DNA of 64,000 nucleotides from Flavobacterium saliperosum (lineage in GTDB: Bacteria; Bacteroidota; Bacteroidia; Flavobacteriales; Flavobacteriaceae), in contig NZ_FMTY01000002.1 in NCBI RefSeq assembly GCF_900100625.1, positions 1 to 64,000 of the forward strand. Reading direction: 5' to 3'. Each line of letters opens with the position of its first letter. Position 1 is the stretch's first letter. This document shows positions 1 to 64,000 of the stretch, one piece after another. A program made the translations under genes and the position numbers. The notes under the pieces are model-generated. The model saw only the letters and a list, made by a program, of their open reading frames with translations. It did not search any database and had not been told where the DNA came from.

Positions 1-298
1 TAATAATCAATGGTAAAGTAATATTAATTTCTTCAAAATTGTATTTTTCGTTTTGTGTGAAAATTAATAGACCATCAGAGTAAAACATTATTGCATTTAA
101 ATAGCCTAATGTTCCTCCACGATTCGTAAGAGTATTAATTCTTGTCTCTGAAATTTTAACTTCCACTTTTTTTAAATCTATGTGACTATATAGATTTAAA
201 ATTTTTTCTCCCTTTCTTTTATTCAATTGAGTAAAAAAATATTTAGCAAAGAAATTCATAGCAAATGATATAGCACAAATAATAATAATTATTTTCAT
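1..298 (-). CDS. Partial hypothetical protein (N-terminal 99 residues, cut by window edge)
   Basis: An open frame runs from an ATG at 298 to the left edge without a stop, so only the first 99 residues are visible. It starts MKIIIIICAISF, a short hydrophobic stretch that could be a signal peptide or membrane anchor. A lysine-rich patch follows, then a part with alternating hydrophobic residues ending near EKYNFEEINIT. I do not recognise a family. It stands alone on this strand, with an AT-rich gap to the next gene. It could be an exported or membrane-anchored small protein; the missing C-terminus prevents a better call. Confidence 0.6.
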   Translation of the reverse strand, partial: MKIIIIICAISFAMNFFAKYFFTQLNKRKGEKILNLYSHIDLKKVEVKISETRINTLTNRGGTLGYLNAIMFYSDGLLIFTQNEKYNFEEINITLPLII

Positions 299-645
299 TT
301 ATTTAGATGTAAAATCCGTTCAGTTTACTTGAACTGTTGCACAACTCATATATATACGCAGTTGTTGAGTAAATAAAGAGTTGGTTAATCTGTTTAAAAT
401 TAAGGCTTTGTGTAAATATATTTAAAAAAATGCATTTCGTTTTTTGAATATATTTTAAATATATATTTTCATTCCTTAACTCGTCAAATATAAAACAAAA
501 TTGATGGTTTTCAGTAATTGTCTTTTTATTTTTATGTAAAATTTTTCTGAAATCAAATTTTGAAATGAAAACTGATACGTTTCGATCACTGTAGTTTTGA
601 GCTCGGCAAAAATCAAAAATAAGATTGTGCTCTTCTGAAAAGAAT
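299..645. other. AT-rich intergenic region, no gene seen
   Basis: About 350 bases without a convincing reading frame on either strand. It contains short inverted repeats, for example CAGTT..AACTG near 319-337, ACAACT..AGTTGT near 347-367, and an AT palindrome near 452-472. No riboswitch, tRNA or mobile-element end was recognised. The right end carries the promoter of the next gene. Confidence 0.5.
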
Positions 646-653
646 TACCTTTG
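625..653 (+). promoter_or_regulatory. Bacteroidetes-type promoter of the 671 gene
   Basis: TTG at 625-627 and TACCTTTG at 646-653, 18 bases apart, match the -33/-7 promoter of Bacteroidetes (TTG, TAnnTTTG). The start codon follows 17 bases after the -7 box, so the leader would be very short. Confidence 0.6.
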
Positions 654-670
654 TATAAAATACGAATTCA

Positions 671-1105
671 ATGAATATTTATCCTAAAAATGGAATAGGG
701 GAGTTGCTTTTCGGAATGAAACAGCAACACGTGATTACTTTAATTGGCAAACCCAATAAGCAGTTTACTGACGAGGAAAAAAACGTGGTTTACCTATATA
801 ATCAACACAAATTGCGGCTTACTTTTTATGAAGAGGAGGAGTTTCGCTTGGGGTATATGGTAATCTCTCATCCGGAAACGACACTTTTTGATAAAGAAGT
901 CATAGGTCGTATGCCGAAAGAGGTACAAAATGAAGCACCGGAACGAATTTATAAATCATGGGAAATTGCCGAAGAAGACGGTATCGTAAGTTACTTTAAC
1001 GAAGATAATTGGCTCATGCTTATCTGTGAATTCGATGAAATCACAAAGGTGGAGGTGGGAGCAATCATTGAAAATGACGAATTCGACTGGAGGTTTTCCG
1101 GATAA
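671..1105 (+). CDS. Hypothetical cytosolic protein, 144 aa
   Basis: The product is 144 residues with no signal peptide or membrane segment, rich in Glu and aromatic residues. The N-terminus (GIGELLFGMKQQHV followed by LIGKP) has the pattern G-x-x-x-hydrophobic-x-x-G-M, then a helix and hydrophobic-G-x-P. That pattern occurs in many small bacterial proteins that open with a beta-hairpin and a short helix, but it does not give a function. The gene is a single-gene unit with its own -7 box and a hairpin terminator behind it, facing the convergent isomerase genes. Function unknown. Confidence 0.75.
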   Translation: MNIYPKNGIGELLFGMKQQHVITLIGKPNKQFTDEEKNVVYLYNQHKLRLTFYEEEEFRLGYMVISHPETTLFDKEVIGRMPKEVQNEAPERIYKSWEIAEEDGIVSYFNEDNWLMLICEFDEITKVEVGAIIENDEFDWRFSG

Positions 1106-1152
1106 AAAAAAACAGTAATCCTTGATAAATCATTAAGGAAGAGGGGAAAAAC

Positions 1153-1188
1153 AAAAGGCACAAGAGTGAAAACTAATGTGCCTTTTTT
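1153..1188. terminator. Rho-independent terminator between convergent genes
   Basis: Arms AAAAGGCACA (1153-1162) and TGTGCCTTTT (1177-1186) form a 10-bp stem followed by T residues. A T-run also exists in the minus direction, so it can serve both the 671 gene and the isomerase ending at 1231. Confidence 0.8.
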
Positions 1189-1230
1189 ATTGTAATCAGA
1201 TTGATGTTGTCTTAAATCTGCCGAAAACGG

Positions 1231-2436
1231 TTATTGTTTTTGGGTCGGTTCGGTCATTTCCAGTTCGAAAATCAAATCGGTATTAGGTGGAATAATTCCT
1301 CCTGCACCTTTTTGTCCGTATGCTAAGGCAGATGGAATGAAAATCACTGCACGGTCTCCGGAATTCATGTTTTCCAGACCTTCAATAAATCCGGGAATCA
1401 AACCGGTTTTGTTTCCGTAAGTGAAAGGAAAACCGTTGTAACCACCTTGTTGCGCGCGCATTGGGTCATGCTTTCCGTAGGCTTTCGCCACATCTTCGAA
1501 ACTGGCATCAAACATTTTTCCGTTTTCAAAATAGCCGGCGTAACCAATTTGTACCTGAGCTCCCGCTGCCGGTTTTTTGTCACTTCCTTTTTTAGTGATC
1601 ACATACTGCAAACCACTCGCCGTTTTAGTAGCGGTTGCTTTCAGTTTTTCGAATTCTGCTTTTTTAGCCTGTATCACAGCACCAAATTTTTCATTGTATT
1701 CTTTGTCTTTTGCAGCGTCAAGTTCAGCTTGCTTTTTTTGCAGTTCAGCTTGTGCTTCCGCAAATTTTTTGTCGTCTTCCGCTTTGTTGGCGTAGTAATC
1801 GGCAAATACTTTGGCAGCATCAAATTTCTTAGCTTCTTTTCCTTTACGGATGATGGTCATTTTGATGATCTGATCGTTTTGCTCAATTTTATTTACCACA
1901 TCCATACCTTGAGTCACCTCTCCGAAAACGGTGTGTTTTCCGTCTAACCACGGTGTCTCTTTGTGGGTGATGAAAAACTGACTTCCGTTGGTTCCCGGTC
2001 CGGCATTCGCCATCGAAAGGATTCCGCCTTTGCTGTGTTTTAAAGTGGCATCAATTTCATCTTTAAATTTATACCCCGGATCACCGGCTCCTGTTCCAAG
2101 CGGATCACCACCCTGGATCATGAAGTCTTTAATTACTCGGTGAAATTTTAATCCGTCATAATAAGGTTTTCCTTTTAACTCTTCTTTTACAATAGAATTT
2201 TTACCTTCCGCTAAAGATACAAAGTTAGCCACCGTAACAGGTGTTTTTTTGTACTCCAGTTTCAAGGTAATTTTTCCTTTATTGGTTTCAATATCCGCAA
2301 ACACTCCTTCGCTGGCTGCTGCCGAAACGGTTTTGGTTGTTTTTGCTTTCGCTTTAGCAGTGGTGGCTTTTTTTGTTTTTTGAGCATATCCGCTCATCAT
2401 TCCTAAAAATAATAAAAGCAAAATTTTATTTTTCAT
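1231..2436 (-). CDS. Exported cyclophilin-FKBP fusion peptidylprolyl isomerase
   Basis: This 401-residue protein joins two prolyl cis-trans isomerase folds. An N-terminal signal peptide (ending near GYAQ, residue 19) and an Ala/Lys/Thr linker precede a cyclophilin domain (about 43-200) with the motifs [22 protein letters not shown] and [11 protein letters not shown] charged coiled-coil-like helix (about 205-270) leads to an FKBP domain (about 275-400) ending in [14 protein letters not shown]. The FKBP part has an insert of about 25 residues after MFDASF. It probably acts in the periplasm on exported proteins. It is the last gene of the nrnA-gldI series, 74 bases behind a paralogue. The double-domain call is firm; the substrates are unknown. 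Confidence 0.9.
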
Positions 2437-2510
2437 CTTTACGCTTGTAATAAATAACCTTACTCTTTTTGCATCGTGCCGGGATTTTCAGGATTTGTCC
2501 CTAGTATATT

Positions 2511-3593
2511 TTATTTTTTTGCCGATAATTCGATTTCAAAAACCAAATTTGTATTTGGCGGAATCACTTGTGCGCCTCGCTCTCCGTAGCCAAGATACGA
2601 AGGTATAAATAAAATCAGCTTGTCTCCGGTTGACATTTTTTCCATGCCTTCGATGAATCCAGGAATTAAACCATCTTTTTTGCCATATTCAAATGGGAAT
2701 GGTGCATAGCCTCCCTGTTGGTCGCGCATCTCATCGTAGATTCCGAAAAGTTCCGCAACGTCTTTATAGTTGGTATCAAAAAGCTCGCCATTTTCAAAAT
2801 AGCCGGCATAACTAAATAGAACGTTGGTGCCCGGAGCTAATTTTGGCTGGTTTCCTTTTTTAATAAATGCATATTCCAATCCCGATTGTGTTTTGATGGC
2901 TTTGGCTCTCAAAGCAGCAAATTCGGCTAGTTTATCGGTTTTGATTTTTGCAGTTTTGTCTGCGATTTTCTTAAGTTCGACCGCTTCCGTATCATAATAA
3001 TTTTTAAAAACTTTCAACGCGTCAAAAGCAGTCGCTTTGGTACCTTTACGGATAATGGTCACTTTGGTGATTTCGTCACCTCCTTCAATCGCCGCAACCA
3101 CATCCATGCCTTCCACCACTTTTCCAAAAACAGTATGAATACCATCCAGATGCTCTGTTGCTCTGTGGGTGATGAAAAACTGACTTCCATTGGTGTTCGG
3201 ACCTGCATTGGCCATTGATAGAATACCACTGTCATTGTGTTTTAAAGAGGGGTCGATTTCGTCTTTAAATTTATAACCCGGTCCGCCGTTTCCGGTGTTT
3301 TCCGGATCACCACCCTGAATCATGAAATCCTGAATCACTCTGTGAAAGGTTAGTCCGTCATAAAACGGTTTACCTTTGTATTTGGCATTAACAAAAGGAT
3401 TCTTGCCTTCAGCCAACGTAACGAAATTGGCCACGGTAACCGGTGCTTTAAAATATTCAAGGGAAACAACGATATCTCCTTTTGGTGTTTCGATGTTGGC
3501 ATATAAGCCTTCTGGCAGATTTTCGTGGTTGTCTTTGCAGGAAATGAATAAGGCGCTTAACGCCAATAGTACCCCTGTAATTGCTTTTCTCAT
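2511..3593 (-). CDS. Lipoprotein cyclophilin-FKBP fusion peptidylprolyl isomerase
   Basis: A 360-residue paralogue of the downstream isomerase. The N-terminus [12 protein letters not shown] ends in a lipobox (LFISC, Cys19), so it is probably a lipoprotein. The cyclophilin domain (about 27-190) has [15 protein letters not shown] and GSQFFIT, but the usual WLDG motif reads HLDG: the tryptophan that corresponds to the cyclosporin-contact residue of human cyclophilin A is a histidine. The FKBP domain (about 235-360) carries the same long insert as its paralogue. It lies 25 bases behind gldI in the same orientation, so the three isomerase genes are probably one transcript working on envelope protein folding. 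Confidence 0.9.
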
Positions 3594-3618
3594 AGTGCAG
3601 GTATAGGTGTTTTAAAAA

Positions 3619-4179
3619 TTATTCGGGTTTTATTTCGCCCGGTTTGAAACTGTTTAACGTAACGGTGCAGATAATGGGTTGGTTGGTACCGATTTTTTCA
3701 TTGTCACCATGATAACCGTAGGCCATGTGTGATGGGAAAAGGAACGTTACTTTTTCACCTTTTTTCATTAGTTTGATGCCGTCGCGTAACCCCATCATGA
3801 TGTGCTGTTTGTCTACCACATAGCGCTGGGTTTTCATTTCATCCGAAGTATAAATCACGGTGCCTTCCAAATCAGTAACCTGATAGTTGAAGTTGGCAAT
3901 GTCACCTTTTTTGGGCGTAAGGGTTTCGGTGGTGCTTTTCACATCATAATAGTACCAATAGCCTTTTGGCGAAGCGATATAATCGTTGGCGGTATCTTTT
4001 TTGATGATTTCACTTATAAGCGTTTCCTCGTTACTGATAAGCTTTTTGTTGCGTTCAATCGATTCTTTCATGAAAGTCCCCGAGGTATGTGAAACCGGTT
4101 TACGTGCTTCCTGTTTTTGAGTGCAGCAAGCGAATAAAATTCCGGAAAACATTACGCCATAAATATGTATTCTTTTCAT
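3619..4179 (-). CDS. gldI: Gliding motility lipoprotein GldI (FKBP-type isomerase)
   Basis: 186 residues with a lipoprotein signal ending at LFACC, then a Lys/Glu-rich spacer and one FKBP-type domain (about 80-180: GDIANFNYQVTD, GLRDGIKLMKKGEKVTFLFPS, AYGYHGD). Size, lipobox, YWYYYDVKS segment and position beside nrnA fit GldI of Flavobacterium johnsoniae, a folding helper needed for gliding and type IX secretion. The usual FKBP ending is altered to GTNQPIICTVTLNSF. It sits 79 bases after nrnA and 25 before the next isomerase. GldI is a family-level identification; a generic FKBP lipoprotein is the alternative. Confidence 0.82.
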   Translation of the reverse strand: MKRIHIYGVMFSGILFACCTQKQEARKPVSHTSGTFMKESIERNKKLISNEETLISEIIKKDTANDYIASPKGYWYYYDVKSTTETLTPKKGDIANFNYQVTDLEGTVIYTSDEMKTQRYVVDKQHIMMGLRDGIKLMKKGEKVTFLFPSHMAYGYHGDNEKIGTNQPIICTVTLNSFKPGEIKPE

Positions 4180-4258
4180 ATGTCAATTTTTGTTTTTAAC
4201 GGTCATATGGAATCGCATTTCAAAGTTTTTTTGCCTAAGGTAAATGCTTATTTCATAA

Positions 4259-5272
4259 TCAGTTATTCTTTTCTGCTGCTAAAATAGCAATAAATTGTTT
4301 TACTGTTTCATCCAATGGCAAACTAGATTTTCCTCCGGCAGCATTTATATGTCCGCCTCCGCTGAAATGGTTTCTCGCGAACTGATTCACATCAAATGCC
4401 CCTTGCGAACGGAACGATATTTTGATGATGCCTTCCTCTTTGTTTTCGATGAAAATGGCCGTAAAGTCAAATCCTTTTAGCGACAAACCATAATTTACGA
4501 TGCCTTCCGTATCGCCTTTCACATAACCGAACTGGTCCAGTTCCGCCTGACTCAACGTTATATATGATGTTTTGTATTCAGGTAACAGCTTCATGTTTTG
4601 CAGCGCACGGCCCAAAAGTTGCAAACGGTTATAGGAACTCGTATCGAAAAGTAGGTTGTGTATTTTTGGATTTTCCACTCCTTTGTCCAATAAATCGGCA
4701 ACCACACGATGCGTGGTGCTGGTTGTAAGCGGAAAACGGAACGAACCCGAATCGGTTACAATTCCCGTATAAATACAAGTTGCCACCGTTTTGTTTATCA
4801 GATTTTCTCCACCCAACTGATGGATGAAATGATACACCATTTCGCATGTAGAACCAAATCCGGTATCGGAAAACGTATATTTTGCATAATTGTCCGGTAA
4901 CTGATGGTGGTCAATCATTATAAAAGTCGTGTCCAGCTTTTCCAAAGTGGCTGCCATAAAATCGCCCACGCGGTGCAGTGCATTGAAATCCAAAGTAAAA
5001 ACAATATCGGCCTGTTTTAATTTTTCGGTACTGTTCTGGATGTCTTTTTCAAATATCATCGTCTTTTCGGCATCAGGTAACCACGCCAGAAAATCAGGAA
5101 ATTCGTTAGGAGAAATTACCGTCACTTCGTGGTTTTGTTGCTTTAGAAAGTGATATAAACCCAGCGTAGAACCCATGGCATCACCATCGGGATTTCGGTG
5201 CGGAATAATTGCTATTTTCTTAGGGGAAGCTAAAAGTTGTTTAATTGCTTCAATATCATTGGCTGTCATCAT
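4259..5272 (-). CDS. nrnA: DHH-family phosphoesterase, NrnA-like oligoribonuclease / pAp phosphatase
   Basis: 337 residues. The DHH domain has PHRNPDGDAMGS (about 24-35), an aspartate in TLDFNALHRVGD (about 94-104) and the DHH triplet itself at 121-123; the DHHA1 domain ends with the GGGHINAAGG nucleotide-binding loop near 308-317. The family degrades nanoRNAs and dephosphorylates 3'-phosphoadenosine 5'-phosphate in the cytosol using Mn2+. It leads the gldI-isomerase series and is divergent from guaA. The start is one of two adjacent ATG codons (5272 or 5269). The -7 box lies only four bases upstream, which would give a leaderless mRNA. Confidence 0.87.
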   Translation of the reverse strand: MMTANDIEAIKQLLASPKKIAIIPHRNPDGDAMGSTLGLYHFLKQQNHEVTVISPNEFPDFLAWLPDAEKTMIFEKDIQNSTEKLKQADIVFTLDFNALHRVGDFMAATLEKLDTTFIMIDHHQLPDNYAKYTFSDTGFGSTCEMVYHFIHQLGGENLINKTVATCIYTGIVTDSGSFRFPLTTSTTHRVVADLLDKGVENPKIHNLLFDTSSYNRLQLLGRALQNMKLLPEYKTSYITLSQAELDQFGYVKGDTEGIVNYGLSLKGFDFTAIFIENKEEGIIKISFRSQGAFDVNQFARNHFSGGGHINAAGGKSSLPLDETVKQFIAILAAEKNN

Positions 5273-5276
5273 GATG

Positions 5277-5284
5277 CGAAAATA
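5277..5284 (-). promoter_or_regulatory. -7 box of nrnA directly before its start codon
   Basis: On the minus strand this reads TATTTTCG, one base from TAnnTTTG, and ends four bases before the ATG at 5272. Transcription from it would begin at or beside the start codon. Confidence 0.5.
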
Positions 5285-5353
5285 CGTTTTTTGAATAAAA
5301 AATTAGTTAAATAAATCTTTGAATTTTTAATTTTTCATTTTCACAGAAATGTC

Positions 5354-5361
5354 TATTTTTG
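5354..5361 (+). promoter_or_regulatory. -7 box of guaA directly before its start codon
   Basis: TATTTTTG is a perfect TAnnTTTG match and ends three bases before the ATG at 5365. The in-frame TTG at 5359 lies inside this box, so it is unlikely to be the translation start. Confidence 0.6.
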
Positions 5362-5364
5362 CAC

Positions 5365-6894
5365 ATGCAACACAACGTACTTATTTTAGATTTCGGATCG
5401 CAATACACACAACTTATTGCACGCCGCGTTCGCGAATTAAATATATTCTGCGAAATTTTTCCTTACAATCATTTTCCGGATGATTTATCAAGTTATAAAG
5501 CTGTAATTTTAGGAGGAAGTCCTTTTTCCGTTCGTGGAGAAGATGTGCCACATCCTGATTTATCGCAAATCAGAGGTAAAATGCCTTTGCTTGCGGTTTG
5601 TTACGGAGCGCAATATCTGGCCCATTTCAGCGGAGGTGAAGTAGCTGCTTCCAATACCAGAGAATACGGTAGAGCAAATTTATCTTATATTAAGGAAGAC
5701 GAAGTTTTCTTTGATGGCGTTGTTCAAAACAGTCAGGTTTGGATGAGCCACAGTGATAGTATTAAAGCATTGCCTACTAACGGAATTAAGTTAGCGAGTA
5801 CAAATGATGTAGAATATGCTGCCTATAAAATCGAAGGTGAAACTACTTACGCTATTCAGTACCATCCGGAAGTATTCCATTCCACTGATGGGAAACAAAT
5901 GTTGGAAAACTTCCTGGTAAAAATTGCTGAAGTGCCTCAAAACTTTACTCCGGGTGCATTCGTTGAAGAAATTGTAGCCGAAATGCAGGAAAAAATCCAA
6001 GGCGATAAAGTAGTTTTGGGACTTTCCGGAGGTGTGGATTCAACAGTAGCGGCAGTTTTATTGAATAAAGCTATTGGCAGTCAATTATATTGTATCTTCG
6101 TGAATAACGGTTTGTTACGTAAGAATGAATTCGAAAACGTATTGAACCAATACAAAGGAATGGGCTTAAATGTGAAAGGAGTAGACGCTTCGGAACGATT
6201 TTTGTCTGAATTAGCCGGAGTGGATGATCCGGAAACAAAACGAAAGATTATCGGCCGTGTGTTCATTGAAGTTTTTGACAACGAAGCACACCACATCGAA
6301 GATGTTAAATGGTTGGCACAAGGAACAATTTATCCGGACGTAATCGAATCGGTTTCGGTAAAAGGACCTTCGGCAACCATTAAATCACATCACAATGTAG
6401 GTGGTTTGCCGGATTTTATGAAACTGAAAATTGCAGAACCTTTACGTATGTTGTTCAAAGACGAAGTACGTAGAGTAGGAGCGACTTTAGGAATCGATCC
6501 GGAATTGTTAGGAAGACATCCGTTCCCGGGACCGGGTTTGTCCATTCGTATTTTAGGCGACATTACGCCGGAGAAAGTAAGAATTCTTCAGGAAGTGGAT
6601 GCTGTTTTTATCAACGGATTGAAAGAACACGGATTGTACGACAAGGTTTGGCAGGCAGGAGCAATCCTGTTGCCGGTAAACAGTGTTGGGGTTATGGGCG
6701 ATGAGCGTACCTATGAAAAAGTGGTGGCATTACGCGCTGTAGAATCTACGGACGGAATGACTGCGGACTGGGTACATTTACCGTATGACTTCTTAATGAA
6801 AATTTCAAATGAAATCATCAATAAAGTGAAAGGTGTGAACCGAGTGGTGTATGATATCAGCTCGAAACCGCCCGCCACAATTGAGTGGGAATAA
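5365..6894 (+). CDS. guaA: GMP synthase (glutamine-hydrolysing)
   Basis: 509 residues from ATG 5365 ([13 protein letters not shown]), the start usual for this family; an in-frame TTG six bases upstream is rejected. The class I glutamine amidotransferase domain has its catalytic Cys at 79 (AVCYGAQ) and His/Glu at 167/169 (YHPEV). The ATP pyrophosphatase domain has the P-loop SGGVDS at 221-226, and the C-terminal dimerisation domain ends with KPPATIEWE. The enzyme converts XMP to GMP with ATP and glutamine, the last step of guanine nucleotide synthesis. It is divergent from nrnA and ends in a hairpin terminator that also contains the promoter of the next gene. Confidence 0.97.
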
Positions 6895-6916
6895 AATAAT
6901 TAAGAAAATTATGAAT

Positions 6917-6957
6917 AAGTCGTTACAATCTATAACTTTGTAACGACTTGTTCGTTT
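6917..6957 (+). terminator. guaA terminator with embedded promoter for the LysM gene
   Basis: Arms 6917-6928 (AAGTCGTTACAA) and 6938-6949 (TTGTAACGACTT) make a 12-bp stem, followed by GTTCGTTTT. A -7 box TAACTTTG (6933-6940) lies in the loop and right arm, so the same bases could end guaA transcription and start the next transcript. Confidence 0.75.
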
Positions 6958-6970
6958 TAAAAAATACCAT

Positions 6971-8899
6971 ATGAAGCAATTTTTTATTGGATTGTGTACC
7001 ACTTTATTAGTTTCTGTTTCTGCTTTTTCGCAGACGAAAGAACATAAAGTTGCAAAAGGAGAAACTACGTATTCGATAGCCAAAAAGTACAATGTGGCTC
7101 CGGAAGATATTTATCGTTTAAATCCTGAAGCCAAAAACGGCGTCAATGAAAATGCGATACTTTTGATTCCGACGAAAGCGGGTCAGGCTGTTAAAACAGT
7201 TGTAAAAGACACTCCAAAACCAACCGGTAAGGAAACGCGTGTGTATCATGTGGTGGAAGCCAAAGAGACAGTATACAGTATTGCAAAAAAATACGACACT
7301 TCAGAGGAGTCAATTAAGAAAAATAATCCGGATATCGAAAAAGAAGGATTGAAATTAGGACAGACGATTGTGGTTTTCACCACAAAAAAAGTTGACAAAC
7401 CTGCTATTGTGGCTAAATCAGTTGCTGCTTCTACTCAGAAATACCATTTGGTGGAGCCTAAAGAAACCAAATTCGGTATCGCAAAAAAATACGGATTAAC
7501 AGTTGAAGAACTTGAAACATTAAATCCGGAAATCAAAGAAAATCTTGAAATCGGACAAAATTTACGTTTGAATAAAAATACGCCTGTTGCTGCTAAAACG
7601 GCGCCGGTTCAGTCAAAAGCGGTGGTGCAGTACATGGATTATACGGTTCAGCCTAAAGAGACATTGTACAGTTTGACAAAAGCGTCAGGATTATCTCAGG
7701 AGCAATTGTTGGCGGTGAATCCGGAATTGGCTAATGGTGTCAAAATCGGAATGACCATCAAAGTACCGTCAAATGCCAAATTCAATCAGATTAATCCGAA
7801 TAAAGAGCAAGCCGATATCATCAAAACGATGAATAAAGGCGAAGGAAAAGAACTGGTATTGCTGTTGCCTTTCCATATCGATAAGATTGAAGCCGATTCG
7901 GTAAATTCGGTTACGGAACGTTTGAAAAAAGACAAATTTTTAAACATGACGTTGGATTTCTATGCCGGTGCATTAATCGCAATTGATTCGGCTAAAACGT
8001 TAGGATTGCCGTTAACCGTGAAAATTCTGGATTCGGAAGAGTCTAAAAATTCTTCTGCGGTAGCGTCTTTAATTTCGTCGAACGATTTCTCTAAAACAGA
8101 TGCCGTTATTGGTCCGTTTTTCCAAAATCATGTTGAAACAGCTGCCTCTTTATTGGAAAAATACAATACTCCGGTTATTTCGCCATTGTCAAACGAAAGA
8201 GGAAAACCGTATTCCAATTTGTTTCAGGCCATGCCAAACGCATTGGATGTGAAACGCAAAATGTTTGATTTTATGATGGAACGAAACGGGAATATCATTG
8301 CCATTATCGATCCGAAAAAAGGGAGCATGAAGCAGTACATAACAGAAAATTACCCGTCGGTTAAAATTGCTGAAATCAATGACAAAGGCGTTCCTACATT
8401 GGAAAATGTAAAAAGTCTGATGGATAAGGACAAAACCAACTATGTTATTCTGGAATCCGAAAAAACAGGGATGGTGTTAAGTACGTGTAATATTTTGGTA
8501 TCCGCATCATCCGAATATCAGGTGCAAATGGTAACCTTGGAGAAAAATGAAACGTTGGATTTTGAAGAAATTCCGCTAAGTAAATTAACCAAACTGAAAC
8601 TATTGTACCCTTCAGTATCAAGGGATAATGAAACCACTCAGGCAGCTATTTTTGCGAAAGTTTTCAAAAAGAAAAACAATATTTTCCCGAACCGTTTCGC
8701 GACCCGCGGATTTGATGTGACGTTTGATGTAATCCTGAGATTGTTCCAGGACGGCGGTTACAAAGAATCGGTAAACAAAAAAGCATCGGAACAAATCGAG
8801 AGTAAATTTAACTACGTAAACCTTGACGGTGGATACTACAACAGAGGGGTTTATCTGTTATACTACGACGAAGATTTAACGTTAAAAGAAGCGAAATAA
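6971..8899 (+). CDS. Exported LysM-repeat protein with periplasmic-binding-like C-terminal domain
   Basis: 642 residues with a signal peptide (ending ...SAFSQ, about residue 21). Four LysM repeats follow at about 23-68, 90-136, 157-200 and 221-266, each with a core like YSIAKKY and a later NPE/NPD. LysM repeats bind peptidoglycan glycan chains. Residues about 290-640 resemble a type I periplasmic binding protein (ELVLLLPFHID, DAVIGPFFQNHV, NTPVISPLSNERG), the fold of amino-acid binding proteins and of LpoA. A cell-wall-associated sensor or scaffold is plausible but unproven. Its TAA overlaps the ATG of the OsmC gene by one base, so the genes are translationally coupled. Confidence 0.85.
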   Translation: MKQFFIGLCTTLLVSVSAFSQTKEHKVAKGETTYSIAKKYNVAPEDIYRLNPEAKNGVNENAILLIPTKAGQAVKTVVKDTPKPTGKETRVYHVVEAKETVYSIAKKYDTSEESIKKNNPDIEKEGLKLGQTIVVFTTKKVDKPAIVAKSVAASTQKYHLVEPKETKFGIAKKYGLTVEELETLNPEIKENLEIGQNLRLNKNTPVAAKTAPVQSKAVVQYMDYTVQPKETLYSLTKASGLSQEQLLAVNPELANGVKIGMTIKVPSNAKFNQINPNKEQADIIKTMNKGEGKELVLLLPFHIDKIEADSVNSVTERLKKDKFLNMTLDFYAGALIAIDSAKTLGLPLTVKILDSEESKNSSAVASLISSNDFSKTDAVIGPFFQNHVETAASLLEKYNTPVISPLSNERGKPYSNLFQAMPNALDVKRKMFDFMMERNGNIIAIIDPKKGSMKQYITENYPSVKIAEINDKGVPTLENVKSLMDKDKTNYVILESEKTGMVLSTCNILVSASSEYQVQMVTLEKNETLDFEEIPLSKLTKLKLLYPSVSRDNETTQAAIFAKVFKKKNNIFPNRFATRGFDVTFDVILRLFQDGGYKESVNKKASEQIESKFNYVNLDGGYYNRGVYLLYYDEDLTLKEAK

Positions 8900-9300
8900 T
8901 GACTTCAAAAGTGACTTATTTAGGCGATTTAAGAACATCGTCGATTCATACCAATTCCGGAAGTGAAATCATTTCCGATGCACCCTTAGACAACAACGGA
9001 AAAGGAGAGGCGTTTTCACCAACCGATACCGTTGCCAATGCCTTAGCAAGCTGCATGTTTACCGTTATGGGAATCAAAGCCAGAGACATGGAAGTGGATT
9101 TTTCAGGTTCGACAGCCGAAGTAACTAAGGTTATGGGAACGGAGCCGAGAAGAATAACGGAAGTACATGTTACCTTCAATATGTCAATTTCCGCTGATGA
9201 TAAAACCAGAACCATTTTGGAAAAAACAGCTATGACGTGTCCTGTTTTCTTTAGTTTACATCCGGATATTAAAAAAGAAATAAAATTTAACTGGAAGTAA
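8899..9300 (+). CDS. OsmC/Ohr family protein
   Basis: 133 residues, cytosolic. The two family cysteines are present: Cys52 in ALASCMF and Cys114 in MTCPVFF. In this family they form the thiol centre that reduces organic hydroperoxides. The N-terminus with GKGEAFSPTD fits the OsmC/YhfA branch rather than Ohr. The start overlaps the stop of the LysM gene (TAATG), and a DUF3820 gene follows almost at once. The substrate in this branch is not known. Confidence 0.88.
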   Translation: MTSKVTYLGDLRTSSIHTNSGSEIISDAPLDNNGKGEAFSPTDTVANALASCMFTVMGIKARDMEVDFSGSTAEVTKVMGTEPRRITEVHVTFNMSISADDKTRTILEKTAMTCPVFFSLHPDIKKEIKFNWK

Positions 9301-9301
9301 G

Positions 9302-9533
9302 TTGAATAAACAACAGGAACTTTTAATAAAACTTGCACATACCAAAATGCCCTTCGGAAAATACGAGGGGTATTTTCTTATTGACCTACCCGAATATTAT
9401 GTGGTCTGGTATCACAACAAAGGCTTTCCGAAAGGGCAATTGGGAGAACAATTGCAATTGGTTTACGAGCTCAAACTTAACGGACTCGAAGAACTCGTGA
9501 GAAACATCCGTAGAAACTTCCCGAAGCCAAGAT

Positions 9534-9535
<2 letters not shown>
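9302..9535 (+). CDS. DUF3820 family protein (TTG start)
   Basis: 77 residues with the family core MPFGKYEG, IDLPEYYVVWYHNKGFPKG and LKLNGLEELVRNI. The predicted start is a TTG directly behind the OsmC stop; it gives the family's usual N-terminal helix (NKQQELLIKLAHTK). The first ATG, at codon 16 (9347), would begin at MPFGKY and cut that helix. Function is unknown; the aromatic and basic residues suggest binding to nucleic acid or a partner protein, which is a guess. It is the third gene of the LysM-OsmC transcript. A fold-back repeat begins inside its last codons. Confidence 0.78.
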
Positions 9536-11421
<1,886 letters not shown>

Positions 11422-11454
11422 GAAGCACACAGACAAAAACAACAAAATGTAATA

Positions 11455-13341
11455 ATGGAAGAAAAAAAATTAGATCTTAAAACTATTTTTGGATTTGTAT
11501 TAATTGCCGGATTAATGATTTGGATGATGTATAACAACATCTCCGAAGAGAAAAAATCAATGGCAGACGATGCTAAAAAAGCAACCACTGAAAAAGTAGA
11601 AAAAGCAAAAGAACAGGCTGTAGCTGCTGTTGTGGCAGATACAACGCAAACAGATTCTTTAAAAGTAAAAGCGCTTCAGGGAACTCTTGGTTCATTCGCT
11701 TACTCTGCATCTCTACCTTCAGCTAAAGATGCGGTTACAGAAATTAAAAATGAAGTGTTAACGTTGAAAATCGCCAACAAAGGAGGATACATTGTTAATG
11801 CTAAAGTCAATAATTTTGAACAATTCCATAAAGGTTCGCAAAAACCTGTAGAAATCATCAAAAATAACAATGCCAACCTGAACATTCAGTTGCAAACGAA
11901 AGACAACCGTGTTTTAAATACAAAAGACCTGTATTTTGAGCCTACGGTGACTAAAGAAGGTGCAAATCAGGTGGTAACCATGCGTTTAAAAGCAGGTGCA
12001 GACCAGTTTTTGGAGTACCGTTACGTGTTGAGACCTAACGAATACATGATGGATTTCTCCGTTCGTTCCCAAGGGTTGAACAACGTAATCAATACTTCCA
12101 AACCACTTGATTTGGATTGGCAGTTAAAAGCTTACCGAAACGAAAAAAGTGTTTCGTATGAAAACCGTTATACTGAATTGGTTTATGAATACGAAGACGG
12201 AAAAGATAATTATTTGAGTGCAGCAAGTGAATTGGATGAAACTACAGCGGAAGATTTGACCTATGTTGCTTTCAAACAGGATTTGTTCACCTCAATTTTA
12301 TTGACCGACACACCAATTAAAAACGCGCAGTTAAAATCGGAGAACCTTGTTGACGATGAAGAAAAAGATACGGTTTTCACGAAGAATTTTTCGGCAAAAT
12401 TACCGTTGGCCTTTAAAAACGGCGAATTGAATTATAACATGAACTGGTACTACGGTCCGGCCGATTATAAAATTTTAAATGGGTACGAAAAGAACCTAGA
12501 CGAGGTATTGCCTTTAGGTTGGGGAATCTTTGGATGGATTAACCGTTATGTTTTCATTCCGGCCTATGATTTCTTAAGCGATTATTTTCCTCACGGAATT
12601 GCCATTGTTGTTTTCACCATGTTAGTGCGTTTGGTGATGTCTCCGGTAACATACAAGTCGTATTTGTCTCAGGCAAAAATGAAAGTGTTGCGTCCTGAGA
12701 TTGCCGAACTGAATGAAAAATTCGCCAAAGATCCAATGAAGAAACAACAGGAAACCATGAAATTGTATGGTAAGGCAGGTGTGAATCCGATGGCGGGTTG
12801 TTTACCGGCGGTCATGCAGATTCCGGTATTCTATGCACTATTCCAGTTCTTCCCATCGATGTTTGATTTGCGTCAGAAGAGTTTCCTTTGGGCAGACGAT
12901 TTATCCTCTTACGATTCGGTTTTAGAATTGCCTTTCCATATTCCGTTCTACGGAAGTCACGTGAGTTTGTTCCCGATTTTAGCATCGGTTGCCATTTTCT
13001 TCTACATGAAAATGACTACAGGTGATCAGGCAATGAGCACTCCTCCACAGGAAGGGATGCCGGATATGGGTAAAATCATGAAAATCATGATTTATGTGTC
13101 TCCGATCATGATGTTGTTCTTCTTTAACAATTATGCATCCGGGTTGAGTTTGTATTACTTCATCTCAAATACCATTACTATTGGTATCATGTTGGTTATC
13201 AAGAATTATATTGTAGACGAGAAGAAAATTCACGCCCAGATTCAGGTTAATAAAACCAAAGACAAACCACAAAGCAAGTTCCAAAAGAAAATGCAGGAAA
13301 TGATGGAACAGGCTGAAGCACAAAAGAAAGCCAAAAAATAA
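11455..13341 (+). CDS. yidC: Membrane protein insertase YidC
   Basis: 628 residues: an N-terminal membrane segment (about 12-26), a charged linker, a large periplasmic beta domain (about 60-350) and the conserved insertase core with membrane helices between about 355 and 575. The core includes the Arg of the hydrophilic groove (MLVRLVMSP), the cytosolic hairpin (LRPEIAELNEKF...) and NPMAGCLPAVMQIP. The Lys/Gln-rich tail is usual for YidC and may contact ribosomes. It inserts inner-membrane proteins, alone or with SecYEG. It lies behind pyrG and ends in a strong terminator. Confidence 0.96.
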   Translation: MEEKKLDLKTIFGFVLIAGLMIWMMYNNISEEKKSMADDAKKATTEKVEKAKEQAVAAVVADTTQTDSLKVKALQGTLGSFAYSASLPSAKDAVTEIKNEVLTLKIANKGGYIVNAKVNNFEQFHKGSQKPVEIIKNNNANLNIQLQTKDNRVLNTKDLYFEPTVTKEGANQVVTMRLKAGADQFLEYRYVLRPNEYMMDFSVRSQGLNNVINTSKPLDLDWQLKAYRNEKSVSYENRYTELVYEYEDGKDNYLSAASELDETTAEDLTYVAFKQDLFTSILLTDTPIKNAQLKSENLVDDEEKDTVFTKNFSAKLPLAFKNGELNYNMNWYYGPADYKILNGYEKNLDEVLPLGWGIFGWINRYVFIPAYDFLSDYFPHGIAIVVFTMLVRLVMSPVTYKSYLSQAKMKVLRPEIAELNEKFAKDPMKKQQETMKLYGKAGVNPMAGCLPAVMQIPVFYALFQFFPSMFDLRQKSFLWADDLSSYDSVLELPFHIPFYGSHVSLFPILASVAIFFYMKMTTGDQAMSTPPQEGMPDMGKIMKIMIYVSPIMMLFFFNNYASGLSLYYFISNTITIGIMLVIKNYIVDEKKIHAQIQVNKTKDKPQSKFQKKMQEMMEQAEAQKKAKK

Positions 13342-13359
13342 TATATATTTATAAAAGTC

Positions 13360-13407
13360 AAAGCCCTGTATTTAGAAAGTTAACACTCATAAATCCAGGG
13401 CTTTTTT
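13360..13407 (+). terminator. Terminator after yidC
   Basis: AAAGCCCTG (13360-13368) pairs with CAGGGCTTT (13396-13404), followed by T residues. The stem can extend through TATTTA/TAAAT. Confidence 0.85.
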
Positions 13408-13420
13408 ATTTATTACAATC

Positions 13421-14221
13421 ATGAAAATTGCGATTATCGGTTACGGCAATATGGGAAAAACCTATGCCAACAGTTTTATCAATTCCCGATTCATCAAGGC
13501 GGAAGATATTATTGTAGTGGATAAATTCACACCAACGGAAAAAGAAACGTTCGGGATTCCGGCGGGTAATTTTATTTCGGAAATCAACGATTCTTTTTCA
13601 GAAACGGATATCGTCATTCTGGCCGTGAAGCCTCAGGATTTTGAATCGGTTTCCGAAAAACTGAAGTCGAAGCTAACCGACAGTCAAATCGTACTTTCCA
13701 TAATGGCCGGTGTTACCATCGGAACCATTCAGAAAATGACCGATTGTTCAAAAGTGGTGCGTTCCATGCCGAATATCGTTTCGCAAATCGGAATGGGAAT
13801 GACCGTTTTTTCCGCTTCATCGGATATTGACAGAAAGGATTTGTTTATCATTCAGAATTTATTAAATACAACGGGTAAATCGATTTATGTGGATAATGAA
13901 AAACTCATTGACGCCGCTACTGCCGTTTCAGGAAGTGGTCCGGCCTATGTGTTTTATTTCATGAAGTCGATGATTAAGGCCGCGGAGCAATTGGGTTTTA
14001 CGGCTTCGGAAGCGGAGTTGTTGGTGAATCAGACCTTCATAGGATCGATACATCTGAAGAACACCAATTCTTTTTCAAACGAAGAATGGATTACAAAAGT
14101 GGCATCCAAAGGCGGAACAACGGAAAAAGCGCTGGAGGTTTTTGATATTTCATATACGGAGGCAATTATTGGAAAAGCGGTTATGGCTGCCAATGAACGG
14201 GCACTCGAATTGGGCATGTAA
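13421..14221 (+). CDS. proC: Pyrroline-5-carboxylate reductase
   Basis: 266 residues, the usual family length. The Rossmann motif is at the N-terminus (IIGYGNMGKTYANSF). The substrate and dimer region has SGSGPAYVFYFMKSM and, near the end, KVASKGGTTEKAL. The enzyme reduces pyrroline-5-carboxylate to proline with NAD(P)H in the cytosol. The gene stands between two terminators. Confidence 0.95.
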   Translation: MKIAIIGYGNMGKTYANSFINSRFIKAEDIIVVDKFTPTEKETFGIPAGNFISEINDSFSETDIVILAVKPQDFESVSEKLKSKLTDSQIVLSIMAGVTIGTIQKMTDCSKVVRSMPNIVSQIGMGMTVFSASSDIDRKDLFIIQNLLNTTGKSIYVDNEKLIDAATAVSGSGPAYVFYFMKSMIKAAEQLGFTASEAELLVNQTFIGSIHLKNTNSFSNEEWITKVASKGGTTEKALEVFDISYTEAIIGKAVMAANERALELGM

Positions 14222-14226
14222 ACGAA

Positions 14227-14250
14227 AAGCACCCTTTGGAGGTGCTTCGC
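14227..14250. terminator. Hairpin between proC and the convergent fasciclin gene
   Basis: AAGCACC (14227-14233) and GGTGCTT (14241-14247) form a 7-bp stem. The T-tail is better on the minus strand (GCTTTTCGTTT), so it mainly suits the fasciclin gene but may serve both. Confidence 0.6.
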
Positions 14251-14272
14251 AATTTTAGTTTGTTTGTTGAAT

Positions 14273-15247
14273 TTAGTTTAACATCGGTAGTATTACTTTG
14301 TCAAGCACGTGTATTACGCCGTTAGCAGCCTGAACATCAACCGCGATTATGTTGCTCACCCTATTGTTCGCATCCGTAATTTTAGCACCGCCAGTTGTGG
14401 TAATCGTAAAGTTCTGACCTTGAAATGTAGTTACTGCCTGATTGTTTGTTAACGTGGACGACAAAACATTCGCCCCTGCAACAACGTGGTATTTTAAAGT
14501 GTTCTCAAGTGTATTCTGATTGATATCATTTAAACTCGCGGCTCCCAGTTCTGTTAATAGCGAACCGAATGCATCGTTTGTTGGGGCAAAAACAGTGAAA
14601 GGTGAATTTGTGGTTCCGGAAAGAATACCTGCAAAATCAGGTTGGTCTGCTCTTGTAAGCGCACTAACCAATGTGGTAAAGTTGGGATTCGCCAAAGCAT
14701 GGGTTACAACAGTGGGCAATCCGATAACGGTGTCAACAATATGGATGACACCATTGGAGGCAGCTATATTTGGGATGGTTACATTTGAAATACCATTCAG
14801 TTTGACGCCACTTGTCGTGTTTACATACATACTTAGGGTATTGGATGAGGAAGCACTACCTTTGGCTAGTGTTTTAACATAACCGTTTGATAGCGAAGAA
14901 GAGGGTAAAGCTCCGGAAACAACATGATTTAAAAGGATTTCTTTTAAAACACTCACCGGAACTTCATCTAAAGAAGCAAATCCATTGTCGCTTAGAAAGG
15001 TGGTGAAAGCGGCATTGGTAGGTGCAAATACGGTGTACGAACCACTTTGGCTCAATGTTTGTACTAAATCAGCACGATCAAGTGCATCAACCAAAAGGGA
15101 AAGATCAGGTGTTCTTGATGCGATTCCGGAAATGGAATTGTTTGTTGGAGTTGATGGTGCATTGCCATCATCATCAGAACAGCTAAAGCTAACGCTCGCA
15201 ACTATTGCCAGCACGCTTAATTTGATTACTTTTGAAATATTTTTCAT
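14273..15247 (-). CDS. Lipoprotein with two fasciclin (FAS1) domains
   Basis: 324 residues. A lipoprotein signal ends at SFSC (about residue 23), followed by Ser/Asp/Thr-rich sequence. Two FAS1 domains follow at about 40-175 and 180-323. Each has the H1 motif (YTVFAPTNAAF, FTVFAPTNDAF) and an H2-like end (NGVIHIVD, NGVIHVLD). FAS1 domains mediate adhesion or carbohydrate binding at cell surfaces. It is convergent with proC and divergent from the MORN-like gene. The ligand is unknown. Confidence 0.9.
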   Translation of the reverse strand: MKNISKVIKLSVLAIVASVSFSCSDDDGNAPSTPTNNSISGIASRTPDLSLLVDALDRADLVQTLSQSGSYTVFAPTNAAFTTFLSDNGFASLDEVPVSVLKEILLNHVVSGALPSSSLSNGYVKTLAKGSASSSNTLSMYVNTTSGVKLNGISNVTIPNIAASNGVIHIVDTVIGLPTVVTHALANPNFTTLVSALTRADQPDFAGILSGTTNSPFTVFAPTNDAFGSLLTELGAASLNDINQNTLENTLKYHVVAGANVLSSTLTNNQAVTTFQGQNFTITTTGGAKITDANNRVSNIIAVDVQAANGVIHVLDKVILPMLN

Positions 15248-15307
15248 AGTTGAGAGTTTTTAATACAGCTAAGTTAAGAAATACTAATTTAAATTGTTTA
15301 ACAAAAA

Positions 15308-16045
15308 ATGAAAAAGATTAAACAAAACATAAGTTTTATACTTTTGTTAACATTTTGGTGCTCAATCGCATACAGTCAAAATGAAAATAAATTTGACGAA
15401 AACGGGAAGCGACACGGGCTTTGGAAAGGGATTTATGAGGACACCAAAAACCCACGATATGAAGGTGCTTTTAACCACGGAAAAGAAACCGGGGTGTTTA
15501 AATATTTCGATAATACCGTAAAATTGGTGGTGATTGCCACACGTGATTTTTCGGCCAATGACGGTTCGCACTATACTACCTTTTACAATCAGAAAGGTTT
15601 TAAGGTAAGTGAAGGAAAAGTTGTTGGGAAAGATACTTATGTGGGTGAATGGAAATACTACCATCTGGATTCCAAAAAAATCATGACCCTGGAAAATTAT
15701 GTTGACGGCAAATTACACGGTCCGAGAAAAGTATATTTCCCTAATGAGAAAATCGCAGAAGAAGTTACGTATGTAAACGGGAAGAAGGAAGGGGTTTATA
15801 AAAAATATGCCGAAAACGGTGTGGTATTGGAAGAATCAAATTATAAGAACAACGAATACGACGGGTTGGCTACTTTCAGGATATCCGAAAAGCAAATCAG
15901 CGGTCAGGGAATGTTTAAAAACGGCAAGAAAGTGGGCATGTGGAAGATTCTTGAAAAAGGAAAACTTAAAAACGTGAACATGAATTTGCAGGGAAAAAAA
16001 TTCGAAAAAAGAAAGAAACCTGTTGTGGATTACCCGGGAAAATAA
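15308..16045 (+). CDS. Exported MORN-variant (YwqK-like) repeat protein
   Basis: 245 residues with a signal peptide (ending ...IAYSQ). The rest is a ladder of repeats like G-K-R-H-G-L-W-K, G-K-E-T-G-V-F-K-Y and G-K-K-E-G-V-Y-K-K-Y, typical of the MORN-variant repeats called YwqK antitoxin family. The family name comes from one Bacillus pair; no toxin gene is adjacent here, so an antitoxin role is not supported. It lies 20 bases before mnmA and is probably co-transcribed. A structural or interaction role in the envelope is more likely. Confidence 0.8.
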   Translation: MKKIKQNISFILLLTFWCSIAYSQNENKFDENGKRHGLWKGIYEDTKNPRYEGAFNHGKETGVFKYFDNTVKLVVIATRDFSANDGSHYTTFYNQKGFKVSEGKVVGKDTYVGEWKYYHLDSKKIMTLENYVDGKLHGPRKVYFPNEKIAEEVTYVNGKKEGVYKKYAENGVVLEESNYKNNEYDGLATFRISEKQISGQGMFKNGKKVGMWKILEKGKLKNVNMNLQGKKFEKRKKPVVDYPGK

Positions 16046-16065
16046 ATTTAATCAAAGAGTAAAAA

Positions 16066-17253
16066 ATGAAGCGTGTTGTTGTAGGACTTTCAGGGGGTGT
16101 GGATTCAAGTGTTGCCGCTTATCTTTTAAAGGAGCAGGGCTATGAAGTCATTGGTCTTTTTATGAAGAACTGGCATGATGATTCGGTCACCATTTCCAAC
16201 GAATGTCCGTGGTTAGAGGATAGTAATGATGCTCTTTTGGTAGCCGAAAAATTAGGAATCCCATTTCAGACTGTCGATTTAAGCGAGCAGTACAAGGAAA
16301 AAATCGTCGACTATATGTTCAGCGAATATGAAAAAGGCAGAACGCCCAATCCGGATGTATTGTGCAACCGTGAAATCAAGTTCGATGTTTTCATGAAAAT
16401 AGCAATGAGTCTTGGTGCCGATTATGTGGCAACCGGACATTATTGCCGAAAAGGAACACTTGATAAAGACGGAAAAGAAGTCTACCAATTGTTAGCCGGA
16501 GTTGACGGAAATAAAGATCAGTCGTATTTTCTTTGTCAGTTATCGCAGGAGCAATTGTCGAAAGCTTTATTTCCCATTGGCGAGCTGACCAAACCTCAGG
16601 TTCGTGAAATTGCAGCGCAAATGGATTTGGTTACGGCTGAAAAGAAAGATTCGCAAGGACTGTGTTTCATCGGAAAAGTACGCTTACCCGAATTTTTACA
16701 ACAGCAACTGCAACCCAAAGAAGGTCTGATTTACGAAGTGACTGCGGATAATGCCATTTATGCGACACAAAAACCGGACTTCAATTCCTTGGAAGAGGAA
16801 CTCGCGTTCGAAGCAAAAAATATTGCGTATACACCCGAAATGGGAAAAGTGGTAGGCAAACATCAGGGTGCCCATTATTTCACCATCGGGCAGCGTAAAG
16901 GACTGAATGTGGGCGGAACCAAAGAACCACTTTTCATTATCGCGACCGATGTGAAAACCAACAGCATCTACACAGGGCAGGGAGGCAATCATCCGGGCCT
17001 GTTCAAAAAAGCGCTGTTCGTTCAAAATTCGGAAATTCACTGGATCCGTCAAGATCTGGCCTTAGCCAATGGGGAATCTATGGAAATCATGGCCAGAATC
17101 CGATACCGTCAGCCACTTCAGAAAGCGAAACTGCACAAATTCGAGAACGGAATGTACGTGGTTTTCGAAGAACCACAGTCGGCAATTACCGAAGGACAAT
17201 TTGTTTCGTGGCATATTGACGATGAATTAGTTGGTTCGGGAGTAATTTCATAA
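16066..17253 (+). CDS. mnmA: tRNA 2-thiouridine(34) synthase
   Basis: 395 residues. The PP-loop GLSGGVDSS is at 7-15. The two catalytic cysteines are Cys100 ([10 protein letters not shown]) and Cys200 (DSQGLCFIG). The central domain has [11 protein letters not shown] and the C-terminal barrel has RIRYRQPL. MnmA thiolates uridine 34 of Lys, Glu and Gln tRNAs, taking sulfur from a relay protein. It is longer than E. coli MnmA (about 368) because of an insert around 225-255. It is flanked at short distance by the MORN-like gene and the subtilase. Confidence 0.96.
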
Positions 17254-17280
17254 ATTAGCGTTTTACAAATTCAGAAAGCC

Positions 17281-18900
17281 ATGAAAAAAGCACTACTCTT
17301 TTTTGTTTTCTTATTGACTGCTACCGCTTTTTCTCAAGAGGATGCGTGGGTTTACTTTACAGACAAGCCAATGGCTCAGTTCTATCTGGATAATCCGCTC
17401 ACGATGCTTTCTCAAAGGGCTTTGGACAGAAGAACCACTCAGGGAATAGCGCTGAATGTTCAGGACACGCCCATTCATCAAACCTATATAGATCAGATAA
17501 CAGCCGCAACGGGTATAATAGTGAAAGCACAATCAAAATGGTTAAACGCACTGCATATCCGCGGTTCGCAAACGGATATTGCGGCACTCACGACATTACC
17601 TTTCGTTGACAGAATTCAGTATGCCAATCATTCCTTAAATCCGGGAGGTCGTCCAGCCCCGCAAGCCAATCAAACTACGCAAAGAATCAATAAGTTTCTG
17701 GAAACACAGGAAGATTATAATTACGGAGGTTCCAATGTTCAGGTGCAGATGTTAAACGCAAATTGGTTACACCAACAGGATTTTACAGGAACCGGAAAAG
17801 TGATAGCTGTTATGGATGCCGGATTTCCGGGTGTAAATACTCAGACGCCTTTTCAGCGTTTACGGGACAACAACCTGATTTTGGGCGGTTACGATTTTGT
17901 GAACAGAGTAGCCAATCCATACACGGGTTTCCAACATGGTACGCAAGTCCTTTCCAATATGGGTGGTTATGCCGATAATGAATTAATAGGAACCGCTCCC
18001 AATGCCCAATATTATTTGTTTATCACGGAAGACACGAACAGTGAAAATCCTCTAGAAGAAAGCAATTGGGTGGAAGCTTTGGAAATGGCTGACAGTTTGG
18101 GAGTGGATGTGGTAAACACTTCTTTAGGCTATTTCACTTACGACAATCCGGCATACAGTTATGTTTATGCTGATATGAACGGACAAACTTCTTTTTCTTC
18201 CAGAGCTGCGGAAATAGCATTCAGTAAAGGAATGATTTGTGTGACTTCGGCCGGAAATTCAGGGAGTGGAGCGAATCCGTACATTAGTGTTCCTGCCGAT
18301 GCCGTTTCAACGTTAGCCATTGGTGCAGTAAACAGTTCTGAAATTAAAGCTGCTTTCAGTTCTATCGGTCCTTCTTTTGACGGTAGAATCAAACCCGATT
18401 TAATGGCAATGGGAGTAGGCGTAACGGTAGCAACACAAACCGGTGCAATCGCCACCAATAACGGAACTTCTTTTGCCGGACCTATTTTAGCCGGAGCGAT
18501 AGCATCGTTTTGGAGTGCGTTTCCGAATAAAACCAATGCCGAAATCATTCAGTTGGTAAAAGCGTCTGCAGACCGGTTCACGAATCCGAATAACGATTAC
18601 GGTTACGGAATTCCCGATTTTCAGCTGGCTTACAATAATGCCTTATTATCGACTTCAGCATTCAGTAAAAAAAGCTTTTCGATTTATCCGAATCCGGCTC
18701 AGAATCAAATTACGATAACATTTACAGATGCAATTTCAAGTGCGGAAATCGCGTTTTACAATAATCTGGGACAATTGGTGTTACAGAAACCAATTAAAGA
18801 CAATCAAACGATTGCTCTTGACAATTTAAATTCAGGAATTTATTTTTATAAAGTTACTTTTGACACTGTTTCCGAAACCGGAAAACTGATTAAAAAGTAG
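17281..18900 (+). CDS. Subtilisin-like serine protease secreted by the type IX system
   Basis: 539 residues. A signal peptide (ending ...AFSQ) is followed by an inhibitor-like propeptide (about 20-140). The S8 domain has Asp in VIAVMDAGFPG, His in GFQHGTQVLSN and Ser in NNGTSFAGPILAG. Residues about 465-539 form a type A T9SS sorting domain (SIYPNPAQNQITI, NLNSGIYFYKV, GKLIKK at the end). The protein should cross the outer membrane through the type IX system, which also needs Gld proteins such as GldI here. It lies 27 bases behind mnmA and 11 before the next gene. Confidence 0.93.
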   Translation: MKKALLFFVFLLTATAFSQEDAWVYFTDKPMAQFYLDNPLTMLSQRALDRRTTQGIALNVQDTPIHQTYIDQITAATGIIVKAQSKWLNALHIRGSQTDIAALTTLPFVDRIQYANHSLNPGGRPAPQANQTTQRINKFLETQEDYNYGGSNVQVQMLNANWLHQQDFTGTGKVIAVMDAGFPGVNTQTPFQRLRDNNLILGGYDFVNRVANPYTGFQHGTQVLSNMGGYADNELIGTAPNAQYYLFITEDTNSENPLEESNWVEALEMADSLGVDVVNTSLGYFTYDNPAYSYVYADMNGQTSFSSRAAEIAFSKGMICVTSAGNSGSGANPYISVPADAVSTLAIGAVNSSEIKAAFSSIGPSFDGRIKPDLMAMGVGVTVATQTGAIATNNGTSFAGPILAGAIASFWSAFPNKTNAEIIQLVKASADRFTNPNNDYGYGIPDFQLAYNNALLSTSAFSKKSFSIYPNPAQNQITITFTDAISSAEIAFYNNLGQLVLQKPIKDNQTIALDNLNSGIYFYKVTFDTVSETGKLIKK

Positions 18901-18911
18901 TACCTACTAAC

Positions 18912-19853
18912 ATGAACAGAATAACAGAACTTTTTAATATAAAATACCCGATTGTTCAGGGTGGAATGATTTGGAACAGCGGTTATAAATTGGCCAGTGC
19001 CGTAAGTAATGCCGGTGGATTAGGTTTATTGGGAGCCGGATCAATGTACCCGGAAGTCTTGCGCGAACACATTCAGAAATGCAAAAAAGCAACGGACAAA
19101 CCTTTCGGGGTAAACGTACCGATGCTGTATCCGAACATCGAGGAAATCATGAACATCATAGTGGAAGAAGGTGTGAAAATCGTTTTCACTTCTGCCGGAA
19201 ACCCGAAAACGTGGACTTCCTTCCTGAAAGAGAAAGGAATTACCGTAGTACATGTGGTAAGCAGTTCCAAATTCGCCTTAAAAGCTCAGGAAGCCGGAGT
19301 AGATGCTGTGGTTGCCGAAGGTTTCGAAGCCGGAGGACACAACGGAAGGGAAGAAACCACTACGCTTACATTAATTCCGATGGTCAAAGAGAATGTCACA
19401 ATTCCTTTGATAGCCGCTGGCGGAATTGCCACGGGTCGCGGAATGCTGGCCGCTATGGTTTTAGGTGCTGACGGTGTGCAGGTGGGAAGCCGTTTTGCCG
19501 CTTCTGTGGAAAGTTCCTCTCATGATAATTTCAAGCAGACCATAGTGGATGTGAAAGAAGGCGATACGCAATTGACTTTAAAAGAGTTGGCTCCGGTTCG
19601 ATTGGTGAAGAACAAATTTTACAATGACGTTCAGGAATTGTACGCGAAATGCCCAACAACCGAAGAGTTAAAAGCATTATTAGGTCGCGCACGTGCAAAA
19701 CGCGGTATGTTTGAAGGTGATTTGGTGGAAGGCGAACTGGAAATAGGACAAATAGCGGGATTAATTCACGATATCAAACCGGTACAACAAATTGTCGATG
19801 AGATGATGTCCGAATTTGAAACGGCAAGAAACCAGGTGGCATCATTATTGTAA
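18912..19853 (+). CDS. FMN-dependent nitronate monooxygenase-like oxidoreductase
   Basis: 313 residues forming one TIM barrel: N-terminal IKYPIVQGGM, EAGGHNG (about 137-143, with the family His), IPLIAAGGIATGRG (FMN phosphate site) and ADGVQVGSRF. The family oxidises nitronates or reduces enoyl groups with FMN; the exact substrate cannot be read from sequence. Its start is 11 bases after the subtilase stop, so it is probably in the mnmA operon. Confidence 0.88.
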   Translation: MNRITELFNIKYPIVQGGMIWNSGYKLASAVSNAGGLGLLGAGSMYPEVLREHIQKCKKATDKPFGVNVPMLYPNIEEIMNIIVEEGVKIVFTSAGNPKTWTSFLKEKGITVVHVVSSSKFALKAQEAGVDAVVAEGFEAGGHNGREETTTLTLIPMVKENVTIPLIAAGGIATGRGMLAAMVLGADGVQVGSRFAASVESSSHDNFKQTIVDVKEGDTQLTLKELAPVRLVKNKFYNDVQELYAKCPTTEELKALLGRARAKRGMFEGDLVEGELEIGQIAGLIHDIKPVQQIVDEMMSEFETARNQVASLL

Positions 19854-19871
19854 TTTAAGAAAGAAAAAAGT

Positions 19872-20282
19872 ATGAGATTTTTAAGAAATATAAGTGTATT
19901 AGTGTTATTATTCATCGGATTAAATGCGGCGGCACAAACCTATCGTTTTGAAACCTCGGGTGTGAGCATGAGTATCAAAAACGCTAAAGGAAAATGGAGT
20001 CCGTATTCTGATTTTAAAGATGCTAAAATAGTGGTGACCCTGGATACCAACAAAGACCGAATCGTGGTGTATTCGGAAGTAGTTCAGTTGTATACGATTT
20101 TAGGTTACGACGATCCGAAAACAAGTGAAGAAGGAAGTATTGATACCTTTCAATGTGCGAATGTTGACGGCGACAAATGTGTGTTAGCCATACGATCGCT
20201 GAAAGGCACCGATGTGAAACAATTGTATATCTATGAAGACAGCAGGGTCTTGATATACAACATGAAATATGTGAAATTATAA
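19872..20282 (+). CDS. Small exported hypothetical protein
   Basis: 136 residues with a clear signal peptide (ending NAAAQ, about residue 22). The mature part is a mainly beta protein (RFETSGVSMSIKNAKGKW, KIVVTLDTNKDRIVVYS) with two cysteines in FQCANVDGDKCVL that could form a disulfide. I do not recognise a family. It is the last gene before a terminator, 18 bases behind the nitronate monooxygenase-like gene. Confidence 0.75.
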   Translation: MRFLRNISVLVLLFIGLNAAAQTYRFETSGVSMSIKNAKGKWSPYSDFKDAKIVVTLDTNKDRIVVYSEVVQLYTILGYDDPKTSEEGSIDTFQCANVDGDKCVLAIRSLKGTDVKQLYIYEDSRVLIYNMKYVKL

Positions 20283-20283
20283 G

Positions 20284-20304
20284 TCCCGTTTTTCGGGATT
20301 TTTT
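20284..20304 (+). terminator. Terminator after the mnmA-subtilase series
   Basis: TCCCG (20284-20288) and CGGGA (20294-20298) pair, with a T-run at 20299-20304. Only 18 bases separate it from the next start codon. Confidence 0.7.
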
Positions 20305-20321
20305 ATGCAAAAGAATCAAAT

Positions 20322-21935
20322 ATGAGAAGAGTACTTCAAATAGCTGTTTTAGGTTTTGTTTCCATAGTATCAGCACAACAAAAACCAAAACTGGTGGTTG
20401 GTATCGTGGTGGATCAGATGAAAATGGAATATTTATATCGGTTTTCCGACGATTTTTCAGCCAACGGATTCAAACGACTGATGCATAACGGCTATACGTT
20501 TCACAACACGCATTACAATTACATGCCAACGTATACCGCGCCGGGTCACGCCTCCATTTATACGGGTGCAACTCCGGACGTACACGGAATCGTAGGGAAC
20601 GAATGGTTCAACAGGGCCACTGGAAAAGAAATGTATTGTACTGACGATGCTTCGGTTAAAACAGTTGGAGACGGGACGAAAAGTGAAGGGGAAATGTCTC
20701 CGAAAAACCTTCAGGCGACAACAATTACCGATGAGTTAAAACTGGCGACCAACTTCAAAGGCAAAGTAATCGGAATCAGTTTAAAAGATCGTGGTGCGAT
20801 ACTGCCTGCCGGACATTTTGCCAACGGGGCTTTCTGGTACAGCAAAACCGGAGCGTTCATATCGAGTACGTTTTACGGGGAACAACTGCCAAATTGGGTA
20901 ACCGAATTCAACAATCAGAAGCATTTTCAGAAATACATCGACAAAGGCTGGGACTTACTGAAACCCAAAGAAACGTACAACGAGAGTTTAACCGATAACA
21001 ATCCCTACGAAGGAAAATTGTTTAAAAGAACGCCATTCTTTCCGTACAGTCTGAAAGAAATGTATGCGGATAATGATGCCGGTGTTCTACGTTCGACGCC
21101 TTTCGGAAATAATCTGATTGTGGATTTTGCCCAACGCGCGATTGAGGCGGAAGCTTTAGGGAAAGACAATGTGACCGATTTTTTAACGGTAAGTTTTTCA
21201 TCAACGGATTATATCGGACATACTTTAGGGCCGCGTTCCATAGAATTACAGGATGCTTACCTGCGCCTGGATGAGACTATTGCCGAATTCCTGACGTATT
21301 TAGATAAAAACGTAGGGAAAGATAATTACTTATTGTTCTTAACTGCCGATCATGCCGGAGCGGAAAACGTGAAATACCTGAAAGACAACAAATATGATGT
21401 GGATAATATTCTTTGGAAGAATATCGAAAGGGAACTGGCGGAGTTTTCCACAAAGACTTTCGGTGTGGATTTAATATTGAATTATTCCAACTACAATGTC
21501 TTTTTAAATAAAGAAATCATCAAAACAAAAGGATTGGAATTGTCCAAAGTAAAGCAGGCTTTCAAAGAGTATCTGTACACCCAGAAATACGTTAAGAAAG
21601 TGTACGCCGAAGAAGAAATTCTTGCCGCATCCGGAAGCGATTATTTTTTAAATGCCGTGGCTAGAGGTTACGATCCGGTGCAAAATGGTGATTTGGTTAT
21701 TCTGTTCAAACCGGCTTATGTGGAATATTCCGGGACCGGAACCACACATGGAAGTCCGTACAGTTATGATTCGCACGTTCCTTTGATTTTCTTTGGATGG
21801 CAGATTAAAAAAGGACAGTCGCACGAGAAAAAAGTGATTACACAAATTGCTCCGACCTTGGCTCAGAAACTCAAAATCCCTTTCCCGAACGGAACCGAAG
21901 CAGAAGTGTTGACGGAAGTTCTGGAATCCAAATAA
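20322..21935 (+). CDS. pafA: PafA-type alkaline phosphatase (phosphate-irrepressible class)
   Basis: 537 residues with a signal peptide (ending VSAQQ). Key residues match Elizabethkingia PafA with a constant offset of -7: Asp31 (GIVVDQM), nucleophile Thr72 (MPTYTAPGH), Asn93 (VGNEWFN), Lys155 and Arg157 (SLKDRG). Further zinc ligands are in SSTDYIGHT, TADHAG and SYDSHVPL. PafA is a broad periplasmic phosphomonoesterase made independently of phosphate supply, important in Flavobacteria. The gene follows a terminator closely; no pho-box-like site was recognised. The monoesterase assignment rests on the K/R pair and Asn. Confidence 0.88.
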   Translation: MRRVLQIAVLGFVSIVSAQQKPKLVVGIVVDQMKMEYLYRFSDDFSANGFKRLMHNGYTFHNTHYNYMPTYTAPGHASIYTGATPDVHGIVGNEWFNRATGKEMYCTDDASVKTVGDGTKSEGEMSPKNLQATTITDELKLATNFKGKVIGISLKDRGAILPAGHFANGAFWYSKTGAFISSTFYGEQLPNWVTEFNNQKHFQKYIDKGWDLLKPKETYNESLTDNNPYEGKLFKRTPFFPYSLKEMYADNDAGVLRSTPFGNNLIVDFAQRAIEAEALGKDNVTDFLTVSFSSTDYIGHTLGPRSIELQDAYLRLDETIAEFLTYLDKNVGKDNYLLFLTADHAGAENVKYLKDNKYDVDNILWKNIERELAEFSTKTFGVDLILNYSNYNVFLNKEIIKTKGLELSKVKQAFKEYLYTQKYVKKVYAEEEILAASGSDYFLNAVARGYDPVQNGDLVILFKPAYVEYSGTGTTHGSPYSYDSHVPLIFFGWQIKKGQSHEKKVITQIAPTLAQKLKIPFPNGTEAEVLTEVLESK

Positions 21936-21939
21936 AATA

Positions 21940-21970
21940 AAAAATCCCGTCTATTAAACGGGATTTTTTT
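21940..21970. terminator. Bidirectional terminator between pafA and lysA
   Basis: AAAAATCCCGT (21940-21950) and ACGGGATTTTT (21958-21968) make a perfect 11-bp stem with T-runs on both strands. Confidence 0.9.
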
Positions 21971-21975
21971 TATGA

Positions 21976-23181
21976 TTAGATTTCAATTTCAACCTGATTT
22001 CTCAAAATATCTTCCATCGTTTCACGCTTGCGGATTAAATGCGCTTTTCCGTCCATCCATAATACTTCGGCCGGTTTAAAACGGGAATTGTAGTTCGATG
22101 CCATCGTAAAGCAATACGCTCCGGCATTTCGGAAACTTAAAATATCTCCTTCCTTGATTTCGGTGATTCTTCTGTTGGTCGCAAACGTATCGGTTTCACA
22201 GATATAACCTACCACCGAATAAAAACGCTCTTTCCCTTTCGGATGCGAAATGTTTTCAATATAATGTTCGGAACCGTACAACATCGGACGGATTAAATGG
22301 TTGAAACCCGAATCGATTCCGGCAAAAACGGTGGAAGTGGTTTGTTTTACCACATTCACTTTGGCTAAAAAATAACCCGCTTCACTCACCAAAAATTTAC
22401 CCGGTTCAAAAGCCAAGGTCAACGGGCGACCGTATTCTTTTTCAAAAGCCAAAAAACGTTTGGTTAATTTGCGTCCCAATTCTTCAATATTGGTTTCGAT
22501 ATCGCCTTTTTTGTATGGTACTTTGAAGCCGCTTCCGAAATCGATGAATTCAAGGTCCGTGAAATGTTTTGCGGTATCAAATAAGATTTCTGAAGCATAA
22601 AGAAACACTTCGATATCCAGAATGTCGGAACCGGTATGCATGTGAATGCCGTTTATGCGCATTTTGGTATTTTCCACAATTCTCAAAATATGAGGCAATT
22701 GGTGAATCGAAATCCCGAATTTACTGTCGATGTGACCTACCGAAATATTCGAATTTCCACCGGCCATTACATGAGGATTGATACGGATGCAAACCGGTGT
22801 CTGAGGATGTTTCGCGCCGAACTGCTCTAAAATTGATAAATTGTCAATGTTGATCTGTACGCCCAATGCCGCCGCTTCCTCAATTTCATCCAGGGAAACG
22901 CCGTTTGGTGTATAAATGATTCTTTCAGGCGAAAAACCGGCGTGTAAGCCAAGCTGTACTTCCTGAATGGAAACGGTATCAAGTCCGGAACCCATCTTCT
23001 TCAGTAGCTTGAGAACAGATAGGTTAGACAATGCCTTGACTGCATAATTGATTTGCAGCTTTTCCACTTTGGCAAAAGCATTGGTTAAACGGTTGTACTG
23101 TGATTGAATTTTTGCGGCATCGTACACGTAAAGCGGACACCCAAATTCTTCTGCTACTGAAAGTAATTGATTAGATTCCAT
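21976..23181 (-). CDS. lysA: Diaminopimelate decarboxylase
   Basis: 401 residues, fold type III PLP enzyme. The cofactor lysine is Lys49 (INYAVKALSN). The substrate-barrel motifs HIDSKFGI, HMHTGSDI, FEPGKFLV and the C-terminal GAYCFTMASNYN are present. The enzyme makes lysine from meso-diaminopimelate, the last step of lysine synthesis. It is monocistronic, convergent with pafA and divergent from sucC. Confidence 0.95.
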   Translation of the reverse strand: MESNQLLSVAEEFGCPLYVYDAAKIQSQYNRLTNAFAKVEKLQINYAVKALSNLSVLKLLKKMGSGLDTVSIQEVQLGLHAGFSPERIIYTPNGVSLDEIEEAAALGVQINIDNLSILEQFGAKHPQTPVCIRINPHVMAGGNSNISVGHIDSKFGISIHQLPHILRIVENTKMRINGIHMHTGSDILDIEVFLYASEILFDTAKHFTDLEFIDFGSGFKVPYKKGDIETNIEELGRKLTKRFLAFEKEYGRPLTLAFEPGKFLVSEAGYFLAKVNVVKQTTSTVFAGIDSGFNHLIRPMLYGSEHYIENISHPKGKERFYSVVGYICETDTFATNRRITEIKEGDILSFRNAGAYCFTMASNYNSRFKPAEVLWMDGKAHLIRKRETMEDILRNQVEIEI

Positions 23182-23345
23182 TTTTAATTAAATTTTTCAT
23201 AAAAATAATAAACAATTTTGATTTATAAATGCGAAATGTTTAATTCTGATAAAATTTTACCTTTTAGTTTTTCCCACAGGATTTTTTGTAGGGGGAGTAT
23301 ATGTTATAAATCAAAAAAACATTAGGCACATTCAATATACTTTGT

Positions 23346-23353
23346 TATTTTTG
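23346..23353 (+). promoter_or_regulatory. -7 box of sucC
   Basis: TATTTTTG matches the consensus exactly and leaves a leader of about 30 bases before the ATG at 23389. The in-frame GTG at 23353 overlaps the box and is not a likely start. Confidence 0.6.
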
Positions 23354-23388
23354 TGGCACTTTATACTAAAGCAAAAACACATCATATT

Positions 23389-24585
23389 ATGAATTTACAC
23401 GAATATCAAGGTAAAGAAATATTAGCAGGTTACGGCGTTCGCGTGCAACGTGGTCATGTGGCTAACAACCCGGAAGAAGCTGTTGAAAAGGCAAAACAAT
23501 TAACGGCTGAAACCGGAACAGGATGGCACGTAATTAAAGCTCAGGTTCACGCAGGTGGTCGTGGAAAAGGAGGAGGCGTTAAGCTGGCTAAAAATTTAGA
23601 CCAGGTTAGAGAAATTGCAGGTCAGATCATCGGTATGGATTTGATTACACCGCAAACCCCTCCGCAAGGTAAAAGAGTTCACAAAGTATTGGTTGCTGAA
23701 GATGTTTACTATCCAGGTGAGAGTGAAACTTCAGAATTCTATATGTCAGTTTTATTAAACAGAGGTAAAGGCCGTAACATGATTATGTATTCTACAGAAG
23801 GTGGAATGGATATTGAAGAAGTGGCTGAACATACTCCGCATTTAATCTTTACTGAAGAAATCGATCCGTCTGTTGGATTACAAGGTTTCCAGGCAAGAAG
23901 AATTGCTTTCAATTTAGGATTGTCCGGTGAGGCTTTCAAAGAAATGGTAAAATTTGTAGATGCGTTATACAAAGCGTATATCGGATCGGATGCTTCCATG
24001 TTTGAAATCAACCCGGTTTTAAAAACATCCGATAACAAAATTATTGCAGTGGATGCTAAAGTGGATTTGGATGACAACGCGTTATTCCGTCACAAAGATT
24101 TAGCTGAAATGCGTGATATCCGTGAGGAAAACCCAATTGAAGTAGAAGCGAAAGAAGTAGGATTAAACTATGTTGATCTTGACGGTACGGTAGGATGTAT
24201 GGTTAACGGTGCAGGTTTGGCTATGGCGACTATGGACTTAATCAAATATGCAGGTTTTGAGCCGGCTAACTTCCTTGACGTAGGAGGAACGGCTGATGCG
24301 AAACGTGTGGAAACGGCTTTCCGTATCATCTTAAAAGATCCGAACGTAAAAGCAATCTTAATTAACATCTTCGGTGGTATCGTTCGTTGCGACCGTGTGG
24401 CTCAGGGTGTTGTGGATGCTTACAAAAACATGGGTGACGCTATTACAGTGCCAATCATCGTTCGTTTACAAGGAACTAATGCTGAAATCGCAAAAGAATT
24501 AATCGATAATTCTGGTATGCCGATTTTATCTGCAGTGCAGTTCCAGGAAGCTGCTGACCAAGTGAAAGCCGCTTTAAGTAAATAA
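23389..24585 (+). CDS. sucC: Succinate-CoA ligase (ADP-forming) beta subunit
   Basis: 398 residues from ATG 23389 ([12 protein letters not shown]), the usual start. The ATP-grasp domain has [12 protein letters not shown]. The CoA-ligase domain has the conserved [13 protein letters not shown]. With SucD it converts succinyl-CoA to succinate while making ATP or GTP in the TCA cycle. sucD is not adjacent: a terminator follows at once. Separate sucC and sucD loci would need to be confirmed elsewhere in the genome. Confidence 0.96.
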
Positions 24586-24612
24586 CAGAGAGTTTCAGAC
24601 TTATATAGAAAG

Positions 24613-24640
24613 AGCCTTAGCAATTGCTGAGGCTTTTTTG
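24613..24640 (+). terminator. Terminator after sucC
   Basis: AGCCTTAGCA (24613-24622) pairs with TGCTGAGGCT (24625-24634) with one G-U pair, followed by a T-run. Confidence 0.85.
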
Positions 24641-24860
24641 TTACACCAATGTAAATTTTTGGTAATGCATTTTTTGAAGTTTAAGTTAATGTTTCGAACA
24701 GGAACCGATTTATTTTATGTTTTAACAGGATTATAGCCATTCATCGAAACAAATCATCGTTTCACGGAACATTTCGTAGTTAAGGATGAATGGTGTCAAA
24801 ACCCATTTTAAATATAGGTTAAGCTATTGGAAACTAGTTCTTTTGGTTGTAGGGTTTATG
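24641..24860. other. Intergenic region with nested inverted repeats, no gene seen
   Basis: About 220 bases with no convincing reading frame. CCATTCATC (24737-24745) can pair with GATGAATGG (24785-24793), enclosing GAAAC..GTTTC (about 24746-24762). A structured RNA or an operator is possible, but no known family was recognised. Confidence 0.35.
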
Positions 24861-24868
24861 TAATTTTG
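24861..24868 (+). promoter_or_regulatory. -7 box of the 24898 gene
   Basis: TAATTTTG matches TAnnTTTG; a TTTG at 24842-24845 is a possible but slightly too close -33 box. The ATG lies 29 bases downstream. Confidence 0.5.
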
Positions 24869-24897
24869 ACCTGTAATCAAATAAAAAAAATCAAAAA

Positions 24898-25239
24898 ATG
24901 AAAAATTCAATCGCATTGTTTGTTGTTGTACTATTAATGAATACAACATTTGTTTCAGCTAACAATTCTAATGCAACAGAGGATTTGCCAAAAGCGGTAA
25001 AAAAAGTGGTTAGGTTGTTAGAGACAACCAGATTTGATGTGGAACTCGAGAAAGAGGTGGTGGTTAAAGTACAGGTTAAAATTAATTCAGCGGATGAAAT
25101 CGTTGTTTTGAATGTTGGTACCGACAATGAAGCCATCAAAAAATTCATTTCAGGAAAACTGAACTATACGAAAATCGATGCGGGTCAGTTAAAACAAGGA
25201 AGCGAGTATTCCTTTTATGTGACTTTTAAACCGGAATAA
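24898..25239 (+). CDS. Small exported hypothetical protein, 113 aa
   Basis: A signal peptide (about 1-20, ending VSANNS) is followed by a short beta-alpha-beta domain: EKEVVVKVQVKINSADEIVVLNV, a helix DNEAIKKFISGKL, then YSFYVTFKPE. The order is reminiscent of the TonB C-terminal fold (strand, helix, strand ending in a beta strand), but it is too short and divergent for a firm call. It is a single-gene unit with its own promoter and a strong terminator. Function unknown. Confidence 0.75.
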   Translation: MKNSIALFVVVLLMNTTFVSANNSNATEDLPKAVKKVVRLLETTRFDVELEKEVVVKVQVKINSADEIVVLNVGTDNEAIKKFISGKLNYTKIDAGQLKQGSEYSFYVTFKPE

Positions 25240-25260
25240 AGTATCCTTACTTACGAATAT

Positions 25261-25290
25261 AAAAATCCCGAGTGAAAGCTCGGGATTTTT
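25261..25290. terminator. Bidirectional terminator, 12-bp stem
   Basis: AAAAATCCCGAG (25261-25272) and CTCGGGATTTTT (25279-25290) pair perfectly. It serves the 24898 gene and the convergent DUF1456 gene. Confidence 0.9.
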
Positions 25291-25311
25291 GTCTTATAAA
25301 AACGAAACAGA

Positions 25312-25809
25312 TTACTTGTTGTCTTTTTTCTTTCCGTTATTGAATCGTACTTTTTCTACAATCGGTTCTTTTTTTGGAGCGGGTTTGCCTTTTCCTTTTG
25401 ACATTGGCTTTTTGAAATCGGTTTTCGATTTCGGTTTGTCGCCGGCACTTTTCGGTCTGTCGTTTGAGAATTTCGGTTTGTCACTTATCCCTTTTCCTTT
25501 TTCCCTTTCCGTACCTTTTCCTTTTTCACTATCCATTTTCGGCGCATCCGCTTTATGGCTTTTTATGACCTCCATTGGATTTTTAGGATTTTCTTTGGTT
25601 CCGCGTAAGTGAATGACCAAAGCGTTCAGAAAGTTGCGCAAAACCTGATCGCCACATTCCATATACTTCTCGTGTTCTTCGTTTCGGAAAAAATTCCCGA
25701 CTTCGCCTTTCGAAATCCGGAAATCCACTAATTCTAAAATTTCCACAATCTGGTCATCGCGTAATTGCAACGCAACACGTAGTTTTTTAAATATATCGTT
25801 GTTTGTCAT
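25312..25809 (-). CDS. DUF1456 (YehS-like) protein with long basic tail
   Basis: 165 residues. The first about 70 form the DUF1456 domain, two similar helical halves (NNDIFKKLRVALQLRDDQIVEIL..., CGDQVLRNFLNALVIHLRG). After about residue 90 the protein becomes a low-complexity tail of Lys, Pro, Gly and Asp/Glu with repeated DKPKS/GKGKP-like units. The tail is probably disordered and could bind nucleic acid. E. coli YehS (156 aa) consists of two DUF1456 domains; here a tail replaces the second. Function unknown. It is monocistronic and divergent from the TerB-like gene. Confidence 0.82.
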   Translation of the reverse strand: MTNNDIFKKLRVALQLRDDQIVEILELVDFRISKGEVGNFFRNEEHEKYMECGDQVLRNFLNALVIHLRGTKENPKNPMEVIKSHKADAPKMDSEKGKGTEREKGKGISDKPKFSNDRPKSAGDKPKSKTDFKKPMSKGKGKPAPKKEPIVEKVRFNNGKKKDNK

Positions 25810-25830
25810 AAGTCGGAATTATAATTTAAG

Positions 25831-25838
25831 CAAAGATA
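25831..25838 (-). promoter_or_regulatory. -7 box of the DUF1456 gene
   Basis: On the minus strand this reads TATCTTTG, an exact TAnnTTTG match, 21 bases before the start codon. Confidence 0.55.
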
Positions 25839-25887
25839 CAGTTTTCAGAAATGGGATTTTATTTTAACTTCGCAAAAAAATAATGCG

Positions 25888-26289
25888 ATGAACACGTACG
25901 ATGAAAAAATAAGCCTTCTTTCCGAAATGATTGCTTTTGCGGTGGTAGATGGCGAATTGCACGACCGGGAATATGATTTTTTGTGGATTATCGCACAGGA
26001 ACTGGAAATCGAAAAAGCGGTTTTCCTGGAATTATTCGGGAAACGCAACGAGACAAAAGTGATCAAAGACGAACTTCACCGCATTATGCAGTTTTATCGC
26101 CTGGCGTTGTTAATGCACTGCGACGGGATTTTGCATGAGCGCGAAATCAAAGCCATCAACGAGATTGGCATCAATATGGGATTAAACCCTATGGGAATCA
26201 AAAAAACCTTAAAAGCAATGGCCCAATCACCAAACCAAATGATTGAGCCGGAATTCCTGCTTTACTCCTTTACGGAGCAACATAATTAA
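25888..26289 (+). CDS. TerB-like small helical protein
   Basis: 133 residues, all-helical, with two similar halves. Acidic motifs follow each first helix (FAVVDGELHDREYDFL and LMHCDGILHEREIKAI), the pattern of TerB-like domains, where the Asp/Glu residues are thought to bind metal. There is no Ter operon nearby, so tellurite resistance should not be inferred. A near-consensus -7 box (TAACTTCG, 25865-25872) precedes it. Its stop overlaps the stop of the convergent oligopeptidase gene by four bases. Confidence 0.78.
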   Translation: MNTYDEKISLLSEMIAFAVVDGELHDREYDFLWIIAQELEIEKAVFLELFGKRNETKVIKDELHRIMQFYRLALLMHCDGILHEREIKAINEIGINMGLNPMGIKKTLKAMAQSPNQMIEPEFLLYSFTEQHN

Positions 26290-28472
26290 TTTTTCGATAT
26301 TTGTTTTGAGGGCTTAAATTTAGGATGCCCTGTGTGTTGATAAGCAAAGGACAGAACATCTGCAATGCTTTCAAAGTAGGTAGTATTGCTGTCGCCAATC
26401 CCATGACCGGATTCAAAATCAGTATAAAATAAAATAGGATTATTAGAGGCGTTTGCGTTTTGTAGTTTTGCCGCGAATTTTGCTGGTTGCCAGGCAATCA
26501 CTCTGGGGTCGTTCATCCCTGCAGTAATCAATGTTGCCGGATAAGCGATACCTTTTTTGATATGATGGAAGGAATCCATTTCCAGCAAAGCTCTAAATTC
26601 GATTTTGTCTTTTACTGTTCCAAACTCAGGTACATTTACCGGACCATTCGGAGTGATTTCCATACGAATTGGATTCATAACACCCACCTGAGGAATTGCA
26701 GCCGCAAATAAATCAGGGCGTTCGGTCATGGCACGACCTACTAAAATTCCGCCGGCACTGCCTCCGCATATTGCTATTTTTTCAGGAGAGGAAATTTTTT
26801 CTCTCACTAAATATTCGGCTGTTGCTATAATATCTTTCCAGGTATTGGGTTTGGTTATTTTATATCCGGCTTTGTGCCACTTATCTCCTAATTCGCCACC
26901 TCCTCGAACATGGGAAAAGACAAAAATACCTCCATAACTTACATAGTTCAGAACAAACTCAGGACTAAATTCGGGAGTAATTGAAATTCCGTATGCTCCA
27001 TAGCCAATTAATAATACAGGGTTATTACCGTCTAGTTTTATGTTTTTATCGTAAATAAGTGAAACCGGCACCATAACACCATCATGTGACGGAATCATAA
27101 TTTCTTTGGAGACAATATTTTTGAATTCCGGAAAATCGATTGGCTTTGTTAAAGGCTGAAATGTAAAAGTATTGTCGGATGGATTATATAAATAACGTTT
27201 GGTTGGAGAAGTCCATCCCGATAGGGTTACCCAGACTTCGCTTTTATTCTCGTTGATAGTTGACAGGTGCGCGGAACCTGCCTGAAAAGGTAATTCTAAT
27301 TCTGTTGGTACTGATTTTCCATTTGCTAAAAAATATACTTTGGCCTGGATGCCATATTCCGTCACAGCATAATAAAGACCGTCTTTTGTAACCCTATAAT
27401 CAGTGATACTGCCATTTTTTGGTTCTTCAACTACGGTAACAGCATTTTTAATACTGGGGTTTGAGTAAGGTGCTTTAAGAATTTTATAGTTGGAAGCGTT
27501 TTTAAAAGTGAGATAGTAAATATATTCTTTACCAAAATTAAAATCGGATATTTCATCATTTTTGGACACTAAAGGCTCCCATTTTTCAGGTTTATAATTC
27601 TCGCTTATCTTAGAATGGTATAAGATTATACGTTTGTCAATAGTTCCTACCAAACCATAGTATTTGTTCGAGTTTTTATGACAGTAATTGTGAGGTTGTT
27701 CTTCAGAAGCAATGTTAAGTTCCGGATTCGTTGTATTGGAAAACAGTTCAGCATCTTTTTTGTAATCGTCACCTAATTTATGATGATAAACTTTAGTATT
27801 TAGTCTTCGGTTTACATCAGTGATATCAGCAGAATTAAACCGACGATAAGTAAATGAATTTTGGTCCGGAAGCCAGGAAACAATGCCATTTCCAACAAGC
27901 TCTATAATTTCGGGATACTGTTTTCCGTTTTTGTCAATTATCAGTAATTCTGAACTTTCAGAGCCGTTAGCTGCTATTTTAAAGGCAACTTTGTCTCCGT
28001 TTTCCGTTGGATAAATGTTATTGATGTCATATTTCAAACCAGTACCTTTCTTATACATATCAGGGTCAAAAAGTAACTTTTCTGTTCCTTTGTATCCAAC
28101 TCTATGGTATAATTTCCCGTTTTCTTCGTTTGCGTTTCGTTTTAAATAAAAATAATGGTCATTTTCCGTAATTTTTATTATGGTAACACTGCTTTCGGTT
28201 TTTGTATCAAGCAGATTCAGTTTCTTAATAATGTTTTGTCTTTCTGGAATTTCGTTGAGTTTTGCCTTTGCATAATTGGCATTGGATTTCATCCAGTCAG
28301 CAACTTCCGGATCTTTAAGATTCTCAAGATACCGGTACGGATCTTCAAGCTTGACACCATGATATTCATCGGTAACTACTCTTTCGGGAGCGGGTTGGGG
28401 TTTTAGTTGTGCCACTGAGGCGCTAATTGAACAGAGAACAAGTCCAAAAGAAAAAAGATAACTAGTCTTCAT
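26286..28472 (-). CDS. Exported prolyl oligopeptidase (S9 family)
   Basis: 728 residues with a signal peptide (ending ...SASVAQ). Residues about 20-440 form the seven-bladed propeller that gates the active site, beginning with the family motif DPYRYLENL. The C-terminal alpha/beta hydrolase has Ser in CGGSAGG, Asp in GMNDPRV and His in SGHGIGD. It cuts short peptides after proline, probably in the periplasm. It is close in length to Elizabethkingia prolyl endopeptidase (about 705). It is convergent with the TerB-like gene with overlapping stops and no terminator between them. Confidence 0.94.
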   Translation of the reverse strand: MKTSYLFSFGLVLCSISASVAQLKPQPAPERVVTDEYHGVKLEDPYRYLENLKDPEVADWMKSNANYAKAKLNEIPERQNIIKKLNLLDTKTESSVTIIKITENDHYFYLKRNANEENGKLYHRVGYKGTEKLLFDPDMYKKGTGLKYDINNIYPTENGDKVAFKIAANGSESSELLIIDKNGKQYPEIIELVGNGIVSWLPDQNSFTYRRFNSADITDVNRRLNTKVYHHKLGDDYKKDAELFSNTTNPELNIASEEQPHNYCHKNSNKYYGLVGTIDKRIILYHSKISENYKPEKWEPLVSKNDEISDFNFGKEYIYYLTFKNASNYKILKAPYSNPSIKNAVTVVEEPKNGSITDYRVTKDGLYYAVTEYGIQAKVYFLANGKSVPTELELPFQAGSAHLSTINENKSEVWVTLSGWTSPTKRYLYNPSDNTFTFQPLTKPIDFPEFKNIVSKEIMIPSHDGVMVPVSLIYDKNIKLDGNNPVLLIGYGAYGISITPEFSPEFVLNYVSYGGIFVFSHVRGGGELGDKWHKAGYKITKPNTWKDIIATAEYLVREKISSPEKIAICGGSAGGILVGRAMTERPDLFAAAIPQVGVMNPIRMEITPNGPVNVPEFGTVKDKIEFRALLEMDSFHHIKKGIAYPATLITAGMNDPRVIAWQPAKFAAKLQNANASNNPILFYTDFESGHGIGDSNTTYFESIADVLSFAYQHTGHPKFKPSKQISKN

Positions 28473-28572
28473 AAATCCTTGATGTTTTAATGGATACTAA
28501 AAAAGAAAAACTAGGTAGAAATGAGAAGGTTAAAGTTACAAAAGAAAATTTAAAGTGTTAAAAGTAAGGGAA

Positions 28573-30561
28573 TTATATTTTTTCCTGTAGCTGTTTTATT
28601 TCATCACGCAATTTCGCCGCCTGCATAAAGTCAAGGTCTTTGGCCGCTTTTTCCATGCTCTTGCGTAGTTCGCGGATTTTCTTCTCGATTTCGGGTTTGG
28701 ATAAGTACAGGCTTTCCGGTTCCGCTGCTTTTAAAGCTTTGTCTTCGAAGTATTGGGAGGAAACGGAATTTCGGTTCAACACGTTACCCAGACTTTTGTT
28801 CAGTGATTTCGGAGCCAATCCGTGTTTGGTATTGTAGGCAATTTGTTTGCTTCTTCGGTAATTGGTTTCGTCTATGGTTTTTTGCATGCTCGCCGTGATT
28901 TTATCGGCATACATAATCGCTTTTCCGTTTACGTTACGCGCCGCACGACCTACGGTTTGAGTCAGCGAGCGGTGACTGCGCAGGAAACCTTCTTTATCGG
29001 CATCTAAAATGGCAACCAGCGATACTTCGGGTAAATCCAAGCCTTCACGGAGTAAGTTTACCCCAATCAAAACATCAAACAAACCTTTACGCAAATCCTG
29101 CATGATTTCCACACGTTCCAAGGTGTCCACATCACTGTGAATGTAACGGCAACGGATGGAAACTTTGGTTAAATATTTGGTCAGTTCTTCGGCCATACGT
29201 TTGGTTAAGGTGGTGACCAAAACGCGTTCGTCGGCTTCACAACGCAATTGTATTTCTTCAATCAAATCGTCAATCTGATTCAGACTCGGACGAATTTCAA
29301 TAATCGGGTCCAGTAATCCTGTCGGACGAATGACCTGCTCGACATAAATACCTTCCGATTTCTGCAATTCATAATCCGCCGGAGTCGCCGATACATAAAT
29401 CACCTGATTCTGAAGGTTTTCAAATTCCTCAAACTTCAATGGGCGGTTGTCCATCGCAGCGGGTAATCGGAAACCGTATTCCACCAGATTTTCTTTTCTG
29501 GAACGGTCGCCGCCATACATCGCATGGACTTGTGAAATCGTAACGTGACTTTCATCGACGACCATCAGATAATCGTCCGGGAAATAATCCAGCAAACAGA
29601 ACGGTCGGGTTCCCGGTAGTCTTCCGTCCAGATATCTTGAGTAGTTTTCAATTCCGGAGCAATAGCCCAATTCGCGTATCATTTCCAAATCGAAATTGGT
29701 GCGTTCTTCCAAACGTTTTGCTTCAAGATGTTTGCCGATTTCCTTGAAATAGTCGACTTGCTTCACCAAATCCTGCTGAATTTCCCAAATGGCGTTCTGC
29801 AACACATCAGGCGAAGTCACAAACATATTGGCCGGGTAAATCGTCAGTTTATCATATTTCTCCAAAACCTGTGAGGTCTTGGAATCGAACGCTTCAATTT
29901 CTTCAATTTCATCACCAAAAAAGTGAATTCGGAACGGTTCTTCTCCGTAACTCGGATAAATATCCACCGTGTCGCCTTTGATTCGAAACGTTCCCGGGGT
30001 GAATTCGGCTTCGGTTCTGGCATATAAACTCTGTACCAAACGATGTAATAATTTAGTACGCGAGATCATTTGGTTTTTCTCTAAGGACACCACGTTTTTT
30101 TGAAACTCCACCGGATTTCCGATACCATACAAACACGAAACGGAAGCCACCACCAACACGTCACGGCGACCTGAAAGTAGGGCAGAAGTGGTGCTCAATC
30201 GCAGTTTTTCCAATTCGTCGTTAATGGACAAATCTTTCTCGATATAGGTTCCCGTTACCGGAATAAAGGCTTCGGGTTGGTAATAGTCGTAGTAGGAAAC
30301 GAAATACTGTACGGAGTTGTTCGGGAAGAATTGCTTGAACTCGGAATACAACTGTGCCGCCAGTGTTTTGTTGTGGGCCAGTACCAAGGTCGGACGCTGA
30401 ACTTCCTGAATTACATTGGCAACAGTAAATGTCTTCCCTGAACCGGTTACTCCCAATAAAGTTTGGAAACGTTCCCCATTGGTAATGCCTTTGGCTAATT
30501 TTTCAATGGCTTGTGGTTGATCTCCGGTGGGTTTGTATTCGGATACGACTTGGAATTTCAT
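28573..30561 (-). CDS. uvrB: Excinuclease ABC subunit B
   Basis: 662 residues, usual length. Walker A GVTGSGKT lies near residue 40, the beta-hairpin follows (YYDYYQPEAF, then GTYIEKD), with DESHV as the DEAD-type box and helicase motifs VGRAARN. The C-terminal UVR motif (MQAAKLRDEIKQL) binds UvrC. It is the damage-verifying helicase of nucleotide excision repair. uvrA and uvrC are not in the window. A -7 box lies upstream, at the end of the DUF389 gene. Confidence 0.97.
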   Translation of the reverse strand: MKFQVVSEYKPTGDQPQAIEKLAKGITNGERFQTLLGVTGSGKTFTVANVIQEVQRPTLVLAHNKTLAAQLYSEFKQFFPNNSVQYFVSYYDYYQPEAFIPVTGTYIEKDLSINDELEKLRLSTTSALLSGRRDVLVVASVSCLYGIGNPVEFQKNVVSLEKNQMISRTKLLHRLVQSLYARTEAEFTPGTFRIKGDTVDIYPSYGEEPFRIHFFGDEIEEIEAFDSKTSQVLEKYDKLTIYPANMFVTSPDVLQNAIWEIQQDLVKQVDYFKEIGKHLEAKRLEERTNFDLEMIRELGYCSGIENYSRYLDGRLPGTRPFCLLDYFPDDYLMVVDESHVTISQVHAMYGGDRSRKENLVEYGFRLPAAMDNRPLKFEEFENLQNQVIYVSATPADYELQKSEGIYVEQVIRPTGLLDPIIEIRPSLNQIDDLIEEIQLRCEADERVLVTTLTKRMAEELTKYLTKVSIRCRYIHSDVDTLERVEIMQDLRKGLFDVLIGVNLLREGLDLPEVSLVAILDADKEGFLRSHRSLTQTVGRAARNVNGKAIMYADKITASMQKTIDETNYRRSKQIAYNTKHGLAPKSLNKSLGNVLNRNSVSSQYFEDKALKAAEPESLYLSKPEIEKKIRELRKSMEKAAKDLDFMQAAKLRDEIKQLQEKI

Positions 30562-30589
30562 TTGTTCTTCCTGTTTTTAAGGATACTTA

Positions 30590-30597
30590 CAAAGATA
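30590..30597 (-). promoter_or_regulatory. Possible -7 box of uvrB
   Basis: Minus strand reads TATCTTTG, an exact TAnnTTTG match, 28 bases before the uvrB start. No clear -33 box is seen, and no LexA-type palindrome was recognised. Confidence 0.45.
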
Positions 30598-30603
30598 GTC
30601 AGG

Positions 30604-31908
30604 TTATTTTTTTTCTTCTTCTTCTTCGATACTTATTTTTATGTTTTCAGTATTTAATCTTGAGACTAACCAATTCTTAATTCGCTTTTTTTCTGTAGTA
30701 TCGAAATTTTTGGTACTGATAAACGATACAACTGTAATCTTATGAACAGAATCCTGAACGGAATAATTTTTGGTCACTGAAAATGCACATTCTTTTATTT
30801 CGGGATAGAGGATGTTAGCTTCTTTAAGTATTTGATTACCAAATGAATTTATACTGTCTTTGTTTCTTTTTTCAGATTCTATGAAGGCTTGAAGTCGGTT
30901 TATTTCGCCTTGTAAATTTTCAGATTTTGTTAAATCACTTACTTTTGAAAATGTCAAAGCTTTTTGAAAAACAATATTGGTACTGTCTAACCCGAAATCG
31001 TTAGCTTTTTTATATACTTTACTTTTATAATTTTGGTCTAATAGATTACCAGCAAATCCAAGGGTCAAGACTTTTTTTGAGGCATCTATATTGCTTTTTA
31101 AGAGGTAATTGCCTTCGAAAACAGTGATGCTTTCTACGAATTTTTTTGATTTTTCAGTAAATTTTTCATTTTGAACCAATCCATAACCAAAATAAATACT
31201 GGGAATTATGGTAATTAGAATTATGAAAGATAAAATTTGATTTACACTTCGTTTCCTTTTTTCATCAATTTGTGCCCGAATCGGAAATTTCAACAACTGA
31301 CAAACCAAAGCAGAGGATAAGGCGATAAATACGGTATTGATGGTGAATAAATAAAAAGCACCAAAAAAGAAATAGAAATTACCTGTTGCCAAGCCATAAC
31401 CTGCGGTACACAAAGGCGGCATTAATGCAGTAGCAATCGCTACTCCTGGCAGAACATTTCCTTTTTGTTTACTACTTATGGCAACAATACCAGCCAAACC
31501 ACCAAAAAAAGCAATTAAAACATCATAGATTGTCGGACTGGTTCGGGCTAATAATTCAGAATGAGCTGCAGAAACCGGGCTTATCGTGAAGTATAATGTA
31601 GAAGCAAGTAAACTGGCTACCACTGCAAAACCAAAATTTTTGAGAGCAGTTTTGAACAAAGGAAAATCATAAGTTGCCACACTGTAACCCATTCCGTTAA
31701 TTGGTCCCATAAGAGGTGAAATTAGCATGGCACCAATAATTACCGCGGTGGAATTCATGTTTAATCCAATGGAAGCCACAAATATGGCAAAGACCAAAAT
31801 CCAAAGATTGGTGCCTTTAAAACTTATGTCTTTTTCAACTTTATCGTGAATGATATCAAAATCATCAAGCTCTCTTTCAAGATTAAAGTAATCAAAAATT
31901 TTCTTCAT
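30604..31908 (-). CDS. DUF389 integral membrane protein
   Basis: 434 residues. After a charged N-terminus, six or so membrane segments run from about residue 32 to 250, with the family motifs VIIGAMLISPLMGPI and GVAIATALMPPLCTAGYG. The rest (about 255-434) is a soluble domain with beta strands and a coiled stretch, ending in an EEEEEKK tail. Members are uncharacterised; the polar-Pro membrane motifs suggest a transporter or channel, which is inference. It is followed by uvrB after 42 bases. Confidence 0.88.
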   Translation of the reverse strand: MKKIFDYFNLERELDDFDIIHDKVEKDISFKGTNLWILVFAIFVASIGLNMNSTAVIIGAMLISPLMGPINGMGYSVATYDFPLFKTALKNFGFAVVASLLASTLYFTISPVSAAHSELLARTSPTIYDVLIAFFGGLAGIVAISSKQKGNVLPGVAIATALMPPLCTAGYGLATGNFYFFFGAFYLFTINTVFIALSSALVCQLLKFPIRAQIDEKRKRSVNQILSFIILITIIPSIYFGYGLVQNEKFTEKSKKFVESITVFEGNYLLKSNIDASKKVLTLGFAGNLLDQNYKSKVYKKANDFGLDSTNIVFQKALTFSKVSDLTKSENLQGEINRLQAFIESEKRNKDSINSFGNQILKEANILYPEIKECAFSVTKNYSVQDSVHKITVVSFISTKNFDTTEKKRIKNWLVSRLNTENIKISIEEEEEKK

Positions 31909-31942
31909 AAGAATCAGATAATATGATTAAGTAATATATAAA

Positions 31943-31978
31943 AAAAATCAGACTTATTAAAGTCTGATTTTTGGTTTT
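31943..31978 (-). terminator. Terminator of the thioredoxin-ApbE-DUF4266-DUF3570 operon
   Basis: AAAAATCAGACTT (31943-31955) and AAGTCTGATTTTT (31960-31972) form a perfect 13-bp stem with an ATTA loop and T-runs, directly behind the DUF3570 stop. Confidence 0.88.
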
Positions 31979-31993
31979 TTTGATAGGGAGTAC

Positions 31994-33205
31994 TTATTTA
32001 AATTTCATAGCCAACGTAATGATGTGCGAATCGAGTCCGTTGTTTCGGGTGTAAAAACCGTAACGAAGTTCCAGACTGTTGATACGTTTTACATGGAAGA
32101 TGCCTTTATCTGCATCGGTAATCTTATATCCCAATCCGATCATGTTACTGCTGAATTTCGACAGGTCATAATCGCTGGTGTAAAATTCTTCCGCCAATCC
32201 GTGTAAAAATATCGGTTTGAAATAATCGGCCGCACTTTGCGTATAGAATCGGTACGGAATGGACAGCGATGAAAACGCCGATAACTTAATACTCGGTTCA
32301 ATACTGATGGTGTGTGAATTGATTCCCCAGTTGTCCCAATAATAGCGATAGAAGGTTCTTAAAACAACATGGTCGCCTAAGAAATAATTCGCCCGTGCTC
32401 CAAAAGGAAGTTTAAATCGGGTATCGGGTAACTTCTCCGATTTTACATTCGTTAAATCACCAAAATACACGCGGTTGAATTTCGTTGCCAATAAGCCCTG
32501 CTGATAACCGATATCGGTTAGGAACGCCACCTGAAAGTTCTTGTTCACCACCTGTGATAATGTTAACCCTAAATTATAGGACGTTCGGGGTTTCATGTCG
32601 CCTTGTTGGGCTTCATCATCCGAGGGATTGTTCCTCAGTTCGACGGGCAGAATTACCTTCCAGGTATCAAAAAAGGCCATTCCTTTTACTGAAAATTCCC
32701 GGTTTTTATCTTTGGAGATTTTCGTGAAACCCACATTGGCGCCAATGGAAGTGTAATCATACTCGGCAGAGAAGGAAAGTCCTCCGTTTAAGATATAGTT
32801 TTTCTCCAGGTTCTCATAGCTGTAATTCGCCGACGGATACACTCTCACATCCTGATACGATGCGGAAGTCACCGTATTGGGATCGATTTTATCCGATGAA
32901 GCCGAAGTATAGGTGTCAATTCCGAGTTCAAATCCGAAATTATGCTTGTTATTGTTCTTATCTCTTTTGGAAACTTTTATGTCGAATGTGGTGGCGACGT
33001 CGGTTAACTTTTCAGTTCCCACACCACCGGTTACGGCCGAATTGTTTCCATCCTGTTTGTAATAACTCGAAATAAAATTGACTTCCTCGATTTTTAATTT
33101 TTGTTTTTTGTAGGCTGAGCTGTCGGTGGTTTGCGTGTCCTGCGCTCTCATATTGTTACCGAATATAAAGGCCAATACGGATGCGGCGAAGATTCTCTTT
33201 TTCAT
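31994..33205 (-). CDS. DUF3570 predicted outer-membrane beta-barrel
   Basis: 403 residues with a signal peptide (ending near NNMRAQ). The start of the mature part has the conserved-looking YYKQDGNNSAVTGGVGTE, followed by long amphipathic beta strands of alternating hydrophobic residues and Tyr/Asn-rich turns, ending HIITLAMKFK. This fits an outer-membrane barrel of roughly 14-18 strands. The function of DUF3570 is unknown. It is the last gene of a tight operon with thioredoxin, ApbE and DUF4266 genes, which points to a redox- or metal-linked envelope role. The SAVTGGVGT segment loosely resembles ApbE target sites, but this is weak. Confidence 0.85.
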   Translation of the reverse strand: MKKRIFAASVLAFIFGNNMRAQDTQTTDSSAYKKQKLKIEEVNFISSYYKQDGNNSAVTGGVGTEKLTDVATTFDIKVSKRDKNNNKHNFGFELGIDTYTSASSDKIDPNTVTSASYQDVRVYPSANYSYENLEKNYILNGGLSFSAEYDYTSIGANVGFTKISKDKNREFSVKGMAFFDTWKVILPVELRNNPSDDEAQQGDMKPRTSYNLGLTLSQVVNKNFQVAFLTDIGYQQGLLATKFNRVYFGDLTNVKSEKLPDTRFKLPFGARANYFLGDHVVLRTFYRYYWDNWGINSHTISIEPSIKLSAFSSLSIPYRFYTQSAADYFKPIFLHGLAEEFYTSDYDLSKFSSNMIGLGYKITDADKGIFHVKRINSLELRYGFYTRNNGLDSHIITLAMKFK

Positions 33206-33225
33206 CTTTTCCTTTTTTGAATGGA

Positions 33226-33432
33226 TTAATTGCAGCCGCAGCCGCCACCGGTTTTTCCTCCGTTAGCACCGGAACTTGCTTCACGGTACAACTGAAATGT
33301 GTTTTCGAATTTCTCCGATTTTCGGGCAGCCAATTCCATGTCCGAATCGTTAATTTTTGATTTCTGATATTCTTTTACCGGTGAGCACCCGACACTCAGG
33401 CCAAGCAGCAGACAAAAAGCTATTATTTTCAT
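33226..33432 (-). CDS. DUF4266 small lipoprotein with C-terminal GGGCGCN
   Basis: 68 residues. A lipoprotein signal ends at LSVGC (Cys16). The short helical middle (MELAARKSEKFENTFQLYREAS) leads to a Gly-rich tail whose last residues are GGGCGCN, with Cys65 and Cys67 spaced C-G-C. The tail looks like a metal- or thiol-binding or modified tail. It lies 20 bases from both neighbours in the ApbE-DUF3570 operon. Family function is unknown; the small size and fixed C-terminus suggest a ligand carrier or a substrate of its neighbours. Confidence 0.85.
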   Translation of the reverse strand: MKIIAFCLLLGLSVGCSPVKEYQKSKINDSDMELAARKSEKFENTFQLYREASSGANGGKTGGGCGCN

Positions 33433-33452
33433 AAGCTATCGTAGTTACGTTT

Positions 33453-34373
33453 TTAAGTCAGTTTAATGTTATCTGAAAAATATTTCCGGTCGTAATCGTC
33501 GATGATGATGCAACCGATATGTTTTAGTTGATTGATGAAATCCAGTCCGACTTCAATGCCCATAACGGTTACCGGAGTTGCCAGCGCATCGGCTATTTCC
33601 GCATTTTCAGCGATAATGGTCACGCTTTTTATACCGCTTACGGGAAAACCGGTTTTCGGATCAATCGTGTGGGAGTATTTCTTATTGTCTATCATTACGA
33701 ACTTCTCATAATTACCCGAAGTAGCTACAGAAGTATTGGTGATTTGAAATGTTGAGAATGTTGAGGTTCTTAAATTCGGATCGGCAACCCCGATGGTCCA
33801 CGGTTCGCCGTTTTCCTGATGTCCCCAGGTGGTTAAATCTCCGGCAGCGTTTACGATTCCGTTTTCGACGCCGTTTTCAAGTAACTTCTTTTTAGCCATT
33901 TCTGCGGCATAGCCTTTTCCGATTCCGCCAAAACCGATGCGCATTCCTTTCTTTTTCAGGAAAACCGTTTTTTCAGCCTCATTTAAAATGATATTTTCAT
34001 AATTGATGAGTTCCACCGATTTTTTGGCCGCTTCTGCATCCGGTAACGCGGTCATTTTCAAATCGAAATTCCAGAATTTCTTGTCGATTCCGCCGTAACT
34101 GATATCAAATGCACCTTGTGTCATTTTTGACAACATCTGGCAGCGCTGAATCAGACTGAAGACTTCCTCCGGAACTTTAACCGGTTGAATTCCCGCATTT
34201 TCATTGATTTCAAAAGTGATGCTTTCGTTGGAAAAGGTGGTCAGCAAACGTTCGATTCGCTGAATTTCTTCAATTGCCAAATTAATTTTTTCGGAACACC
34301 AATTTTCATCAGGTCCGACAACAGAAATCTCAAAACGATTTCCCATTAATTTTTCAACTCTTTTGTGAAGCAT
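33453..34373 (-). CDS. apbE: FAD:protein FMN transferase (ApbE family), no signal peptide
   Basis: 306 residues. Family motifs are RLLTTFSNES, FGGIGKGYAAE, VNAAGDLTTWG and SHTIDPKTGFPV (FAD and Mg2+ binding). ApbE moves FMN from FAD onto a Thr or Ser of target proteins. Most bacterial ApbE proteins are exported lipoproteins; this one starts MLHKRVEKLMGNRF, right at the domain edge, so it seems cytosolic unless an upstream start exists within the thioredoxin gene. Its ATG overlaps the thioredoxin stop (TAATG). No FMN-binding-domain protein is nearby, so its target is unclear. Confidence 0.9.
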   Translation of the reverse strand: MLHKRVEKLMGNRFEISVVGPDENWCSEKINLAIEEIQRIERLLTTFSNESITFEINENAGIQPVKVPEEVFSLIQRCQMLSKMTQGAFDISYGGIDKKFWNFDLKMTALPDAEAAKKSVELINYENIILNEAEKTVFLKKKGMRIGFGGIGKGYAAEMAKKKLLENGVENGIVNAAGDLTTWGHQENGEPWTIGVADPNLRTSTFSTFQITNTSVATSGNYEKFVMIDNKKYSHTIDPKTGFPVSGIKSVTIIAENAEIADALATPVTVMGIEVGLDFINQLKHIGCIIIDDYDRKYFSDNIKLT

Positions 34374-34804
34374 TATCCTTTCAGTTTGGTAATGAAATCT
34401 TCTAAAGTTTCAGACGGATAGTGTTCCCATTTTTTTACGATTTCACCCTTACCGTTTAATAAGAGTATCAGAGGGAACAACCCGTTATTGTTGTACTTAT
34501 CGGCCAGTCTTTCGTTTTCCTGAGTGATATTGTCGGCCAGTTTATTCTTTTTAAGTCTCGGAAAATCCGCATTGAAAACAATCAGGTTTTCGGCGCTGAA
34601 GGTTTTAAACTGGTCGGTTTCCACGAAATGTTTTTTGAACTTCACGCATGGGGCACACCAATCGGAACCGGAAAAAAACAGCAATACGTTTTTGTTTTCG
34701 GTTTTGGCTTTTTCAAGAGATTGCTCGAATGTCAATCGGGTTGCTTCCTGAGCAGTAATTGTCAAGGAGAACAATAGAAGCAGGGATACAATTTTAAGCT
34801 TCAT
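34373..34804 (-). CDS. Exported thioredoxin-like protein
   Basis: 143 residues with a signal peptide (ending ...TITAQ). The thioredoxin fold has the active site WCAPC (Cys50, Cys53) and a helix rich in Lys after it. The cis-proline region reads FPLILL. It resembles the DsbD-gamma/SoxW-like group that reduces or oxidises periplasmic thiols. It leads the operon with apbE, DUF4266 and DUF3570, overlapping apbE by one base. Its likely clients are thiols or metal-bound cysteines in that system, such as the CGC tail of DUF4266 (inference). Confidence 0.88.
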   Translation of the reverse strand: MKLKIVSLLLLFSLTITAQEATRLTFEQSLEKAKTENKNVLLFFSGSDWCAPCVKFKKHFVETDQFKTFSAENLIVFNADFPRLKKNKLADNITQENERLADKYNNNGLFPLILLLNGKGEIVKKWEHYPSETLEDFITKLKG

Positions 34805-34821
34805 AATCAGGTTTTTAATCT

Positions 34822-34961
34822 GGTTTCAATTTGTTTTTGAAACCGCAGTTGTTATGATTTTACTTTTTTGTCCGCAGAATTAGTGCAGACTGTTCCGGTT
34901 CAGGTAAGAGTTTGAATTTGAACAAAGTAAAAGTAGCTTAAAGTTTTATTTTTTGAACCGG
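34822..34961. repeat. Inverted repeats between thiamine pyrophosphokinase and thioredoxin genes
   Basis: GGTTTCAA (34822-34829) pairs with TTGAAACC (34837-34844), and CCGGTTCA (34895-34902) with TGAACCGG (34954-34961). The first hairpin lies in front of the thioredoxin gene, the second directly behind the kinase. They may be an operator and a weak terminator; neither has a good T-tail. Confidence 0.35.
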
Positions 34962-34962
34962 A

Positions 34963-35625
34963 CTAATCTAAAGATTCGATTAAGATTAAGTCGCCGTTTT
35001 CGTGGTCGATGGTTACGATGCCGTCTTCTTTGGCATGATTGCTGCTTCCGGTGCGGAAACCGATAGTCAGGGTGTCATTAGTCAGAGGATAAAACAGATT
35101 ATCTGAATGGATTCCGGTAACTTCCCCAATCGGGATTAAGGAAATGATACTGTCTTTGGTATACCATTTCTGAAAGTGTTTTGGCAGTAAGAAGATTTTC
35201 GAATGGTCGTCCAGAATGACGATTTTAAGATGCTCCCTGTAACGGACAATGTTGGTGATGTTGGTAATGGTATGATCAGCGCGTTTTCCGGTGGCCCAAA
35301 TTACGTTTACCGCCGTATGCCCTTTTTCAATTAAATAATCAAAGGCTTTTTCCAGATCGGTTTTGTTCTGATCGGGTGTATGAACGATTTCCAGCGGATA
35401 CTGTTTTTCCAAATAGTATTGCGGATCGAATCCTCGGTCGAAATCTCCTAAGAGCACATCGACTTTAATTTCCAATTCGAAAACCCGTTCGATGGCGCTG
35501 TCCAGAACAATAACAAAAGGTGACCATTCCAGAAGTTGTCCTAATAATTCCGGACCGCATGCGGCTCCGTTTGCTATAATTAAAGCAGGTTCCTGATCGT
35601 CGCGAACTATATGGTGTGAGGACAT
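34963..35625 (-). CDS. Thiamine pyrophosphokinase
   Basis: 220 residues. The catalytic motifs are LLGDFDRG (Asp pair for Mg2-ATP), PDQNKTDLEKA and the thiamine-site ATGKRADHTITNI, where the usual G-G-R-x-D-H reads G-K-R-x-D-H. The enzyme transfers pyrophosphate from ATP to thiamine, giving the coenzyme TPP in the cytosol. It lies 38 bases behind the DUF4249 gene in the same direction, so it is probably the third gene of the TonB receptor operon. This placement recalls thiamine uptake loci of Bacteroidetes. Confidence 0.9.
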   Translation of the reverse strand: MSSHHIVRDDQEPALIIANGAACGPELLGQLLEWSPFVIVLDSAIERVFELEIKVDVLLGDFDRGFDPQYYLEKQYPLEIVHTPDQNKTDLEKAFDYLIEKGHTAVNVIWATGKRADHTITNITNIVRYREHLKIVILDDHSKIFLLPKHFQKWYTKDSIISLIPIGEVTGIHSDNLFYPLTNDTLTIGFRTGSSNHAKEDGIVTIDHENGDLILIESLD

Positions 35626-35663
35626 GAATGGTATGTTCTAAATGTATGTAAAAGTAGAAATAA

Positions 35664-36491
35664 TTATTGAATGGTGTAATCAACCGTATCCACTTGTGAA
35701 AGATTAAAATAACCCAAGGCAAAATTATTCTCATCGGCCTGATTGACAACGTTTCCTCGTACGGTTGCCGGTGGGGACTGGAACGGACTTCCGCCATTAC
35801 TTCCCGCTACAGCAAGCAAAACGTTCATGTAATTGTAATACTGTCGGGAAATACCGTAAAGTTTGATGCTTATCAAATCTCCTGCTTTTAAATCTTCATT
35901 AGAATATAAGCCAAACATCTGATTCCCTTGAAAAAATCGGTCTTCCAATACATCATAATCAGGAAAAGGTTTGTCGTTCGGTTTGAAACCAATCATGTAA
36001 AAATTGTCTTCAGCACCATTGTCCTGATAGAAAAACTTGATTTCGATTTCGTCACCGGTAAATCCACCTTCGTTATTCTGTTCAATAAGATCTTCAATAT
36101 CCGGAACTTCAGTTAGTGTTTCTGTTGCGGTAAAAGTCTGACCATTGTAAACTACCGTTAAGGTATATGTTTCTCCAATAACCGGTTGAAAATTAGTACA
36201 CAAGTACTCTCCGGTGTTGCCTGTTTCAAGAAAATCAAAAATCACGTTAGTGCTGTTGGTTATAAAAACAGTTGCACCTGAAACTACAGGGACGCTAGTG
36301 TTATAATAAGGCGCAGTAGTGGTGAGTTTGATTTTTTGTTCGCTGCCCGAAGTGCCTTTAATCCATTGAATAGAAGCGTCTACCACAAGTTTTGGCGGTG
36401 CCGTATCCAAATCGACTTCGACTACTTTCTCGCAACTTAATGCAAAAGAAGCGATGATTATCAGGCTGATATAGTGAAATGCTTTTTTCAT
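35664..36491 (-). CDS. DUF4249 lipoprotein
   Basis: 275 residues with a lipoprotein signal ending at FALSC. It is beta-rich with two Ig-like parts: a first one with VVDASIQ and GATVFITNST, a second with EIEIKFFYQD. DUF4249 proteins are almost always paired with TonB receptors, as here: its start is four bases behind the receptor stop. They are thought to sit at the outer membrane and assist the receptor. The ligand is unknown. Confidence 0.88.
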   Translation of the reverse strand: MKKAFHYISLIIIASFALSCEKVVEVDLDTAPPKLVVDASIQWIKGTSGSEQKIKLTTTAPYYNTSVPVVSGATVFITNSTNVIFDFLETGNTGEYLCTNFQPVIGETYTLTVVYNGQTFTATETLTEVPDIEDLIEQNNEGGFTGDEIEIKFFYQDNGAEDNFYMIGFKPNDKPFPDYDVLEDRFFQGNQMFGLYSNEDLKAGDLISIKLYGISRQYYNYMNVLLAVAGSNGGSPFQSPPATVRGNVVNQADENNFALGYFNLSQVDTVDYTIQ

Positions 36492-36495
36492 CGTA

Positions 36496-38874
36496 TTAGA
36501 ATTTAAAGTTATACGTTACACTCGGAACGATTCCGAAAATAGACAAACGTACCGCTTCATTGTTTCCGGTGTCCGAATTTTGTCGGAAAGAAATTGAGGC
36601 GGAGTTCATTCGGTTGTACAGATTATATACACTGAAAACCCATTCTCCTTGCCATTTTCTGCCTTTGTTTTTTCTTGGCGTTAAGGTTGCGGACACATCC
36701 AAATGGTGGTAAGTGGGAAGATTGCTTTCGTTTCGACCTCCGTAATTCGGAATTTGTATGCCCTGATATACATAATAGCTGTCCGGGAAAGTTACGGGTT
36801 GCCCGGTTTGTAAGGTGAATATCGAACCGAATGTCCATTTTTCATTTAATTTATAAGAACCGGTTACCGATACATTATGGGTTTTGTCATAACCGGATTT
36901 ATACCAATTTCCGTTATTGATGCCGTATTCATCCGATGTTCTTCCGGGTGTTTGTTGTTCGGCTCTGGAAAGGGTGTAAGAAATCCAGCCGCTCAGGTTA
37001 CCGGTGTTTTTGCGTAGTAGTACTTCCAGTCCGTAAGCTCTGGAACGACCGTTTAAAACGACCTGTTCGATAGCGTTATTGGCGATTAAATCGGCACCGT
37101 CAATATAATCGATTCGGTTTTTCACTTTCTTATAAAACGTTTCAACTTCTAATGAATAGTTGTCATTGCTGAAATTTTTGAAATACCCTACGGCAACCTG
37201 ATCCAGCAATTGCGGTTTGATGAATTTGTCACTGGGGGTCCAAACATCCAAAGGAGTAGGGGAAGCCGTATTGGAAATCAGGTGCAGGTATTGCGCCATA
37301 CGGTTGTAACTCGCTTTTATCGATTGGTTGTCATCCAAAGTATACGCAACTGCCAAACGCGGTTCGAGATTGTTGAAGCTGGCCATCGTTTCGTTTTTAC
37401 CGAATTTTTCGGTTCCGGTAGGTGTGGCTTTTTCGTAAATTTTCAGATCATTGTTCCAAACTACAGCTTCATTGTTGGCATACGTGTTGATTTCCTGACT
37501 TCCCAATCGGTAAAACATGCTGTAACGCAAACCGTAATTCACGGAAAATTTATCGGGAAGTTGCTGTTCCGCTTCAATATAAAAGGAAGGTTCGAACGCA
37601 TATTTTTTATCCAGCTGATCCGGATTGATGCCTGATTCGGAATTGGTCGGTTCGATGGTACCCGGATTGAAATCGTAATACACGGTGTTCATTCCGTAAG
37701 CCAATTTGAATTTATCCGACAAATAATGTTTCAAATCATATTTAAAATTATAATTCTTGATGCCGCTGTCCCAATTGAATCCGACAAAATCCAGCGTCAA
37801 TCCATAATAGTAATCACTGTAAATAAAGGACATGTTTGAGAATAACTTGTCTGAAAACAAATGGTTCCATCGCAGGTTTAAAACGGAATTGCCATAGGTG
37901 TTTTTAAAACTTTCGTTGAGGCTAAAAACGTCCCGACCAAAATATCCGGACAGAAAGAGGTTGTTGTTTTCATTGAATTTGTAACTCAGCTTGGTGTTCA
38001 GATCATAAAAATAGGCCGAGTTCTCGTTGTCGGTAAGCTTGAGGAATAAATGCGCATACGAACTTCTTCCCGCGACAAGAAACGATCCTTTGTTTTTTAC
38101 GATAGGGCCTTCCGCTAACAAGCGGCTGGAAATTAAACCGATACCACCATTGATGTGAAAATCGTTACTGTTACCTTCTTTCTGATAAATGTCCAAAACA
38201 GAAGCCACACGTCCGCCAAAACGCGCCGGGATACCGCCCTTGTATAATTTCAAATCCTTAATCGCATCCGAATTGAAAACGGAAAAGAATCCGAAAAGGT
38301 GAGAAGAATTGTAAATGGTCGCTTCGTCCAGTAAAATCAGATTCTGATCGGCAGCACCGCCACGAACGTTAAACCCAGATTGGCCTTCTCCGGCATTGGT
38401 GACTCCGGGAAGCTGAAGAATTGATTTCAGCACATCGGTTTCCCCTAAAATTACGGGCATTTTTTTAATCTCGGCAATTGTAAGTTTGTTAACGCTCATT
38501 TCCGGTTTTCGGATGTCGACTTTCTTTCGGTTTTCAACAATGAGGACTTCTTCGAGCTGTTGCACGTTTTCGCTCAATGCGATATTCTTTTTCGTGTTTT
38601 GAAGCAGGCTGATTTTTTCTTCCGAACCGGTATAACTCACATAATTATATTGAACGGTGTAGTCTCCTTTTGGCAGTGAAATCGAATAGAAACCGTACTC
38701 ATTGGTATTGGTACCGGTTTTGAGTTCCTTGATGTAAATGGTTACTCCGATTAGGGTTTCGTTGGTTTTTGAATCCGAAACGATGCCACTCAGCGTGAAT
38801 TTTTCCTGGGCATACGAAGCGAAACAGCAAATGAAAAGGATAAGGAATGAAATTGATTTTTTCCTAAGTATCAT
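36496..38874 (-). CDS. TonB-dependent receptor with N-terminal carboxypeptidase-like domain
   Basis: 792 residues from ATG 38874 (MILRKKSISF), which gives a proper signal peptide (ending FASYAQ); the open frame continues 18 codons upstream but without signal-like character. A carboxypeptidase-regulatory beta sandwich (about 25-105) precedes the plug (about 120-230, with GEGQSGFNVRGGAADQNLILLD split over conserved turns) and a 22-strand barrel. It should import a ligand across the outer membrane using TonB energy. It shares an operon with DUF4249 and thiamine pyrophosphokinase. No TPP riboswitch is visible upstream. Ligand unknown. Confidence 0.92.
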   Translation of the reverse strand: MILRKKSISFLILFICCFASYAQEKFTLSGIVSDSKTNETLIGVTIYIKELKTGTNTNEYGFYSISLPKGDYTVQYNYVSYTGSEEKISLLQNTKKNIALSENVQQLEEVLIVENRKKVDIRKPEMSVNKLTIAEIKKMPVILGETDVLKSILQLPGVTNAGEGQSGFNVRGGAADQNLILLDEATIYNSSHLFGFFSVFNSDAIKDLKLYKGGIPARFGGRVASVLDIYQKEGNSNDFHINGGIGLISSRLLAEGPIVKNKGSFLVAGRSSYAHLFLKLTDNENSAYFYDLNTKLSYKFNENNNLFLSGYFGRDVFSLNESFKNTYGNSVLNLRWNHLFSDKLFSNMSFIYSDYYYGLTLDFVGFNWDSGIKNYNFKYDLKHYLSDKFKLAYGMNTVYYDFNPGTIEPTNSESGINPDQLDKKYAFEPSFYIEAEQQLPDKFSVNYGLRYSMFYRLGSQEINTYANNEAVVWNNDLKIYEKATPTGTEKFGKNETMASFNNLEPRLAVAYTLDDNQSIKASYNRMAQYLHLISNTASPTPLDVWTPSDKFIKPQLLDQVAVGYFKNFSNDNYSLEVETFYKKVKNRIDYIDGADLIANNAIEQVVLNGRSRAYGLEVLLRKNTGNLSGWISYTLSRAEQQTPGRTSDEYGINNGNWYKSGYDKTHNVSVTGSYKLNEKWTFGSIFTLQTGQPVTFPDSYYVYQGIQIPNYGGRNESNLPTYHHLDVSATLTPRKNKGRKWQGEWVFSVYNLYNRMNSASISFRQNSDTGNNEAVRLSIFGIVPSVTYNFKF

Positions 38875-38949
38875 GGTGTTACATTTTGTCAGATTGGCTG
38901 TAAATTTCGCTTTTTTGTAGCGAAACAACTGTTAAGGACAGGTTAATAA

Positions 38950-38980
38950 AAAAGACGATTCTTTCGAATCGTCTTTTCTT
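38950..38980 (-). terminator. Terminator of icd
   Basis: AAAAGACGATTC (38950-38961) and GAATCGTCTTTT (38966-38977) pair perfectly over 12 bp with a TTTC loop, directly behind the icd stop. T-runs exist on both strands. Confidence 0.88.
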
Positions 38981-39002
38981 TATTTATGTAAAGTGAATTA
39001 TA

Positions 39003-41237
<2,235 letters not shown>

Positions 41238-41283
41238 TCAGAATAAATAATTGGATGTGTAAAATGTTGCTTTAAAAGCAAGG

Positions 41284-41291
41284 CAAATATA
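41284..41291 (-). promoter_or_regulatory. -7 box of icd
   Basis: Minus strand reads TATATTTG, an exact TAnnTTTG match, about 58 bases before the icd start. Confidence 0.55.
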
Positions 41292-41404
41292 AGAAAATCA
41301 GTCTGAAAAGCGATGGGTTTTAATCGGATTTAAGCGAATTATCAGATTGTTATTTTGGCGACTATTAATTATGAATCTGATAATTTGAGTGCGGATTTTT
41401 TGCA

Positions 41405-41432
41405 TAAAAAAAGCCCCAACAAAGTTGGAGCT
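41405..41432 (-). terminator. Terminator of rplS
   Basis: In minus direction AGCTCCAAC and GTTGGGGCT pair over 9 bp (one G-U), followed by a T-run (plus-strand A-run 41405-41411). Confidence 0.82.
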
Positions 41433-41457
41433 GATTTTATAAACTTCGGAAAGGGAA

Positions 41458-41808
41458 TTATCTTCTTCTTTCTTTGATTTTTGCTTTTTTACCAGTAAGC
41501 TCTCTGAAGTAGTAGATACGAGCTCTACGAACTTTACCTCTTTGGTTCAATTCAATTTTTTGTAAAGCCGGCATGTTTACAGGGAAGATACGCTCTACAC
41601 CTACAGCACCAGACATTTTACGGATAGTGAACGTTTCCGTTGCACCAGCACCTCTTCTTTGGATTACAACTCCCTTGAAGAACTGTGTTCTTGTTTTTTC
41701 ACCCTCTTTAATTTCGTAATAAACCGTGATAGTATCACCAGCTGCGAATTCAGGGAAATCTTTTCTTGTTACTAATTCGTCTTGAACAAATTTTAATAAA
41801 CTTGACAT
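41458..41808 (-). CDS. rplS: 50S ribosomal protein L19
   Basis: 116 residues, normal length. It shows the L19 motifs [29 protein letters not shown] and the C-terminal basic [23 protein letters not shown] split by a turn. L19 sits at the 30S-50S interface. In many bacteria rplS follows trmD; here trmD lies upstream on the same strand, but a fold-back repeat and a separate -7 box in between suggest its own transcript. Confidence 0.97.
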
Positions 41809-41889
41809 GATTATTAATGTTAAATGTTTGAATCAGAGCAACATTCACGGTTATCGTCAGAGGTTGGGCTGAATTAGGCTGCGAAATTA
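41809..41889 (-). promoter_or_regulatory. rplS promoter and about 70-base leader
   Basis: A -7 box reading TAATTTCG on the minus strand (41882-41889) leaves a leader of about 70 bases. Several ribosomal protein genes of Flavobacteria carry autoregulatory leader RNAs. Short pairings are possible here (CAAC..GTTG, CAGAG..CTCTG), but I cannot match a known fold. Confidence 0.4.
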
Positions 41890-41922
41890 CGTATTTTATT
41901 TTAAACTACAAATTTCTTTTGA

Positions 41923-42002
41923 TAGTTTTCAGTCTCAGTCTCAGTTTCTAGGTTCAGATTCCGTATACTGCGACTAAAAACTGGGACTGAGACTGAAAAC
42001 TA
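41923..42002. repeat. Fold-back repeat of CAGTCT/GAGACT units
   Basis: Left arm 41923-41950 (TAGTTTTCAGTCTCAGTC...) pairs with right arm about 41974-42002 (...GGGACTGAGACTGAAAACTA), an imperfect 25-28-bp stem made of six-base tandem units. It lies four bases behind the trmD stop and may end that transcript. Confidence 0.7.
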
Positions 42003-42005
42003 AAC

Positions 42006-42683
42006 TTATTCCTCCAGCAAATCCGGCCGGCGGGTTTTCGTATGTTCATAAGCCATATTCTCACGCCACTTTTCGATTTCGGCAAAATTTCCGCTTAACA
42101 AAACGTCCGGAACTTTGTGTCCTTTGTATTCTGCCGGTCGTGTGTAAATAGGAGGGGAAAGTAAATTGTCCTGAAAACTGTCCGTCAATGCCGAAGTTTC
42201 GTTACTTAAAACGCCGGGAATCAGTCGGATAATGGCATCACATAAAACCGCTGCTCCCAATTCACCTCCCGATAAAACATAATCGCCAATGGAAATTTCT
42301 TTGGTAATGAATAAATCGCGAACACGTTGGTCCACTCCTTTATAATGTCCGCAAAGAATAATGATATTTTTCAACAGCGACATCGAATTCGCCATTTTCT
42401 GGTTCAGCGTTTCGCCATCCGGAGTCATGTAAATCACTTCGTCGTAGTCGCGCTCGCTTTGTAATTTTTCAATACAGGCGGCAATCGGTTCCACACTCAT
42501 TACCATTCCCGCGCCGCCACCAAACTGGTAATCATCCACGTTTTTGTGTTTGTTGGTGCTGTAATCACGAAGGTTATGCATATGCACTTCCACTAAGCCT
42601 TTCACGATGGCTCTTTTAAGGATGGAAGCTTCAAACGGACTTCGGATTAAATCCGGTAAAACGGTAATGATGTCGATGCGCAT
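42006..42683 (-). CDS. trmD: tRNA (guanine-37-N1)-methyltransferase
   Basis: 225 residues of the SPOUT class. The deep trefoil knot residues are visible in [12 protein letters not shown] and [15 protein letters not shown]; the N-terminal part has GGGAGMVM. The enzyme methylates G37 of tRNAs that read CNN codons, preventing frameshifts. It is transcribed towards rplS but separated from it by a fold-back repeat. Two overlapping -7 boxes precede it. Confidence 0.96.
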
Positions 42684-42713
42684 TTTTTAAAGAGGTTCTG
42701 AGATTCTGAGGCG

Positions 42714-42729
42714 CAAAGGTACAAAGTTA
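42714..42729 (-). promoter_or_regulatory. Two adjacent -7 boxes of trmD
   Basis: Minus strand reads TACCTTTG (42714-42721) and TAACTTTG (42722-42729), both exact TAnnTTTG matches. The -33 region falls in the tandem repeat that starts at 42741. Confidence 0.5.
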
Positions 42730-42740
42730 TTTTAAGTGAA

Positions 42741-42810
42741 AAGAAACAAGAGATAAGAAACAAGAGATAAGAAACAAGAGATAAGAAGCAAGAGATAAGA
42801 AGAAAGAGCC
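42741..42810. repeat. Tandem repeat, five 14-base units
   Basis: AAGAAACAAGAGAT occurs three times exactly (42741-42782), then AAGAAGCAAGAGAT and the decayed AAGAAGAAAGAGCC. A related inverted segment (GGTTCTTGTCTCCTGTTTCT, about 42837-42856) allows folding back on the array. It lies between the DUF1569 stop and the trmD promoter. Confidence 0.85.
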
Positions 42811-42871
42811 AAGAGACAAGATGTTTTAGATATCTTGGTTCTTGTCTCCTGTTTCTATACTGTCTAAAAAA

Positions 42872-43318
42872 TTAAACCCCAAACTGTCTCAAATGATGAT
42901 CCAAGTGTTTCCACTGTGCCACGTCCCATTCGTTTTCGGTCATGTGTCCGAAGAAAGGATGTTTCAGGTTTTTAATGGCTGACGGACCTTCGCTGAAACG
43001 GGTAATGTCTTTGATCAATTCCGCTTTGGCTTTTTCAAATTCCGGTTCGTGTGTAACGATGAACTCTTTGGCAGTAGGCAGGTTATGATCAAAAGGTTTG
43101 TTGTTCACCAATGTTTTCTTAGCCAGTTTTCCGAACAGGAATCCCATAAAGTTTTGTTTTAAAACCAAATCGCCAAAAGCTACTTTTAGCGGCGCCTGGC
43201 AGTGTTCCATCATTTGGCTTACCGTCATTTTTCCCCATTGGGATAAGGTTGTGGGTTGCAGTTTATGAATTCGGTCAATAATATTTTGATTGCCTTGCGG
43301 ATTGAATAAACTTTCCAT
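42872..43318 (-). CDS. DUF1569 (DinB-like fold) protein
   Basis: 148 residues, helical. Features of the family are WGKMTVSQMMEHCQAPLKVAFG (with a His that could bind metal), HPFFGHMTENEWDVAQWKHLDHHLRQF cut into two helices, and a final His pair. The DinB superfamily uses three His to hold a metal and includes thiol transferases, but the role of DUF1569 is unknown. It lies two bases behind the methyltransferase gene and is the last of a three-gene operon. Confidence 0.83.
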   Translation of the reverse strand: MESLFNPQGNQNIIDRIHKLQPTTLSQWGKMTVSQMMEHCQAPLKVAFGDLVLKQNFMGFLFGKLAKKTLVNNKPFDHNLPTAKEFIVTHEPEFEKAKAELIKDITRFSEGPSAIKNLKHPFFGHMTENEWDVAQWKHLDHHLRQFGV

Positions 43319-43320
43319 AA

Positions 43321-44124
43321 TTAGTATTTTTTGGTTGCTTCCAATGAATAGACCATCGGAATTTTGTTTTTTAAATGTTTGATTCTGAATTTTCCTTTTT
43401 CGAATTCTTCCGTTTCGTTGAAACAGTTGTAAGGCGAATAATCATACTCGTTAAACGAATTAAGTTCGAGTTTGTTACAGATTAAAGCGTTTAAAATTTC
43501 GCTTGTCGGGTGATTCCAAGTTACGGTTTGCGTTGATATTTCGGCATCTCTGTCTGCATACGTTCCGGATTCGTTTTCAATAATAGGTTCAATATTAAAA
43601 TAACTGTAGAAAACTTCCTTGAAATCATTGTCGAACATCCAGACTACCGGATGAAAGTCGGCCATGATAAATTTTCCGCCCGGTTTTAAAAAATGAGAAA
43701 CCACTTTTGCCCATTTGTTTAGATCGGGTAACCAGCCAATCGTGCCGTAACTGGTGAAAACAATGTCGAATTGTTCGTCAAGATGATTGGGTAAATCGTA
43801 AATATCACAGTTGATGAATTGGGCATCAAGATGTAATTGTGCATTGAATTCCCTGGCTTTTTCAATGGCTTTATCGGATAAGTCCACACCAGTCGCTTTG
43901 GCACCAAGTCGTGCAAACGAAAGCGTATCCTGTCCGAAATGACATTGCAGGTGCAGGATTTTCTTTCCGGAAACATTGCCAAGAAGTGAAAGTTCAATTT
44001 CGTTTAAGGTGTTTTTTCCGTTGAGAAAACCTTCCGTATCATAGAAGTCGGACGTGACATGCACTTCGGTTTTGTTGTTCCATGTTTTTTTATTGATGGC
44101 GATGTAATCTTTCGGGATTTCCAT
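43321..44124 (-). CDS. Class I SAM-dependent methyltransferase
   Basis: 267 residues. Motif I is KKILHLQCHFGQDTLS followed by an acidic strand end GVDLS; motif II is FDIVFTSYGTIGWLPD and motif III LKPGGKFIMADFHP. The cysteine in HLQCHFG is typical of a group annotated as small-molecule methyltransferases. The substrate is unknown. It lies 20 bases behind a GNAT acetyltransferase and two before the DUF1569 gene. Confidence 0.87.
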   Translation of the reverse strand: MEIPKDYIAINKKTWNNKTEVHVTSDFYDTEGFLNGKNTLNEIELSLLGNVSGKKILHLQCHFGQDTLSFARLGAKATGVDLSDKAIEKAREFNAQLHLDAQFINCDIYDLPNHLDEQFDIVFTSYGTIGWLPDLNKWAKVVSHFLKPGGKFIMADFHPVVWMFDNDFKEVFYSYFNIEPIIENESGTYADRDAEISTQTVTWNHPTSEILNALICNKLELNSFNEYDYSPYNCFNETEEFEKGKFRIKHLKNKIPMVYSLEATKKY

Positions 44125-44144
44125 AAAATACGTTTTAATTTGTC

Positions 44145-44603
44145 TTAAAGATACAATTCCATCTGAATATCAGCGCGATGGTAATCGGTTTCATCCAAAG
44201 GCGTTTCAATAAAATTGTATTTACGATACAGGTTTAGTGCCGGGGTTAATTTTCTGCTGGAAACCAACATGATTTTTTCGGCTTGCTTCTTTTTTGCAAA
44301 ATCAATACAGGCATCCACGAGTAAATTACTCAGTTTTTGTCCCTGAAACTTTTTGTCGATGGCCAGTTTCGCCATTTCATACACCTTGTCGTTTACTTTT
44401 TGCATGGCAACGGTTCCGGCCACTTCATCATTGACCAGACAAAAGAAAATTTCACCTCCGGGTTTCAATATAATGTCTTCGATATTCTCAAAAACTTCCA
44501 GATCGTGATTTTCCACAAAAAAGTATTCTTCCAGCCACGCTTTGTTTAAGGAGACAAACAGATTTTTATATTGGGGTTGGTAGGTAATTATTTCAACGGT
44601 CAT
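44145..44603 (-). CDS. GNAT-family N-acetyltransferase
   Basis: 152 residues with the acetyl-CoA site (LAIDKKFQGQKLSNLLVDACIDFA, a Q/R-x-x-G-x-G/K variant) and the later strand KIMLVSSRKLTPALNLYRKYNF. Substrate is unknown; the group contains MarR-associated and small-molecule acetyltransferases. It starts the operon with a methyltransferase and DUF1569 gene, using a -7 box at 44624-44631 that reads TACTTTTG on the minus strand. Confidence 0.87.
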   Translation of the reverse strand: MTVEIITYQPQYKNLFVSLNKAWLEEYFFVENHDLEVFENIEDIILKPGGEIFFCLVNDEVAGTVAMQKVNDKVYEMAKLAIDKKFQGQKLSNLLVDACIDFAKKKQAEKIMLVSSRKLTPALNLYRKYNFIETPLDETDYHRADIQMELYL

Positions 44604-44623
44604 TTTTTGATGATTTTCTCATT

Positions 44624-44631
44624 CAAAAGTA
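44624..44631 (-). promoter_or_regulatory. -7 box of the GNAT operon
   Basis: Minus strand TACTTTTG, exact TAnnTTTG match, about 20 bases before the start codon. Confidence 0.5.
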
Positions 44632-44697
44632 AAGAGAATCTGAATTATCCGGAAACAGAAGTCGATTATTTATGAAACTTTTTACATTTTAAATTCG

Positions 44698-44705
44698 TAA
44701 TTTTG
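44698..44705 (+). promoter_or_regulatory. -7 box of the cytosolic cyclophilin-FKBP gene
   Basis: TAATTTTG, exact match. The in-frame TTG at 44703 lies in the box; the ATG at 44733 is the likely start. Confidence 0.55.
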
Positions 44706-44732
44706 CCTTTCAGAAATTTAAAGCAAAACAAA

Positions 44733-45665
44733 ATGCAAGACGGAATTTACGCAAAATTTAATACTTCAAAAGGAGTTATTTTGATAAAATTGACTCATGA
44801 TAAAACACCGGGAACGGTTGGTAACTTTGTAGGTTTGGCCGAAGGAAATTTGGAAAACGACATTAAACCGCAAGGAAAACCGTATTACGACGGATTGAAA
44901 TTCCACCGTGTGATTCCTGATTTCATGATTCAGGGAGGTTGTCCTTTAGGAACTGGAACAGGTGATGCAGGTTATAAATTCGACGATGAGTTTCATCCGG
45001 AATTAAAACACGACAGACCGGGCGTATTGTCAATGGCTAATGCGGGTCCTGGTACAAACGGATCGCAGTTTTTCATTACACACGTTCCTACAGACTGGTT
45101 GGATAACAAGCATACTGTTTTCGGACATGTCGTGGAAGGTCAGGATATCGTGAACGAAATTGTTCAGGGTGATATCATTGAAAGTCTTGAAATCATTAGA
45201 GTAGGTGCGGAAGCAGAAAAATGGAATGCTGTGGAAGCTTTCAGAACTTTCGAAGGTTCGAGAGAAAAAAGAATCGCTGAACAAAAAAAAATGGCAGAAG
45301 CCGCTTTGGAAAAATTAGCCGCTGGTTTCGATAAGACAGAAAGCGGATTGCGTTACAAAATGATCCAAAAAGGAAACGGAAAGCAAGCCGAAAAAGGCAA
45401 AACGGTTTCGGTACACTATTCGGGTTCGTTGGAAAACGGAATGGTTTTCGATTCCTCTTACAAAAGAAAACAACCTATTGAATTCTCATTAGGCAGAGGT
45501 CAGGTTATCGAAGGCTGGGACGAAGGTATCGCGTTATTACAAGTGGGAGACAAAGCCCGTTTTGTGATTCCGTCTTATTTAGGTTACGGATCTCGTGGTG
45601 CAGGAGGAGTTATTCCACCGGATGCTACCTTAATCTTTGATGTGGAACTGATGGATGTGAAATAA
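44733..45665 (+). CDS. Cytosolic cyclophilin-FKBP fusion peptidylprolyl isomerase
   Basis: 310 residues from ATG 44733 ([14 protein letters not shown]). No signal peptide is visible, unlike the two paralogues at 1231 and 2511, so it is probably cytosolic. The cyclophilin domain (about 1-160) has [22 protein letters not shown] and [11 protein letters not shown] Lys/Glu/Ala helix (about 175-200) joins it to an FKBP domain (about 205-310) of canonical length, with [16 protein letters not shown] and [15 protein letters not shown]. The conserved Trp of the FKBP pocket is present here but not in the exported paralogues. Single-gene unit. Confidence 0.92.
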
Positions 45666-45698
45666 TTCGGAAACGCAAAATCCAATAAATTCATATGG

Positions 45699-45736
45699 AA
45701 ATCCCAAAGGCATTAAGTTTTTGGGATTTCTTTTTG
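45699..45736 (+). terminator. Terminator after the cytosolic isomerase
   Basis: AAATCCCAAA (45699-45708) pairs with TTTGGGATTT (45720-45729), followed by CTTTTT. Confidence 0.8.
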
Positions 45737-45762
45737 GAATGAGGTTTGCTTTTGTATTTTTG
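45734..45762 (+). promoter_or_regulatory. Promoter of the 45781 gene, overlapping the preceding terminator tail
   Basis: TTG (about 45734-45736) and TATTTTTG (45755-45762) are about 18 bases apart, a good -33/-7 pair. The -33 part lies in the T-tail of the preceding terminator. Confidence 0.55.
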
Positions 45763-45780
45763 AATTCAATTTTGATTATG

Positions 45781-46302
45781 ATGCGTTATTTATTCTTTCT
45801 TCTATTAATCTCCATTTCCGCGAAGGCACAAATCCCTGCCATGCATTGCGGTTATGATTTTACGTCGTATCTGGTTTTGGATGTGCACGAAGACGGAAAG
45901 AAAGAAAACATCAAAAACCTTAAAATTACGGTGGTGGACAGTTTGGGGAACGATGTGGTGAACATCAACAACGTCTACAGTTTCAGAGACAGCAACAAGC
46001 CGCTTCAGTTCGCGATGAATTATCAGATTGATGAAAACGGAAATAAAATCACCACAGAAAACCCAAAGGCACGCTGGTTTTTCCCTTATGCAAAAGACAA
46101 CTATCTCTTATCCATTGCTGCAACTTTTCCGGCAGATAATTTCAGTGTAAAAGTGGAAGACCCAAACAGAAAGTACAAAACACAGATTGTTCCGTTGTTT
46201 GCTTTTAACATGTATGTGTTGTGTTCGACTCAGAGTGATAAAACGGTACAGTTCGGACGAAAGGCCAACCGGCCGATTGACATCGTTTTGGAGAAGAAAT
46301 AA
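45781..46302 (+). CDS. Small exported hypothetical protein, 173 aa
   Basis: A signal peptide (MRYLFFLLLISISAKAQ) is followed by a beta-rich part with DFTSYLVLDVHEDG and IKNLKITVVDSLGNDV, which looks like an Ig-like or carboxypeptidase-regulatory type sandwich. Two cysteines (HCGYDF, VLCSTQ) may pair. The start is ATG 45781, or the ATG just before it (45778); the longer open frame begins within the promoter. No family was recognised. Confidence 0.75.
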   Translation: MRYLFFLLLISISAKAQIPAMHCGYDFTSYLVLDVHEDGKKENIKNLKITVVDSLGNDVVNINNVYSFRDSNKPLQFAMNYQIDENGNKITTENPKARWFFPYAKDNYLLSIAATFPADNFSVKVEDPNRKYKTQIVPLFAFNMYVLCSTQSDKTVQFGRKANRPIDIVLEKK

Positions 46303-46330
46303 AAAAACACCTACACAAAAATGAGGTGTT
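46301..46330 (-). terminator. Terminator of the Gre-like gene
   Basis: AACACCT (46306-46312) and AGGTGTT (46324-46330) form a 7-bp stem. The A-run at 46301-46307 gives a T-tail on the minus strand. Confidence 0.65.
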
Positions 46331-46341
46331 CTTAAAGCAGT

Positions 46342-46731
46342 TTAATTGTCGCAAAGGTTTTCAACAGCAATTATTTTTAACGTTTTTGTTCCCGCGGGTA
46401 ATTCCCATTCTACCTGATCTTTTTCCTTAAATCCAATTATAGCAATGCTTAACGGCGCCAGAATGGAAACCTTATTTTCTTTTACATTCGCTAAGGAAGG
46501 TAAAACGATTTGAAATTTCATTTGTCTTTTGGCAGATACATCTTCTACCGTTACGAACGAGTTTATCCGGATAATGTTTTTTTCAATCACGCCCTCTTTA
46601 ATTATGATTGCTCTGTCCAATTCGCCGTTTAAAAGGGTCATGTCTTTGGCATTACTGGAGGTGATGCTTTTTTTTGCCAGATTTCGCAGCAATTGATACT
46701 CGGCTACCGTAAATGTTGGAATAGGTTTCAT
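46342..46731 (-). CDS. GreA/GreB/Rnk-like factor (C-terminal domain)
   Basis: 129 residues. The C-terminal half is the FKBP-like domain of Gre factors (KVSILAPLSIAIIGFKEKDQVEWELPAGTKTLKII). The N-terminal part is too short for the GreA coiled coil and lacks its acidic tip, so this resembles Rnk or the GreA/GreB-family proteins that bind RNA polymerase without stimulating cleavage. It begins six bases behind the glutamate-synthase-like gene and is probably co-transcribed. Confidence 0.82.
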   Translation of the reverse strand: MKPIPTFTVAEYQLLRNLAKKSITSSNAKDMTLLNGELDRAIIIKEGVIEKNIIRINSFVTVEDVSAKRQMKFQIVLPSLANVKENKVSILAPLSIAIIGFKEKDQVEWELPAGTKTLKIIAVENLCDN

Positions 46732-46737
46732 ACGTTG

Positions 46738-48300
46738 TTAATTTAAATTAATAATTTCTCTTTTTGGTTTTATGTGTTCACTGAAGTAGATTTCTGTGAA
46801 ATTCTGATTCGAATTAAGGTCGGTTCTTCTGAAAAAAACGTCGGGCGTAATTTTGGACAGCGTATCAAAACCACAGGCACCGATAAATTCGCCGAGTGCT
46901 TTTAAAGTGTTTTTATGGAAATTCGCTACACGTACGCTTTTATCCGTAATATCAAGTCCTTTGTATAATGATTTGTCCTGCGTTGCAATACCCACGGGAC
47001 ATTTTCCACTGTCGCATTGCAAAGCCTGAATGCACCCTAAAGCAAACATCATCCCACGCGCACTGTAACAGGCGTCGGCACCTAAAGCCATTGTTTTGGC
47101 AATGTCAAAAGCAGAAATGATTTTTCCGGAGGCTAAGATTTTTATGTGTTTCCGAATTCCGAATTGGGTTAAAGTCCTGTTTACGAACACTACCGCATCG
47201 GAAAGTGCCATTCCCATGTAATCAATGAATTCCAGTGGGGCTGCTCCGGTACCTCCTTCGGCACCATCCACAGTTATAAAGTCCGGGTAAATTCCGGTTT
47301 TCAGCATGGCTTCGACAATGTCTATGAATTCATCTTTACGACCGATGCAAATTTTAAAACCAACCGGTTTCCCTTTGGATAAAGTACGCAGTTTGGCAAT
47401 GAAAAGAATCAGTTCATGAGCATTTGAAAACGCGGTATGCCCCGAAGGCGAATGCACCGTTATAGTTGGTTTAATGCTTCGGATGGCCGCAATTTCCGGA
47501 GTGTTTTTTTCCGCGGGAAGCAACCCTCCGTGTCCGGGTTTTGCCCCTTGGGAAAGTTTCAGTTCGATCATTTTTACCTGAGGATAGTTGGCTTTATCGG
47601 CAAAAAGGGTTTCCGAAAAATCCCCTTTCTCATCCCGACATCCAAAATAACCGGTTCCAATCTGCCAAATCAAATCGCCACCCTGCAAGTGATGCTCGCT
47701 AATGCCGCCTTCACCGGTGTTGTGTGCAAAATTGCCCAATTGCGCTCCTTTGTTCAAAGAGGTTATAGCGGTTTTACTCAAAGCACCGTAACTCATCGCA
47801 CTGATATTATAAACACTTGCACTGTAAGGTTGCAGACAATGCGAATTGCCAATATGGGTTCGAAATTCCTCGATATTCGGTTTTTTAGGGTACACGGAAT
47901 GAGCCGCCCATTCATAGCCGATACGATTCGGGTCGTCCTGCATACCGAAGGAAATGGTTTGTTTTTCGTTTTTTGCCCTTTGATAAACAATCGATCGCTG
48001 TCTTCTGTTGAAAGGTTTTCCGTCTAATTCCCCTTCAAAAAAATACTGCCGGAATTCCGGGCGAACCGATTCGAAGAAATAACGCAAACGCCCCACTAAA
48101 GGGTAGTTTTTCAGAACCGAATGTTTGGACTGAATACTATCAATCAAAACAACAGATAAAATAACCAAAGGTGCGCTAAGGAAGATGAAATAAGCTTTGT
48201 ATTGGTATAACAAAACAATAGTTCCTAACAGAAACCCAATGGAGAGCATCCAGATAATTTGGCGCGCAGTCAGTTTGCTAAAAAGTTTTTTTTGAGCCAT
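46738..48300 (-). CDS. FMN-binding glutamate-synthase-family protein with membrane anchor
   Basis: 520 residues. Two N-terminal membrane helices (about 14-50) are followed by a glutamate synthase central barrel: NISAMSYGALSKTAI, GGISEHHL, GAKPGHGGLLP, DGAEGGTGAAPLEF (FMN site) and an iron-sulfur Cys group in CIQALQCDSGKCPVG. The glutaminase domain of GltB is absent, so ammonia or another partner must supply nitrogen, or the reaction is different. Genomic members are often simply called FMN-binding glutamate synthase family. It is followed closely by the Gre-like gene, and a possible attenuator lies in its leader. Confidence 0.9.
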   Translation of the reverse strand: MAQKKLFSKLTARQIIWMLSIGFLLGTIVLLYQYKAYFIFLSAPLVILSVVLIDSIQSKHSVLKNYPLVGRLRYFFESVRPEFRQYFFEGELDGKPFNRRQRSIVYQRAKNEKQTISFGMQDDPNRIGYEWAAHSVYPKKPNIEEFRTHIGNSHCLQPYSASVYNISAMSYGALSKTAITSLNKGAQLGNFAHNTGEGGISEHHLQGGDLIWQIGTGYFGCRDEKGDFSETLFADKANYPQVKMIELKLSQGAKPGHGGLLPAEKNTPEIAAIRSIKPTITVHSPSGHTAFSNAHELILFIAKLRTLSKGKPVGFKICIGRKDEFIDIVEAMLKTGIYPDFITVDGAEGGTGAAPLEFIDYMGMALSDAVVFVNRTLTQFGIRKHIKILASGKIISAFDIAKTMALGADACYSARGMMFALGCIQALQCDSGKCPVGIATQDKSLYKGLDITDKSVRVANFHKNTLKALGEFIGACGFDTLSKITPDVFFRRTDLNSNQNFTEIYFSEHIKPKREIINLN

Positions 48301-48370
48301 GATAAAATAGGATATAATAAAAATTGTTGCAGAAGATTACTCTTTGCAAAAAAAAAATGTGAATGTTAAA

Positions 48371-48414
48371 AAGAAAACCCTCCGTCTAAAGAGAAATGAG
48401 AAAGCAGACGGAGG
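48371..48414 (-). terminator. Hairpin terminator in the leader of the glutamate-synthase-like gene
   Basis: In minus direction CCTCCGTCT (48406-48414) and AGACGGAGG (48379-48387) pair over 9 bp, followed by GTTTTCTTTTT. It lies 70-110 bases before the next start, directly behind a 22-codon frame. It ends either the upstream thioredoxin-like transcript or an attenuated leader. Confidence 0.75.
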
Positions 48415-48433
48415 CCTAATTGATGAAGGCCTT
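48412..48433 (-). promoter_or_regulatory. Possible anti-terminator hairpin
   Basis: Two AGGCCT copies (48412-48417 and 48427-48432), each self-complementary, can pair with each other. The first overlaps the 5' arm of the terminator by three bases, so the two hairpins partly exclude each other. Confidence 0.35.
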
Positions 48434-48484
48434 GCTGTGTGAAAACAATAGTGTTACACCACTCTTGAAGAAAGAGCGTTTCAT
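48416..48484 (-). CDS. Possible 22-codon leader peptide
   Basis: An ATG at 48484 opens a 22-codon frame (starting MKRSFFKSGV, ending HSKAFIN, stop TAG). Its stop codon touches the 5' arm of the terminator hairpin. The start codon lies in the loop of a long-range stem, GTTACAC (48502-48508) with GTGTAAC (48453-48459), and a CTCTT..AAGAG hairpin lies inside. The layout is that of a leader peptide with attenuator. Phe and Ser are frequent, but no single amino acid dominates. A chance frame is possible. Confidence 0.35.
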   Translation of the reverse strand: MKRSFFKSGVTLLFSHSKAFIN

Positions 48485-48574
48485 GAGAACTGAAGATGTG
48501 AGTGTAACCTGCAAAGTTTGTGGTTTTTGTTTTACCGTACTAATTTAATCAAAGTAAATGACTTCCTTGAAATT

Positions 48575-49129
48575 TTAACGCCATTTTATGTTACAGCCCA
48601 AACTCGGTTTCTGATTCGGATTGATACTTCGGTTGTAAATCACACCGTCAATCGCGCCTCTCAAATCGCTGCCACTTAACGGTATGCCATTTCCGGGACG
48701 ACTGTCATCCAATTGCCCTCGATAAACCAATTTGTCTTGATTGTCAAACAGATAAAAATCAGGTGTACAAGCGGCGTCATAGGCTTTGGCAACTTCCTGA
48801 GTGGCATCAAAAAGATAAGGAAATTCAAAATTATGCTGAAAAGCGAATTCGGTCATCAGTTCCGGTGCATCCTGAGGGTAATTCACGATATCATTGCTGG
48901 AAATGGCAATAATACCCAATCCCTGCACCCGGTAATCGTTAGAGATTCGGATTATCTCTTCAATAACATGGTGTACAAACGGGCAATGGTTGCAGATAAA
49001 CATCACGAGGGTGCCTTTTGCTCCTTTCAAGTCGGCAAAAGAATACGAATAATTGGAATTGGTATCTTTCAAGTGAAATTCGGGAGCAATGGTGCCCAAC
49101 GGAAGCATATTGGAAGGAGTACGTGCCAT
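48575..49129 (-). CDS. Thioredoxin-fold protein (AhpC/TSA-like) with CNHC site
   Basis: 184 residues from ATG 49129 (MARTPSNML); the open frame extends seven codons upstream to an alternative ATG. The fold is peroxiredoxin/TlpA-like: APEFHLKDTNS, then VMFICNHCPFVHH with a CNHC motif, and a GLGIIAISSND strand. Cytosolic. The CNHCPFV group is common in Bacteroidetes and cyanobacteria and is assigned to thiol-disulfide or peroxide chemistry without a known substrate. The C-terminal SLGCNIKWR adds a further Cys. It is divergent from the DUF962 gene. Confidence 0.87.
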   Translation of the reverse strand: MARTPSNMLPLGTIAPEFHLKDTNSNYSYSFADLKGAKGTLVMFICNHCPFVHHVIEEIIRISNDYRVQGLGIIAISSNDIVNYPQDAPELMTEFAFQHNFEFPYLFDATQEVAKAYDAACTPDFYLFDNQDKLVYRGQLDDSRPGNGIPLSGSDLRGAIDGVIYNRSINPNQKPSLGCNIKWR

Positions 49130-49211
49130 GATGTGTTTTGTTTGTACCAAATTACGACAAAAATGAATTTCCCGAAATTATTTTTTACTTTAGTCGGATA
49201 AAATTTAAGTC

Positions 49212-49685
49212 ATGAAAACATTGCAACAGTGGTTTGATGAATATGAAGTCAGTCATCAGCATCCAACGAACAAAATGATTCATTTTATTTGTGTTCCGGC
49301 CATCTATTTTTCAATAATAGGCTTGTTGATGTGTATTCCGACGGATTTTATCGAACGAATATCCCCGTTACAGGAGCCTTTAATCGACAATTGGGCGGTA
49401 GTGGCGATGTTTTTCGTCTTGTTTTTTTATTCCCGACTTTCCCTTATGATGGCCATTAAGATTTCGTTATTCTCCGCTGTTTGCATTACGATAAATTATG
49501 TACTCAGTTTCCAAGTCTCGTTGTGGAAATTTTCACTGGTTATTTTTATATTGGCTTGGACCGGACAGTTTTACGGACACCGGTTGGAAGGAAAGAAGCC
49601 TTCCTTTTTAAAAGACATTCAGTTTTTACTGATTGGTCCGGCTTGGGTAATTGAAACGATGTTTTCCTCTAAAAATCACGAATAA
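49212..49685 (+). CDS. Mpo1-like (DUF962) membrane protein
   Basis: 157 residues with about four membrane helices. The family's His motifs are present: SHQHPTNKMIHFICVP near the N-terminus and GQFYGHRLEGKKPSF near the C-terminus. In yeast Mpo1 such residues hold the iron of a dioxygenase that removes one carbon from 2-hydroxy fatty acids; a similar lipid role is inferred here. The stop overlaps the next ATG (TAATG), so translation is coupled with the CsaA-like gene. Confidence 0.85.
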   Translation: MKTLQQWFDEYEVSHQHPTNKMIHFICVPAIYFSIIGLLMCIPTDFIERISPLQEPLIDNWAVVAMFFVLFFYSRLSLMMAIKISLFSAVCITINYVLSFQVSLWKFSLVIFILAWTGQFYGHRLEGKKPSFLKDIQFLLIGPAWVIETMFSSKNHE

Positions 49686-50017
49686 TGCTAACTTGGGAAG
49701 AATTTGAAAAAGTAGAAATGCGCGTGGGAACCATAATCGAAGTCAATGATTTTCCCGAAGCCCGAAAACCCGCTTACCAACTAACCATCGATTTTGGAAC
49801 TGAAATAGGTATCCGAAAATCGTCGGCACAGATTACGAAGCGGTATGCTAAAGAAGCCTTGGTAAACCGTCAAATTGTAGCTGTTGTAAACTTTCCGAAG
49901 AAACAGATCGGAAAATTCATGAGCGAATGTTTGGTTCTGGGTTCCGTTGGCACTGATAACGATATTGTGTTATTGGCTCCGGATTTTAAAGTGCAAAACG
50001 GTTTACGGATAGGGTAA
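49685..50017 (+). CDS. csaA: CsaA-like tRNA-binding domain protein
   Basis: 110 residues forming one EMAP/Trbp111-type OB fold: FEKVEMRVGTIIEVNDFPEARKPAYQL split by a turn, IGIRKSSAQITKRY, and VNFPKKQIGKFMSECLVLG. CsaA binds tRNA and was first described as a secretion-linked chaperone in Bacillus. It is translationally coupled with the DUF962 gene. Confidence 0.88.
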   Translation: MLTWEEFEKVEMRVGTIIEVNDFPEARKPAYQLTIDFGTEIGIRKSSAQITKRYAKEALVNRQIVAVVNFPKKQIGKFMSECLVLGSVGTDNDIVLLAPDFKVQNGLRIG

Positions 50018-50054
50018 GTTTTTTTACAATGATGTCTGGGCAAACCATGGTTTT

Positions 50055-51023
50055 CTATTTGGCTTGCATTTGACTTAAGAAGAATCGTATAACCTCCAAA
50101 TTTACATCTGAAGTAGTCCAATGACCCACTTTTTCATATGTTTTGAAAATTGCGTTTACCTTGTTTTTCTTATAGATTTCCTGGCACTTCAAATAACGCT
50201 CCTGAACCTGTCTTCCTAAATTGGTATTAATTATGTTGCGTTCCTCTTCGTTGTAGGCATCGTCAAATTGAACGGCATCATTATCGTCTGATTTTCCCAT
50301 GTATATGAATTGGGGAATGGTTTTGAATGTATCCGCATCAAACTTTTTATCAAATAGTTGAGTGAAGTCCTGTATTCCAATGGGATAATTCAGTTTTACG
50401 GTGTTGATTTTCTTTTCAGGCAGCATTAATTTACCGTTAAATCCTCCGATGGCCAAGGCTTTTATCGTTTCCGGATGTATAAAGGAGAAGCGGTTGGTAA
50501 AAGTGGCTGAAGCTGAGAAACCATTCATGAAAATTTTGGGATTGACTTTAATATTCAGGGAAGTCAAAATACTTTTGGCATCGTTTATCATTTCCAGTAA
50601 TTGCAAATCAAGACGTTTTAATTCCGGTGAATGTTCCAGAATCACATCCCTGTCTAAAGCGTGTGTATAAACCAAAGGTTGCGATGCCGGTCTCGGAAAA
50701 ACGGGAACAAGTAACGGAATTTTAAGCATAGTGGAAACATTATTTCCCACGGAACTTACCGAAGCCAAATCGATGGCGTATTTTTTATGAATTTCAATAC
50801 TGTCGGATATTTTTCCCGTGTTGTTGGGTTCAACAAGCAGAAATGTTTCTTTATTTAACGGCGTACCTTTGGGAATAAACAAAATATAGTCATTTTGAAA
50901 TCCTTTTTTGGCATCTTTTTTAATAACAAGTAAACTGTCATTTTTAAAGACATCGGTTTTTACCTCCTGAGCTAAAGATTGGAAATAGGAAGATAGAAAA
51001 AACAAGAGAAATACAGTTCGCAT
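50055..51023 (-). CDS. Exported alpha/beta-hydrolase-like protein
   Basis: 322 residues with a signal peptide (ending ...QSLAQ). It has the elements of a serine hydrolase: nucleophile Ser in MNGFSASATFT, acid in MGKSDDNDAVQFDDA and His in KVGHWTT near the end. The N-terminal part (FQNDYILFIPKG, FLLVEPNNTGK) resembles secreted esterases of the PHB-depolymerase type. Substrate unknown. It is convergent with csaA and divided from the P-type ATPase by 68 bases in the same direction. Confidence 0.8.
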   Translation of the reverse strand: MRTVFLLFFLSSYFQSLAQEVKTDVFKNDSLLVIKKDAKKGFQNDYILFIPKGTPLNKETFLLVEPNNTGKISDSIEIHKKYAIDLASVSSVGNNVSTMLKIPLLVPVFPRPASQPLVYTHALDRDVILEHSPELKRLDLQLLEMINDAKSILTSLNIKVNPKIFMNGFSASATFTNRFSFIHPETIKALAIGGFNGKLMLPEKKINTVKLNYPIGIQDFTQLFDKKFDADTFKTIPQFIYMGKSDDNDAVQFDDAYNEEERNIINTNLGRQVQERYLKCQEIYKKNKVNAIFKTYEKVGHWTTSDVNLEVIRFFLSQMQAK

Positions 51024-51091
51024 ACTAAAATTATTTATTTCTTAAGACGATTTAAAGCTAAGATTGTTACATTGATTTTTTAATCGGTATG

Positions 51092-53605
51092 TTACTTTAA
51101 GATTCGCATTCTTCGTTTCCACTTCAATACTTCAATCCACAATACCGAAACGGCGCTTACCAGCAAGCAAATTCCCAATTGTGTAACCGACAGGGGAGTT
51201 ACTTTGAAAAAGCCAGCTACAACAGGTAAGTAAAGGATTAACGCCAACATGGATAAGGTTAGCATGTTCAGCCCGAACATCATGTTGTTTTTATATTTCA
51301 ACGTGGTAAAAATAGAGTAAAGGAACGAACGATTGGCAAGCGACAAGATGCTGTTGGCAAAAACCAGAGTCGCAAAAACCATGGTTCGCGTAAGTTCTTC
51401 ACTGTCATAACGATAAGCGCTGTATTGATACACAAAAAGAATGCCGCAGGTTATTGCCAATCCCTGAACAATACTGATGCTCATTTCCTTGAAGGATAGA
51501 AAGGTGCTTCTCATGGCTCGCGGCGGCAGTTGCATGCTGTTTTTTTCTATCGGTTCATTTTCATACACAATGGAGCACATCGGTCCCATAATCAATTCAA
51601 GAAAAATAACATGAACGGGTGTGAAAATATCGGGATACTGCCAGCCCAGAAATAACGGCAGCGATACGGTAAGTATAATAGGAATGTGAATGGAAACAAT
51701 GTATTGCACTGCTTTTTTGATGTTGGCATAAATTCGTCTCCCGGCAGCAATTGCGGTTACCATTTTGGATAAGTCATCGTCAATCAGAATGATATCGGCG
51801 GCGGTTTTGGCAATTTCAGTTCCTTTTTTACCCATTGCGATACCAATGTGTGAGGCTTTCAGCGCCGGACCGTCATTTACGCCATCGCCCACCATTGCGA
51901 CAATCTGATGGTCTTTTTTCAGCGCGTCGACGATAGCTAATTTGGCTTCCGGGAACATTCGGGTGAGTAAGGTTGTATCGTGAATGACGGTAATCAATTC
52001 CGATTCGTTCAATTGTATTAAATCGGCCCCGTTGATGAATTTGTCCGCGTTTGGAATTCCCGCTTTTTCCGCAATGGCCTTTGTGGTGAAATTGTTGTCT
52101 CCGGTTACGACTTTCACCATTATTCCCGCATCATAAAATTGTTGGATTACCCTGTTGATGTTTGCTTTCGGAGGATCATAAAAAGCAATTAACCCTAAAA
52201 AATGAAATCGGAATTCCTGTTGGGTTTTTGGAAAATCATCCCCTTCAAAATCCGAAAAGCCCACCCCTAATATCCTGAAACCCTTAGAAGCCAATGTGTC
52301 GGAAACGCTAAGAATCTGTTGGCGTTGCGTTTCGCTGAGGTTGGATACATTAATCAGCGCTTCTGTAGCCCCTTTGGCAGCAATGATGCGTTTTCCTTCT
52401 TTGTTTCGGAACAAATGCGTCATCATGGGCGGTTTACCGTCAAGCGGATATTCGTGAAACAGTTCAAACGATGTTCGGTCATCGGATGGGGTTATTGTTT
52501 CATAGGCCAGATGCAACGTTTTTTCCATTGGGTCAAAAGGAACGGGTTCGCTGGCCCACATCGCGGTTGTTATGACTTTCTGTATTTCGGGATGACTCCA
52601 ATCGCCACCTTCCGAAAGTTGATTGCCGGTAAAAGCATACACGGCCTGCAGACTCATTTTATTTTCCGTAAGCGTTCCGGTTTTATCGGTACAAATTACC
52701 GTTGCACTGCCTAAGGTTTCCACTGTTCGCGTTTTTTTTACGATAATTCCCTCTTTTAATAAGCGCCAGGAACCCAAAGCCATAAATGTGGTGAAAGCTA
52801 CCGGAATTTCTTCGGGAAGTATCGACATGGCGAGGGTTAATCCTTTCAGTAAGCTGTGGAGGATATCGTGTGTTTTCCAAAAATACACTGCCCAAACCAA
52901 AACAAAAACGGCGATTCCGATGTAGGCCATTTTTTTCACAAAACGCTCAATTTGTTGCTGTAGGGGAGTGGCTTCTTCTTTAATATTGATGATGGATGAG
53001 CCCAATTTTCCCAAAACGGTCGCCGGGCCAATTTCGGTTACGCGAAAAACAGCCAATCCGGAGGCTACCAAAGTGCCGCTGAAAATTTTACGGTCTTCGG
53101 TTTTTTCCGATTTGAAAACGGAATAGGCTTCACCAGTAAGCGAGGCTTCATTGACTGAAAAATCATTGCTGTGCAGGATTTCGCCATCGGCATTGACGAA
53201 ACTGCCTTCTTCGACAATCACTAAATCATTGACCACAATATCACTGGTGGGAATGCTTTTGATTTCGCGGTTTCGTAAAACGGTGGTTAAAGGCTCATTA
53301 AGGGCTTCCAAGGCTTCTAGGGCTTTCCGGCTTCGGTTGTCCTGATAAAATGAGATTCCGGAAACGGCAATAACAGCACTTAACATAAACCAGGCTTCGC
53401 TGTTTTGACCGAGAATAAAGTAAATAACCGAAACGGCGATAAGCAAGAGCAACATAGGTTCTTTAAGTAACTCCAGAAGGGCAATCCACCATTGGTATTG
53501 CGGTTTGTTGGTTTGCTCGTTACTGCCAAATTGTTGTCGGGAAGCAGCCACTTCCATATCGTTTAAGCCGGTAAAATGTTCGGGAATGTTTATTTTGTCA
53601 GGCAT
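51092..53605 (-). CDS. Cation-transporting P-type ATPase (calcium-type)
   Basis: 837 residues. The phosphorylated Asp is Asp307 in ICTDKTGT; the actuator loop TGE is at 157-159, the hinge is MVGDGVNDGPALKASH, and membrane helix 4 has PEEIP (264-268), close to the PEGLP of calcium pumps. About ten membrane helices are present, with the C-terminal cation-ATPase domain. Type IIA/IIB calcium export is the best guess; Mg or Mn is possible. A -7 box at 53629-53636 reads TACATTTG on the minus strand. Confidence 0.92.
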   Translation of the reverse strand: MPDKINIPEHFTGLNDMEVAASRQQFGSNEQTNKPQYQWWIALLELLKEPMLLLLIAVSVIYFILGQNSEAWFMLSAVIAVSGISFYQDNRSRKALEALEALNEPLTTVLRNREIKSIPTSDIVVNDLVIVEEGSFVNADGEILHSNDFSVNEASLTGEAYSVFKSEKTEDRKIFSGTLVASGLAVFRVTEIGPATVLGKLGSSIINIKEEATPLQQQIERFVKKMAYIGIAVFVLVWAVYFWKTHDILHSLLKGLTLAMSILPEEIPVAFTTFMALGSWRLLKEGIIVKKTRTVETLGSATVICTDKTGTLTENKMSLQAVYAFTGNQLSEGGDWSHPEIQKVITTAMWASEPVPFDPMEKTLHLAYETITPSDDRTSFELFHEYPLDGKPPMMTHLFRNKEGKRIIAAKGATEALINVSNLSETQRQQILSVSDTLASKGFRILGVGFSDFEGDDFPKTQQEFRFHFLGLIAFYDPPKANINRVIQQFYDAGIMVKVVTGDNNFTTKAIAEKAGIPNADKFINGADLIQLNESELITVIHDTTLLTRMFPEAKLAIVDALKKDHQIVAMVGDGVNDGPALKASHIGIAMGKKGTEIAKTAADIILIDDDLSKMVTAIAAGRRIYANIKKAVQYIVSIHIPIILTVSLPLFLGWQYPDIFTPVHVIFLELIMGPMCSIVYENEPIEKNSMQLPPRAMRSTFLSFKEMSISIVQGLAITCGILFVYQYSAYRYDSEELTRTMVFATLVFANSILSLANRSFLYSIFTTLKYKNNMMFGLNMLTLSMLALILYLPVVAGFFKVTPLSVTQLGICLLVSAVSVLWIEVLKWKRRMRILK

Positions 53606-53628
53606 TGTTGCAGCGTATCGATTGTACT

Positions 53629-53636
53629 CAAATGTA
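53629..53636 (-). promoter_or_regulatory. -7 box of the P-type ATPase gene
   Basis: Minus strand TACATTTG, exact TAnnTTTG match, 23 bases before the start codon. Confidence 0.5.
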
Positions 53637-53709
53637 CGTTTTTCTGCAGTATAAAGGAAAGATTTATGGGAGTTTGTATTTGTAAAGGAGTAGTGCTTTT
53701 ATGGCACAT

Positions 53710-53922
53710 TTATTTTTTTTTCAATTTTTGAAGGGCTACAATCAGATTTAAAAAAGCGATGCAAACAAGCAGTATAGAAGCTATCAAGGCTATCTTTACG
53801 GGTAATGTTGGGGAGATTTGGAATGTATCGAAATTTTTTTTGGAAAGCCAAATCCAAAGAAGCAGTGTTGATGAATGGAATGCAACACCGTATTTTTTAA
53901 AGAAATAGCGTATTTTATGCAT
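53710..53922 (-). CDS. Small membrane protein, 70 aa
   Basis: 70 residues from ATG 53922 (MHKIRYFFKKYG); the open frame goes nine codons further to a TTG, within the terminator of the neighbouring gene. Two hydrophobic stretches are seen: a short one (STLLLWIWL) and a clear membrane helix (IALIASILLVCIAFLNLIVAL). The ends are Lys-rich (KKYG, LKKK). It is similar in style to small Bacteroidetes proteins of unknown role. It lies between the PUR-like gene and the P-type ATPase on the same strand. Confidence 0.65.
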   Translation of the reverse strand: MHKIRYFFKKYGVAFHSSTLLLWIWLSKKNFDTFQISPTLPVKIALIASILLVCIAFLNLIVALQKLKKK

Positions 53923-53940
53923 CGGTTTAATGTGAAATAA

Positions 53941-53972
53941 AAAGCCCAAAACCGTATGATTTTGGACTTCTT
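53941..53972 (-). terminator. Terminator of the PUR-like gene
   Basis: AAGTCCAAAA / TTTTGGGCTT on the minus strand (plus 53960-53969 and 53942-53951) pair over 10 bp with one G-U, followed by T residues. Confidence 0.75.
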
Positions 53973-53998
53973 TATGTTTTTAACTGAAGTTCACAATA

Positions 53999-54379
53999 TT
54001 AGATATCGTCAAAATCAATATCGGTATAGCTTCCTAAAGTTCTCGTTTCAGTTTCTTCTGATTTATCTGCGAAATATTCTTTTTTGAAATCTTTTTGGTG
54101 TCTTTCGGAGATTACTTCTTCGCCTTTGTGGTTTAACACATAAGAAGTCATTTCATCTAGAATATCTTTAAAAGCGGCAAAATCTTCTTTGTACAAGTAA
54201 ATTTTGTGTTTCTTAAAGTGGAACGAACCGTCTTCTTCGGTGAATTTTTTACTTTCGGTTACAGTGATATAGTAATCATCTGCCTTAGTTGCCCTTACAT
54301 CAAAAAAATACGTTCTTCTTCCTGCTCTTAAAACTTTAGAAAAAATTTCTTCTTTTTCTAACAAATCATTTTCTCTCAT
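53999..54379 (-). CDS. DUF3276 / PUR-alpha-like nucleic-acid-binding protein
   Basis: 126 residues. One PUR repeat is visible: EEIFSKVLRAGRRTYFFDVRATKADDYYITVTES broken by turns, and HFKKHKIYLYKEDFAAFKDILDEMTSYVLNH. The C-terminus is acidic (TDIDFDDI). Bacterial PUR domains dimerise and bind single-stranded nucleic acid with the Arg/Lys face. The role in Bacteroidetes is unknown. It has its own terminator and lies 73 bases behind the ABC exporter gene. Confidence 0.87.
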   Translation of the reverse strand: MRENDLLEKEEIFSKVLRAGRRTYFFDVRATKADDYYITVTESKKFTEEDGSFHFKKHKIYLYKEDFAAFKDILDEMTSYVLNHKGEEVISERHQKDFKKEYFADKSEETETRTLGSYTDIDFDDI

Positions 54380-54452
54380 AATCCTTCTGTCAAATATTAA
54401 TTGTGTTAAGTAGAAACCAAAAATCTAAAAAAAAACCAAATTAACCAACATT

Positions 54453-56201
54453 TTATTGCATTTCTTTTTCGGAAAGTTGTTTATAATACAATTCTTTGTA
54501 ATAACCTTCCTGATTTACAAGCTGATAGTGAGAACCTTGCTGGATAATTTTTCCTTCCTCCAAAATGATTATCTGGTCGGCATTTTTGGCAGAGGAAACA
54601 CGATGGCTGACAATAATCGTGGTTTTGTCTTTGCAGAATTCCATCAGATTGTTTAGGATGGCTTCTTCGGTTTCGGTATCAACCGCTGATAGACAGTCGT
54701 CTAAAAGTAATATTGGTGCGTTTTTAATCATCGCACGCGCTATGGAAACCCGTTGCTTTTGTCCTCCCGAAAGCGTAATCCCGCGTTCCCCCAAAACAGT
54801 TTCATATTGGTTTTTAAACTTTACGATATTTTTATGCACGACGGCTTTTTTAGCTGCTTCAATCACTTCTTCTTCGGTGGCATCTTCTTTTCCGAATTTG
54901 ATATTGTTTTTTATCGAATCCGAAAACAGGAACGCATCCTGCGGAACAAAACCGATATGATCCCGAACATCGAACAGGTTGAGTTTTTTGATATCGGTAC
55001 CGTCAATTTTCACCGTTCCCTCTTTTACATCGTACAGTCGGCTGATAAGGGAAAGTATCGTCGATTTTCCGGAACCGGTTTTCCCTAATATGGCAAGAGT
55101 TTCTCCTTTGTTTATGGTAAACGAAATGTTTTTCAGCGCTTCAATATTGGTGTCGTCATAGGTAAACGAAACATTCTCGAAAGCGATTTTTCCGTTGATT
55201 TCCGTTTTTTCGTTCACGGTATTCTGAATTTCCGGTACCACTTTCAGGAATTCGTTGATGCGTTTCTGCGACGCCTCGGCTTCCTGAACCATGGAGGACA
55301 CCCATCCTAAAGATGCTACAGGCCAGGTCAGCATGTTAATGTATAAAATAAACTGGGCGATTACTCCGATATCCGGAATTGTTCCATTGATATACATCAT
55401 TCCGCCCACATAAATCACCACAAGGTTACTGATTCCGATAAGTAAAATCATCAATGGCCCAAACAATGACTGTACCCGTGCCAAATCAAGATTCTTGGTT
55501 TTGCTTTCTTTGGAAAGGTCGATAAAATCGTTTTGTTTCTTATTTTCAAGTGCATAGGCTTTTATCACGCGAATTCCGGAAAACATTTCCTGAGTGAACG
55601 TGGAAAGCTTGGATAAATTCTGTTGGTAGGCAGTACTGCGTTTGTTGATTTCCGAACTGATTTTGAAAATGCTGTAGGCTAAAACGGGTAATGGTAAAAG
55701 CGAATACAAGGTAAGTTCGGGTGAAACGATATACATCTGAACCGTCACCACCGCAAAACGAATAATGGTATTTATGGAATACATTACGGCCGGCCCCACA
55801 TACTGACGCACTTTTCCAACGTCTTCACTAATACGGTTCATTAAATCACCGGTACGGTTTTGTTTGTAAAAATTTTGGGTTAGTCTTTCGTATTGGTAAA
55901 ACACTTCATTTTTTAAATCGAACTCAATATGACGCGACATTACAATCAATGTCTGACGCATTAAAAAAGTCAAAAAACCGGCTATTAAGGTAGTGACCAA
56001 AATCAGGATAATGTTTTTCAACAGGACATCCTGAACCGCTTCCGGGGATAATTTGCTGTGCTCTAAAACCTTAATGGAGTCACCTACCAGTTTCGGGGTA
56101 TACAAAGTGAAGAATTGTGCTACAATTGTAATAAAAATTCCGAGCAGGAATCGGTATTTGTATTTTATGAAATATTTGTTTAAATATTGAAGTTCTTTCA
56201 T
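54453..56201 (-). CDS. ABC exporter (fused permease and ATPase)
   Basis: 582 residues: six membrane helices (about 15-320), then the ATPase with Walker A (LGKTGSGKST), Q-loop (GFVPQDAFLF), signature LSGGQKQRV, Walker B (ILLLDDCLSAVD) and H-loop (IIVSHRVSS). In Walker B the usual catalytic Glu is Asp (LLLDD), as in some one-sided heterodimeric exporters, so a partner subunit may be needed. It resembles the MsbA/YheI/LmrC group of drug or lipid exporters. No partner exporter is adjacent. Confidence 0.92.
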   Translation of the reverse strand: MKELQYLNKYFIKYKYRFLLGIFITIVAQFFTLYTPKLVGDSIKVLEHSKLSPEAVQDVLLKNIILILVTTLIAGFLTFLMRQTLIVMSRHIEFDLKNEVFYQYERLTQNFYKQNRTGDLMNRISEDVGKVRQYVGPAVMYSINTIIRFAVVTVQMYIVSPELTLYSLLPLPVLAYSIFKISSEINKRSTAYQQNLSKLSTFTQEMFSGIRVIKAYALENKKQNDFIDLSKESKTKNLDLARVQSLFGPLMILLIGISNLVVIYVGGMMYINGTIPDIGVIAQFILYINMLTWPVASLGWVSSMVQEAEASQKRINEFLKVVPEIQNTVNEKTEINGKIAFENVSFTYDDTNIEALKNISFTINKGETLAILGKTGSGKSTILSLISRLYDVKEGTVKIDGTDIKKLNLFDVRDHIGFVPQDAFLFSDSIKNNIKFGKEDATEEEVIEAAKKAVVHKNIVKFKNQYETVLGERGITLSGGQKQRVSIARAMIKNAPILLLDDCLSAVDTETEEAILNNLMEFCKDKTTIIVSHRVSSAKNADQIIILEEGKIIQQGSHYQLVNQEGYYKELYYKQLSEKEMQ

Positions 56202-56323
56202 TGTATTTGATATATTTTGAAAAAATCTGCTTTAAAGTGTTAAAAAATTAAAATAAATTTTTAAAAAGCGCAATTCTGATTTGAAAACATTTATTAATAA
56301 AAAATTAAAAAAAACGATTTGTA

Positions 56324-56354
56324 TTGAAATATTCTGAATAAAAATGTAATTTTG
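56324..56354 (+). promoter_or_regulatory. Promoter of the leucine dehydrogenase gene
   Basis: TTG at 56324-56326 and TAATTTTG at 56347-56354 are 20 bases apart, a good -33/-7 pair; the leader is about 40 bases. The AT-rich stretch upstream (56202-56323) shows no gene. Confidence 0.65.
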
Positions 56355-56399
56355 CAACCTGTTTTTGAATATAATTCAACCTATAAAAACATTTAAAAC

Positions 56400-57506
56400 A
56401 TGATAACAGAAGTTACAAACGCTGGTGAGCTTCATAAAATCGACCCTGTTTTCGGTCAGGTTTCATTTGATAATCATGAGCAAATCGTATTTTGTCACGA
56501 CAAAGATACTGGTTTAAAAGCAATTATTGGAGTTCATAACACAGTTTTAGGACCTGCTTTGGGAGGGACGAGAATGTGGAAATATACTAACGAATGGGAA
56601 GCATTGAATGATGTTTTGCGTTTGTCTCGCGGAATGACGTTCAAGTCGGCAATTTCAGGTTTGAATCTTGGTGGAGGAAAAGCGGTTATCATCGGTGATT
56701 CAAAAGCGGATAAAACTCCGGAATTGATTGCTAAATTCGGACAGTTTGTAAATTCGTTAAGCGGAAAATATATCACGGCTGAGGATGTGGGAACCACTAC
56801 GGCCGATATGGATCTGATTCGTGACAATACGCCATATGTGACCGGAATTTCTGAAGGAAGAGGTGGTTCAGGTAACCCGTCTCCGGTAACGGCTTACGGT
56901 GTTTACATGGGAATGAAAGCAGCTGCGAAATACCAGTTTGGTTCGGATAATTTAGAAGGCAAAAAGATTTTGGTTCAAGGTATCGGTCACGTAGGTGAGA
57001 CTTTGGTTGAGTTAATCACTAAAGAAGGTGCTTTGGTTCAGATTGCCGATATTAACGAAGCGCGTCTTCAGGAAGTTGGTGCCAAATATGGTGCTAAAGT
57101 ATATACAGGAAACGATTTGTACAGTGTTGATGTGGATATCTACGCGCCATGTGCTTTAGGAGCTACAATTAACGATGATACTATAGAAAAAATCAAAGCG
57201 AAAGTTATTGCTGGAGCGGCAAACAATCAGTTGGCGGTTGAGCAGATTCACGGTGCAAGATTACAGGAAAGAGGGATTTTGTATGCTCCGGATTTCTTAA
57301 TCAACGCGGGTGGAATCATTAACGTATATGGTGAAATCGCAGGATACGGTAAAGAAGAAGCCATGCGCAGAACCGAAAATATCTACAATACTACTTTGGA
57401 TATTTTTAACTATGCAAAAGAAAGCAACATCACTACCCATCAGGCGGCTATGAGAATGGCGCAGGAGCGTATCGATGCAAGAAAAAAAGAAAACGCTGCA
57501 AAGTAG
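56400..57506 (+). CDS. Leucine dehydrogenase-type amino acid dehydrogenase
   Basis: 368 residues, the length of leucine/phenylalanine dehydrogenases. The catalytic Lys is Lys94 in GLNLGGGKAV; an earlier conserved stretch is LGGTRMW. The Rossmann motif is VQGIGHVGETLVE. The enzyme interconverts branched-chain amino acids and their 2-oxo acids with NAD, the entry to branched-chain degradation and precursor for iso-fatty acids, which dominate Flavobacterium lipids (established for the genus). Valine or phenylalanine as main substrate cannot be excluded. Followed by a terminator that contains the nusB promoter. Confidence 0.92.
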   Translation: MITEVTNAGELHKIDPVFGQVSFDNHEQIVFCHDKDTGLKAIIGVHNTVLGPALGGTRMWKYTNEWEALNDVLRLSRGMTFKSAISGLNLGGGKAVIIGDSKADKTPELIAKFGQFVNSLSGKYITAEDVGTTTADMDLIRDNTPYVTGISEGRGGSGNPSPVTAYGVYMGMKAAAKYQFGSDNLEGKKILVQGIGHVGETLVELITKEGALVQIADINEARLQEVGAKYGAKVYTGNDLYSVDVDIYAPCALGATINDDTIEKIKAKVIAGAANNQLAVEQIHGARLQERGILYAPDFLINAGGIINVYGEIAGYGKEEAMRRTENIYNTTLDIFNYAKESNITTHQAAMRMAQERIDARKKENAAK

Positions 57507-57527
57507 TTTTTAAAAAATAATATTTCA

Positions 57528-57570
57528 TAATTTTGCGGAGCGAAAGGCATTCTTTCGCTCCGTTAATTTT
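57528..57570 (+). terminator. Terminator with overlapping nusB promoter
   Basis: CGGAGCGAAAG (57536-57546) and CTTTCGCTCCG (57552-57562) form a perfect 11-bp stem, then TTAATTTTT. A -7 box TAATTTTG (57528-57535) ends directly before it, so nusB transcripts would start inside the hairpin. Confidence 0.75.
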
Positions 57571-57588
57571 TAAAGTTCTTACAACAAG

Positions 57589-58533
57589 ATGTTAAACAGA
57601 AGACATATCCGTGTGAAAGTGATGCAATCTATCTACGCCATGCATCAAAACAATTCCGATAATCTTGACAAGGAAGAGAAATTCCTGTTTCAGAGTATCG
57701 AAAATATTCAGGATTTATATCTTATCATGCTTTCCGCATTGGTGGAAATCAAAAAAGCGGAGGAAGATTTTATCGATAAATCCAGTAAAAAACATCTTGC
57801 CACAAAAGAAGAACGCAATCCAAACACCAAGTTTATTAAAAATAAGGTTCTTGAATTATTAACCGATAATAATTCTTTGGGAATCGCTTTGGCCGACAGA
57901 AACATCACCAATTGGAAAAACAATGACGATTACATTCTGTTACTTCTGGAAGCGATTAAAAGCAGCGAATTGTATGAACAATACATGAGCGTTCCCGGAA
58001 ACGATTTCGAAGCAGACAAACAGTTTGTGGTCGATATTTTTTCTGAAATTATCGCACCAAACGAAAAGCTGTATGATTATCTGGAAGATACAAAACTGAC
58101 GTGGATCGACGATATTCCGTTGGTGAACACCATGATTGTGAAACAGTTGAAGCAAATCAAGTCGGCGGAAGACACTTCGTTTTTCGTGCCGAGATTGTAT
58201 AAGGATTCCGATGATAAGGAGTTTGTGAAAAATCTTTTCCGTAAGACGGTGCTGAACAACAACGAGTTAGCGAAAGAATTCATTGATAAAACACCAAACT
58301 GGGATGCGGAACGTATTGCCGAAATCGACACCATCATCTTGAAGATGGCGATTTGTGAGTTTTTGAAATTCCCATCCATTCCGGTAAAAGTAACTATTAA
58401 CGAATATTTAGAATTGGCAAAAGAGTATTCTACACCAAAAAGTAGTATTTTTATCAACGGAATTCTGGACAACTTAGTGAAAGAATACCAGAAAGAAAAC
58501 AAATTAATCAAAACCGGAAGAGGTTTAATGTAA
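57589..58533 (+). CDS. nusB: Transcription antitermination factor NusB (long form)
   Basis: 314 residues, more than twice E. coli NusB (139). The start MLNRRHIRVKVMQSIYAMHQ is the Arg-rich RNA-binding helix of the family. The true NusB C-terminal half is at about 225-305 (WDAERIAEIDTIILKMAICEFLKFPSIPVKVTINEYLELAKEY in pieces). Between them lies a helical insert of about 150 residues, usual in Bacteroidetes. NusB binds boxA RNA with S10 for rRNA antitermination. It heads an operon with the DUF1573 and yajC genes. Confidence 0.93.
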   Translation: MLNRRHIRVKVMQSIYAMHQNNSDNLDKEEKFLFQSIENIQDLYLIMLSALVEIKKAEEDFIDKSSKKHLATKEERNPNTKFIKNKVLELLTDNNSLGIALADRNITNWKNNDDYILLLLEAIKSSELYEQYMSVPGNDFEADKQFVVDIFSEIIAPNEKLYDYLEDTKLTWIDDIPLVNTMIVKQLKQIKSAEDTSFFVPRLYKDSDDKEFVKNLFRKTVLNNNELAKEFIDKTPNWDAERIAEIDTIILKMAICEFLKFPSIPVKVTINEYLELAKEYSTPKSSIFINGILDNLVKEYQKENKLIKTGRGLM

Positions 58534-58550
58534 TTAACTTTTTTGAAACC

Positions 58551-59030
58551 ATGATTAGAAGAACTCTTGGAGTGTTGGCTGTTGCCGCATTGGTACTGTC
58601 AACTTCATGTAAAAATGAAAATGCTTCGGACAAGATTGATCCGGCAAATGTTGAAAAAACTATGGCAGAAAATGCCGCAACGGGTAAATTACCTGTTGTG
58701 AAATTTGACAAAATGGAGCATGATTTCGGAACGATTGGTGAAGGGGATAAGCCGGAAACGGAATTTACCATTACCAATGAAGGAGAAGCCGATTTAATCA
58801 TCATTAACGCACAGGGAAGTTGCGGTTGTACCGTTCCTGTTTGGCCAAAAGAACCAATTAAACCGGGTCAGTCGGCACCATTGAAAGTGTCTTTTGATTC
58901 TAACGGTAAACCGGGGCAACAACAAAAAACAGTTACTTTGACAACCAATTCGAAAGAAGGTTCGGAAAAAGTGACAATTAAAGCGAATGTAACACCAAAA
59001 GCCGGAGGAACAACTCCTGCAGCACACTAA
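58551..59030 (+). CDS. DUF1573 lipoprotein
   Basis: 159 residues with a lipoprotein signal ending at LSTSC. The DUF1573 domain (about 50-150) is an Ig-like sandwich with HDFGTIGEGDKPETEFTITNEGEADL in pieces and the conserved GSCGCTVPVWPKEPI, where the CGC pair may bind metal or form a redox link. The tail is Pro/Ala-rich and ends in a His. Role unknown; Bacteroidetes often keep it beside nusB and yajC. It lies 17 bases behind nusB and 12 before yajC. Confidence 0.88.
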   Translation: MIRRTLGVLAVAALVLSTSCKNENASDKIDPANVEKTMAENAATGKLPVVKFDKMEHDFGTIGEGDKPETEFTITNEGEADLIIINAQGSCGCTVPVWPKEPIKPGQSAPLKVSFDSNGKPGQQQKTVTLTTNSKEGSEKVTIKANVTPKAGGTTPAAH

Positions 59031-59042
59031 AAATAATTTACA

Positions 59043-59318
59043 ATGGGACAAATGGGCCAGTTTTTACCGATTATCTTAATGTTTGTAGTCGTTTATTTCT
59101 TAATGATCCGACCGCAACAACAAAAAGCAAAAAAAGAAAAAGAATTTGAAGCAGCTGTGAAAGTAGGCGACAAAATCATTACCAAATCCGGAATCCACGG
59201 TAAAATTGCCGAGTTGTATGAAGACTCCGTGGTTATCGAAACGATGGCGGGTAAAATTAAAATGGAGCGTTCTGCCATTTCTATGGAATTGAGCATGAAA
59301 GCTAACGCTGCGAAATAA
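59043..59318 (+). CDS. yajC: Preprotein translocase subunit YajC
   Basis: 91 residues: one N-terminal membrane helix (about 6-22), the motif MIRPQQQKAKKEKEF, and a small beta domain (VKVGDKIITKSGIHGKIAEL). YajC joins SecDF in the holo-translocon. Last gene of the nusB operon, closed by a bidirectional terminator. Confidence 0.94.
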   Translation: MGQMGQFLPIILMFVVVYFLMIRPQQQKAKKEKEFEAAVKVGDKIITKSGIHGKIAELYEDSVVIETMAGKIKMERSAISMELSMKANAAK

Positions 59319-59340
59319 TTTTCAAAAGCATACCAAATAA

Positions 59341-59371
59341 AAAAGTCCCGATTAGTTTTCGGGACTTTTTT
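59341..59371. terminator. Bidirectional terminator behind yajC
   Basis: AAAAGTCCCGA (59341-59351) and TCGGGACTTTT (59359-59369) pair perfectly over 11 bp, with T-runs on both strands. Confidence 0.88.
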
Positions 59372-59372
59372 A

Positions 59373-59957
59373 TTATCTGTATTTATCATTCAAGCCAATG
59401 CCTTCGAGTATCATCGGTTTTATTTTTTCGATTCGCGTAAGTTTGGTTTTCTCCTGTTTGGCTGTTTCCACATATTCAAGAAATTCACGTTGCTTGTAAG
59501 GAGTAAAAGCTTCAAATGCTTTTTTTAGAATACTGTCCGATTTGAATTCGGCATTCAGTAATTCCGAAACGATTTCTTCTTTCTTTTCGGGTTTGAAAGC
59601 TAAACCTGCTTTCTCATTGGCTATCGCTTCGTTAATGTAATCCAGGATGGATTTCTCATTTTTCATAAGTTCTTCTTTTGATGAGAAACGCCATTGACGC
59701 AAAGCTTTAGTAACGCCTTCATTAGCATTGACTAAAACCTTTTTCTCATCTTTCAGGAAGACACCGTTAAAAAACCAGATGGCAACATACGATTTGAATC
59801 CGCCAAGTCCCAGTACATTTTTTTTATTGATAGTATAAACCGTACCGCCCCATTTGGTCATTTCTTCCAGTTCGGTTTTGGCAATCAATGATTTTAAAAA
59901 ATCTAATTCTTCCGGCCATTGATTGGTTTTATTCCATGGATTTTTTTCTTCTTTCAT
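59373..59957 (-). CDS. DUF1801 / YdeI-like protein
   Basis: 194 residues. The first part is a DUF1801 domain (ELEEMTKWGGTVYTINKKNVLGLGG, FKSYVAIWFFNG), the second the YdeI/OmpD-associated C-terminal helices (FEAFTPYKQREFLEYVETAKQEKTKLTRIEKI in pieces). Cytosolic. Function unknown; B. subtilis YdeI-related proteins are tied to peptide resistance, but this is not transferable. It is convergent with yajC. Confidence 0.84.
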   Translation of the reverse strand: MKEEKNPWNKTNQWPEELDFLKSLIAKTELEEMTKWGGTVYTINKKNVLGLGGFKSYVAIWFFNGVFLKDEKKVLVNANEGVTKALRQWRFSSKEELMKNEKSILDYINEAIANEKAGLAFKPEKKEEIVSELLNAEFKSDSILKKAFEAFTPYKQREFLEYVETAKQEKTKLTRIEKIKPMILEGIGLNDKYR

Positions 59958-59989
59958 GTGATTTGAAATGGAAATTTATGCAACCAATA

Positions 59990-60047
59990 TAAAAAGAAAA
60001 CCGCAGATTTACAGATAGTACATTTAAATAATCTGTGAATCTGCGGT
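59990..60047 (-). terminator. Long hairpin of the CCGCAGATT repeat type behind pepT
   Basis: Arms 60000-60016 (ACCGCAGATTTACAGAT) and 60031-60047 (ATCTGTGAATCTGCGGT) pair over 17 bp with one mismatch that is G-U in RNA. The A-rich run 59990-59999 gives a T-tail on the minus strand. Similar AATCTGC words continue to about 60100. It is probably both a repeat and the pepT terminator. Confidence 0.75.
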
Positions 60048-60101
60048 AAAATTTGTTGTTTTCAGTTGACGGATTTTTGTAATCTGCCTTCTGCAATCTG
60101 T

Positions 60102-61349
60102 TTACTTCTTATACTTTTCAGCAGTCAATTCGGCAATTTTGATAATTACGTCAATGGCTTTTTGCATGCTCTCCACCGGAACATATTCGTATTTTCCGTG
60201 GAAATTGTGTCCACCGGCAAAGATATTCGGACACGGTAATCCCATGAACGATAAACGCGAACCGTCGGTACCACCACGAATCGGTTTAATTAACGGTTTG
60301 ATGTCCAACGCTTTCATGGCCTGTTCCGCTAAATCTACAATATGCTTAACCGGTTCCACCTTCTCACGCATGTTGTAATATTGGTCTTTCACTTCAATTT
60401 CAACGATGTCGGCACCAAATTGTTTCGCGTATTTCTTGTTGAATTTATCAGCTATTTTAACTACTTGTTTTTTACGTTTTTCGAATTTTTTACGGTTATG
60501 ATCACGGATGATTAACTGCACATTCGTTTCCTCTATGCTTCCGTCCAAATGAACCACGTGGAAGAAACCTTCGTAACCTTTGGTTCTTTCCGGCACTTCG
60601 TCTTTTGGTAATTTTGAAATGTATTTGGTTGCCAAAAGCATCGAGTTAATCATTTTTCCTTTGGCATAACCCGGGTGCACGCTTTTTCCTTTGAATTTCA
60701 GCTTTACACCGGCCGCGTTGAAGTTTTCATACTCCAACTCGCCAATCTGACTTCCGTCCATAGTATACGCCCATTCGCATCCGAATTTCTCCACATCAAA
60801 GAAATCAGCACCACGACCAATTTCCTCATCCGGTGTGAAACCAACTTTAAGTGTTCCGTGTTTGATGTGCGGATTCTGAATCAGGTATTCCATCGCAGTT
60901 ACGATTTCGGTAACACCGGCTTTGTCATCGGCACCCAAAAGCGTAGTTCCGTCGGTAGTAATTAAGGTTTGTCCTTTGTATAGCAATAAATCTTCGAAAT
61001 AACTCGGAGACAATACAATGTTTTGTTCTTTGTTTAAAACGATATCACCACCATCATAATTTTTAACGATTTGCGGTTTTACATTCGCTCCGGTAAAATC
61101 GGGTGTAGTGTCAAAATGCGCCACAAAACCGATGGTAGGCACTTCATAATCCAAATTGCTTGGTAATGTAGCCTGAATGTATGATTTGTCGTCAATGGTC
61201 ACATCCTGCAAACCTATGGCTTTTAATTCTTCAACCAATTTATTGGCCAAATCCCATTGTTTAGCGGTACTTGGAGTTGTGGTTGAATTCGGGTCGGATT
61301 CCGTATCTACAGTTACGTAACTGATGAAACGATCGATTATATGTTGCAT
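60102..61349 (-). CDS. pepT: Peptidase T (aminotripeptidase)
   Basis: 415 residues from ATG 61349 (MQHIIDRFISYV); an in-frame TTG eight codons upstream overlaps the -7 box and is rejected. M20 family metal motifs are AHFDTTPDF, LLGADDKAGV, FTPDEEIGRGADFFD and the C-terminal GGTDGSRLS with GGHNFHGKYEY. Two zinc ions hydrolyse the N-terminal bond of tripeptides in the cytosol. Monocistronic. Confidence 0.95.
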   Translation of the reverse strand: MQHIIDRFISYVTVDTESDPNSTTTPSTAKQWDLANKLVEELKAIGLQDVTIDDKSYIQATLPSNLDYEVPTIGFVAHFDTTPDFTGANVKPQIVKNYDGGDIVLNKEQNIVLSPSYFEDLLLYKGQTLITTDGTTLLGADDKAGVTEIVTAMEYLIQNPHIKHGTLKVGFTPDEEIGRGADFFDVEKFGCEWAYTMDGSQIGELEYENFNAAGVKLKFKGKSVHPGYAKGKMINSMLLATKYISKLPKDEVPERTKGYEGFFHVVHLDGSIEETNVQLIIRDHNRKKFEKRKKQVVKIADKFNKKYAKQFGADIVEIEVKDQYYNMREKVEPVKHIVDLAEQAMKALDIKPLIKPIRGGTDGSRLSFMGLPCPNIFAGGHNFHGKYEYVPVESMQKAIDVIIKIAELTAEKYKK

Positions 61350-61370
61350 ATAGTTTAATTTTTGAGAACA

Positions 61371-61378
61371 CAAATATA
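61371..61378 (-). promoter_or_regulatory. -7 box of pepT
   Basis: Minus strand TATATTTG, exact TAnnTTTG match, 21 bases before the ATG. Confidence 0.55.
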
Positions 61379-61422
61379 GGGTTTATGCATGAAAATACAG
61401 GCGGAATTAAATGTAAGAAAAT

Positions 61423-61446
61423 AAAAAAAGCTCCTGTAAAGGAGCT
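61423..61446 (-). terminator. Terminator of the 61480 gene
   Basis: In minus direction AGCTCCT (61440-61446) and AGGAGCT (61429-61435) pair, followed by a T-run. Confidence 0.78.
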
Positions 61447-61479
61447 GATTAAATTGTATGTAAAAACATTTGGTGCGGA

Positions 61480-62025
61480 TTACCAGTCGCTTTTGGTTGC
61501 TGAGGATTTACTCATTTCGCTTTTAATGTTTGATTTGATGGTTCCTATTTCAGCATTGATAGCGGCATAGTAGGCTTTAAGTGTTTCACCAAGTTTTGGT
61601 TTTTGGGCTGCTTTTTCCGAAGCGGTTTTGTCAAACATTTTTTCAAGCGGCGTTTCCGAAACTTCTGTTTTAGTGAAGATGTTTTTTATTTCGTATTTGT
61701 ATTTGTTGTCTTTTGACAAAATTGAAATCGTGTAAAACAATTTCACCTTTACATCGCTTCCGTTAACTTTTACGGTCATGATGGAATACTGATTGTCTGA
61801 AACCGAATAGGCTTCCTTATTTTGCTTCAGTTTTTCCTGGGTAACTTTATAGGTATTCACGAAGAACATTTTTGAATTGGTAAACAGGTCATCTTTGGTC
61901 TTTCCTTCAGATGAAACCACTTCCGTAAAAATAATTTGTCCGTTTTCATTTAAAGGAAATTCGAATTTCTCCTGAGCATAACTGTTTAAAGCAAATAATA
62001 CGAATAATAAGAATATTTTTTTCAT
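61480..62025 (-). CDS. Exported DUF4468-like protein
   Basis: 181 residues with a signal peptide (ending ...NSYAQ). The mature part starts FPLNENGQIIFTEVVSSEGKTKDDLFTNSKMFF in pieces: a strand, then a helix, the layout of DUF4468 domains with a TBP-like fold found in exported Bacteroidetes proteins. A long Lys/Ala/Glu helix forms the C-terminus, ending SATKSDW. Function unknown. Confidence 0.68.
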   Translation of the reverse strand: MKKIFLLFVLFALNSYAQEKFEFPLNENGQIIFTEVVSSEGKTKDDLFTNSKMFFVNTYKVTQEKLKQNKEAYSVSDNQYSIMTVKVNGSDVKVKLFYTISILSKDNKYKYEIKNIFTKTEVSETPLEKMFDKTASEKAAQKPKLGETLKAYYAAINAEIGTIKSNIKSEMSKSSATKSDW

Positions 62026-62117
62026 GTTCTTTCAGACTTACGTTAATAAATTTAATTCAATAATTTGGGTTTGGTTTTTATAGTATTACAATATTAGTGT
62101 TTTTTTTAAATTATTTA

Positions 62118-62160
62118 TAAAAAAAGAAAGCCTTTAAAATAAAAATTTTAAAGGCTTTCT
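62118..62160 (-). terminator. Terminator of ssrA
   Basis: AGAAAGCCTTTAAAAT (62125-62140) and ATTTTAAAGGCTTTCT (62145-62160) pair perfectly over 16 bp with an AAAA/TTTT loop, followed by a T-run on the minus strand. It begins directly at the tmRNA 3' end. Confidence 0.92.
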
Positions 62161-62161
62161 G

Positions 62162-62555
62162 TGGAGTCGGAGAGAATCGAACTCTCGTCCAAACAAGCAA
62201 TCGAAGAGCTTTCTACACGCTTATTTCCTGATTGAATTTTCGACAAAAAGCAAGGCCAGAAACAGCCACTTTTCGCTTAGCTTTATAGTTGTCAGAACAG
62301 ATTTAAAGCATTACCGTTCCTAGGTTTACTTTTACGGTTCCCCTAATCCGAACGCCATAAACCAAGGCTTTCGAGGAGAATCTAGCTTTCCTACCTGGTA
62401 GGAACTAGGCAAATCTTACTGTAATTCAGATTAAGCAGCTAAAGCGTAATTATTTTCGCCGTGTAAAGTTGTGAAACCTTTTATTAACGAGAATTGTCCC
62501 AGTTCTCGACGTGCTTACTTCCCAATTCCACTCGCTGTCAAAACCAGTCGACCCC
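62162..62555 (-). ncRNA. ssrA: Transfer-messenger RNA, one-piece
   Basis: The minus strand starts GGGGTCGACTGG and ends GTTCGATTCTCTCCGACTCCA; the ends pair as an alanine-tRNA-like acceptor stem (GGGGUCG with CGACUCC), with a T-arm loop TTCGATT. The tag frame starts with resume codon GGC (62458-62460) and reads GENNYALAA, stop TAA at 62431-62433. The 3' CCA is not encoded (the next bases are CAG), so it must be added. It frees stalled ribosomes together with SmpB. Exact 5' and 3' ends are estimates from pairing. Confidence 0.96.
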
Positions 62556-62591
62556 AGTGGTTATGCTATTAGAATAGCAAAAATCAGTCCA

Positions 62592-62599
62592 CAAAGTTA
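62592..62599 (-). promoter_or_regulatory. -7 box of ssrA
   Basis: Minus strand TAACTTTG, exact TAnnTTTG match, about 37 bases before the mature 5' end; the short leader would be removed by RNase P. Confidence 0.55.
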
Positions 62600-62757
62600 A
62601 AGTATTTAATTTTCAATTAAAAATTATTGCACCTCTATTCTTTAAATAGTACATTTGGACAAGAATAAACAAAAACAAACAAAACTAACCCCTAAAAGTT
62701 GCGTTATTATCGGAATTTCCCCTTTAACACTGATAACTTTTCAATGATTGCATAAAA

Positions 62758-63960
62758 ATGAAATTCGGAATTATTAAAGAAAGAAAAAACCCACCAGATA
62801 GACGTGTGGTTTTTACCCCTTCAGAATTGGTTAAATTAAAAGAACAGTTCCCTCAGGCAGAAATAAAAGTGGAAGCGTCCGATATTCGTGTGTTCGCGGA
62901 TGATGAATATTCAAAATTAGGTTTTGAAGTAAGTAATGATCTTTCAGATTGTGATGTATTGATCGGAGTAAAAGAAGTGCCGGTTGATGCCCTAATCCCG
63001 AATAAAAAATATTTTTTCTTTTCACACACCATTAAAAAACAGCCTTATAACAGAAAACTACTTGTCGCTTGCCTTGAAAAAAACATTCGTTTAATCGATC
63101 ACGAAACCATTGTAAACGAAACCAATCACCGTTTGATTGGATTTGGACGTTATGCCGGAATTGTAGGCGCCTATAACGGTTTCAGGGCGTTCGGAATCAA
63201 ATTTGAGTTGTTCAATTTACCCAAAGCGGAAACATTGGCGGATAAGGCAGCCTTGGTGGAACGTTTACGCCGTCCGATGCTGCCGCCCATTAAAATCGTT
63301 TTGACCGGACACGGAAAAGTAGGAATGGGAGCCAAGGAAATTTTGGATGATATGAAAATCAAACAGGTTTCCATCGAAGAGTATCTGACAAAAACTTTTG
63401 ACAAGCCGGTTTATACCCAAATAGACGTTTTGGATTATAACAAGCGTAAAGACGGCACCGTTGCCACCAAAGAAGATTTCTATCAGAATCCTCAGGAATA
63501 TGTGTCTGACTTTGAACGTTTTACAAAAGTATCCGATATGTTCATGGCAGGACATTTCTACGGAAACGGTGCGCCTGTCATTCTGACAAGAGAAATGCTG
63601 AATGCTCCGGATAATAAGATTAAAGTGGTAGCTGATATATCATGTGATGTTGATGGACCGATTGCCTGTACTTTGCGTTCTTCTACCATTGCCGAGCCTT
63701 TGTATGGGTATTACCCGAGTGAAGGAATCGAAGTGCCAGTGAGTCATCCGGGAGCTGTTGTGGTTATGGCGGTGGATAATTTACCGTGTGAATTACCAAA
63801 AGACGCCAGCGAAGGTTTTGGGGAAATGTTCCTCGAGCACGTGATTCCGGCATTTTTCAACAGTGATAAAGACGGTATTCTGGACAGAGCAAAAATCACC
63901 GAAAAAGGGCAGTTAACCGAGAGATTTAAATACCTGCAGGATTACGTTGACGGTAAATAA
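62758..63960 (+). CDS. Alanine dehydrogenase / saccharopine dehydrogenase-like NAD(P) oxidoreductase
   Basis: 400 residues. The N-terminus MKFGIIKERKNPPDRRVVFTP matches the AlaDH/PNT N-domain, where Arg and Lys bind the oxo acid; the second part has the nucleotide site IVLTGHGKVGMGAKEIL (G-x-G-x-x-G). Later parts (ADISCDVDGPIACTLRSSTI) resemble fungal-type saccharopine dehydrogenase (lysine-forming). Bacteroidetes members are annotated either way; the substrate cannot be fixed. A -7-like TAACTTTT (62734-62741) precedes it. A short gene begins three bases behind its stop. Confidence 0.83.
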   Translation: MKFGIIKERKNPPDRRVVFTPSELVKLKEQFPQAEIKVEASDIRVFADDEYSKLGFEVSNDLSDCDVLIGVKEVPVDALIPNKKYFFFSHTIKKQPYNRKLLVACLEKNIRLIDHETIVNETNHRLIGFGRYAGIVGAYNGFRAFGIKFELFNLPKAETLADKAALVERLRRPMLPPIKIVLTGHGKVGMGAKEILDDMKIKQVSIEEYLTKTFDKPVYTQIDVLDYNKRKDGTVATKEDFYQNPQEYVSDFERFTKVSDMFMAGHFYGNGAPVILTREMLNAPDNKIKVVADISCDVDGPIACTLRSSTIAEPLYGYYPSEGIEVPVSHPGAVVVMAVDNLPCELPKDASEGFGEMFLEHVIPAFFNSDKDGILDRAKITEKGQLTERFKYLQDYVDGK

Positions 63961-63963
63961 GGT

Positions 63964-64000
63964 ATGAAAAAGGCAGTAGGTTATTTTCTCAGAATTTTTA
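63964..64000 (+). CDS. Start of a gene cut by the window edge
   Basis: An ATG three bases behind the dehydrogenase stop opens MKKAVGYFLRIF and runs off the window. The Lys pair and hydrophobic residues suit the start of a signal peptide or membrane anchor. Tight spacing suggests an operon with the dehydrogenase. Too short to identify. Confidence 0.5.
   Translation, partial: MKKAVGYFLRIF

Follow-up and report, generated by a model that had tools for sequence, protein, structure and literature searches.

The four-gene operon described here is a variant of a described electron-transfer system in which flavin is fixed on an outer-membrane protein. Its unusual part, which the original prediction had not remarked upon, is the missing signal peptide of its FMN transferase ApbE. 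The operon lies in a window of 64,000 nucleotides from Flavobacterium saliperosum (contig NZ_FMTY01000002.1, positions 1 to 64,000) and encodes on the minus strand, in this order, a thioredoxin, ApbE, a DUF4266 lipoprotein and DUF3570, which is predicted to form an outer-membrane β-barrel (Table 1).

The operon and its published relatives

The gene coordinates bear out the close spacing claimed in the original prediction: the last base of the thioredoxin gene is also the first of the ApbE gene, and the gaps ApbE/DUF4266 and DUF4266/DUF3570 are 20 bases each. The terminator was also correctly recognized, as a hairpin of 13 base pairs, followed by a T-rich tail (31943-31972), is present between DUF3570 and the next gene; it has the longest stem among the 5 terminator-like sites observed, compared to 3.1 expected (sd 1.7) in shuffles. 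The assignments of an exported thioredoxin (signal-peptide-like start, WCAPC at residues 49-53), of an ApbE FMN transferase (Pfam ApbE match, 1.9e-77) and of a 68-residue lipoprotein (lipobox LSVGC, C-terminus GGGCGCN) hold as well. The ApbE profile match covers positions 1-265 of 266, and the motifs TSG at 218, HTIDP at 235 and ADALAT at 261 align with the FAD:protein FMN transferase structure 7esa; these motifs would supply the Ser, His and Asp of the catalytic triad described for ApbE (PMC12052999).

Table 1. Features of the operon and their positions in the window
Feature	Position	Strand	Details
Exported thioredoxin-like protein (Thioredoxin_7, PF13899)	34373..34804	-	143 aa; Pfam 2.8e-12, 47 bits
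WCAPC motif of thioredoxin	34646-34660	-	residues 49-53
ApbE FMN transferase without signal peptide (PF02424)	33453..34373	-	306 aa; Pfam 1.9e-77, 260.8 bits
DUF4266 lipoprotein (PF14086)	33226..33432	-	68 aa; Pfam 4.3e-19, 69.6 bits
Cys-Gly-Cys of DUF4266, codons 65-67, proposed thiol relay	33232..33240	-	sequence; redox cycling idea from PMC8238504
DUF3570, predicted outer-membrane β-barrel (PF12094), expected carrier of two covalent FMN	31994..33205	-	403 aa; Pfam 5.5e-38, 131.3 bits
Predicted FMN site 1, T-S-A-S residues 100-103, acceptor Ser103	32897..32908	-	alignment with relatives
Predicted FMN site 2, T-S-A-S residues 113-116, acceptor Ser116	32858..32869	-	alignment with relatives
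Intrinsic-terminator-like hairpin 3' of DUF3570	31943..31972	-	13-pair stem and T-rich tail

An undescribed system, the candidate originally put forward, is ruled out, because clusters of ApbE, DUF3570, Trx-like and DUF4266 genes were already reported by Méheust et al. (2021, eLife; PMC8238504), with 316 such clusters lacking DsbD alongside others that contain it. The view of DUF3570 as a family without assigned function is outdated, and the FMN target thought to be absent is DUF3570 itself, since the Chlorobium luteolum DUF3570 was flavinylated by its own ApbE at two serines in a coexpression assay (PMC8238504). The construct used there followed the cloning strategy of a signal-peptide-truncated DUF2271, and the protein was found in E. 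coli mainly in the cell pellet, flavinylated. The more general idea of a redox system in the envelope that has thiols on the lipoprotein and flavin on another member at the outer membrane survives: the flavin by way of the published relative, the outer membrane probably.

As in the DsbD-type system in the parts of PMC8238504 that describe it, all four families share one cluster, DUF4266 carries a C-terminal CXC (here CGC, residues 65-67), for which redox cycling was suggested in that paper, and DUF3570 has two ApbE-type sites. Unlike there, DsbD (PF02683; typical of those clusters but not required) is not in the cluster, both DUF3570 sites read [T/S]SAS rather than [S/T]GA[S/T], and ApbE has no signal peptide, whereas its export is assumed for extracytosolic systems. 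The published clusters had to include at least one target gene with a signal peptide and the supplementary table gives signal-peptide predictions, while the passages on the DUF3570/DUF4266 set do not discuss an ApbE without one. Its main text never uses the word "barrel" and mentions the outer membrane a single time, in connection with TonB receptors. The same group later stated in general terms (PMC11334425) that flavinylation sites vary by cytosolic membrane, periplasm and outer membrane, without depicting DUF3570. The ApbE without signal peptide, the [T/S]SAS sites and a barrel with the serines at one loop go beyond these passages of PMC8238504. Judging by titles, a literature search that left subscription papers and preprints largely outside returned no paper on an ApbE without signal peptide acting on an exported target and none on a flavinylated barrel.

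DUF4266 and DUF3570 co-occur: of 296 genomes in one draw from the phylum, 86 carry DUF3570 and 83 carry DUF4266, and every genome with DUF4266 also has DUF3570 (~24 expected under independence), so the association is not due to chance. For closer comparison we used the best 80 of at least 574 confirmed candidate loci, which represent one clade because they were ranked by similarity to the window DUF3570. An ApbE gene accompanies DUF3570 in 81/81 cases (these 80 loci and the window) and in 48 of 53 stretches sampled by class or phylum; in one relative (L052) the two are ~2 kb apart. A set of 140 flanking proteins from 35 of the 80 loci, reduced by hand by 14 to 126, was scanned for a conserved functional neighbor, and no family had more than 5 members in it (Rieske, 4; cytochrome b561, 4; VIT1, 2).

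DUF3570 as the candidate carrier of FMN

The window DUF3570 retains the acceptor serine at both of its TSAS sites (100-103 and 113-116), with the motif Gly replaced by Ser, hence two literal [S/T]GA[S/T] motifs are not found. Neither site keeps the Gly in the window or in most clade members (4/80 sequences still have it at site 2), and the Asp that precedes the motif in D-x-x-[S/T]-G-A-[S/T] is absent from site 2 as well. According to PMC12052999, replacement of the Gly by Ala in the flavinylation motif left ~50% flavinylation and loss of the Asp had only minor effects. Across 16 diverse and 68 closer DUF3570 sequences, the acceptor serines do not vary.

The AF2 model (pLDDT 87.7, pTM 0.83) agrees with the outer-membrane barrel originally proposed: it predicts an even-stranded closed barrel of 16 strands, as counted from the DSSP line. 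The sole inner segment with pLDDT <50 (mature residues 83-95, between strands 3 and 4) corresponds to a flexible loop that in the model is bracketed by serines 82 and 95 (mature numbering) and placed at the barrel end opposite the termini. Near-invariant positions are concentrated at the loop end (49/177, against 7/91 for turn-end positions; Fisher p 1.1e-4). A sequence search up to E 1 found no solved structure of DUF3570. Among the structural matches listed are a BamA model (Z 20.5 and rmsd 6.1 over 296 residues) and CymA (Z 18.0 and rmsd 4.3 over 253 residues), and OmpG is among the top Foldseek rows; at 8-12% identity, DUF3570 has the fold alone in common with these proteins. To our knowledge, no flavin sites are known in CymA, OmpG or BamA.

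The genome encodes one ApbE. Family profile searches gave no match in it to FMN_bind, DUF2271, NQR2/RnfD or Flavodoxin_4, and its one FMN_red protein (180 aa) has no signal peptide, no C-terminal extension and no [S/T]GA[S/T]. No other target with a usable site was thus found among the families tested, and within them DUF3570 appears to be the one candidate ApbE target of the genome. We consider it rather unlikely that ApbE modifies another, cytosolic protein, leaving DUF3570 with its TSAS sites as an unflavinylated porin or other binder. The loss of the motif Gly would fit this reading, as would the ApbEs without signal peptide that modify fumarate reductases in PMC12052999; the negative searches just listed, the invariance of the acceptor serines, the Gly still present at site 2 in some relatives and the regular company of ApbE and DUF3570 argue against it.

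ApbE without a signal peptide

The window ApbE has neither a signal peptide nor a hydrophobic stretch. Its frame is closed 12 codons 5' of the ATG. A mis-called start hiding a signal peptide was ruled out: starts with ATG, GTG or TTG were tried as far as 70 residues upstream. Signal peptides were scored by our own hydrophobicity rule, not by SignalP; the rule detects one in nearly every Trx, DUF4266 and DUF3570 protein of the same loci. For the 80 relatives and the window it reports 0/79 for ApbE (two cut-off ApbEs dropped), 56/57 for Trx (located in 79 loci, anchored for scoring in 57), 79/81 for DUF4266 and 77/81 for DUF3570, that of the window included. Of 17 other ApbEs from genomes with the type lacking a signal peptide, 14 carry one and 3 do not. 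In a quick tree a branch with SH-aLRT 99 separates the main group of ApbEs without signal peptide (34/61 rows) from the remaining rows; the row of relative L066 is labeled there as lacking the peptide, which its fused thioredoxin does carry.

ApbE seems to stay inside the cell, so DUF3570 may be loaded before export. In lacking a signal peptide the enzyme resembles the cytosolic ApbE of Klebsiella pneumoniae (PMC12052999), whose substrate is a soluble fumarate reductase, whereas the sole candidate identified in the present genome is exported, as a predicted outer-membrane barrel. The same source reports that cytosolic ApbE could not restore thiamine-free growth to an apbE knockout. Fluorescein-maleimide proOmpA passes SecYEG (PMC11131593), which indicates that a dye-sized adduct can cross. 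A link to iron through the apbE of Riemerella anatipestifer (PMC5609570) was set aside: the co-induced genes include a TonB receptor, hence it probably belongs to another ApbE cluster.

Several observations weigh against cytosolic loading, among them the failed restoration of the apbE knockout and the 3 of 17 other ApbEs that lack a signal peptide. Sister lineages export ApbE (a signal peptide is present in 17/46 scored class or phylum loci with the same genes), and in L066 ApbE is fused to the exported thioredoxin (signal peptide-thioredoxin-ApbE in one frame), which places it in the periplasm of that relative. Together with the thioredoxin gene directly 5' of ApbE in 76/81 loci, the exported sister ApbEs and the L066 fusion agree with the same electron-transfer system having a periplasmic ApbE without its own signal peptide, e.g. 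joined to or carried by thioredoxin. We nonetheless regard this arrangement as unlikely, because the relation of the thioredoxin and ApbE frames varies (57/35/13 over 105 loci of both types), which implies no conserved frameshift or readthrough between them and eliminates a fusion made in that way. Furthermore, relative L057 has its thioredoxin at the opposite operon end and still an ApbE without signal peptide, and ApbE likewise lacks the peptide in L052, where no thioredoxin was found nearby by similarity to that of the window.

A proposed electron route to the cell surface

The mature part of DUF4266 begins at Cys16 and ends with the C-terminal Asn, 53 residues in all; this anchor-to-end length is the same in 103/124 copies measured, and the tail CGC is present in 130/130 copies tallied. 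In a single-chain model of DUF4266 and DUF3570 from relative L089 the CGC tail shows no order (pLDDT <50 for residues 38-61), and docking of the tail in the barrel was discarded on this account. The thioredoxin likely takes electrons from DsbD; it scores 84.5 bits against NCBIfam DsbH, under the cut-off of 190, and the sole DsbD_TM match of the genome (C14:386917) is >350 kb from the operon. A thiol- or metal-handling system (e.g. outer-membrane metal or thiol repair) with flavin secondary could account for the conserved CGC tail and the VIT1 metal transporters among the flanking proteins, but is improbable given a window DUF3570 without a single cysteine and the experimental flavinylation of a DUF3570 reported in PMC8238504. 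In the analyses described above, no sign of a metal site was noticed.

With some reserve, we consider it probable that the operon forms a relay from DsbD through thioredoxin and DUF4266 to FMN on DUF3570 and on to the cell surface, the FMN being loaded by cytosolic ApbE before export. Its basis in the sequences is the gene set, the ApbE without signal peptide, the invariant serines and the single ApbE with no other candidate in the families tested. Cytosolic electrons would pass via DsbD to the exported thioredoxin, from it to the C-terminal Cys-Gly-Cys of DUF4266, and on to FMN at both Ser103 and Ser116 of DUF3570. According to the predicted barrel and loop position, these serines flank a flexible loop at the outward barrel end, so the flavins could reduce an acceptor at the surface, for which ferric iron or some other small oxidant is the likeliest choice. 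ApbE would attach FMN in the cytosol, while the DUF3570 precursor is still unfolded, and Sec would then export the chain with its flavins for folding into the outer membrane. The order and direction of electron flow, the acceptor and the place of flavinylation are what we infer.

The departures from the motif at both sites, the distant DsbD and the unordered CGC tail in the model weigh against this account.

More tentatively, the relay could be a haem-free flavin outlet, possible though less than probable in our view, combining cytosolic FMN loading, SecYEG passage and FMN at an outward loop fed by a dithiol arm of near-fixed length; as exported ApbE loads the same substrate in sister lineages, the place of modification would have switched.

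MtrCAB-type haem conduits likewise carry electrons over the outer membrane by way of a barrel. The proposed route would resemble them in this, homology not being claimed, and differ in using flavin instead of haem, in bearing the cofactors on the barrel itself and in an operon that encodes no cytochrome.

If FMN is attached before export, DUF3570 would be a large exception to the modification of exported ApbE targets outside the cytosol, FAD export would be unnecessary for its flavinylation, and the Sec channel would naturally pass a cofactor-bearing chain. Should the FMN sites point outward, a haem-free electron outlet would exist at the cell surface of these Bacteroidota. Both questions can be addressed in a single operon, whose genome holds one ApbE and one candidate target.

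Gene set, genomic context and candidate substrates

The operon lies on the minus strand in the order thioredoxin, ApbE, DUF4266, DUF3570 (all four genes identified by Pfam match), with one overlap of 1 base and two 20-base gaps, and is followed by a 13-pair hairpin. Its upstream neighbor encodes thiamin pyrophosphokinase and its downstream neighbor a DUF389 membrane protein (Pfam). The original prediction regarded the set as a candidate undescribed system; however, clusters of ApbE, DUF3570, Trx-like PF13899, DUF4266 and DsbD had already been described (Méheust et al. 2021, PMC8238504, in the portion available), including 316 clusters that contain all four families and no DsbD. The prediction also saw no standard FMN-binding-domain target encoded nearby; the missing target is DUF3570, since the same portion reports two [S/T]GA[S/T] motifs in this family and flavinylation of the Chlorobium luteolum member, lost only once both serines were changed. 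The expected co-occurrence of the families was borne out within the phylum: among 296 genomes, DUF4266 is found in 83 and DUF3570 in 86, all 83 being within the 86, and three have DUF3570 without DUF4266.

The genome (2.89 Mb, 25 contigs, completeness 99.99%) contains one ApbE gene, the operon copy, and profile searches found no match to FMN_bind, DUF2271, NQR2/RnfD or Flavodoxin_4 anywhere in it, which narrows the choice of substrate. In its one FMN_red protein (180 aa), reading by eye showed neither a signal peptide nor a C-terminal extension, and no [S/T]GA[S/T]. A single DsbD_TM protein is encoded far from the operon (see the table).

Flavobacterium cauense R2A-7 is the closest named relative (DUF3570 identity 95%) among the best 80 of 574 confirmed loci, a scan from which the window's own record was possibly left out; these 80 rank highest in similarity of their DUF3570 to that of the window and thus represent one clade. 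No family had more than five members among 126 proteins flanking 35 named loci.

Coordinates of features in the window, its genome and fetched loci of relatives (L numbers)
Feature	Locus	Positions
Upstream of the operon, DUF4249 protein adjoining a TonB-receptor-like protein (plug and carboxypeptidase-regulatory domains)	window	35664-38928
DsbD_TM protein	C14	386917
Rieske, cytochrome b561 or VIT1 neighbors	L102	3825-4262
	L116	3952-4377; 7266-7895
	L119	3671-4297
	L154	3862-4281
	L136	7223-7915
Thioredoxin_7-ApbE fusion	L066	3560-4930
DUF3570 frame	L057	5178-6552
Trx, at the opposite end of the operon	L057	6675-7128
Two DUF4266 and three DUF3570 in one stretch (family f17)	L081	2968-10310
In-frame stop at site 1 of DUF3570	L165	near 6290

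ApbE without a signal peptide

The frame of the window's ApbE is closed 12 codons upstream of its ATG, and no hydrophobic stretch was found at its start. A signal peptide was scored where, after any possible start (ATG, GTG or TTG, no more than 70 residues ahead of the domain), an 11-residue stretch averaged at least 2.0 on the Kyte-Doolittle scale. By this rule none of the 79 ApbEs scored among the named loci and the window has one (three scores fall between 1.4 and 2.0; L100 and L139, broken or cut by contig ends, were left out). In the same loci signal peptides were found for Trx (56/57, with 22 of 79 left out as not anchorable), DUF4266 (79/81) and DUF3570 (77/81). In the class/phylum sample (53 loci, drawn from 49 of the 83 genomes with DUF4266) 17 of 46 ApbEs have a signal peptide, as do 14 of 17 other ApbEs from genomes with the signal-peptide-less type, taken as a control; the three exceptions (L175, L176, L177) all belong to genus g27, are additional to the operon copy and have starts resembling the operon type. 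In eight genomes (G000, G012, G017, G033, G010, G052, G063, G106) the signal-peptide-less ApbE is the sole ApbE and FMN_bind is absent.

Mapped onto a quick 61-row ApbE tree, the signal-peptide label requires three changes (mean of 500 shuffles 15, none as low), and 34 rows form the main signal-peptide-less group (SH-aLRT 99). A second such group, of eight rows, corresponds to family f17 of the phylum, which we take to be Chlorobium relatives because of their DUF3570 sequences and the DsbD adjoining the operon in one of them (L073). Several f17 genomes (G197, G264 and others) have many DUF3570 matches, up to nine, some of which are pairs of segments from a single gene. L066 encodes, upstream of DUF4266 and DUF3570, a single 457-aa protein in which a signal-peptide-like start is joined to Thioredoxin_7 and an entire ApbE, which places ApbE outside in some lineages and counts against a strict cytosolic rule.

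Acceptor sites and barrel of DUF3570

The predicted FMN acceptors Ser103 and Ser116 are invariant in 16 diverse DUF3570 sequences and likewise in 68 closer ones. In 80 of the 81 sequences from the named loci and the window, site 1 reads DxxTSAS (62) or DxxSSAS (18) and site 2 SSAS (66), TSAS (10) or SGAS (4); the Spirosoma metagenome bin L165, with an in-frame stop, was excluded. Relatives with an exported ApbE (Flavobacterium and its family) have SSGAS at site 2. The available part of a review gives the motif as D-x-x-[S/T]-G-A-[S/T], with about 50% flavinylation upon replacement of Gly by Ala (PMC12052999). In L057 one TSAS site was detected. In L054, L055 and L059, with exported ApbE, site 1 reads ASAS, and site 2 (STPSS, SSPSS) has a Pro at or near the position of the motif Ala.

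The AlphaFold2 model of DUF3570 (68 alignment rows; pLDDT 87.7, pTM 0.83) has 16 strands by our own count, and its structural matches are outer-membrane barrels (BamA model, Z 20.5; CymA, Z 18.0; OmpG). pLDDT falls below 50 in the first 11 residues and in 83-95, with the acceptor serines at positions 82 and 95 bracketing the latter segment (mature numbering, full minus 21). A second model, of the L089 DUF3570 inside a longer chain (pLDDT 77.7, pTM 0.76), recovered the strands, with a floppy 159-172 at the equivalent place and a poor loop 1. The N-terminus of outer-membrane barrels is on the periplasmic side, and strand counting from there predicts an outward orientation for the loop joining strands 3 and 4. 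At the loop end 49/177 positions are near-invariant, against 7/91 at the turn end and 15/98 between (loop versus turn end, p = 1.1e-4; ends hand-drawn from the DSSP line). This conservation suggests that the loop end is probably the working site, whereas in ordinary porins the outer loops are the most variable part.

Proposed electron route

Electrons would likely pass from DsbD to thioredoxin, the C-terminal CGC of DUF4266, FMN on DUF3570 and an outside acceptor. The available portion of PMC8238504 likewise suggests DsbD as electron donor to a thioredoxin/flavinylation hybrid and that the CXC of DUF4266 may cycle. CGC is present in the tail of all 130 DUF4266 copies tallied, the mature protein is 53 residues long in 103 copies out of the 124 measured (55-60 in the rest), and its Gly-rich tail is disordered in the AlphaFold model; DUF4266 may thus be a flexible arm of near-fixed length from lipid anchor to dithiol, suited to a shuttle role.

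FMN would be loaded onto DUF3570 in the cytosol. This fits the lack of a signal peptide on ApbE as well as a published coexpression experiment in E. coli (PMC8238504, in part): C. luteolum DUF3570, whose cloning followed the strategy of a signal-peptide-truncated construct, was flavinylated and mostly in the pellet. Such loading is mechanically possible because SecYEG passes proOmpA bearing fluorescein-maleimide (PMC11131593, in the section available).

As to the acceptor, VIT1 beside some clusters (25 in the accessible text of PMC8238504) hints at iron. In some Bacteroidota Rieske, cytochrome b561 or VIT1 genes adjoin the operon, possibly another electron entry or iron link. The apbE of Riemerella anatipestifer (RAYM_04506) is induced by iron restriction with its neighbors RAYM_04481-04501, including a TonB receptor (PMC5609570, Table 3, in part); that cluster probably differs from the window's type.

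The operon belongs to a type of system already known; what would be new here is an ApbE without a signal peptide, together with changed acceptor sites and a flavin loop predicted to face outward.
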